From assembly GCA_945860085.1 (NCBI GenBank), contig CAMAPJ010000025.1, positions 1 to 33,124 on the forward strand: DNA of 33,124 nt, read 5' to 3'. The translations under genes and the position numbers were made by a program. Source of the stretch: Synechococcus sp. UW140 (GTDB taxonomy: Bacteria; Cyanobacteriota; Cyanobacteriia; PCC-6307; Cyanobiaceae). This document shows positions 1 to 33,124 of this stretch, in pieces (the stretch's first letter is position 1; every line of letters begins with the position of its first letter). Under the pieces are notes generated by a model. The model did no database searches. It saw only the letters and a list, made by a program, of their open reading frames with translations, and was not told where the DNA came from.

Positions 1-92
1 GCAGTGGCCGTGGTCAGAGTGGCCAGGGCTGTCTGAGGCTCGTCTCAATGGGCACCTAGGGCAGCAGAACAGAGCCGCAGCGGTCCTGCTCA

Positions 93-3017
93 GTGCTGCC
101 GTACGCCGTCTCAGGCAGGCTGCTTCTCTATTGGCAACAAACTCCTAGCGTCGATCAGCGCCCAATTCCCCTGTTCCGAGTCGTCTTGAGCCGCCCCCCT
201 ACCTTCCTCCGCTTGTTCGCCAGCGTGGCCCTGGTGGCTGGCCTCACCATCGCCTTGGGCCGGCTCGGGATCGAATGGCAGTGGTTCAGCCAGTTCGATG
301 CCCAGTGGGTGGCCCTGAAACGCTGGCTGATCCAGATCGTCACCTTCCTAGTGGTGATGGGCTTTGGGGGCTTCCTGCAATTGAACCAGCTGCAACGCTC
401 CTGGCGCCTGCGCCGGGTGATCGATGCCAAGGACCTGCCGCCTGAGCCCCTGGTCGCCCTGCGTGGATGGTCGTTGCTGTTGCTGTTCGCGTCCCTGTTG
501 CTACTACTAGCAGCAGCACTCACCTACCTGGTGATCCAGGCCCAAGACCTGATTGATGCCCCCTTTAGTGGCCAGGTCATCACCGGAATCCCAGTCCTAG
601 CCGACCTGCCTGCGGGATTGCTGCTTGGCCTGGTGGCCGGCCTGCTCGGGCCCCTGTTGCTTTGGCCTCATACAACCCTGCGCATCACCCTGGCCGTGGC
701 CCTGGCGGGCTCGGCCACGGCCCTGGCGCGGGGCTGGAGCCTCTGGGTGCCGGCGCTGCTGGCCGTGCCCTTTGACCAGGCTGATCCGGTCACGGGCTTG
801 GATCTGTCGTTCAGTGTTATGCAGCTGCCCGCATTGCGCCTGCTGCTTAGTGTTACTTTTGCCCAGGTGGTGGTGGGACTAGCTGGCTGCTTCTGGCTGA
901 CCTTCAGCGAACGCAGCAGCCTCACCGATCTGGCCTTTCCAGGCCTAAGCCGCAGCCAGCAGAACATGTTGCAGCCCCAGCTGGCGGTGCTGGCTTTCGT
1001 AGCGGGGTTGAGTCAATGCCTCTCGCCCTTCAATTTGATGGTCAAGGGCAGCGGCGTGGCTGCTGGCGCTGGCTTTGTTGATTTGCATGTGAGCGTGCCC
1101 CTGCGGCTGCTCTTGGCCCTAGTCCTTGTCGCCATCGGGGTATGCCTGCTGCTTCCCATGCCGGCAGGCTGGATGCGGCGCCAGCTGATCATCCCCCTGG
1201 CTGCGGTCGCCTTGGCTGTGCCAGCTCTTGGGGCGATCTTGGCTCCTTTGGTGCAACGATTCTGGGTTCAGCCGAGGGAGCTATCGGTCGAAACCCCCTA
1301 CCTTGCTCGCAGCATTAAGGCAACTAGATCAGCCTTTGGAATCGATACGATGAACTATCTTACCTTGCGGCCACGAGAGCGGCTGTCTGCCGAAGATTTG
1401 GCTAAGAGTCCTGGCACGCTGGCCAATATTCGCCTCTGGGATAGCAAGCCCCTACTGAGTACGAACCGAGAATTACAGCAACTGCGCCTTTACTACCGCT
1501 TCCCATCGGCTGCAGTAGATCGCTACCCACTCGTTCCTGATGCCGCCAAAAGGGGATCCCAGCAGGTCTTGATAGCAGCGCGGGAATTAGACACAAAAGC
1601 GCTAGCAAAAAAATCTCGATCCTGGCTTAATACTCACATGGTATTCACCCATGGCTACGGCTTTACGGTGTCACCTGTCAATACGGCGAGTGACGATGGC
1701 TTGCCCCTCTATTTCATCAAAGATATCGGCAGCAGCGCCAAGATTCTAGGAATTGAGAAGCTTGGAATTGATGCAACTTCAGTTAGAAAGGCCTTGCCCG
1801 TAGGACAACCACGAATTTATTTCGGCACCATGAAGGAGCCCTATGTGATAGCACCAAGCAAGGTTGTGGAATTTGATTATCCCGATGCTGGCTTGGGAGC
1901 GATCAGTAGTAGTTTGACGCCACGACGAGGCGTCAAACTTTTCAATCCACTCGATCGGCTGATGGCCGCTATCTATTTAGGCGAGCCCAGGCTTCTGTTT
2001 CTTTCCGCTCTGAATCGCGATTCCATGCTGCTGATTAGGCGGCAGGTCAACCAGCGGTTAAAGGCTCTTGTTCCATTTTTGGATTTTGAAAGCCAGCCCT
2101 ATCTAGTGACCGCCAAGGTCGAACCACGCAATGGCTACCGAAGGGGCCAATACCAATATTGGTTTGTGGATGGCTTTACGAGCAGTCGCAGTTACCCCTA
2201 TTCCGATCCTGACTCAACCGGACTTCGCTATTTACGCAATCCCGTTAAAGCTGTTGTTGACGCTTATAGTGGTCGTATTTGGCTGTACGTAAGTGATCCC
2301 AAAGACCCAATTCTACGTACTTGGCAACGAATTTTTCCGGAGCTTTTTCAGCCGCTTTCTGCAATGCCAAAATCTCTGCTAAATCACATACAAGTACCTC
2401 AGCGTCAGTTTGAAATTCAGTCCGAAAAATTGCTGCAATACCACGTAAAAAATGTTCGTAGTTTTTATGATGGGGATGATGCTTGGTCGCTGCCGCTTGA
2501 AATCTATGGCTCTACAAATGTAAAGGTTAAGCCCTATCACGCCACCTTGCAACTGCCTGGTGAAAAGAAATCCGAGTTTGTCTTACTTGTTCCCTTTACG
2601 CCCTCGAAGCGCTCCAACCTGGTGGGTTGGTTGGCGGTCCGTAATGATCCGCCCCATTACGGCGAACAGTTGTTGGTGCGCTTTCCACAACAGCGCCTTG
2701 TACTAGGTCCCCAGCAGGTGTCTGCCCTGATCGAACAGGATCCAGCGATTAGCTACCAATTCGGGCTCTGGAATCGGGAGGGATCCAAGGTGGTACATGG
2801 CAACATGCTGGTGTTACCAGTGGGTGAGGGACTTCTCTATGTTGAGCCAATTTATTTGCAATCTAAAAACAGCGAGTTGCCTACCCTAGTTCGGGTTGTG
2901 GTGACAGACGGTCACACCTTTGTGATGCAGCGCAATCTTAAAGATGCCCTGGAGAAGTTGGTGCAGCCCGATGCCAAGCGGGTTGCCGCACCAATGCGGG
3001 AGCTCAGCGCCCGCTGA
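93..3017 (+). CDS. UPF0182 family large membrane protein
   Basis: This encodes a 974-residue member of the UPF0182 (COG1615) family, whose function is unknown. About seven hydrophobic segments lie in the first 390 residues (for example around 38-56, 79-94, 125-148, 170-190, 245-270, 335-356 and 365-385). A long soluble domain follows and carries family-typical wording such as VLIAARELD, THGYGFTVSPVN and YFIKDIG. Length and domain order match cyanobacterial members. The GTG at 93 opens the frame, but the first 31 residues are not hydrophobic, and an in-frame TTG at 186 (MSRPPTFLRL...) just before the first membrane segment is an equally good start. The membrane half is strongly GC-rich, whereas about 1300-2600 is visibly richer in A/T. 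Family assignment is secure; function is not known. Confidence 0.93.
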   Translation: MLPYAVSGRLLLYWQQTPSVDQRPIPLFRVVLSRPPTFLRLFASVALVAGLTIALGRLGIEWQWFSQFDAQWVALKRWLIQIVTFLVVMGFGGFLQLNQLQRSWRLRRVIDAKDLPPEPLVALRGWSLLLLFASLLLLLAAALTYLVIQAQDLIDAPFSGQVITGIPVLADLPAGLLLGLVAGLLGPLLLWPHTTLRITLAVALAGSATALARGWSLWVPALLAVPFDQADPVTGLDLSFSVMQLPALRLLLSVTFAQVVVGLAGCFWLTFSERSSLTDLAFPGLSRSQQNMLQPQLAVLAFVAGLSQCLSPFNLMVKGSGVAAGAGFVDLHVSVPLRLLLALVLVAIGVCLLLPMPAGWMRRQLIIPLAAVALAVPALGAILAPLVQRFWVQPRELSVETPYLARSIKATRSAFGIDTMNYLTLRPRERLSAEDLAKSPGTLANIRLWDSKPLLSTNRELQQLRLYYRFPSAAVDRYPLVPDAAKRGSQQVLIAARELDTKALAKKSRSWLNTHMVFTHGYGFTVSPVNTASDDGLPLYFIKDIGSSAKILGIEKLGIDATSVRKALPVGQPRIYFGTMKEPYVIAPSKVVEFDYPDAGLGAISSSLTPRRGVKLFNPLDRLMAAIYLGEPRLLFLSALNRDSMLLIRRQVNQRLKALVPFLDFESQPYLVTAKVEPRNGYRRGQYQYWFVDGFTSSRSYPYSDPDSTGLRYLRNPVKAVVDAYSGRIWLYVSDPKDPILRTWQRIFPELFQPLSAMPKSLLNHIQVPQRQFEIQSEKLLQYHVKNVRSFYDGDDAWSLPLEIYGSTNVKVKPYHATLQLPGEKKSEFVLLVPFTPSKRSNLVGWLAVRNDPPHYGEQLLVRFPQQRLVLGPQQVSALIEQDPAISYQFGLWNREGSKVVHGNMLVLPVGEGLLYVEPIYLQSKNSELPTLVRVVVTDGHTFVMQRNLKDALEKLVQPDAKRVAAPMRELSAR

Positions 3018-3089
3018 GTTGTACCGATTCACTTCGGCCTTCTCCCAGCCGGCCACCCCGCTGCCTCACCCAGAAGAAAGGACTGCTTC

Positions 3090-3129
3090 CAGGGACCATC
3101 AGTCCAGTCCCCTGGGCTCATGGTCCCTG
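3090..3129. repeat. Perfect 10-bp inverted repeat downstream of the UPF0182 gene
   Basis: CAGGGACCAT (3090-3099) and ATGGTCCCTG (3120-3129) are perfect complements around a 20-nt loop. The hairpin lies 73 nt after the UPF0182 stop. No T-run follows on either strand, so it is not a canonical intrinsic terminator. It may still act as a transcript-end hairpin or RNA stabiliser. Confidence 0.5.
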
Positions 3130-3286
3130 CGTCCAGGGTGCGCTGACATCAGCCCAGCTGTGCCTAGACCCTCCAACCCCAGTCGAACCGATCTGGCATT
3201 TTCCACAAAACTGCATCCGATCTGACCACAATCCCAAGCGGGTGGCCCTTTGATGGGAGAGTCTTGATGCTCTTGAGCTGCACCCC

Positions 3287-3493
3287 ATGGGCTATGAACC
3301 CGGATCCAGCGAGTGCCGTTTGCTGATTGACAGCAAGGCCCAGATTGAAGCCGTGCTGCTCAACCTTGATCGGCTTGAAAACACCGAGGCCATCCGTCGC
3401 CAGCTCGTGGCCGTCTACAACCAACTTGAAGGCCTGCATGACCTACGCCGCACCCAGCGCCCCGCGCCAATTGCCGAGCCGGCCCGGCGCTGA
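3287..3493 (+). CDS. Small conserved-looking hypothetical protein (68 aa)
   Basis: I do not recognise this family. The 68-residue product is acidic/amphipathic and helix-prone in the middle, with leucine-spaced segments such as IEAVLLNLDRLE and LVAVYNQLEGL that suggest a short coiled coil. The tail is Arg/Pro-rich. Codon third positions are mostly G or C, as in real genes around it. ATG 3287 is the first possible start after the in-frame stop at 3251. It lies 53 nt upstream of the Nramp reading frame on the same strand and may be co-transcribed with it. No signal peptide or membrane segment is visible. Confidence 0.6.
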   Translation: MGYEPGSSECRLLIDSKAQIEAVLLNLDRLENTEAIRRQLVAVYNQLEGLHDLRRTQRPAPIAEPARR

Positions 3494-3576
3494 GGTCACT
3501 CTGCTGGCTCAGTCCCCAGCTCAGGCCCCAGCCCCCTGACTGATCAGTGTGTCCGGCTGGGCCAGGGGGTGCCAGG

Positions 3577-4881
3577 ATGGTCGCAGATCCGCGGCTGGTG
3601 ATGGCGTCGTTAGTGCGAATCCCCGCCGGGCCTCCGACTCTGGCCACCTTTTTCAAGGTCCTCGGTCCTGCCTACCTGGTGGCCGTCGGTTACATGGACC
3701 CGGGCAACTGGGCCACCGATCTGGCAGCTGGATCCAGCAGCGGGTATGCCTTGCTTTGGGTGGTGGCCGTCTCGAGTGCCATGGCGATGGTGCTGCAATC
3801 GCTGTGTTGTCGCTTGGGCATTGCCACAGGCATGGACCTGGCCCAGGCCTGTCGTCAGTTACTACCGCCCGCCTTTCATCTGCCCCTCTGGCTGCTGGCG
3901 GAGCTAGCGATCGTCGCTTGCGACCTGGCCGAGCTGGTCGGCAGCGCCATTGCCCTGCAGTTGCTCTTTGGGCTGCCCCTGGCCTGGGGCGTCAGCCTCA
4001 CAGCCGCTGACACCTTGTTGTTGCTTGGGTTGCAACAACAGGGTCTGCGCCGGCTTGAAGCCCTAGTGATCGCCCTGGTGGCCCTGATTGGTGCCTGCTT
4101 CTTGGTGGAGCTGGTGTTGCTGAAGCCCGACTGGTTGGCCGTGGCCCATGGCTTTGTGCCTAATCCCCTGGCAATGGGCAATCACCAGCAGCTACTGCTG
4201 GCGGCCGGAATCCTCGGAGCCACGGTAATGCCCCACAACCTCTACTTGCATTCCTCCCTGGTGCAGACCCGCCAGTGGCCGGACCATCCCCAGGCGAAAC
4301 ATTGGGCCTTGCGCCTTGCCACCGCCGATATGACGATTGCCCTGTCGATCGCTTTCCTGGTGAATGCGGCGATCTTGGTGTTGGCAGGCGGAGCCTTCCA
4401 TGGCCGCGGTCTCGTCACGGTCACGGACCTGGGTCAGGCCTATCACCTGCTCACCCCCCTGCTTGGAACCTCCCTGGCGAGCCTGGCCTTCGGCATCGCC
4501 CTGCTAGCGGCGGGCCAGAGTTCCACCATCACCGGCACCCTGGCGGGTCAGGTGGTGATGGAAGGCTTCATCGATCTGCGTCTGCCGCTCTGGCAGCGTC
4601 GCCTGCTGACCCGGTGCCTAGCCCTGATCCCCGCCCTGGCCACCGTGTTGCTGCTTGGCGAAGGTGCCACCAATCGTCTGCTGGTGCTCTCCCAGGTGGT
4701 GCTGAGCCTGCAGCTGCCCTTTGCCGCCGTGCCCCTGGTCTGGTTTTGCGGCCAGGCCAGGGCCATGGGCAACCTGCGCTCGCCCCTGGCCCTGCAGGTG
4801 CTCAGCTGGATCTGCATTGGTGTGATTGTCTCGATCAACCTCTCCCTGCTGGTCTCCTTGGCCGGCTCTGTGGCGTTCTAA
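3577..4881 (+). CDS. mntH: Nramp-family divalent metal (Mn2+/Fe2+) transporter
   Basis: This is an integral membrane proton-coupled metal importer of the Nramp/MntH family. The first transmembrane segment carries the metal-binding DPGNWATD motif, and the sixth carries MPHNLYLHSSLVQTR; both are diagnostic. About 11 hydrophobic segments are present across about 434 residues, the usual length. The frame is open from GTG 3547. I chose ATG 3577 because a G-rich stretch lies about 7 nt upstream, with ATG 3601 as a further alternative. Manganese is the likely substrate because oxygenic phototrophs need it for photosystem II, but the sequence does not separate Mn from Fe. No metal-responsive operator was recognised upstream. 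Confidence 0.93.
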   Translation: MVADPRLVMASLVRIPAGPPTLATFFKVLGPAYLVAVGYMDPGNWATDLAAGSSSGYALLWVVAVSSAMAMVLQSLCCRLGIATGMDLAQACRQLLPPAFHLPLWLLAELAIVACDLAELVGSAIALQLLFGLPLAWGVSLTAADTLLLLGLQQQGLRRLEALVIALVALIGACFLVELVLLKPDWLAVAHGFVPNPLAMGNHQQLLLAAGILGATVMPHNLYLHSSLVQTRQWPDHPQAKHWALRLATADMTIALSIAFLVNAAILVLAGGAFHGRGLVTVTDLGQAYHLLTPLLGTSLASLAFGIALLAAGQSSTITGTLAGQVVMEGFIDLRLPLWQRRLLTRCLALIPALATVLLLGEGATNRLLVLSQVVLSLQLPFAAVPLVWFCGQARAMGNLRSPLALQVLSWICIGVIVSINLSLLVSLAGSVAF

Positions 4882-5364
4882 TTTCCGGCCATGAACTTTT
4901 CAAGTAACTAGAGCAAACCCGACTGAATTAATAGAATCTAGGGATCTGGCTAAAATGACTACTTGCGGGCACAGTCTCAACGCAAGTAGAAAAACCTTTG
5001 TGTAGTATCAGCAAAATAGGACAATGAGACGCCAGATCCATAGCTCCGAGGTCCTAGGCGCGGGATCAAGCGGCCAGCAGCTCAGTGGTGGGTGGATTGG
5101 ATCGGTAGGACGACATGGGGCTGGTGTGGTGCAAGCGCAATGGTATTAAGTAGAGAAGGAATTGGAGCTAGTTGCTCGGGCGCGATCCGCCTACAAAAGC
5201 GCCAACCTGCTTCCAATGGAGACCCTGCTGCGCACGTTTTGAGGGCTTGTGCAGCGCAACCCGGTCAAAGCGCCCCAGTAGACCCACCCTCGAAAACCCG
5301 GGTTTCTCCCGGTTCTGATGAGCCCACTGGCCCCAGACTGGCTCTGCCGGCCTGCCTGATCTGG
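4882..5364. other. 483-nt intergenic region between mntH and the GH57 gene
   Basis: No convincing coding sequence was found here. A reading frame continuous with the GH57 gene opens at 5092, but its first 91 codons look non-coding. The left part (4938-5043) holds a compact set of nested inverted repeats, listed separately. No canonical terminator with a T-run was found for mntH. Confidence 0.6.
4938..5043. ncRNA. Candidate structured RNA: closing stem, hairpin and loop-to-3' pseudoknot
   Basis: Three pairings can be read directly. P1: CTAGGGATCTGGC (4938-4950) with GCCAGATCCATAG (5031-5043), 12 of 13 pairs. P2: CTACTTGCG (4959-4967) with CGCAAGTAG (4981-4989), 9 perfect pairs and a 13-nt loop. 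P3: GTCTCA in that loop (4974-4979) with TGAGAC (5025-5030), 6 perfect pairs; the P3 right arm directly abuts the P1 right arm, allowing coaxial stacking. About 35 nt (4990-5024) remain single-stranded. It does not match any riboswitch or ribozyme consensus I know. The element lies 57 nt past the mntH stop. It could instead be a small non-autonomous inverted-repeat element or a DNA-binding site; the strand is undetermined. Confidence 0.4.
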
Positions 5365-6831
5365 ATGAGTCCCAACGCCCTGCCGCCAATCGCCGGCCGT
5401 GAAGCCGAGATCCTGGCCTTGGTGCAGCAGAACCATCCCGTGTTTCTGCCCGGCACCACGCTTGATCTCGAGCAGATTCGCTCAGGCTTCGCCTGTGCGC
5501 TGCACATGCACCAGCCCACGATCCCGGCCGGCGCTAACGGAGAGTTGATCTCCCATCTCCAGTACATGTTAGAGCATCCCGGCGAGGGCGATAACCACAA
5601 CGCCGAACCCTTCGCCCAGTGCTACAGGCGCCTAGCCGATCTGCTTCCCCAGCTGATCAGCGAGGGCTGCAATCCGCGGATCATGCTGGATTACTCCGGA
5701 AATCTGCTCTGGGGCTTCGAGCAGATGGGCCGCGCCGACATCCTCGAGGCCCTGCGATTTATGGCATGCGATCCGAGCATGCAAGCCCATGTGGAGTGGC
5801 TAGGAACGTTCTGGAGCCACGCCGTGGCCCCCTCCACGCCGATTCCCGATCTCAAGCTGCAGATCCTGGCCTGGCAGCAACATTTCGCCGCCCTATTTGG
5901 CGATCAGGCCCTGCAGCGGGTGAAGGGCTTTTCGCCGCCGGAGATGCACCTACCCAACCATCCTGACACGCTCTATGAATTCGTGAAGGCCTTGCGGGAG
6001 TGTGGCTACAGCTGGCTGCTGGTGCAGGAACACAGCGTGGAAAACCTGGATGGCTCCGGCCTTAGCCACGAACAGAAATACATCCCCAACCAGCTGGTGG
6101 CGTGCAGCTCTAAGGGCGACACGGTAACCATCACCGCTCTGATCAAAACCCAGGGCTCTGATACCAAGCTGGTAGGTCAAATGCAGCCCTGCTACGAGGC
6201 CCTAAGCCTCGGGCGGATTGCACTGGGCAACAGCAGCGTTCCCGCCCTTGTATCCCAGATCGCCGACGGTGAAAACGGTGGCGTAATGATGAACGAATTT
6301 CCCCAAGCCTTCCTCCAGGCCCATCGCAAGGTATCCAGCCAGGGCGGTGGCCCGGACGCCGGCACCGTGGCGATCAACGGCACGGAGTATCTGGAGCTGC
6401 TGGGGGCCGCCGGTGTGTCGGCTGAGGTCTACCCCAAGATTCAGGCGGTCCAGCAGCACAAGCTGTGGCAACGCCTAGCTGGCCCCGCCAGCCCCGAATC
6501 CGTGCAAGCGGCCATCGACGAGCTCCAAGCGAGCGATCCCACCTTCACGATGGCTGGTGCTTCCTGGACCAACAACCTCAGCTGGGTGGAGGGCTACGCC
6601 AACGTGCTGGAGCCGATGAACCGCCTTAGCGCTGCCTTTCACCAGCGTTTCGATGCCCAGGTGGCAGCCGAACCCGCCGTGACCCGCAGCCAGCCTTACC
6701 AGGAGGCGCTCCTACAACTGCTGCTGCTGCAAACCAGCTGCTTCCGTTACTGGGGACAGGGCACTTGGACCGATTACGCCACGGAGATCTACAGCCGGGG
6801 CGAGGCCGCTCTCTCCTCCTCGATCCTGTAA
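5365..6831 (+). CDS. Glycoside hydrolase family 57-like protein
   Basis: This 488-residue soluble protein resembles the compact cyanobacterial GH57 group (alpha-glucan-active hydrolases or branching enzymes). Segments that look family-typical are the early HMHQP (a His motif near the N terminus), LDYSGNLLWGFEQMG, VEWLGTFWSHAVAP and GFSPPEMHLP, whose Glu is my guess for the catalytic nucleophile by position. The natural start is ATG 5365 (MSPNALPPIAGRE); the open frame runs back to 5092, but those residues look non-coding. The 3' end overlaps the convergent short gene by 43 bp. Role is probably in storage-glucan metabolism, inferred from family only. No signal peptide is seen. Confidence 0.82.
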   Translation: MSPNALPPIAGREAEILALVQQNHPVFLPGTTLDLEQIRSGFACALHMHQPTIPAGANGELISHLQYMLEHPGEGDNHNAEPFAQCYRRLADLLPQLISEGCNPRIMLDYSGNLLWGFEQMGRADILEALRFMACDPSMQAHVEWLGTFWSHAVAPSTPIPDLKLQILAWQQHFAALFGDQALQRVKGFSPPEMHLPNHPDTLYEFVKALRECGYSWLLVQEHSVENLDGSGLSHEQKYIPNQLVACSSKGDTVTITALIKTQGSDTKLVGQMQPCYEALSLGRIALGNSSVPALVSQIADGENGGVMMNEFPQAFLQAHRKVSSQGGGPDAGTVAINGTEYLELLGAAGVSAEVYPKIQAVQQHKLWQRLAGPASPESVQAAIDELQASDPTFTMAGASWTNNLSWVEGYANVLEPMNRLSAAFHQRFDAQVAAEPAVTRSQPYQEALLQLLLLQTSCFRYWGQGTWTDYATEIYSRGEAALSSSIL

Positions 6832-6971
6832 AACACCCGATCATCGGAGCAGCAGAGATCGGCGTAGTAGTGCTCGAGTACCGCATGGGCCTCGTCGTAG
6901 CTGCCAAACACCTGGCCGGCAATGGAATCCTGGCGGCCATCGTCCCGCTGGATCCGGTAGTGGCTGTCCAT
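6789..6971 (-). CDS. Small hypothetical protein (60 aa)
   Basis: A 60-residue acidic protein begins MDSHYRIQRDDGRQDSIAG and contains a Tyr/Asp-rich middle. I do not recognise a named domain, but the compact polar composition resembles small cytosolic proteins common in picocyanobacteria. ATG 6971 is chosen because the longer frame upstream reads low-complexity and overlaps the divergent gene at 7010. The last 43 bp overlap the end of the convergent GH57 gene. Confidence 0.6.
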   Translation of the reverse strand: MDSHYRIQRDDGRQDSIAGQVFGSYDEAHAVLEHYYADLCCSDDRVFYRIEEERAASPRL

Positions 6972-7009
6972 GCAGCACCTCTGGGTTCTGGACCCCCTAG
7001 CTTGCTGCC

Positions 7010-7497
7010 ATGGCGAGCGCTGATCCCTTACCGCCCTGGCGGCCCCTGTTGCGAGGGGCGCGCCAGCAGGAAGGGCGCACGCCCCACGCGCGCTGGTTGC
7101 AGCTGGCCAGCGTGGCGGCCGATGGTACGCCGCGGCTGCGCACCCTGGTATTTCGAGGCTGGGCTGGCTGCTGCCTACGGCCGGCTGCCAGTTCCGCCTG
7201 CGCGGCGCGGTGCTGTCCCTACCAGCAGAGCTGGAGGTCAACGAGAGGCAACGGCACTGGCAGGGTTTAACCCCTGGGGGCCGGGCTCTTTGGGGCTGGC
7301 CGGCGCCGGGCAAACCGCTGGAGGATGAGGCGTTCTTCCCCGCCCAACTCAGCGACCAGTTGGCGATCCCGGCATGCTTTCAGCTGCTGCGCATCGGCAT
7401 TGCGCAGGTGGAGCTTCTTGAGCTCACCAACCACCCTCACCGCCGTCGCCGCTGGTGCCGCGCGGATGACTGGGCCGAGTTGCGGCTCAATCCCTGA
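7010..7497 (+). pseudogene. Pyridoxamine 5'-phosphate oxidase-like protein, internally deleted and frameshifted
   Basis: The start (ATG 7010) reads as the N terminus of the FMN-binding PNPOx-like family: PPWRPLLRGARQQEGR, then HARWLQLASVAADG and LRTLVFRGW. Just after RGW, at about 7165, the sensible protein continues in another frame as WLLPTAGCQFRLRG followed by the normal C-terminal part (ALWGWPAPGKPL, AFFPAQLSDQL, RRRRWCRADDWAELRLNP) to the stop at 7495-7497. Intact relatives have roughly 30 more residues here (the TDGRSxK-type strand-helix region), so a deletion plus frame change has removed part of the FMN-binding core. The junction sits in a repetitive GGCTGGGCTGGCTGC stretch, consistent with slippage or recombination. 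It is divergent from the 60-aa gene, with 38 bp between start codons. Confidence 0.75.
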
Positions 7498-7972
7498 CGT
7501 ATCTCCCCGATCTGGTTCCCCACCTGAACTCGTCTACCCAGACGCCCTACTGATCAACCGGTTCTGGGAATGACAACGGCGTTGTCTAGGGCTACCTTGG
7601 CGATTCGGGCCACAATGACAACGATCGCGTCGGTGTTTCCTGGTCTCGACCGATTGATGCCCCAATGACATGGTGGCCGCGTCGGGTTTGGCAAAGGGTG
7701 TTTCAGGCCGTTGCGGGACCTGATTGGTCGCCCTGACTCACTGGGATAATTTGCCAAAACCTCCAGAGGCTCCTTTGCTCGAAAACAATCAGAGGCCGCC
7801 ATGGCTGAACTGGGTCGCTCTGCTGATTTTCCTTTGGACGTCCTGGCAGCTGGCCGGCTACTGGTTCCACCAAGTAAACGGCTGACCGCAGAGCAAACGG
7901 GGTTTTGCCCATCTCCCCTGGGTTTGCTTCGGGTTGCTTGCGGCTGGGGATGATGTCTTCAGGCGCCGGCGT
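7498..7972. other. 475-nt region with no established gene
   Basis: This lies between the decayed PNPOx-like gene and the 3' end of PPK2. The only coding signal is the short Trp-rich reading frame at 7775-7885, listed separately. Two minus-strand frames covering 7554-7912 are shadows with no recognisable protein character. No terminator hairpin with a T-run was found. Confidence 0.5.
7775..7885 (+). CDS. Possible 36-aa Trp-rich single-span membrane peptide
   Basis: TTG 7775 opens a 36-codon frame reading MLENNQRPPWLNWVALLIFL and then a Trp/Gly/Tyr-rich end (TSWQLAGYWFHQVNG), stopping at 7883-7885. The composition is what a real one-span membrane peptide looks like: polar N terminus with PPW, about 20 hydrophobic residues, and an aromatic C-terminal cap. 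CAGAGG lies about 6-9 nt before TTG, and an extended -10-like TGGGATAAT sits at 7741-7749. The frame has no homologue I can name and is shorter than usual gene-calling limits, so it could be chance. Confidence 0.4.
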   Translation: MLENNQRPPWLNWVALLIFLWTSWQLAGYWFHQVNG

Positions 7973-8911
7973 TCAGGGATAGGCATTGGGAACAAAAAAC
8001 TGCTCATAGAAGGGGGGGCGTTTGTAGCCCTTGGCCGGTTTGCGGGGCGACAGTTTCAAGGCGGGAGGTGTCATGTCGTGGAAAGGGATTTTGCTGAGCA
8101 GGTGACGAATGCAATTGAGACGGGCCCGGCGCTTGTCATCGGCTTCCACGGTGAACCAGGGGGCCTCGGGGATGTTGGTATGGGAGAACATGTCATCCTT
8201 GGCCCGGGAGAAATCCTCCCAGCGATCCCGTGATTCCAGATCCATATCACTTAATTTCCAGCGCCTTGTGCCATCTTCGATCCGGGATTTGAAGCGCGCT
8301 TCCTGCTCTGCGTCACTCACCGAAAACCAGTATTTCAACAGCATGATGCCGCTGCGCACCAGCATTCTTTCAAACTCAGGGCAGGATTGCTGGAATTCTT
8401 CCAGTTCTGCAGGTGTACAAAATCCCATCACCCGCTCCACCCCAGCGCGGTTGTACCAACTGCGATCAAAAATGACAATTTCACCAGCCGTTGGGAAATG
8501 CTCCACGTAACGTTGGAAATACCACTGGGCCCGTTGTTGGTCCGAGGGTTTGCCCAGGGCCACAACCCGGCAGCCGCGGGGATTCATCGGCTCGGTGATG
8601 CGTTTGATTGTGCCGCCCTTGCCCGCCGCATCACGGCCTTCAAATACCACAATCAGCCGGAAACCTTCCGCCTTCACCCAGTACTGCATTTTCACTAGTT
8701 CCTGCTGGAGTTGCATCAACTCCTTCTCATAAAACTGACGATCCAGTCGCCCTAAACTAGGGAGCGGATCGGGGTAATCCTGCCGCTCGGGATCCTGGGC
8801 GTTGGCCAGATCATCCAGCAGAGTCGAAGGGTAATAGCGATCGCTGATCACCGGGCCGGGGGGCCGCTTGGGCTGGGAGCCGTCGTTCTGCTTGCGTTGT
8901 TTTTTTCCCAT
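7973..8911 (-). CDS. ppk2: Polyphosphate kinase 2 (PPK2)
   Basis: This soluble 312-residue kinase transfers phosphate between polyphosphate and nucleoside diphosphates. The P-loop fold is clear: FEGRDAAGKGGTIKRI (Walker A) is followed by the PPK2 lid/Walker B segment IVIFDRSWYNRAGVERVMGF. The family's ending is present around YWFSVSDAEQEARF, DRWEDFSRAKD and PWFTVEADDK. A single PPK2 domain places it with the short, class I-like enzymes; direction (ATP use or ATP synthesis) cannot be told from sequence. ATG 8911 is chosen over an upstream TTG (8983) because an excellent Shine-Dalgarno (AGAGGAGAAGAGGAG) immediately precedes it. Confidence 0.95.
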   Translation of the reverse strand: MGKKQRKQNDGSQPKRPPGPVISDRYYPSTLLDDLANAQDPERQDYPDPLPSLGRLDRQFYEKELMQLQQELVKMQYWVKAEGFRLIVVFEGRDAAGKGGTIKRITEPMNPRGCRVVALGKPSDQQRAQWYFQRYVEHFPTAGEIVIFDRSWYNRAGVERVMGFCTPAELEEFQQSCPEFERMLVRSGIMLLKYWFSVSDAEQEARFKSRIEDGTRRWKLSDMDLESRDRWEDFSRAKDDMFSHTNIPEAPWFTVEADDKRRARLNCIRHLLSKIPFHDMTPPALKLSPRKPAKGYKRPPFYEQFFVPNAYP

Positions 8912-9042
8912 CTCCTCTTCTCCTCTCCGCTCGGGCTTGATGACGCCAGCTCGTTTTAAGCCGGATTCGCGGCCGGCGACCAAGCGGCGCCCAGAGCTTC
9001 ATTCAGTGGGCCCACCGCGGGGCCAGCGCACCGGGCGTGGGC

Positions 9043-9420
9043 TCAGCCCTTGCTCTTGCGGGCCCGGGGCCTAAACAGGGCCCGGGCCAGGCGGATTAGG
9101 CCGCCAGCGAGGAAAGCCAGGGCGAGCAGCACGGCGCCCACGACGAGCAGCACCCCCAGCAACTGCAGCAGCCCCAGCCCCAGCTTCGAGAGGCCGGCGA
9201 TCAGGTTGGCAATGGCATTGCTGACCAGTAGCAGGGTGTCCAGGCGCTCTGGCAGCCGCACCAGGCCCAGCAGCAGCCCAACTCCGCCCGCGAGCAGGGC
9301 AAAGGCTTCTGCTAGCTGGCGAAGCCGGCCCGGGGGGCGCCTGGGCACGGATCCCTGGCGGCCGACCGAACTGCGGCGGCCTGGACGGACCAGGCTCAGT
9401 CGTTTCGGGGCTCGGCTCAT
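9043..9420 (-). CDS. Small membrane protein of unknown function (125 aa)
   Basis: The N-terminal 35 residues are strongly basic (MSRAPKRLSLVRPGRRSS...). Two hydrophobic segments follow, at about 36-55 and 80-108, with a Ser/Asn/Leu-rich linker, and the protein ends in a basic RPRARKSKG tail. I recognise no family. The start ATG 9420 overlaps the stop of the upstream gene in an ATGA arrangement, so the two are probably translationally coupled. Confidence 0.6.
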   Translation of the reverse strand: MSRAPKRLSLVRPGRRSSVGRQGSVPRRPPGRLRQLAEAFALLAGGVGLLLGLVRLPERLDTLLLVSNAIANLIAGLSKLGLGLLQLLGVLLVVGAVLLALAFLAGGLIRLARALFRPRARKSKG

Positions 9421-9668
9421 GGGCTGATGCTGTGGCCGGCACCGCGCATCCAGCGCTCAAACTCAATCAACACCAGTTCATTAGGGCAATCCACCAAGGA
9501 GAGGTCGCCCACGGTGCAATCGCCGTGGCCGCCGTGATGAAGGGAAAGGCGAAAGGTGTCGCCGCTGAGGCCACAGACTTCCGGATCACTGCGCACCACC
9601 ACATCAAGGGAAGCCCCCAAGCGGGTGACGCGGCGACGCAATTCAGGCCAGCTCATTGGAATGGTCAT
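9417..9668 (-). CDS. Small hypothetical protein (83 aa)
   Basis: The product starts MTIPMSWPELRRRV and ends FERWMRGAGHSISP. It is soluble and mildly acidic, with a conserved-looking centre around VVVRSDPEVCGLSGDTFRL and VDCPNELVLIEFERW. I do not recognise a domain. ATG 9668 is preferred; a second ATG five codons in is possible, and the longer open frame to 9959 is low-complexity. Its stop overlaps the start of the membrane protein gene (9043-9420) by 4 nt. Confidence 0.6.
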   Translation of the reverse strand: MTIPMSWPELRRRVTRLGASLDVVVRSDPEVCGLSGDTFRLSLHHGGHGDCTVGDLSLVDCPNELVLIEFERWMRGAGHSISP

Positions 9669-9693
9669 CGCTCTGGGGCCGGAGGGCAGGGTC

Positions 9694-9707
9694 GGGCCGA
9701 TCGGCCC
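9694..9707. repeat. 14-bp perfect palindrome
   Basis: GGGCCGATCGGCCC lies between the 83-aa gene (start 9668) and the DUF4335 stop (9832). It is close enough to the 9668 start to be an operator, but could equally be a chance GC-rich palindrome. Confidence 0.3.
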
Positions 9708-9831
9708 AGGATGACGGAGCCAGGGGCAACCCCGTGGGAGCGGGGGTTTCTGGCTTCGGGCAGGCGGGCCGGGGTAGGCGCCCCTCTGACTCTGGAACGG
9801 TGGCCCCAGTGTGGCGATCGCCGCTGAGCCG

Positions 9832-10515
9832 TCAACGGCGAGTCTCGCCCGGGACTGGCGTTGGGGCGGGCCCCGGGCCTGCAGCACCAGGCGGCCGTGA
9901 GGCGTCGCGCTGATCTGGGGGCGAAACGGCGCTGTTGCGGCTGCCCTGGGCCGGCGCAACGCTGCCGGGCTTGGGTGTGGGCATCATCAAAGAGACGGCT
10001 CCTGCCAGCCCCAGGGCCGCCACGCCGCAGATCGGTGCCGCCAGGCGCCGTGCCAGGGGCACCCGCTTGCGCAGCTCGCTGCGCCGCAGCGGTTGGGGTG
10101 TGGGCGTTTGCAGGGGGAGCTGGAGACGGGGATCTAGGCGCAACTGGTCGAGACAACGCACAAGGTCGGCGAGTTCGGCATCGTCGATATGGAGGGTTAG
10201 TGGTGGGGTATCGGGCTGGCTGCTGCGCAGTTCCAGCCGGTGGCGGGGCCCCTCGGGATGGATGGCCACGGGCGAGTCAGCATCACCAAAGACCCTGGGA
10301 GCGCCGCTGATCAGGTGGCGGGCGTAGGGGAAGACCACCTGCAGCAGTGCCTCGAGATGCTCCCGCCTGCCCTCCAGTTCCGTATGGCCCGCCAGGGCGA
10401 GGCTCCAGCCCGTGAGGATTCCGACCGCCTCGCCACCCTGGCCGGTGGACACATCTGGCAGCCCCTCCACGGTCAGGCGACAGCTGATCTGTTCGTAGCG
10501 GAGGCTGAGCTTCAT
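9832..10515 (-). CDS. DUF4335 family protein
   Basis: A 227-residue cyanobacterial protein of the DUF4335 family begins MKLSLRYEQISCRLTVEG, the typical opening. The first 125 residues form a soluble domain that includes LTLHIDDAELADLVRCLDQL. A basic stretch then leads into a single hydrophobic helix (about 160-178). The C-terminal 50 residues are Pro/Gly/Ala-rich and disordered, so the protein probably has one membrane anchor with a flexible tail. GTG 10518 immediately before ATG 10515 is an alternative start. It lies 82 bp downstream of the DUF3038 gene on the same strand, an adjacency familiar in cyanobacteria. Function is unknown. Confidence 0.8.
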   Translation of the reverse strand: MKLSLRYEQISCRLTVEGLPDVSTGQGGEAVGILTGWSLALAGHTELEGRREHLEALLQVVFPYARHLISGAPRVFGDADSPVAIHPEGPRHRLELRSSQPDTPPLTLHIDDAELADLVRCLDQLRLDPRLQLPLQTPTPQPLRRSELRKRVPLARRLAAPICGVAALGLAGAVSLMMPTPKPGSVAPAQGSRNSAVSPPDQRDASRPPGAAGPGPAPTPVPGETRR

Positions 10516-10597
10516 CACGGCGGGCTGCAGGGGGAGGAGGGGTCTTGGCGGATGACGGCATCAAGCGGCGGCGCTGATTCCGGGGGCCAAGGCGGAG

Positions 10598-11140
10598 TCA
10601 GGCTTCTGGATCCAGCAGGCTGGCCTTGAGCCGCTCGACACCGCCGGTGCCGGCACTAAGGGCCAAGCTCAAGATCAGCTGGTGGCAGAGCTGGGGGCCT
10701 TCAATCGGATCGAGCAGTTTGCGTACGCCGACGCGTCGCAGGTTCAGCCGTTCCTGGATCAGCTCCTGCAGCCGAGACCGGAACAGGGCCCAGCGCTGCT
10801 CGCTTACGGCCTCAGGTTCGGCGGCGGAAAGCAGCTGGCGCAGCATCGGATAGAGCCGCTCGGCCATGGAGGTAAGGATCCGGATCAGGGCATCGGTGTC
10901 CTCGACCTGGAGCTGGCCCCGGCGGGTGGTGCGTCGTAAGGGGTTGTGGCAGCGCCGCTTCCACAGTTCGACCCGGTTAGGGAACAAGGATTGGAAGCCC
11001 AGTTGCTCACTCATCCAGACCATGGCCTCGCCGCCGTTGAGGTCGAGGGCCTCAGCGCAGAGCAGCATCAGATCGAGCCGTTCCAGGCCCCGCCGGGGCA
11101 AGGGGGTGGGACGACTCAAAGCGGGGGAAACGTCAGCCAT
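10598..11140 (-). CDS. DUF3038 family protein
   Basis: This 180-residue soluble protein matches the cyanobacterial DUF3038 family, with [23 protein letters not shown] near the N terminus, [18 protein letters not shown] in the middle and a mainly helical C-terminal half. It is encoded directly upstream of the DUF4335 gene and probably forms an operon with it. It is divergent from apt, sharing a 92-bp promoter interval. Function unknown. Confidence 0.82.
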
Positions 11141-11232
11141 GGCTGCGATACTGCCAGTGCCCCAGCCAATTCGTCATCTCGGGGGGTCGCTGCCACGACC
11201 AGCCCAGGGCATCCGACGACCTTTTCTCCCTC

Positions 11233-11760
11233 ATGTCTGCCATCGATCTGCGCCTGCTGGTGCGGGATGTTCCTGACTTTCCCAAGCCAGGCATTCTTTT
11301 CCGCGATCTCACCCCCCTGATGCGCCAGGCCAGTGCCTGGCAGGAAGTGGTGCGTCAATTGGCCGTGATCTGCGATCGCCTGCAGCCGGACCTGATTGTG
11401 GGCATTGAATCGCGGGGCTTCATCGTTGGCACGGCCCTAGCCACCGACCGGGGCCTGGGCTTCACGCCCGTACGCAAGCCCGGCAAATTGCCAGGGGAGG
11501 TGCACGGCATTGATTACAGCCTCGAATACGGCAGCGATCGGCTGGAGATCCTTGCCGATGGGTTTGAGTCGAGCCCGCGGGTGCTGATCGTGGATGACCT
11601 CCTGGCCACCGGTGGCACCGCCAGCGCCTGCTCCCAGCTAGTGCGAAGGGTGGGCGGCGATCTCTGTGGCTTTGCCTTCGTTGCCGAGTTGGCCGATCTG
11701 GGTGGCCGTAGCAAGTTGCCCGAAGACGTGCCCGTCGAATCGCTGATCATCTATTCCTAA
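11233..11760 (+). CDS. apt: Adenine phosphoribosyltransferase
   Basis: This cytosolic purine-salvage enzyme converts adenine and PRPP to AMP and pyrophosphate. The 175-residue length is standard. Visible signatures are [15 protein letters not shown] at the N terminus, the GIESRGFI substrate segment, VRKPGKLP, and the PRPP-binding motif [14 protein letters not shown]. The start ATG 11233 is followed by the typical short leader ([14 protein letters not shown]). It is transcribed divergently from the DUF3038 gene and converges on the DUF2949 gene, 39 bp from its stop. Confidence 0.97.
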
Positions 11761-11799
11761 TCGTGGTTCAGGACACCGCGGCACCTCGCTGCCAGCCCC

Positions 11800-12012
11800 T
11801 CAGCCCTGGTTGTCCTGCCAGCTGAGCACCTGGTCGAGTTGCTCCAGGCTGATCAGGCCAAACCTCCAGAGCACCACTGGCAAGGGGGCCTGCTCCAGCT
11901 GGGCCTGCTTGAGGCCCAGGCTGATGGAGTTTTCGCTCAAACCCAGCTCTTGGCGCAGATAGCGCACCAGCTCGGTAGGCGGCAGGGCCTGGGGCGAGGT
12001 TGTGATCACCAT
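11800..12012 (-). CDS. DUF2949 family protein (70 aa)
   Basis: This small cyanobacterial protein carries the DUF2949 signature: LVRYLRQELGLSENSISLGL, then QAPLPVVLWRFGLISLEQLD. ATG 12012 is chosen; an upstream GTG/ATG-type extension to 12054 would overlap the monooxygenase stop at 12026. It is predicted cytosolic and helical. It lies just downstream of the UbiH-like gene on the same strand (13 bp gap), likely co-transcribed. Function unknown. Confidence 0.8.
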   Translation of the reverse strand: MVITTSPQALPPTELVRYLRQELGLSENSISLGLKQAQLEQAPLPVVLWRFGLISLEQLDQVLSWQDNQG

Positions 12013-12025
12013 GGCCCCATGCTGC

Positions 12026-13261
12026 TCAGCGGCGCCAGAGGCGACAAGGGCCATCGGTCATGGCGGCCAGGCTCAGGCGCCGTAGCAGGGGCGAGCCGTT
12101 GAGTAGGTCAAGGGCCAGGCGGCGCAGGGGCAGAAGCAGCCGCTGGCGGTTGGAAAACAGCCGCACTAGCAGATCGGTGGCGAGCAAGGTGGCGAGCAAA
12201 TCGGGCCAGCGTCGCCAGCGATAGGCCGCCGCCAGCCGTTCCGGCGCCAGGCGACCGGCGCTGACCCGGGCGGCCAGATGTTGCAAGCAGGCCACATCGC
12301 GCCAGCCCAGGTTGAGCCCCTGGCCCCCAACGGGGTGGCAGCGATGGGCGCTATCTCCTACGAGTACGAGCGGGCCCCGGGCCAGGGGCCAGGCCAGGGC
12401 CACGGCCACCGGATAGGCCCGCGGTTGATCCAGCAGGGCTTCCGGTTGCAGCTGGTCGGGTAGGGCGCCGGCCAGCTGGTCGAGGAAGGCGGCAGCATCG
12501 AGGCTTTCCAGCTGGCGCAGCCGCCGCGCTGGTGCACTCCAGACCAGCTGGAAGGCATCGCCGCCCAGGGGCAGCACCGCAAAGGGCCCCTCGGGCCGCA
12601 GCAGCTCCCAGGCCTGGTCGGCCCTGGCGCCGCCCAGGCGCACCTGCACGGTCAGACAGGCCTGGCCGTAGGTCCGCTCCAGCCAGGCGATGCCAGCGGC
12701 CTGTCGGCTGGCGGACTGACTGCCGTCGGCACCCACCACCAACGGCACCGGATCGCCAGCGCCGGGGCTGGGGGCCGGCTGGCCCAACTGCAGGGTCACC
12801 AGGGGACTGGCCTGGAGCTGTTGAAGCAACAGCTCCATTAGTGGCCCGTGTTGCAAGATCCAGCCGACGGCTGACTGATCGCCGCCAGAGCCGGCGCCGC
12901 TGCCTCCGGAGCCTGGCCCCTTGGCACCTGCGCCTGGGTCAGCTGGAGCCCCCAGTGGACCGAGGCGGCGACGGCGCCCCCGACCAAGGTCAGCAACACT
13001 GAAGTGGCTCTGGCGTCCCGTGCCTTGATCCCAGAGTTCCAGACTGCTAAAGGGCACCAGCTGGGGTTTTATGGCCTGCCATAGGCCCAGGCGATCGAGC
13101 AGGGCAGCGCTGGAGTGGGTGAGGGCGTAGGCCCGTTGGCGCCGGAGCAGCTGGTTGGCGTCAAGCGGGTCGCAGAGCTGCACCTCCCAGCCCACCTGGG
13201 CTAGGGCCAGGGCCGCCAGGCAGCCGGTGGGACCGGCCCCATGCACGCGCGCTTGGCTCAT
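12026..13261 (-). CDS. UbiH/COQ6-type FAD-dependent monooxygenase
   Basis: A 411-residue flavin hydroxylase. The N-terminal FAD-binding GAGPTGCLAALALA, the middle VVGADGSQSASR and the C-terminal GDSAHRCHPVGGQGLNLGWRD motifs are all intact and in order. Relatives act on quinone precursors, so a ring hydroxylation in plastoquinone synthesis is a reasonable inference for a cyanobacterium, but substrate is not shown. Residues about 93-128 are an unusual Gly/Arg/Ala/Pro-rich insertion (GRGRRRRLGPLG... to GSGGDQ) where relatives have a short loop. ATG 13261 is preferred over GTG 13267. Confidence 0.88.
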   Translation of the reverse strand: MSQARVHGAGPTGCLAALALAQVGWEVQLCDPLDANQLLRRQRAYALTHSSAALLDRLGLWQAIKPQLVPFSSLELWDQGTGRQSHFSVADLGRGRRRRLGPLGAPADPGAGAKGPGSGGSGAGSGGDQSAVGWILQHGPLMELLLQQLQASPLVTLQLGQPAPSPGAGDPVPLVVGADGSQSASRQAAGIAWLERTYGQACLTVQVRLGGARADQAWELLRPEGPFAVLPLGGDAFQLVWSAPARRLRQLESLDAAAFLDQLAGALPDQLQPEALLDQPRAYPVAVALAWPLARGPLVLVGDSAHRCHPVGGQGLNLGWRDVACLQHLAARVSAGRLAPERLAAAYRWRRWPDLLATLLATDLLVRLFSNRQRLLLPLRRLALDLLNGSPLLRRLSLAAMTDGPCRLWRR

Positions 13262-13367
13262 TGGCACTGCCCTTGGTTGGTCATTGGTTGGTGATGGTGG
13301 TGCGATCGGATGGCCGTTACCAAGTCGGAATCGCCCATCACTGATGCGAGCCGATCGCTGCGGCCAG

Positions 13368-13399
13368 AAAAAAACCGCGGCCCAGACGGTACCGCGGTT
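13368..13399 (-). terminator. Intrinsic terminator downstream of hli
   Basis: Read on the minus strand, AACCGCGG (13399-13392) pairs with CCGCGGTT (13380-13373) around an 11-nt loop, and the stem runs directly into a T-run to 13368. It lies about 100 nt after the hli stop at 13502 and before the UbiH-like start, so it insulates the two genes. Confidence 0.85.
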
Positions 13400-13501
13400 G
13401 TGCTGGATGCAACCACCCCAACGAGCGGCTGAATCATTGATCCAAATATGCGGAACCTTGACCCAGATTTGGAATGAACCAAGGCAGTTCCGCTTTTTGG
13501 C

Positions 13502-13774
13502 TCAGCCGATGCCGAGCAGGCCGCGGGTGAAGGACTCACCGCCCATGGCGAATTCGGTTGCCAGCAGGGCGATGAAGCCGAGCATCGCCATGCGGCCGTT
13601 CAGCAGTTCGGCGCGCTCGTGGAAGCCCCAGCTGCTTTCGACGCTGACCACTTCCATGCGGGGTTCGGTTGCGAAGGCGTTGAGACGGCCGCCATCTTCG
13701 GTGGTGACGGTGGCGCCGCGGATGACGGCGGAGGCTGAGGCTGTGGAGGTGGCGGTGGCGGTGGCTTGGGCCAT
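13502..13774 (-). CDS. hli: High-light-inducible (Hli / one-helix CAB-like) protein
   Basis: This 90-residue thylakoid protein protects photosystems during light stress by binding chlorophyll and carotenoid. The chlorophyll-binding helix is clear at about residues 52-75: ERAELLNGRMAMLGFIALLA, carrying the ExxNGRxAMxGF motif. The N-terminal 45 residues are Ala/Thr/Ser-rich and variable, as often seen. ATG 13774 is the only sensible start. Regulation is suggested by a palindrome-rich promoter region immediately upstream and a strong terminator downstream, indicating a single-gene transcript. Confidence 0.95.
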   Translation of the reverse strand: MAQATATATSTASASAVIRGATVTTEDGGRLNAFATEPRMEVVSVESSWGFHERAELLNGRMAMLGFIALLATEFAMGGESFTRGLLGIG

Positions 13775-13798
13775 GGGGTGTCTCGGTGGGTGTGAGCG

Positions 13799-13828
13799 AA
13801 TTGTAACGCAATATTGCGCCGTGTAACG
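13799..13828 (-). promoter_or_regulatory. Candidate hli promoter with two GTTACA half-sites and a 12-bp palindrome
   Basis: On the minus strand, CGTTACAC (13828-13821) and GTTACAATT (13807-13799) place two GTTACA copies exactly 20 nt apart. The spacer holds the perfect palindrome CGCAATATTGCG (13818-13807). TACAAT (13805-13800) is a fair -10 box and GTTACA at 13827-13822 sits 16 nt upstream, where a -35 would be. GTTACA-type direct repeats recall the HLR1 element bound by RpaB in cyanobacterial high-light genes, although HLR1 repeats are normally about 10 nt apart. Confidence 0.45.
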
Positions 13829-13835
13829 AGTTCAA

Positions 13836-13852
13836 GACCGATTGGATCGGTC
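13836..13852. promoter_or_regulatory. Inverted repeat GACCGAT-tgg-ATCGGTC upstream of hli
   Basis: Perfect 7-bp arms around a 3-nt centre form a 17-bp operator-like site. It lies 62 nt upstream of the hli start and just upstream of the putative -35, a typical activator or repressor position. The binding factor is unknown. Confidence 0.4.
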
Positions 13853-14060
13853 TGGGTCCAGGCGGCGACCTCTGCGCAGCGCCCCGGCCCAGGGCGCAGG
13901 CAGGCCAAACCTGTTGCCTTTACTGACTTGCTGCCCGGTTGCCGCCCGCCCAGGGCCCCGACACCGCCCTGGCAAAGACGTTGGCGTTGCCCCTGGTTTG
14001 GGGCGTTTGGGGCGAGCCGGATCGCTCAAAAGGCGGTCTTTGGGCTCGCCAGGGCGGCCC

Positions 14061-14705
14061 TCAGCGCAGGCGCCTGAGGCAAAGCTCCTCAAAGGCGGGT
14101 CTCAGCAGGTAGGGGTACTCGCCCACCCAGAGCTTCAGCTGGGGAATCCAGCCATCGCTGAGGGCGCTGATCCGCGAAAAGTCTTTGCGCTCACTCAGCA
14201 CCAGGCAGCGGATCACCATCCCAGGCCGGATCGGCTTGTGCTTCTTGTTGTAGGGGAAGCGGATCTGGCCCAGGTAGCCGTCCTCGTCTTCCAGTTCCAG
14301 GCAAAGCCAGGTGCGCCGGTTCTCCACCAGCTCCAGCCGACCGCTCTTGTCGGTCTGTTCCTGGCGCCCCTCGATCCGTTCGCGAGTAAACAGATCAGCG
14401 ATGCGGCCCTCAAAGATCGCCGCCGCCGGATAGCGGCGTAGGGCGCTGTTGCGCTGCCCCGCCGCCAAGATCGGCCCCCAAAGCAGATAAAAGAAAAAGA
14501 TGAAGCCCACCACCATGAACACCCCGCCCCATTGGGTGGAGAACTGGCTCTGGCTGACCAGCAATGACAGCACCCCGCCGATCACGGCAATCAGCACCCG
14601 TTGCAGCACCTGTTGGGGGCTGCCACTGCTGGAGTTGAACTGGGGTCCGGTAGCGATCGCCGGGATCAGGCGCGACAGTTCGCCATCTTTCAGGGGTAGA
14701 AGCAT
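14061..14705 (-). CDS. Conserved cyanobacterial membrane protein, unknown function
   Basis: A 214-residue protein with two adjacent membrane segments (about residues 35-52 and 60-80: VLIAVIGGVLSLLVS and GVFMVVGFIFFFYLLWGP). A soluble domain follows, ending LKLWVGEYPYLLRPAFEELCL. The opening (MLLPLKDGELSRLIPAIATGPQ) is typical of a cyanobacterial family sometimes labelled a phosphate transporter permease. Nothing in the sequence supports transport, since it lacks permease motifs and has only two spans. It lies 33 bp downstream of dapB on the same strand and may be co-transcribed. Confidence 0.75.
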   Translation of the reverse strand: MLLPLKDGELSRLIPAIATGPQFNSSSGSPQQVLQRVLIAVIGGVLSLLVSQSQFSTQWGGVFMVVGFIFFFYLLWGPILAAGQRNSALRRYPAAAIFEGRIADLFTRERIEGRQEQTDKSGRLELVENRRTWLCLELEDEDGYLGQIRFPYNKKHKPIRPGMVIRCLVLSERKDFSRISALSDGWIPQLKLWVGEYPYLLRPAFEELCLRRLR

Positions 14706-14738
14706 GGCTCCTCGCTCAGGCCCCCATGCTGACGCCGT

Positions 14739-15644
14739 TCACAGCAGCCGCTCCAGTCCGTACACCAGGCCGCTGAGCTGGCGCACCCGGCGCAGTGTCA
14801 GCAATACCCCGGGCATGTAGGCGGAACGGTCGATCGTGTCGTGACGCAGGGTGTAGGTCTCCCCTTCGGAGCCAAACATCACCTCCTGGTGGGCCACCAG
14901 CCCCGGCAGTCGGATCGAATGGAGCCGCAGGCCGCTCGGACGCTGGCCGCCGCGGCAGCCGGCCAGGGTTTCGTGTTCCTCCACCTGCAATCGGTTGAAG
15001 TCTTTGCCGAGCTCTTCGATCAATTCGGCAGTCTTAATGCAGGTGCCACTTGGGGCATCGGCCTTGCGGTTGTGGTGCAGCTCGGTCAATTCGGCGAAGT
15101 CGTAGAAGCGGGCTGCAGCCGCGGCGGCCTGTTGCAGCAACACCATGCCCACGGAGAAATTGGGGATCACCGCCCCGCCCATGGAGGCTTTCTCGGCAAA
15201 TACGGCCAAGTCGGCTAGTTGCCGGGGCGAGAGGCCGGTGGTGCCGATCACCGGATGGACCCCGTAGGCGATGGCGGCGCGGGTGTGTTCATAGACAACG
15301 CTGGGATGGGTGAAATCGACCAGCACCGCCCCGCCCCCCGGTCCCGCCTGACGTACGGCCTGGCTACTGGCGCAGAGGGCCCCTTCGAAGTCGGCGGTGA
15401 TCGCCACCTCCAGCTCACCGAGGCCTAGCTCGAGACCCACATCCTCCCCCTCCTTGCCGGGAGTGGTGTCGATGGCCGCCACCAGGGTCGTATCTGGGGC
15501 CGCCAGCACGGCCTTGATCACTTCGGCCCCCATGCGGCCAAGGGCACCCGCCACCACAACCGGAATCGGCAAACGAGCTGCGGCGCTCAGGCCAACGGCC
15601 GGCTCGAGACCGGACACGCTCAACTCGGGGGGGGCGCTGGACAT
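14739..15644 (-). CDS. dapB: 4-hydroxy-tetrahydrodipicolinate reductase
   Basis: This cytosolic enzyme reduces 4-hydroxy-tetrahydrodipicolinate with NAD(P)H in the diaminopimelate/lysine pathway. The nucleotide-binding loop [14 protein letters not shown] begins at about residue 28. VLVDFTHPS and the substrate/catalytic block [14 protein letters not shown] are intact. At 301 residues it is slightly long because of a 25-residue N-terminal extension ([18 protein letters not shown]...), common in cyanobacteria. Only 30 bp separate the start from the end of the decayed HD-GYP gene, so its promoter must lie inside or beyond that remnant. Confidence 0.96.
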
Positions 15645-15674
15645 GGCTGGGGGCGCGCGGCTCAGGCGCCGAGC

Positions 15675-16680
15675 CTATGGGGTCAGCCAGCCCCATAAGA
15701 CGCAGGCAGGCAGGGATGGTTTAAGGAGGCCATCAAGATCCACGCCATCAATCTGGGCGGAGTTCATGTGGCGTTCTGCATAGCGGCGAAACACCTTGGA
15801 GCGAAGGAACAGGGCAAACAGGTCCCCGTCGATGTGCTGCTCGCCACCATGCGGGCCATAGTCGCCGGCGCTTCGGGGAGCTTCAGGCCGCGTTGATAGG
15901 CACGATCAGCTGCGGTAAGGGCTTCAAAAATGTCGGCGATCGCCATCACCCCGGCCAGCAACCCCCTCTGCTCCGCCTTCAGGACGCGGCGATAGCCACG
16001 GCCATCGAGGCTCTCGTGGTGGGCGCCCTTGATCTCCGGCACCGCCGCCAGCTGGCGCGGAAACGGCAGGGCCGGCTGGAACAGGCCAGCCCCAGCGCTG
16101 GCGGCTGAGGCAGCGATCGATTCGCTTAGCAGGCGGCTCAGCAACATTCGCTTCACCGCCGAGGGAGGCCGAAATCGCCGGAAAATGTCCAGTCGTGCGC
16201 CGCATCCCATTGAGGGTCATTGAGAGGTCGTTCACCTCCCGAACCATGGAGCGCACTCCCAAGCCAAGGAGCGCAGACGGGGCCCCGCCTCGAATGGGAA
16301 GCCACCCATGGCGCTGGCGTCAGCGGCGAGGCGTTTGAGATCCCGCGACAGGCGCCCGGCCAGCTTCTGTAACACCAGGATGCTGAGCGGCACTAGCAAG
16401 GTCGACAGAAACATTGGCCACCTCTGTTGGCGGGCTTCGACCAGCAGATCGGGCTCCGGCACGGCCACGGCCAGATAGGGCGGTTGGCCAGGCAAGGCGA
16501 GCGCAAGGGCACAGCGGTTTGATACCAGCTCTGGCCCTGGCGAGGAGGGTCTCGACGCTTCAAAAGGCTCCTGCCGGCTGGGGTTGGCCTGACGCTGCAG
16601 CGGAGGTCCTCGAGAGCAGCAGTATTTCGCTGTGGAGGTTGGCGACAAACAGGGCTGAGAGATTCGGGGCCTAGGCCAGC
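15675..16680 (-). pseudogene. Decayed HAMP / HD-GYP-type signalling protein
   Basis: Fragments of one multidomain sensor appear in order across changing frames. They are: an N-terminal sensor piece (NLSALFVANLHSEILLLS, about 16670-16570); YLAVAVPEPDLLVEARQQRW, then a membrane helix and HAMP-like SRDLKRLAADASAMGGF (about 16500-16290); VREVNDLSMTLNGMRRT (about 16250); LLSRLLSESIAASAASAGAG (about 16100), a GAF-like start; then directly the C-terminal half of HD-GYP with HHESLDGRGYRR and MAIADIFEALTAADRAYQRG. After one more frame change, HIDGDLFALFLRSKVFRRYA leads to a stop at 15675. Most of the GAF region and the first half of HD-GYP are missing. HD-GYP proteins hydrolyse cyclic di-GMP; this copy cannot be functional. 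Confidence 0.75.
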
Positions 16681-17009
16681 ATTTCGATCAGGGCTGGCAG
16701 CTGAGCGGTGGCCGCCGCGATGTCAGCGGAAGGAGCCAGGTTCCTGAGCCGATCGAGCTGGGTCGTCGTGAGGGCCAGGTTGAGGGCCGGGCGAGGGCCA
16801 GGTTCATGGTTGGCTTCCAGCTCGCCGGCCCAGGTAGACAGCAAGCGCTCGTTGGCGCCGCTGATCAGCCGTTTGGCGTGGTCGCTGAAAATCAGGGAGC
16901 GCAGCGCGCCGCTGCCCAGGATCAGGGGCAGGGTCACCGGCGTGAGCTGGTGGGTGGCCCGGGGGTGCGGGTCCGTAACGCTCTGACGCAAGGGGCCACA
17001 TATCGCCAT
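16671..17009 (-). CDS. Uncertain ORF (112 aa) divergent from chlH
   Basis: ATG 17009 opens a 112-codon frame with a sensible helical composition, including [22 protein letters not shown] and [20 protein letters not shown], ending at 16671. I recognise no family. It sits exactly where the 5' part of the decayed HD-GYP gene would be expected, so it may be that protein's first sensor segment, truncated by a stop, rather than an independent gene. Its start lies 41 bp from the chlH start on the other strand. Confidence 0.35.
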
Positions 17010-17049
17010 GGTGGTTCGTAGGCTGCTTCACATTGCTCAATCCGCCCAG

Positions 17050-20000
17050 ATGTTCACGCAGGTCCGCTCCGCCAGCCGCCGGGTCAGCCCCCAAGCCGTG
17101 AACGGGCGTGCCGTGATGAAGGCGGTCTACGTGGTGCTGGAACCCCAGTACCAAAACGCCCTCACCCAGGCTGTCACCTCGCTCAACGACCAAAACGGCC
17201 CTCTAGCAATCGAACTGAGCGGTTACCTGATCGAGGAATTGCGCCAGAGCGAAAACTACGCCTCATTTTGTTCGGATGTGGCGGAGGCCGATGTCTTCAT
17301 CGCTTCGCTGATCTTTATTGAGGATCTGGCCCAGAAGGTGGTCGAAGCGGTAGCTCCCCACCGGGACCGGCTTAAGGCCGTGGTGGTGTTCCCCTCGATG
17401 CCCGAGGTGATGCGCCTCAACAAACTGGGGACCTTCTCGATGGCCCAGCTGGGCCAGAGCAAGAGCGCCATTGCCAGCTTCATGAAAAAGCGCAAGGAGG
17501 CTGGCGGCGCCGGCTTCCAAGACGCCATGCTCAAGCTGCTCAATACCTTGCCAACGGTATTGAAATATCTGCCGGTGGAGAAGGCCCAGGATGCCCGCTC
17601 CTTCATGCTCAGTTTTCAGTACTGGCTCGGTGGCACTCCCGACAATCTGCGCAACTTCCTGTTGATGTTGGCGGATAAATATGTGTTTCCCCGTGGCGAA
17701 TCTGATCGACCAGAGCTCACCATTGCTGAGCCGGTAGTCTTCCCAGACTTGGGCATCTGGCATCCCTTAGCCCCAGGCATGTTCGAGGACCTCAAGGAAT
17801 ATCTCAACTGGACCGCCAGCCGCAGCGACCTCAGCGAAAAGGCCCGCAACGGCCCGGTCATCGGCCTGGTGTTGCAGCGCAGCCACATCGTTACCGGCGA
17901 CGAGGCCCACTATGTGGCTGTGATCCAGGAGCTGGAATATCGCGGCGCCACCGTGATTCCAGTGTTTTGCGGTGGCCTTGATTTCACCAAGCCGGTCAAT
18001 GCTTTCTTCCGCGATCCACTCAATCCGGATCTGGCCCTGGTTGATGGGGTGGTCAGTCTCACCGGCTTCGCCCTAGTCGGCGGCCCGGCCCGCCAGGACC
18101 ATCCCAAGGCGATTGAGGTGCTCAAGAGCCTCAATCGGCCTTACATGGTGGCCCTACCCCTGGTGTTCCAGACCACCCAGGAGTGGGAAGAGAGCGATCT
18201 GGGCTTGCACCCTGTTCAGGTGGCCCTGCAGATCGCCATCCCCGAACTCGATGGCGCCATTGAACCGATCGTGCTCTCAGGCCGCGATGATGCCACCGGC
18301 AAGGCCCACACCCTCCAAGACCGGGTTGAGGCGATTGCCGAGCGGGCGATCCGCTGGGCTTCGCTGCGGATTAAGCCCCGCGCCGAGAAAAAGCTAGCGA
18401 TCACGGTGTTCAGCTTCCCTCCTGACAAGGGCAACGTCGGCACCGCCGCCTACCTCGATGTCTTCGGCTCGATCCATCGGGTGCTCGAAGAAATGAAGAC
18501 CAAGGGCTATGACGTGCAAGCGATGCCAGCCAGTCCCAAGGCCCTAATGGAGGCCGTCTTGACCGATCCAGAGGCCCTTGTCGGTTCGCCCGAGCTAGCG
18601 ATCGCCCATCGCATGAGCGTTGAGGAGTACGAACGCCTCACCCCCTATTCCCAGCGGCTTGAGGAGAACTGGGGCAAACCGCCCGGCAACCTCAACTCCG
18701 ATGGCACCAATCTGCTGATCTACGGCCGTCATTTCGGCAATGTGTTTGTGGGCGTGCAGCCCACCTTTGGCTACGAGGGCGATCCGATGCGCCTGCTCTA
18801 TTCACGCAGCGCCAGCCCGCACCACGGCTTTGCCGCTTACTACACCTACCTCGAAAAGGTCTGGAAGGCCGATGCGGTGTTGCACTTCGGCACCCATGGC
18901 TCGCTCGAATTCATGCCCGGCAAGCAGATGGGCATGAGCGAAACCTGCTACCCCGATTCGCTGATCGGTGCCTTGCCCAATCTCTATTACTACGCAGCCA
19001 ATAATCCATCGGAAGCCACAATTGCCAAGCGCCGCGGCTACGCCTCGACGATCAGTTACTTAACGCCGCCAGCTGAAAATGCCGGTCTTTATAAGGGCCT
19101 CAAAGAGCTAGGTGAACTGGTGGGCTCCTACCAACAATTGCGCGAAAGCTCCCGAGGTGTGCAAATTGTCAATGCCATTGTCGAAACGGCTCGCCAGTGC
19201 AACCTCGACAAGGACATCGAATTTCCTGATCTTGATGCTTCGCAATTAGATCTAGTCGGCCGTGATGGCGTTGTCGGCGCGGTCTATCGCCAGTTGATGG
19301 AGATTGAGAGCCGCCTGCTGCCCTGCGGACTACACACGATTGGCAAGCCGCCCACTGCCGAGGAGGCGATCGCCACCTTGGTCAGCATTGCGGCCCTCGA
19401 GCGCAGCGATGAAGGCCTGCGTTCCATGCCGGCCCTGCTGGCCGAGAGTCTGGGCCGCTCCATTGATGAGATCTACCGCGGCAACGACAAGGGCGTGCTA
19501 GCCGATGTGGAGCTCAACCGCACGATCACCGAAACCTCCAGGGCCGCCGTGGGCGCCATGGTCCGCCAAGTCACCGGTGCGGATGGCCGGGTCAGCCTGC
19601 GCCAGAACTTTGGCTGGTTCTTTGCCCTGCTAGAGCGCTTCGGGGTGCAATTCCCCAGTCCCTGGTTGTCGGCCTGTAAATCTGCTGGATTTGCCACGGT
19701 CGACCAGGCCGAACTCGACAAGCTCTTCGCCTATCTGAGCTTCTGCCTGCAGCAGATCTGCGCCGACATGGAAATGGAGAGCCTGCTACGGGCCCTCGAT
19801 GGAGAATACGTGCTGCCCGGTCCCGGTGGGGATCCGATCCGCAATCCTGGTGTGCTGCCCAGTGGCAAGAATATCCATGCCCTTGATCCCCAGGCGATCC
19901 CCACCCGGGCTGCGATTGCGGCGGCCAAGATAGTGGTGGATCGGCTGATTGAGCGCCAGAAGGCCGAACAGGGCACCTGGCCGGAAACGATCGCCTGCGT

Positions 20001-21060
20001 GCTCTGGGGCACCGATAACATCAAAACCTACGGGGAATCGCTCGCCCAGATCCTCTGGTTCATCGGCGTGCGTCCCGTTCCCGATTCGCTCGGCCGTGTC
20101 AACAAATTGGAGCTGATCACGCTCGAAGAGCTGGGCCGGCCCCGCATTGATGTGGTGGTGAATTGCTCGGGCGTGTTCCGGGACCTGTTCATCAACCAGA
20201 TGGCCCTGATTGACCAGGGGGTGAAGATGGCCGCCGAAGCCGATGAGCCGCTGGCCATGAACTTCGTGCGTCGCCATGCCCAAGAGCAGGCCGCTGCCCA
20301 GGGCATTTCCCTGCGGGATGCGGCCACGCGCGTGTTCTCCAATGCCAGCGGCAGCTACTCCTCAAATGTCAATCTGGCTGTTGAGAACAGCACCTGGGAA
20401 GAGGAGCATGAATTGCAGGAAATGTATCTGTCCCGCAAGACCTTCGCTTTCAACGCCGACAATCCTGGCGAGATGAACCAAAATCGCCAAGTGTTCGAAT
20501 CGGCGATGAAAACAGCTGATGTCACCTTCCAGAACCTCGATTCCGCCGAAATATCGCTCACCGATGTGAGTCACTACTTCGATTCTGATCCAACCAAGCT
20601 GATCGCCGGCCTGCGCGACGACGGCAAGGCACCCACCAGTTATATCGCTGACACCACCACAGCCAACGCCCAGGTGCGCTCCCTCAGTGAAACGATCCGG
20701 CTTGATTCCCGCACCAAGTTGTTGAATCCCAAGTGGTATGAAGGCATGCTCGATTCCGGCTATGAAGGCGTGAGAGAAGTGGCCAAACGGCTCAACTTCA
20801 CCCTGGGCTGGAGTGCCACTAGTGGCGCTGTTGATAACTTCGTTTACGAAGAGGCCAATGACACCTTCATCAACGATTCAGAGATGCGCAAGCGTCTGCT
20901 TGAGCTCAACCCCCACAGCTTCCGCCGCATTGTAGGTACCCTTCTTGAAGTGAATGGTCGCGGTTACTGGGAAACCAGCGATGAGAACATCGCCCAGCTG
21001 CAGGAGATCTATCAAGAGATTGAGGATCGCATCGAGGGTGTCAGCAATCCCCGGGCCTAG
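17050..21060 (+). CDS. chlH: Magnesium chelatase subunit H
   Basis: This is the large porphyrin-binding subunit of Mg-chelatase. With ChlI and ChlD it inserts Mg2+ into protoporphyrin IX, the first committed step of chlorophyll synthesis. The 1336-residue length and start ([11 protein letters not shown], then [18 protein letters not shown]) match cyanobacterial ChlH. The cobN/Mg-chelatase family core is intact throughout, for example [35 protein letters not shown] and [23 protein letters not shown] 17050 is chosen; the frame opens 14 codons earlier without family similarity. The stop abuts the next ATG with zero spacing. Confidence 0.98.
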
Positions 21061-22335
21061 ATGGCGTCCCCTAGCGACTTAGCCACGCCGATGCTGGCGG
21101 TGGCGGTGATCACCGCCACCGCCCAACTATTCGGAACCCTGGCCCAACGTTGTCACCAGCCCCGGGTAGTCGGCGAAATCGTCGGTGGCATCGTCCTGGG
21201 TCCCAGCTTGCTCGGTGTCCTGGCGCCGGCCCTGGAAAGCCAGCTTTTCTCCGCCCCGGTGCGCAGCCAGCTCAACCTGCTCGGGCAGTTGGGACTTGTT
21301 CTGTTCATGTTCCTGGTGGGGCTAGAGCTCAACCTCGGCCTATTGCGGAGCCGCCTACCCCTGGCCAGCCGCATCACTACCGCAGGGCTGGTCTTGCCCC
21401 TCAGCCTGGGGGTGGCTCTAGCGGGCCTATTTGAAATTTGGCTACCGGAGTTGCTGCCTGGCCACCGCCTGCTCTCGGGCGCCCTGTTTATGGGCACGGC
21501 CATGGCGATCACCGCCTTCCCAGTGTTGGCGCGCATCCTGCGCGACCGCGGCCTCCATAACCAGCCTCTCGGTGCCCTGGCGATCACCACCGCCGCGATT
21601 GACGACGCCCTCGGCTGGATCCTGCTGGCCGCCGTGGTTGCCCTGGCCCGATCCGCCTCAGCCTGGGGAGCCCTGGGCTCCCTGCTCGGCACGGCCGCCT
21701 GGGCGCTGGTGGTGTTGGTCGGCACCCGACCGCTACGCAACCTGCTGGAGCAGCACTACAAGCGGGGCCGGGACCTGGGACCGCTGTTGCAATCGGCCCT
21801 TTTTAGCGGCGCCCTCCTCAGTGCTGTGGTCACGGAGTGGCTGGGCGTCCATCTGATTTTTGGCGCCTTCCTCTGGGGCCTGGCCATGCCCCGCTACGGA
21901 CCATTCCGCCGGCGCCTGGAGTTGCAATTGGAAACGGTGGTGTTGAGGCTGCTGTTGCCCCTGTTCTTTGCGATCAGTGGCCTCAGTACTCGCATCGGCA
22001 GCCTTAACACCCCCTCCCTCTGGCTGGCCTTACTGGTGGTCTTGGTGGTGGCCATCAGCGGCAAGTTCCTCGGCACCTGGGCCGTGGCTCGCCTCAGTGG
22101 CGTTGAAAGCCGCGAGGCTCAGGCCCTGGGCTGGTTGATGAACACCCGCGGCCTCACCGAACTGGTGATCCTCAATGTCGGCCTGGCCCAAGGGGTGATC
22201 AGCACTGAACTATTCACGATCGGCGTCTTGATGGCCCTTGTCACCACAGTAATGACCGGACCGCTGCTGGGTCGACTGGGCTACGGGATCGTGCAGCGGC
22301 CCGTCGCAGGCGCGGCGCTTCGCGCTGAGCCCTGA
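21061..22335 (+). CDS. CPA2-family cation:proton antiporter (NhaS3/KefB-like membrane domain)
   Basis: This 424-residue protein has about 12 hydrophobic segments and no cytosolic RCK or UspA domain, so it is a stand-alone Na+(K+)/H+ exchanger-type unit. Diagnostic segments are QPRVVGEIVGGIVLGPSLLG, the unwound-helix region GTAMAITAFPVLARIL, AAIDDALGWILLA carrying the paired Asp residues, and NTRGLTELVILNVGL. Its ATG directly follows the chlH TAG, so translation is probably coupled and the two genes share a transcript. The ion is not determined. In cyanobacteria such proteins act in plasma or thylakoid membranes to balance pH and salt. Confidence 0.92.
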   Translation: MASPSDLATPMLAVAVITATAQLFGTLAQRCHQPRVVGEIVGGIVLGPSLLGVLAPALESQLFSAPVRSQLNLLGQLGLVLFMFLVGLELNLGLLRSRLPLASRITTAGLVLPLSLGVALAGLFEIWLPELLPGHRLLSGALFMGTAMAITAFPVLARILRDRGLHNQPLGALAITTAAIDDALGWILLAAVVALARSASAWGALGSLLGTAAWALVVLVGTRPLRNLLEQHYKRGRDLGPLLQSALFSGALLSAVVTEWLGVHLIFGAFLWGLAMPRYGPFRRRLELQLETVVLRLLLPLFFAISGLSTRIGSLNTPSLWLALLVVLVVAISGKFLGTWAVARLSGVESREAQALGWLMNTRGLTELVILNVGLAQGVISTELFTIGVLMALVTTVMTGPLLGRLGYGIVQRPVAGAALRAEP

Positions 22336-22422
22336 GGCTTGCGAATCCCCTAGGGCTCTTGAACTACTGCCCTAAACCCTTGCGGCAGGCCGGTAAGCCG
22401 ACTGTTCCGCCGGTGGTTGGGG

Positions 22423-23268
22423 CTAGGGACGGCGCCAGAGGGCATCGGCCATGCGGGCGGTCTGAACGATTGGCCCGACGTCGTGGACGCGCACAATGTC
22501 AGCGCCGGCACTGATCGCCTGGCAGACCACAGCAGCGGTGCCCCAGAGCCGGGCCCGGGGCCGGGGTTCGGCCAGCACGGCGCCGATGAAGCGCTTGCGC
22601 GAGGGTCCCACCAGTAGGGGGTGGCCCTGGGCCCGCAGGCGAGCAAGGCCATGGAGCAAGGCCAGGCATTGGACCTCAGTTTTGGCAAAACCCAGGCCCG
22701 GATCCCAGATCAACTGGCTCGGGGCCACGCCGGCAGCTCGGGCCTGTCCGCTGGCATCCTCCAGCTCGGTGATCACGTCATCGACCAGGTCGCCGTAGGC
22801 CGTGAGCCCGTCCATGCTGCGGCTGTCGCCACGGCTGTGCATCAACACCAGCGGGCAGCCCCAGCGGGCAGCGACGGCGAGGAGTTCGGGATCCTGGCGG
22901 CCGCCGCTGACATCGTTGATCCAGTCGGCACCGGCTTCCAGGGCGGCTGCCGCCACGGGGGCCCGGAAGGTGTCAATCGAGAGCAGCACCTGGGGCAGGG
23001 CCGAACGAATCCGCACCAGGGCCGGCAATAACCGGGCCAGTTCGGCCTCGGCGCCAATGGCTTCGGCGCCGGGCCGGGTGCTTTGGGCGCCGAGATCGAG
23101 CACTGAGGCGCCCTGGGACACCATGCGCTGGGCCGCCCTCAGGGCCTGGTCTGCCCCGTTGATACGTCCGCCATCACTGAAGGAATCTGGGGTGAGGTTG
23201 ATCACCCCCATCACATGGGTGCGGCCGCCGAAGACCAATCCTTGCCGTTCTGCCAGCGCGATTGCCAT
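22423..23268 (-). CDS. folP: Dihydropteroate synthase
   Basis: This cytosolic folate enzyme condenses p-aminobenzoate with the pterin pyrophosphate. The 281-residue protein has the pterin-binding GVINLTPDSFSDGG, QSTRPGAEA, SIDTF, WINDVSGG and GPSRKRFIG motifs in canonical order. ATG 23268 (MAIALAERQGL) is chosen, although the frame stays open far into tpiA. It lies 14 bp downstream of the tpiA stop on the same strand, so tpiA-folP is very likely an operon. It converges on the antiporter gene. Confidence 0.96.
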   Translation of the reverse strand: MAIALAERQGLVFGGRTHVMGVINLTPDSFSDGGRINGADQALRAAQRMVSQGASVLDLGAQSTRPGAEAIGAEAELARLLPALVRIRSALPQVLLSIDTFRAPVAAAALEAGADWINDVSGGRQDPELLAVAARWGCPLVLMHSRGDSRSMDGLTAYGDLVDDVITELEDASGQARAAGVAPSQLIWDPGLGFAKTEVQCLALLHGLARLRAQGHPLLVGPSRKRFIGAVLAEPRPRARLWGTAAVVCQAISAGADIVRVHDVGPIVQTARMADALWRRP

Positions 23269-23282
23269 CCCGAGGGGCGCTC

Positions 23283-24029
23283 CTAGGCGGCCACGGCCAC
23301 CTGGTAGTTGGCGATCCGGGCAAAGCCCACCGGATCGAGGGCGGCGCCGCCCACTAGGACGCCATTGATGTCCGACTGGGCCATCAACTGGTCGATGTTG
23401 TCGGCCTTGACCGAGCCGCCGTATTGCACCACGACCTCGGGATACCCCACCCAGCTGCGGATCAGGCCACAGATGCGGTTGGCTTCGGCGGCGCCACAGG
23501 TTTTGCCGGTGCCGATCGCCCAAATCGGTTCATAGGCCACCACCAGCCGGGCCGGGTCGAGGCCGTCGATGCCCTGCTCGACCTGGCGACGGATCACCCG
23601 CTCCGCCTCCCCCCCTTCCCGTTGTGAATCGCTTTCGCCCACACACAGGATCGGCATTAGACCTGCTTTTTGGGCGGTGCGGGCGCGCAGGTTGATTTGC
23701 TCGTCGGTTTCGCTGTAGTACTTGCGAGGTTCGCTGTGGCCCACGATTGCGTGGGTGACGCCGTGCTCAAGCAGCATCGTCGCCGAGATCATGCCGGTGT
23801 AAGCGCCGGACTGGTCCCAGTGGACGTTCTGGCCGCCGATCTTGATACCACTGCCGGCCAAGGCCTTGGCCAGGGTGGCAATCGCCGTGAAAGGCGGCGC
23901 CAACAACACGTCCCGATCGCTTGGCAAGGCGGCGACTAGGGGAAGGAAGGCGTCGGCGAAGGCCTGGGCCTCAGCGCAGGTCATATGCATTTTCCAGTTG
24001 CCTGCGATCACCGACTTGCCCACAGCCAT
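23283..24029 (-). CDS. tpiA: Triosephosphate isomerase
   Basis: This interconverts dihydroxyacetone phosphate and glyceraldehyde 3-phosphate in glycolysis and the Calvin cycle. The 248-residue TIM barrel has all catalytic residues: Lys in AGNWKMH, His in AIVGHSEPR, and Glu in [14 protein letters not shown]. Phosphate-binding GGSVK and [11 protein letters not shown] are present. Start ATG 24029 is family-standard ([14 protein letters not shown]). Confidence 0.98.
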
Positions 24030-24178
24030 CCCGAGTGATGAAATCCCAACCTAAGGGCTCATCGGCAACGGCCCCCTGCCGTCGGTTGAATGCAGCGCCT
24101 AGCCAAGGCGAGCGCAACCCAGCCAGGCTTCTAGGTCTTTCTAAGCAAAGTTCCTGAAGCTCACTGCAGCAAACCAAT

Positions 24179-24592
24179 TCAGCGGCGGGCCTGAAAGGGA
24201 GGCACCTCCAGCTCCTGGCCGGCCAGGTTGACCCGGTCACCCGGTTGCAATTTGCGGCCCCGCCGTTGCTCCAGGCTGCCGTTGACGCGCACGTCACCGC
24301 GCTGAATCCGGAATTTGGCCTCGCCGCCCGTCCCGACCAGGCCCTGCCATTTGAGGAACTGATCGAGGCGTAGCTCGGTGAGCTCAAGATCCAAGCGCTC
24401 AGCAGGGTGGAGCTGCGTGGGGGTGGGTTCCGGGTTCGGTTCAGAGATCGGTTCAGGGGCCCTGGGCTCTGAGCCTGCGGGGCTCAAGGGACCGGCTGCG
24501 GCAGTGTTGATGTCCTTAGTGCTCTCCCCGTTGGGACCTAGGGCGGAGGGAAGGGACAAAACAACGCTGATAGCTTGCCCCGATGCTCGCAC
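24179..24592 (-). CDS. S4-domain RNA-binding protein
   Basis: The C-terminal 75 residues are an S4 RNA-binding domain: LRLDQFLKWQGLVGTGGEAK, then FRIQRGDVRVNGSLEQRRG and LQPGDRVNLAGQELEVP. This resembles the small YbcJ/RqcP-like stand-alone S4 proteins. The preceding 60 residues are low-complexity (Pro/Glu repeats, PISEPNPEPTPTQ), and the start is uncertain. GTG 24592 overlaps the divergent ABC gene start by 10 bp; TTG 24559 or a TTG just before LDLELTELRL would give shorter proteins. Role in ribosome or tRNA binding is inferred from the fold only. Confidence 0.75.
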   Translation of the reverse strand: MRASGQAISVVLSLPSALGPNGESTKDINTAAAGPLSPAGSEPRAPEPISEPNPEPTPTQLHPAERLDLELTELRLDQFLKWQGLVGTGGEAKFRIQRGDVRVNGSLEQRRGRKLQPGDRVNLAGQELEVPPFQARR

Positions 24593-26328
24593 CTTCCCCG
24601 GCCGGCTTCCGGCGCCTTCTGCCGCTGCTGAAGCCCTATCAACGCCAGCTCTGGGCCGGTGGGGCCTGCATGGTGGTGTTTGTCGCCTGCTGGCCCCTGC
24701 TGGCCTGGCTAGCGGGCCAGCTAATCCCGGCGATCGGTTCTGGCGACGTAGCCAAGGTGCTGCAGGTGGTGGGTCTGGCCCTAGCGGTATTCATGCTGCA
24801 GAAAATCGCCCAATTCGGTCAGGACACCCTGCTGGCCGGCCCGGCGTTGCAGGTGAGCCAGGACCTGCGCCGCCAGCTGTTTGCCCGCCTGCAACGGCTC
24901 GAATTCGGGGCGCTGGAAAAACTCTCGGCTGGGGATCTCACCTACCGGCTCACCGAAGACGCTGACCGCGTTGGCGAGGTGATCTACAAAACAATCCAAG
25001 ACAGCATCCCCTGCCTGCTCCAACTGGTGGCCGTGTTCGGCTACATGGTCTGGCTCGACTGGCGCCTTTCACTTGGAACGATGGTGCTCGCCCCCCTTGT
25101 GGCGGTACTGGTAAGCCTGTTTGGGACCCGGGTGATGGGCGCCGCAGAACGCAGCCAGAAGCAGGTGAGCGAGCTGGCGTCGCTACTGGGTGAAGCGATT
25201 GGCGGCCTACCCCTGGTCCGGGCCTTTGCCGCCGAGCCCTGGCTGCAGGCCCGCTTTGAAACCGAAATCGACCTGCACCGCCAGGCCCGTTTCCGTACCC
25301 AGCGTTTGCTGGCCCTGCAGTATCCAGTGGTGGGGTTCCTGGAGGCGGCGGGGATCCTGGCGGTGTTGCTGATGGGGGCGGCCCGAATCCAGAGCCATGA
25401 CCTCAGTTCGGCGGGCTTCAGCAGCTATGTGGCAGCTCTGTTGATGCTGATTGATCCGATCTCCCATCTCACCACCAACTTCAACGAGTTCCAGCAGGGT
25501 CAGGCCTCCCTGCGGCGTCTGCGGGCGATTGAGGCCGAGCCGATCGAACCGCCGGACCGCCCCGGGGCCAGCCCCTTGGGGGTTGTGAAAGGGGAGCTGG
25601 TGCTCGAAGGAGTGGTCTACGGCTACGACCCGCAGCAACCGGTATTGCACGGGATCAGCCTGCGGATTCAGCCCGGCCAGGTCGTGGCCCTAGTAGGCCC
25701 TTCCGGGGCGGGCAAAAGCACCTTGTTTTCCCTGCTGCTGCGCTTCAACATCGCCCAGCAGGGCCGGGTGTTGCTTGATGGCCAGGATCTAGTCGACCTG
25801 CGGGCCGCCGAATTGCGCCGGGCGATCGCCCTGGTGCCCCAGCAGAGCAATGTCTTCTCCGGCACAGTGGCCGAGGCGATCTCCTTCGGTCGGGAGGTGA
25901 GCCCCGAGCAGATCCGCCGGGCGGCGCGGCTCGCCAACGCAGCCGACTTTATTGAGGCCTTACCGGACGGATACCAGGCCCGGGTAGAGGAACGGGGCAG
26001 CAACTTCTCTGGCGGCCAGCTGCAGCGGCTGGCGATTGCCCGGGCCGTGCTCGGCGATCCGGCTGTATTGCTGCTCGATGAGGCCACCAGCGCCCTTGAT
26101 GCCGAATCCGAGCAGGCCGTGCAGCAGGGCCTGGAGCAGGCCATGGCCGGACGCACAGTCTTGGTAATCGCCCACCGCCTAGCCACGGTCCAGGAGGCGG
26201 ATCGGATCCTGGTGCTCGATGCTGGTCGTTTGATCGACCAGGGCAACCACGACCAGCTGATCGGCAGGCCAGGCCGTTATAGAGACCTGTGCGAACGCCA
26301 GTTAATCCGTGGCGGCGGGCTTGCTTGA
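24583..26328 (+). CDS. ABC exporter half-transporter (permease fused to ATPase)
   Basis: This 581-residue protein has the type-IV ABC exporter layout. Six hydrophobic segments lie in residues 1-310 and include the exporter-typical LSAGDLTYRLTEDADRVGEV. The ATPase domain that follows has Walker A GPSGAGKST, Q-loop VPQQSNVFSGTV, signature FSGGQLQRLAIARA, Walker B VLLLDEATSALD and H-loop VIAHRLATV. It must dimerise to work. Relatives export lipids, peptides or drugs; the substrate cannot be told. ATG 24583 is the clear start, divergent from the S4 gene. Confidence 0.94.
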   Translation: MLAPSPAGFRRLLPLLKPYQRQLWAGGACMVVFVACWPLLAWLAGQLIPAIGSGDVAKVLQVVGLALAVFMLQKIAQFGQDTLLAGPALQVSQDLRRQLFARLQRLEFGALEKLSAGDLTYRLTEDADRVGEVIYKTIQDSIPCLLQLVAVFGYMVWLDWRLSLGTMVLAPLVAVLVSLFGTRVMGAAERSQKQVSELASLLGEAIGGLPLVRAFAAEPWLQARFETEIDLHRQARFRTQRLLALQYPVVGFLEAAGILAVLLMGAARIQSHDLSSAGFSSYVAALLMLIDPISHLTTNFNEFQQGQASLRRLRAIEAEPIEPPDRPGASPLGVVKGELVLEGVVYGYDPQQPVLHGISLRIQPGQVVALVGPSGAGKSTLFSLLLRFNIAQQGRVLLDGQDLVDLRAAELRRAIALVPQQSNVFSGTVAEAISFGREVSPEQIRRAARLANAADFIEALPDGYQARVEERGSNFSGGQLQRLAIARAVLGDPAVLLLDEATSALDAESEQAVQQGLEQAMAGRTVLVIAHRLATVQEADRILVLDAGRLIDQGNHDQLIGRPGRYRDLCERQLIRGGGLA

Positions 26329-26413
26329 TTAGCCTGCGCCGCCCCTGCGAGTGGCGCTGCCGCAGGAGAGGGGGCGACCTAGCTTGGTCAGAAGCCCTCA
26401 AGCCACCTGAGCC

Positions 26414-26752
26414 ATGCCCCAGTGGGAGTACCGCGTCATCCATATCAACTTGGACAGCGGCCAGCCCCCCCAGTCCCCGGATCCCCAAGTGGCGAGTGAG
26501 CGCCTTGGGGGAGTGCTTAGTCCCGAGTTCATTGCCCGGGAGTTTCCCGAGCTCTATAAGGCTGCGCCCCTGCCCCGCCATCCGGCAGAACAGCTGCAAT
26601 ATTTTTTGAATTTGCTCGGCAAGGACTGCTGGGAGTTGGTCGAGACCGGACAGGTGGGCCCGCTGTTGATGTTTTTCTTTAAACGCCCAGTCGGGGAATC
26701 CGCCCAGGCAGCTGGACTGGCGCCCCTGCCCAAAGGTCCAGATAGTCCCTAA
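26414..26752 (+). CDS. Small hypothetical protein (112 aa), DUF4177-like start
   Basis: The product begins MPQWEYRVIHINLDSGQPP and contains EQLQYFLNLLGKDCWELVE followed by GPLLMFFFKRP. This is the beta-hairpin plus 'LN-xxG-xxGWELV' pattern seen in DUF4177-like small proteins and common in picocyanobacteria. It is predicted cytosolic. It lies 85 bp downstream of the ABC gene and 26 bp upstream of the DUF6447 gene, so it is probably co-transcribed with the latter up to the terminator at 27087. Confidence 0.7.
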   Translation: MPQWEYRVIHINLDSGQPPQSPDPQVASERLGGVLSPEFIAREFPELYKAAPLPRHPAEQLQYFLNLLGKDCWELVETGQVGPLLMFFFKRPVGESAQAAGLAPLPKGPDSP

Positions 26753-26778
26753 TCTGGGACGCCTGCTAATCGCTACGC

Positions 26779-27000
26779 GTGACCGAAGAGACCCAACAGC
26801 CGATCCTCACCTTTGAGGGCAAGCGCTACGACCTCAATACCCTGCCAGAAGAGTTGAAAGAGCTAGTGCGGGGCATGCAGGTGGCCGACGCCCAACTGCG
26901 CCTGCACGAAGACACCCTCAAGGTGCTTGCCGTCGGTCGTCAGACCATGGCGATGCAGCTGAACGAGCGCCTACAGACGATCGAAGCCCTACCGGACTGA
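26779..27000 (+). CDS. DUF6447-like small protein (73 aa)
   Basis: This soluble helical protein starts at GTG 26779 (MTEETQQPILTFEGKRYDLN). It carries the ILTFEGKRYDLNxLPEE opening and helical VADAQLRLHEDTLKVL of the DUF6447 family. Function unknown. It is followed after 86 nt by a strong intrinsic terminator, which marks the end of this short operon. Confidence 0.75.
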   Translation: MTEETQQPILTFEGKRYDLNTLPEELKELVRGMQVADAQLRLHEDTLKVLAVGRQTMAMQLNERLQTIEALPD

Positions 27001-27083
27001 TCGCTGCGACCTGGTCTGGAGGAGCCAGAGGGGTCAGCTGAACCAAGCGGGTTCTGCTGGAACCAGGACATGTTGTTTACTTT

Positions 27084-28073
27084 TCAGGTCTGGCGCTCAG
27101 GCGCCAGACCTTTTTCGTTAAAGACCCCCTCAAACAACACCGAACTGAGGTATCTCTCGCCGGAATCGGGCAAGACCACCACAATCGTGCTGCCGGCAAA
27201 GGCCGGCTCCTGGGCCAGCCGCACCGCCGCCACCGTGGCGGCGCCACAGCTGATCCCGGCCAGGATGCCCTCTTCGCGCATCAGGCGCCGGGCCATGCTC
27301 ACAGCCTCCTCATCGCTGACTCGCTCGACCCGATCCACTAGCGCCACCTCCAAATTTCCGGGCACAAAGCCAGCGCCGATACCCTGAATCTTGTGGGGGC
27401 CAGGCTGAAGCGTTTCGCCCGCCATCAGCTGGCTGATCACCGGGCTGGTTCTCGGTTCCACGGCCACCGACACCAAGGGCTTACCCAGGGTCTGCTTGAT
27501 GTACCGGCTCACGCCGGTGATTGTGCCGCCGGTCCCGACTCCAGCCACCAGCACGTCCACCTCGCCATCAGTATCGGCCCAGATTTCCGGCCCGGTCGTG
27601 TCGTGGTGGATCTGGGGATTGGCCGGATTGACAAATTGCTGCAGCAGTACATAGCGATCCGGCGCCGAGGCCGCAATCTCCTTGGCCCGATTCACCGCCC
27701 CGGTCATGCCCAAGCGGCCCTCAGTGAGTTCGAGCTTGGCTCCGTAGGCGGTGAGTAACTTGCGCCGCTCCAAACTCATGGTTTCTGGCATGGTCAAGGT
27801 GAGCGGGATCCCTTTCGAGGCCGCCACAAAGGCCAGGGCAATGCCGGTGTTGCCGCTGGTCGGCTCGATCAGTTCCTTGCCAGGGCCCAGAAGCCCGTCT
27901 TTCTCAGCCTGGGCAATCATGGCGGCGCCGATGCGGCACTTGACCGAATAGGCCGGATTGCGCCCTTCGATCTTGGCCAGCACCCTGGCCCCAGCAGTAC
28001 CAACGACCCGGTTGAGTTGCACCAGAGGCGTGCGGCCAATGGTGAGGCTGTTATCGCTGAAAATCGCGGCCAT
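27084..28073 (-). CDS. cysK: Cysteine synthase A (O-acetylserine sulfhydrylase)
   Basis: This PLP enzyme makes cysteine from O-acetylserine and sulfide. The 329-residue protein has the PLP-lysine block [16 protein letters not shown], the substrate loop [12 protein letters not shown], the phosphate loop [11 protein letters not shown] and the C-terminal serine region GISCGAA and [13 protein letters not shown] 28073 is the family-standard start ([20 protein letters not shown]). The last codons are embedded in a terminator hairpin that serves the convergent operon. Confidence 0.97.
27087..27115 (+). terminator. Strong intrinsic terminator overlapping the 3' end of cysK
   Basis: GGTCTGGCGC (27087-27096), a 4-nt loop TCAG, and GCGCCAGACC (27101-27110) form a perfect 10-bp stem followed by TTTTT (27111-27115). 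It is oriented for the plus-strand DUF6447 operon. The stem lies within the final cysK codons on the minus strand. Confidence 0.9.
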
Positions 28074-28081
28074 GCAACGAA

Positions 28082-28107
28082 TGCCAGGGGTGCGGAAGTT
28101 CCTGGCA
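28082..28107 (-). promoter_or_regulatory. Hairpin in the cysK leader
   Basis: Read on the minus strand, TGCCAGG and CCTGGCA form a 7-bp stem around a 12-nt loop, ending about 8 nt before the cysK start codon where a ribosome-binding site would sit. An alternative pairing (GGGTGC with GCACCC) overlaps it. Whether it regulates translation is unknown. Confidence 0.3.
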
Positions 28108-28228
28108 CCCTAGGGACCCTGTTGCCCCCTGGCCAGGACCTGCTGCAGTGGCTGGAGCCCGCCGATCGCATCGGCAAGTGCCACTCCCAGGGACCCTCCA
28201 AGGGACACCAACAATGCTATTGCTGGCA

Positions 28229-29089
28229 TCAATGCGCTGACCATTCTATTGCCATTGCTATTGTCATTATCATTATCATTGTTATTGGCATTGGCATTGG
28301 CATTGCTAGTGTTAGTGAGAGCTGTTTCGCTGCGGGCAGGTTTGCCGTTACGGGCGAGGCGGCAGCCAGATAAGCGCTCAGAAAGAGCAGGCCAGTGATG
28401 CTGCTGCGGGTCGCCGGATTCAGTCCGTTAATTCGCGCTTGGTTGGCCACGAAGCATCCCTGCACCCCCAGCATTGCCAGGGCCGACACCCCATAAATCG
28501 CCCGCCAAACCCAAAGCTAGGCAAGCAAACCACTGACGCTGCGCGACAGCAGGATGCCGCTGAAGCCGCTCAGAACAATTCCGAGCATCCTTCCCCGGCT
28601 GGATGCCGGAGTGAAGGCTGTGAGGAAGGCCGGCAGCAGTGACGGGATCATGGCCACCAGTCCCGGTCCAAACCAGCTGAAGATCAATACAGCAAAATTT
28701 GGTGCCAGCAGCACTCCCCCGCAGGCCAGGGCCCTGGCCAACACGATCCACATTTGGCGCCGCTCAGTGCCATCCCCGAGCGGCAGTAGAAACAGAAAAA
28801 CCAACACCATGCCCAGCTGGCTGGCCATCGGCCCTAGCAGCACCGAGCCCGGAGCCAGCTGGAACGTGGTCTCGACCGCAGGCAATAACGACTGGGCATA
28901 GAAGGGATTCGTCACGCTTATGCCTAGCGCCAGGGCCATCAACCCCAGTGGCGCCAGTCCTGGCGTTGGGGAGCGGAAGCGGGATTGGCGGCTGGCTTGG
29001 TTGGGGGGCGCGCCAAGTGTATAAACCACCGCGCAGGGGCTTGATCGAAGCTGCTCGCTGATGCCGAGCTGGTCGCACCACTGGGCCAA
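28229..29089 (-). pseudogene. MFS transporter, truncated with an internal stop and deletion
   Basis: From about 28985 the frame reads an MFS drug/metabolite-type transporter. TM1 is in GISVTNPFYAQSLLP, loop 2-3 in GDGTERRQMW, TM4-5 in PAFLTAFTPASSRGRMLGIV. An in-frame TAG at 28517-28519 follows. The same frame continues as LWVWRAIYGVSALAMLG (TM6) and jumps directly to the late segment VANQARINGLNPATRSS, so TM7-TM10 are missing. The frame then decays into a hexanucleotide repeat (28243-28306) and ends at 28229 without the last membrane segments. It can no longer be a working transporter. The N-terminal about 35 residues upstream of TM1 look non-native. Confidence 0.75.
28243..28306. repeat. 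Degenerate hexanucleotide tandem array
   Basis: About eleven consecutive 6-nt units vary around ATTGNC/ATTATC, including three adjacent ATTGGC copies and two adjacent ATTATC copies. On the minus strand it encodes a Met-Pro/Met-Ile/Ala-rich tail of the MFS remnant. It looks like replication-slippage expansion in a gene no longer under selection. Confidence 0.75.
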
Positions 29090-29172
29090 GGGGATGCCCC
29101 AGCCGGCTCAGCCACCTCGACCTGCTGCTCAGCCGCCTGCGCCACGAACGGCTGCGGGGTGCACAATTGCAG

Positions 29173-29579
29173 CTATTGGTCGTCGTCGCTTAATTGCTCG
29201 AGGCCCTTGGCACGAGAAATCGTATCCAAGCCTTCCTGCGTTAACAGGCTGGCAAAGGCTTGTACCAGGCTGCTTGCGGGCAGCGCCAGCAGTTCATCAA
29301 ACGAGGGCCAATGGACCCAGTAGCGCTCGCTCACTAGGGCCTCAATTGCGGACTGCTGCCGCAGCCCGCTCCGGGCCATCACCGCAAGGGACTGGCGTAG
29401 CTGTGGTTGAGGACTGCCCTGGCAGTCGGGACCCGATCGGGCTTTTCGATTAGCTCGCGAAGCGCCAGCAGAGTGGCTTCCAGGAAGGGCTGCTGGGCTG
29501 CGCCAAAGGCACTGGCCGGCTACGCCATGGAGCTGCCGGCCCGCAGGGCCTCGACGAAAAGATCGGGAGTGTTAAGCAT
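29173..29579 (-). pseudogene. Frameshifted, possibly COQ4-like protein
   Basis: ATG 29579, preceded by a good Shine-Dalgarno (GAGGAGA), begins MLNTPDLFVEALRAGSS and stops at 29520. The protein continues in a second frame (FGAAQQPFLEATLLALREL, then ARAVLNHSYAS) to a stop at 29379. It continues in a third frame as VMARSGLRQQSAIEAL, SERYWVHWPSFDELLALP, and ends with LVQAFASLLTQEGLD to a stop at 29173. The last part resembles the early region of COQ4-family proteins (a small quinone-synthesis-linked family), but the characteristic HDxxH segment that should follow is absent. Family assignment is tentative; the broken state is clear. Confidence 0.55.
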
Positions 29580-29767
29580 CAGGTCTCCTCGTTGGTGTCG
29601 AGAGAAAACAGCCAGCAACCGGGGACATCCGGCGATGGATCAAACCAATACTGCCGAACCAATGTGATGAAGATGGAATTAGGAAGATGGAGCGAGGAAC
29701 GCGATCAGCAGGGAACCCAAAAGCCGCCAGCATTTGCTCTAAATTGGCTCGAAGGGCACCTGTTAGT

Positions 29768-30136
29768 CTACGAGTAAGAACTGGCATAGGGCTCCAGGTC
29801 TGCTAGCTCAAGCACTCCATCACGATTGAGGTCAAGGCAGTCGAAGAAACCACCCGCCGCCAGGGCGACAAAGCCCTCAGCCTGATCACGCAGGATGTTA
29901 AAAGCTGAGATGATGGGGGTATGGGATTGCACAAGTTCCAGTTCATCCACCATTGCGTCGTGGTTGAGATCGCGGCGGTCAGTTTCGTGCTGATAGGTGG
30001 CAATCAATAAGTCCAGCATGTTGGCAAAGGGCGTGGTGAGGTTCTGCCAGCGGGCCGCCAAAATCTTGGCCACCGGCCGAAAATCAAATTCCATGCTGAT
30101 CTTGACTTCGCCGATCACGTCGTAGAAAAGAAACAA
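29768..30136 (-). CDS. EF-hand calcium-binding protein
   Basis: The 122-codon frame has two canonical 12-residue EF-hand loops: DLNHDAMVDELE (about residues 57-68) and DLNRDGVLELAD (about 102-113). Each has acidic or Asn residues at positions 1, 3, 5, 9 and 12. It should bind Ca2+ and is predicted soluble. The frame opens at TTG 30136 right after an in-frame stop. ATG at about 30094 (MEFDFRPVAKILAARW) or an intermediate GTG are more natural starts. Base composition is more AT-rich than the core genes. Its partner and role are unknown. Confidence 0.65.
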   Translation of the reverse strand: MFLFYDVIGEVKISMEFDFRPVAKILAARWQNLTTPFANMLDLLIATYQHETDRRDLNHDAMVDELELVQSHTPIISAFNILRDQAEGFVALAAGGFFDCLDLNRDGVLELADLEPYASSYS

Positions 30137-30657
30137 CTGGCCTTAGCAGCGCTGGAGCTCAGGATCCATTTGATCGCTTCAGTTAATCCAAGCTAGGTGC
30201 AGGTTAGAAAGAAAGCAGGGGAACCGCCGCTGGGTGCGGTGATCCTGGCCTATGAGCTTGCGGCAAGGAGCGCTGTCCAGTCGCGATAGCTACTTCAAGA
30301 CCTGACAAATGCTGGCCTGATCGCGCCGAACCGGACTGGTGAGGCAAAGGTATCGAAATGACTCAGCAGGAGATTGATGTGCGAATTTGCCCTAGAAAAG
30401 ACTTAGGGTAAATTAGCTTGCAAAATCCTAGCCGCCCAGCCTGTCGAGGATCTTAAAGCACCAACACATTAAAGAGCTGAATCGCGTCAACGATTGCGCT
30501 GCAATGGTTTTGCATCGAATTGTGACAGTTCCTAACTGATGAAGTCTGACTGCCGCTGGGCTCCTAGCTTGTAATTGGCCCAAAGCGACCTGTCCGCCAG
30601 CTGGTCCCGTGGCTCAGTGACCGACCGATCGACGAAGTGTCAGTCAACCTACCACCA
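30137..30657. other. 521-nt intergenic region upstream of the PepSY-like gene
   Basis: I see no coding sequence, tRNA or terminator here. It is AT-richer than the core and lies between divergently transcribed genes, so it must hold their promoters. No clear -35/-10 pair stands out. Confidence 0.4.
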
Positions 30658-30933
30658 ATGTCCATGAAACTGATAAGTAAGCTACTACTGCTGGGTGGCT
30701 TGGCCGCCCTAACCGTGGCCCCTATGGCCGCCCGAGCTGACTACTCCAAATGCACGAAGTCAATTCGGGCTCAGGGATATTTTATTACCGATATTGATAC
30801 GGATTGGGGGCGTCCCCTTGACCGCTTTGATGTTGTCAAAAACGGTCGGGAATTTGATTTGTACGTCGACAAGAACACCTGCAAGGTTGTGCAAAGTGTA
30901 GCTGATGACCGCTACAATCATTATAACGACTGA
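30658..30933 (+). CDS. Secreted PepSY-like small protein
   Basis: The 91-residue product has a signal peptide: basic MSMKLISK, hydrophobic LLLLGGLAALTVAP, then a likely cleavage after ARA. The mature part is a single PepSY-type domain, with YFITDIDTDWGRPLDRFDV, NGREFDLYVD and TCKVV. The two Cys residues could form a disulfide in the periplasm. ATG 30658 is chosen over GTG 30637 because it places the signal peptide correctly; ATG 30664 is also possible. PepSY proteins often act as inhibitors or chaperone-like extracytoplasmic modules. The partner is unknown. Confidence 0.7.
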   Translation: MSMKLISKLLLLGGLAALTVAPMAARADYSKCTKSIRAQGYFITDIDTDWGRPLDRFDVVKNGREFDLYVDKNTCKVVQSVADDRYNHYND

Positions 30934-31307
30934 TCAGGTAATCCGGCTTTTTTGCTGAATTTCCTGAGATAGTTGCCAGCCAAGAGCCAATTGTCGACTG
31001 GATCGAACATTGGTTGGCGATCATTGAGCTCAACTCTACTAAGAGACTTATTTGCTGATCTTCGTCAGCTAGTTTCGATGGGGCATTTGTTATGGCAAAT
31101 TTGATGCCATAACAAATGCTCGTTTTTTGTAATCTCTTTCCCGATGTATTGATTTGGATATGCCTTCGCAGCTAGCAGACCATTTCCATTTTCAGCTTTT
31201 AGCGTCTAGTCAACGTAAATATTTTAATGCGCCATTATGCCATCATATAGTACTGCCTCAACCATTGCCCACCAAGATCTGATTTTAAGGTTCCTTGATG
31301 TCCTTAA
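30934..31307. other. 374-nt gap holding structured 3' sequence
   Basis: No reading frame is credible here. A hairpin GCTGA-tcttcg-TCAGC lies near 31054-31070 and a strong terminator at 31081-31128. Everything up to 31128 may be a long 3' UTR of the PepSY-like gene or a separate small RNA. The rest, up to 31307, presumably holds the channel-gene promoter. Confidence 0.4.
31081..31128 (+). terminator. Long intrinsic terminator
   Basis: GCATTTGTTATGGC (31083-31096) pairs perfectly with GCCATAACAAATGC (31106-31119) around a 9-nt loop. Two outer pairs extend it (one G-T). TTTTTT (31123-31128) follows. It is oriented for plus-strand transcription and lies about 150 nt after the PepSY stop. Confidence 0.92.
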
Positions 31308-32423
31308 ATGGAGCTTATACAGTTGGCGCCGCTGATGGAGTTTTCTGGTCTTAAAGCATTGCGGCTAGCCGGCTCAAGGCAACTCCGCATGAGAGCCCTG
31401 GCTCTAACAGCTGTCCTGCTCTTGATTGGTTCGATTTCCCTTGCCGCCTGGCCCTTGGGGTCGTCAGTTCAGGCTCAGACAGTAGCGACGTTAATGAGTA
31501 CAAAGCCCCTGAAAACCCTTGGCGATAAGGAGGTCTTGATCGGGGCCTACATCAGGAATATTCAGGCCATCAATCCAGAAACAAACAGTTTCCTAGCCGA
31601 TGTTTATATCTGGTTGCGCTGGAATGATCGCACAATTCAACCATATAAGTCCATGGAGTTTGTCAACCTTTTCGAGGCCTGGCAGTTGATGTCCTGGAAG
31701 ATCCAGGAAGAGCCAATCCTGCAGCCAGACGGATCCCTCTACTATTTGACCCACTACCAGGGAGCCTTCAATAGCATTCTTTCTTTGAAGAATTATCCAT
31801 TTGGTTCTCAGATATTGGCCATTGAAATTGAGGATCTTCAGCGAGAGACCAGCGATCTCCACTTTGTTGTCGATCCTTCAACCCTGGCAATTTCGCCAAG
31901 CATATCAATCCCTGGTTATAATTTTGGTAGCCCAACAATTTCGGCTAAAAACTATGCTTACCCGACCTCTTTTGGCATGCTAAATAATACTATTGACGAC
32001 GTCTACTCCAAGGTTACTATTGCAATCCCAGTTGTTCACCCAGTATTGGTCAATATCTTTAAGTACATCCTTCCCATCGTCCTTGTGATGATTGCGGCTG
32101 GACTTATCTTCGAAATCCCTCCAGCTGAGTTCTCTAGTCGTATCAGTCTGTCAATTACGGCATTGCTGACACTAGTGGCAATGCAGTGGACATCGGCTGA
32201 GGGTTTGCCAACAAATTCCTATTTGACTATGCTAGATTCGCTCTATCTGTTTAGCTTAATTTTCATCCTTGCTTCCTTGGTTCAAGGTATCAAGAATTCT
32301 TGGGTGGCGCGAGATAAAGGTGAGGATCTTGCGATTAAGCTAGATGAACGGGCTTTGAAAATCTATTGGAGCGCCTACGCGATAATCTTCACGGTAATGA
32401 TTTTTGGCTACATCTTGACATGA
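31308..32423 (+). CDS. Pentameric ligand-gated ion channel (GLIC/Cys-loop superfamily)
   Basis: The 371-residue protein has the full channel layout. A signal peptide spans about residues 28-57. The extracellular ligand-binding domain (about 60-240) includes FLADVYIWLRW and the Cys-loop equivalent NYPFGSQILAIEIED (without cysteines). M1 (about 246-268) holds the conserved proline (FKYILPIVLV); M2 is at 275-297, M3 at 303-325, and M4 at 352-370. By hand alignment to GLIC, M2 reads SSRISLSITALLTLVAMQW, with Arg at 0', Leu at 9' and no acidic residue at -2', so the cation filter of GLIC is absent. The start may be 31308, 31335 or 31389. The gene is visibly AT-richer than the core. Ligand is unknown. 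Confidence 0.9.
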   Translation: MELIQLAPLMEFSGLKALRLAGSRQLRMRALALTAVLLLIGSISLAAWPLGSSVQAQTVATLMSTKPLKTLGDKEVLIGAYIRNIQAINPETNSFLADVYIWLRWNDRTIQPYKSMEFVNLFEAWQLMSWKIQEEPILQPDGSLYYLTHYQGAFNSILSLKNYPFGSQILAIEIEDLQRETSDLHFVVDPSTLAISPSISIPGYNFGSPTISAKNYAYPTSFGMLNNTIDDVYSKVTIAIPVVHPVLVNIFKYILPIVLVMIAAGLIFEIPPAEFSSRISLSITALLTLVAMQWTSAEGLPTNSYLTMLDSLYLFSLIFILASLVQGIKNSWVARDKGEDLAIKLDERALKIYWSAYAIIFTVMIFGYILT

Positions 32424-32528
32424 AAGCGAATTTTGATTGCTATCTTTAGGACACCTCAAAAAATTAACATGACACTTGATTATGATATGATCTTGAGTAT
32501 GATTGGTTGAACAATTTTCAGACCTGCC

Positions 32529-32983
32529 GTGGGCCAGAGAGGCTTCTGGGACGATCAACAAAGAGCCACAAAGCTCCAGGATAAAAACCAGATCTCAAGA
32601 GACTTGCTAGGTCTATCCCGTGGGAATCGTTCCGCCCACTGCTTGACAAGGGCTATCTGGTAGAGCGCAAAATAATGCTGGTCGCAATAAGATTGACCCA
32701 ATAAACCTTTTCAAGATGCTCATTCTCAAGCAGCTTTTCAACCTCAGCGATGAAGAGCTTGAATTCCAGGTGAATGACAGGCGCTCCTTTGAGGAGTTTA
32801 TCGGGCTTGGCGTGATGAACAACATTGCAGATGCCACCACAGTCGCTTTGTTTCGAGAGAGACTTCGAAAGGCAGGCGTGATTGAGGCGCTCTTCGAGAT
32901 GTTTGAGTCATACCTGCGCTCTCAGGGTCTCCAAGCCCGGGATGGGCAGATCATCGACGCAACTCTTGTCCCTGTCCCCTAGG
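32529..32983 (+). mobile_element. IS5-family transposase remnant (two frameshifts, 3' truncated)
   Basis: Three frames together give the N-terminal half of an IS5-type transposase. Frame A, from about GTG 32529, reads GQRGFWDDQQRATKLQDKNQ. Frame B, from about 32615, reads IPWESFRPLLDKGYLVERK. Frame C, from about 32675, reads NNAGRNKIDPINLFKMLILK, then LSDEELEFQVNDRRSFEEF, ATTVALFRERLRKAGVIEAL and QIIDATLVPVP. Single-base losses sit near 32608 and in the A-run at about 32669. The frame stops at 32980-32982, where IS5 relatives continue with the catalytic region. A second element's sequence follows. The left end is near 32447, but the terminal repeat was not confirmed. Confidence 0.8.
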
Positions 32984-33081
32984 AGCCTGTCGCGCATAGA
33001 TCCGCGCCAGCTTCTCCACAGACGCCCCAGAATCTGCCCAGAACGTAGTAACTGCAATGGATCTGGGCGAGAGAATGGGGC

Positions 33082-33124
33082 ATGCAAAAGCTCAAGACCT
33101 TCCGCCCCTGGCACCCGGAGCAGA
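33082..33124 (+). mobile_element. Start of a second transposase (IS1182-type), cut by window end
   Basis: ATG 33082, preceded by GAGAGAATGGGG, begins MQKLKTFRPWHPEQ and runs off the window. This 'KTFRPxxPEQ' opening is typical of IS1182/IS4-like transposases. The about 100 nt before it (from 32984) would be the element's left end, inserted into the IS5 transposase gene. Only 14 codons are visible. Confidence 0.5.

Follow-up and report, generated by a model that had tools for sequence, protein, structure and literature searches.

A divergent predicted pentameric ligand-gated ion channel subunit in a picocyanobacterium lacks both partners of a conserved coupling salt bridge

Pentameric ligand-gated ion channels (pLGICs) make up the main class of fast neurotransmitter receptors, and the gene described here belongs to a bacterial cousin of these nerve receptors. 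No cellular role is known for microbial pLGICs (PMC4795631), and that source was the only open-licence paper found to name both “pLGIC” and “Synechococcus.” Here, we ask whether a gene near the end of a 33,124-nucleotide stretch of Synechococcus sp. UW140 DNA (contig CAMAPJ010000025.1; hereafter, the window) encodes such a channel, and how its product might bind a ligand, open, and select ions. A sequence-only reading of this DNA had drawn attention to the pore lining. We find that a different feature, overlooked in that reading, is of more interest: the loss of an Asp-Arg salt bridge that is thought to be central to the coupling of ligand binding to the pore.

The open reading frame (ORF) spans 371 codons with no internal stop, and 0 of 2000 base shuffles kept the frame open. 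Its sole Pfam match above the cut-off is Neur_chan_memb (PF02932, 29.8 bits against a cut-off of 28.1), and it scores under both curated cut-offs of the NCBIfam models LGIC_1 and LIC; a profile search recovers homology to known pLGICs at E 3e-27. Its relatives with solved structures are a chimera of GLIC and GlyR (4x5t; PDB phmmer, E 4e-12), ELIC (~3e-11), GABA-A beta3, and GLIC (~5e-7), and a profile built from the two bacterial clades discussed below, YPLD and Cyanobiaceae, matches GLIC and ELIC at E 1e-23 to 1e-27. A single-chain AlphaFold model, based on an alignment of 22 relatives, has the superfamily's beta-sandwich followed by four transmembrane (TM) helices (mean pLDDT 83), and Foldseek returns GLIC as its top match (TMt 0.81, E 3e-24). 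Pro164 in YPFG supplies the Pro-loop proline, which is 100% conserved in pLGICs (PMC4795631); the M1 kink proline (Pro256), the M2-M3 proline (Pro301), the basic 0′ residue (R278), and Leu 9′ (L287) are likewise present. There are no cysteines in the protein, so the two that flank the loop in animal-type Cys-loop receptors are lacking. Since the Pfam and PDB matches, the model, and Foldseek all agree, the product is, as judged from sequence and predicted structure, a real, divergent pLGIC subunit with the complete domain layout that the sequence-only reading had described. Met28 is the more likely translation start because it yields a better, normal signal peptide and agrees with the start sites of relatives; the model predicts an N-terminal helix at residues 24-46 (Table 1).

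Table 1. Features of the predicted channel gene and its upstream region (positions in the window)
Feature	Positions	Strand	Details	Basis
Intrinsic terminator	31081..31121	+	17-pair stem and T-run, between PepSY and channel genes	Sequence
Predicted pLGIC subunit gene	31308..32423	+	371 aa as called; 344 aa if the start is Met28 (31389)	ORF, Pfam, PDB, AlphaFold, Foldseek
Likely signal peptide	31389..31475	+	Residues 28-56, ending SSVQA, followed by Q	Sequence reading; helix in model
Extracellular ligand-binding beta-sandwich	31527..32036	+	Residues 74-243	AlphaFold model, Foldseek
Glu117	31656..31658	+	Column of ELIC Glu77 (amine-coordinating)	Alignment, PMC3119659
Pro-loop YPFG	31794..31805	+	Residues 163-166; Gly replaces the conserved Asp of F/YPxD	Alignment, PMC4795631
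Glu175	31830..31832	+	Column of ELIC Glu131 (amine-coordinating)	Alignment, PMC3119659
His244	32037..32039	+	Replaces the conserved pre-M1 Arg (partner of the Pro-loop Asp)	Alignment, PMC4795631
M1 helix	32043..32114	+	Residues 246-269, kink proline Pro256	AlphaFold model
M2 pore helix	32130..32198	+	Residues 275-297: S-2′ S-1′ R0′ S2′ S4′ T6′ L9′ A13′ Q15′	Alignment, AlphaFold model
M3 helix	32229..32318	+	Residues 308-337	AlphaFold model
M4 helix	32322..32417	+	Residues 339-370	AlphaFold model

Across pLGICs, the Pro-loop Asp and the pre-M1 Arg that form this salt bridge at the coupling interface are conserved in 93% and 94% of sequences, respectively (PMC4795631), so that neither is absolute. 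Both are replaced in the window protein, the Asp by Gly166 and the Arg by His244. In an alignment of 112 loci made up of the YPLD clade, the Cyanobiaceae clade, a GLIC/ELIC group, and an outer group, the two residues are kept together in every YPLD (32/32), GLIC/ELIC (12/12), and outer (15/15) sequence; the Cyanobiaceae clade has the Asp in 0 of 50 sequences and the Arg in 3 of 50. Over all aligned sequences, 61 have both residues, 48 have neither, 3 have only the Arg, and 0 have only the Asp, and the Pro-loop Asp requires two changes on the tree. Because the Cyanobiaceae clade has also lost the Asp, and the residue is not universal in the superfamily, we do not take its absence to exclude the window protein from the pLGICs. 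A member of the Cyanobiaceae clade that we modelled has the pLGIC fold (pLDDT 78; Foldseek to GLIC, TMt ~0.72), so the predicted fold can be kept without the pair. At the level of alignments and models, the joint loss in this other clade shows that the channel family persists without the pair. A further-reaching proposal, which we regard as doubtful, is that picocyanobacterial pLGICs, with the window protein as an independent branch, couple binding to the pore without Asp-Arg and that the window channel, having also lost the acidic selectivity ring, may be anion-permeable or nonselective. A natural channel without either partner would provide a direct test of whether the bridge is needed in gating.

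Where this protein belongs was assessed with a phylogenetic tree of 63 sequences and AU tests of alternative groupings. The window protein forms an end branch of 1.75 adjoining the GLIC/ELIC group (support 93/87), a position that, like the AU rejections of other placements, depends on long branches. Grouping with the YPLD clade (AU p 0.012) and grouping with the Cyanobiaceae clade (AU p 0.022) were each rejected under this long-branch caveat; joining the protein to both clades together was not rejected (AU p 0.096). Its best BLAST matches are YPLD members (27-31% identity, E down to 1e-41). On these comparisons, the protein is best regarded as an isolated lineage that branches at the base of the YPLD and Cyanobiaceae clades or just outside them. 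Searches of named species genomes, phages, and viral contigs yielded no close relatives, and a plasmid search gave distant matches only (22-29%). Records of the YPLD clade come from Cyanobacteriota, Pseudomonadota, Verrucomicrobiota, Bacteroidota, Actinomycetota, and Thermodesulfobacteriota, mostly as metagenome-assembled genomes (MAGs), and many of the records are from lakes. Because the clade spans so many phyla, YPLD-type genes seem to move between them, with the caveat that binning errors may have added to this spread (one record is labelled Bifidobacterium).

The sequence-only reading had placed the gene in an AT-rich accessory segment and suggested that it was acquired. GC content indeed falls from 63% to 42-52% over approximately the last 3 kb of the window, and three genus mates (G002, G004, and G005) lack the segment. 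Downstream of cysK, these genomes have conserved, intact transporter-like genes and no channel gene at that place; the window has MFS-like remnants after cysK and then the DNA of 42-52% GC, which ends in an IS5-family fragment. The remnant between cysK and the AT-rich segment (28428-29382) appears, by eye and with no profile match, to derive in several frames from an MFS-type transporter, and the fragment near the contig end (32716-32982) corresponds to the N terminus of an IS5-family transposase (DUF772). Low GC was set aside as proof of transfer: alone it is weak evidence, because 47 of 51 pLGIC loci of the family are AT-richer than their own flanks. Acquisition of the segment is nevertheless plausible, given an isolated long branch outside the nearby clades, including the family's own, and a segment missing from genus mates.

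Relaxed constraint after such an acquisition might mean that the gene is decaying, with the losses of the Asp, the Arg, and an acidic residue at M2 position -2′, together with the long branch, as the first steps and with no gating by the product. Gly166 (GGT) and His244 (CAC) are each a single transition away from Asp and Arg codons, the searches of named species genomes and viral contigs yielded no close relative that could show purifying selection, and the second pLGIC gene of the genome has already been cut by an IS1595-type element. However, the frame is full-length and free of stops; the Pro-loop proline, the M1 and M2-M3 prolines, L9′, R0′, W102, W105, N120, E175, and the loop C motif are intact; and an entire clade in the Cyanobiaceae lives without Asp-Arg. 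We consider decay unlikely and prefer the reading of the gene as encoding a channel with unusual coupling.

The M2 helix of the protein reads S-2′ S-1′ R0′ I1′ S2′ L3′ S4′ I5′ T6′ A7′ L8′ L9′ T10′ L11′ V12′ A13′ M14′ Q15′ ... E20′. This alignment confirms the pore residues given in the sequence-only reading (Arg 0′, Leu 9′, and no -2′ acid) and the contrast with GLIC, whose E-2′, N0′, and I9′ are all absent. R0′ and L9′ themselves are not unusual: 79% of all pLGICs have a basic residue at 0′ and 75% have Leu at 9′ (PMC4795631), so by alignment these residues are the superfamily norm and GLIC is the exception. The unusual pore feature, in comparison with aligned relatives, is the absent -2′ acid, since this position is Asp or Glu in 31/32 YPLD and 49/50 Cyanobiaceae-clade sequences (80/82 together). 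Ser occupies both -1′ and -2′ in the window protein, in which the acidic residues are E-4′ and E20′; it also occupies 4′, as in ELIC, in place of the proline typical of the YPLD (31/32) and Cyanobiaceae (50/50) clades. The inner pore mouth of glycine and GABA-A receptors is net positive. Because R0′ without an adjacent acid would likewise leave a net positive inner mouth, we expect lower cation selectivity than in GLIC or ELIC, perhaps with passage of anions, and we lean slightly toward weak cation preference or anion permeability, against which E20′ and E-4′ could give some preference for cations. A conventional cation channel of the GLIC or ELIC type, in which the residue changes are functionally neutral, would accord with the best-supported tree position and with E20′ and A13′, which resemble the GLIC/ELIC group; yet the three GLIC residues and ELIC E-1′ are all missing and that position depends on long branches, which makes this explanation distinctly improbable.

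The impression that such channels are sparse and patchy among bacteria was not borne out in this group. A survey of 300 sampled Cyanobiaceae genomes (match at E up to 1e-4) found pLGICs in 111, including 88 of the 197 of good quality, and many carry two to five copies; across the cyanobacterial class, 43 of 146 genera have a pLGIC. Most members are missed by Pfam, which detects 8 of the 22 aligned. This abundant group of aquatic bacteria, which is easier to culture than Gloeobacter, keeps one to five pLGIC genes per genome where they occur. In several family genomes (G108:C47, G157:C3, and G051:C21), two pLGIC genes share a contig at a distance of a few kb up to 18 kb and may encode heteromer partners; those of G108 have 470 and 474 aa. 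One cyanobacterial genus (g81) has, in many of its genomes, ORFs of ~750-790 aa that match only the ligand-binding domain (profile ~54-256; for example, G437:C1:437335, G484:C11:127769, and G550:C1:1565306), which seems to be joined to another part. In the genome studied here, a second pLGIC gene (C70:14682-15266; L002), ~25% identical to the first, keeps both Asp and Arg (YPFD...SR) and is interrupted in M1, after which the start of an IS1595-type transposase gene runs to the contig end. A heteromer in which this second subunit supplies the missing residues, although compatible with its intact Asp and Arg and with the multiple copies in many family genomes, is very improbable in that the gene is broken, it lies on another contig and has little similarity to the first, and known bacterial pLGICs are, to our knowledge, homomeric.

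In ELIC, the amino group of the agonist is held between Glu77 and Glu131, and alanine mutants of both give no response (PMC3119659). Both columns are also Glu in the window protein (Glu117 and Glu175), and those of ELIC Tyr38 and Tyr102 are Tyr. Almost every aligned bacterial pLGIC has Glu in the Glu131 column, so Glu175 is not diagnostic of a particular ligand, and the case for an amine is weak because Leu177 replaces the aromatic Phe133 and the aromatic residues of loop C align poorly with those of ELIC. The motifs E-F-x-N (117-120), W125, and Y-x-T-x-F-G (218-223), which are common to the window protein and its nearest clade, suggest selection on the candidate ligand site. We tentatively predict a small cationic ligand, with somewhat less than even confidence. 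In two Desulfamplus MAGs (L103 1065-8483; L104 5926-11793), a YPLD-clade pLGIC gene lies co-directionally within a biosynthetic gene cluster that contains PKS, SbnA- and SbnB-family (2,3-diaminopropionate) genes, an AMP ligase gene, and, by eye, an amidinotransferase-like ORF. The cluster product could be the ligand of that channel, and the arrangement, in a relative, points the same way. On plasmid pAB510b of Azospirillum sp. B510 (L111 3782-8280), a pLGIC gene is immediately followed by CheW, an MCP gene, and then a mechanosensitive channel gene, an arrangement in which the pLGIC is possibly tied to chemotaxis.

The sequence-only reading had also looked to the neighbouring genes for a link to Ca2+ or a ligand. 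The PepSY gene (30637-30933) exceeds its Pfam threshold, but the EF-hand ORF on the minus strand (29768-30136) falls short, although two of its loops read DLNHDAMVDELE and DLNRDGVLELAD. Because a strong terminator separates them, the PepSY and channel genes are probably separate transcription units, and neither a PepSY nor an EF-hand protein recurs beside the other pLGIC loci examined. An operon with either neighbour was rejected on the basis of the terminator, the opposite strand of the EF-hand ORF, and this nonrecurrence, and the proposed link finds no support.

We think it probable that the gene product forms a homopentameric channel that responds to a small cationic ligand, couples binding to opening in an unusual way, and shows a reduced preference for cations. 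After cleavage of the signal peptide, the subunit would assemble in the plasma membrane, most likely with four copies of itself, with the beta-sandwich on the periplasmic side and the five M2 helices forming a pore shut at the L9′ ring. A small, probably cationic ligand may be held between subunits near Glu117 and Glu175, a partial match to the ELIC site, and its binding would open the pore without the bridge that Gly166 and His244 have replaced. Ions would then meet the positive inner mouth, with E20′ opposing its effect. The gene itself sits within an AT-rich segment that was probably acquired, and its sequence is now remote from that of every known relative.

Compared with known systems, the window protein most resembles GLIC, the proton-gated cation channel of Gloeobacter violaceus, in fold, in its Cys-free Pro-loop, and in its four TM helices, and GLIC is weakly its nearest neighbour in the tree; it differs in sharing only 17% identity in the structural alignment and in having S-2′, R0′, L9′, Gly, and His where GLIC has E-2′, N0′, I9′, Asp122, and Arg192, which sets its pore apart from the GLIC type. 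ELIC, the primary-amine-gated cation channel of Dickeya/Erwinia, shares R0′, L9′, S4′, and the Glu77, Glu131, Tyr38, and Tyr102 columns; unlike ELIC, the window protein has S-1′ instead of E-1′, Leu at Phe133, and no Asp-Arg pair. The YPLD clade (Cyanobium FGCU6, Aquibium, Sphingorhabdus, Verrucomicrobia, Desulfamplus, and others) provides the top BLAST matches and shares the EF-N-EAW and Y-T-FG motifs and Q15′, whereas it keeps the Asp-Arg pair and, with one exception each, the -2′ acid and P4′, and the AU test separates the two. The 50 sequences of the Cyanobiaceae clade come from the same bacterial family and have similarly lost the Asp throughout and the Arg almost throughout, but they retain P4′ and nearly always the -2′ acid, and here too the AU test rejects grouping.
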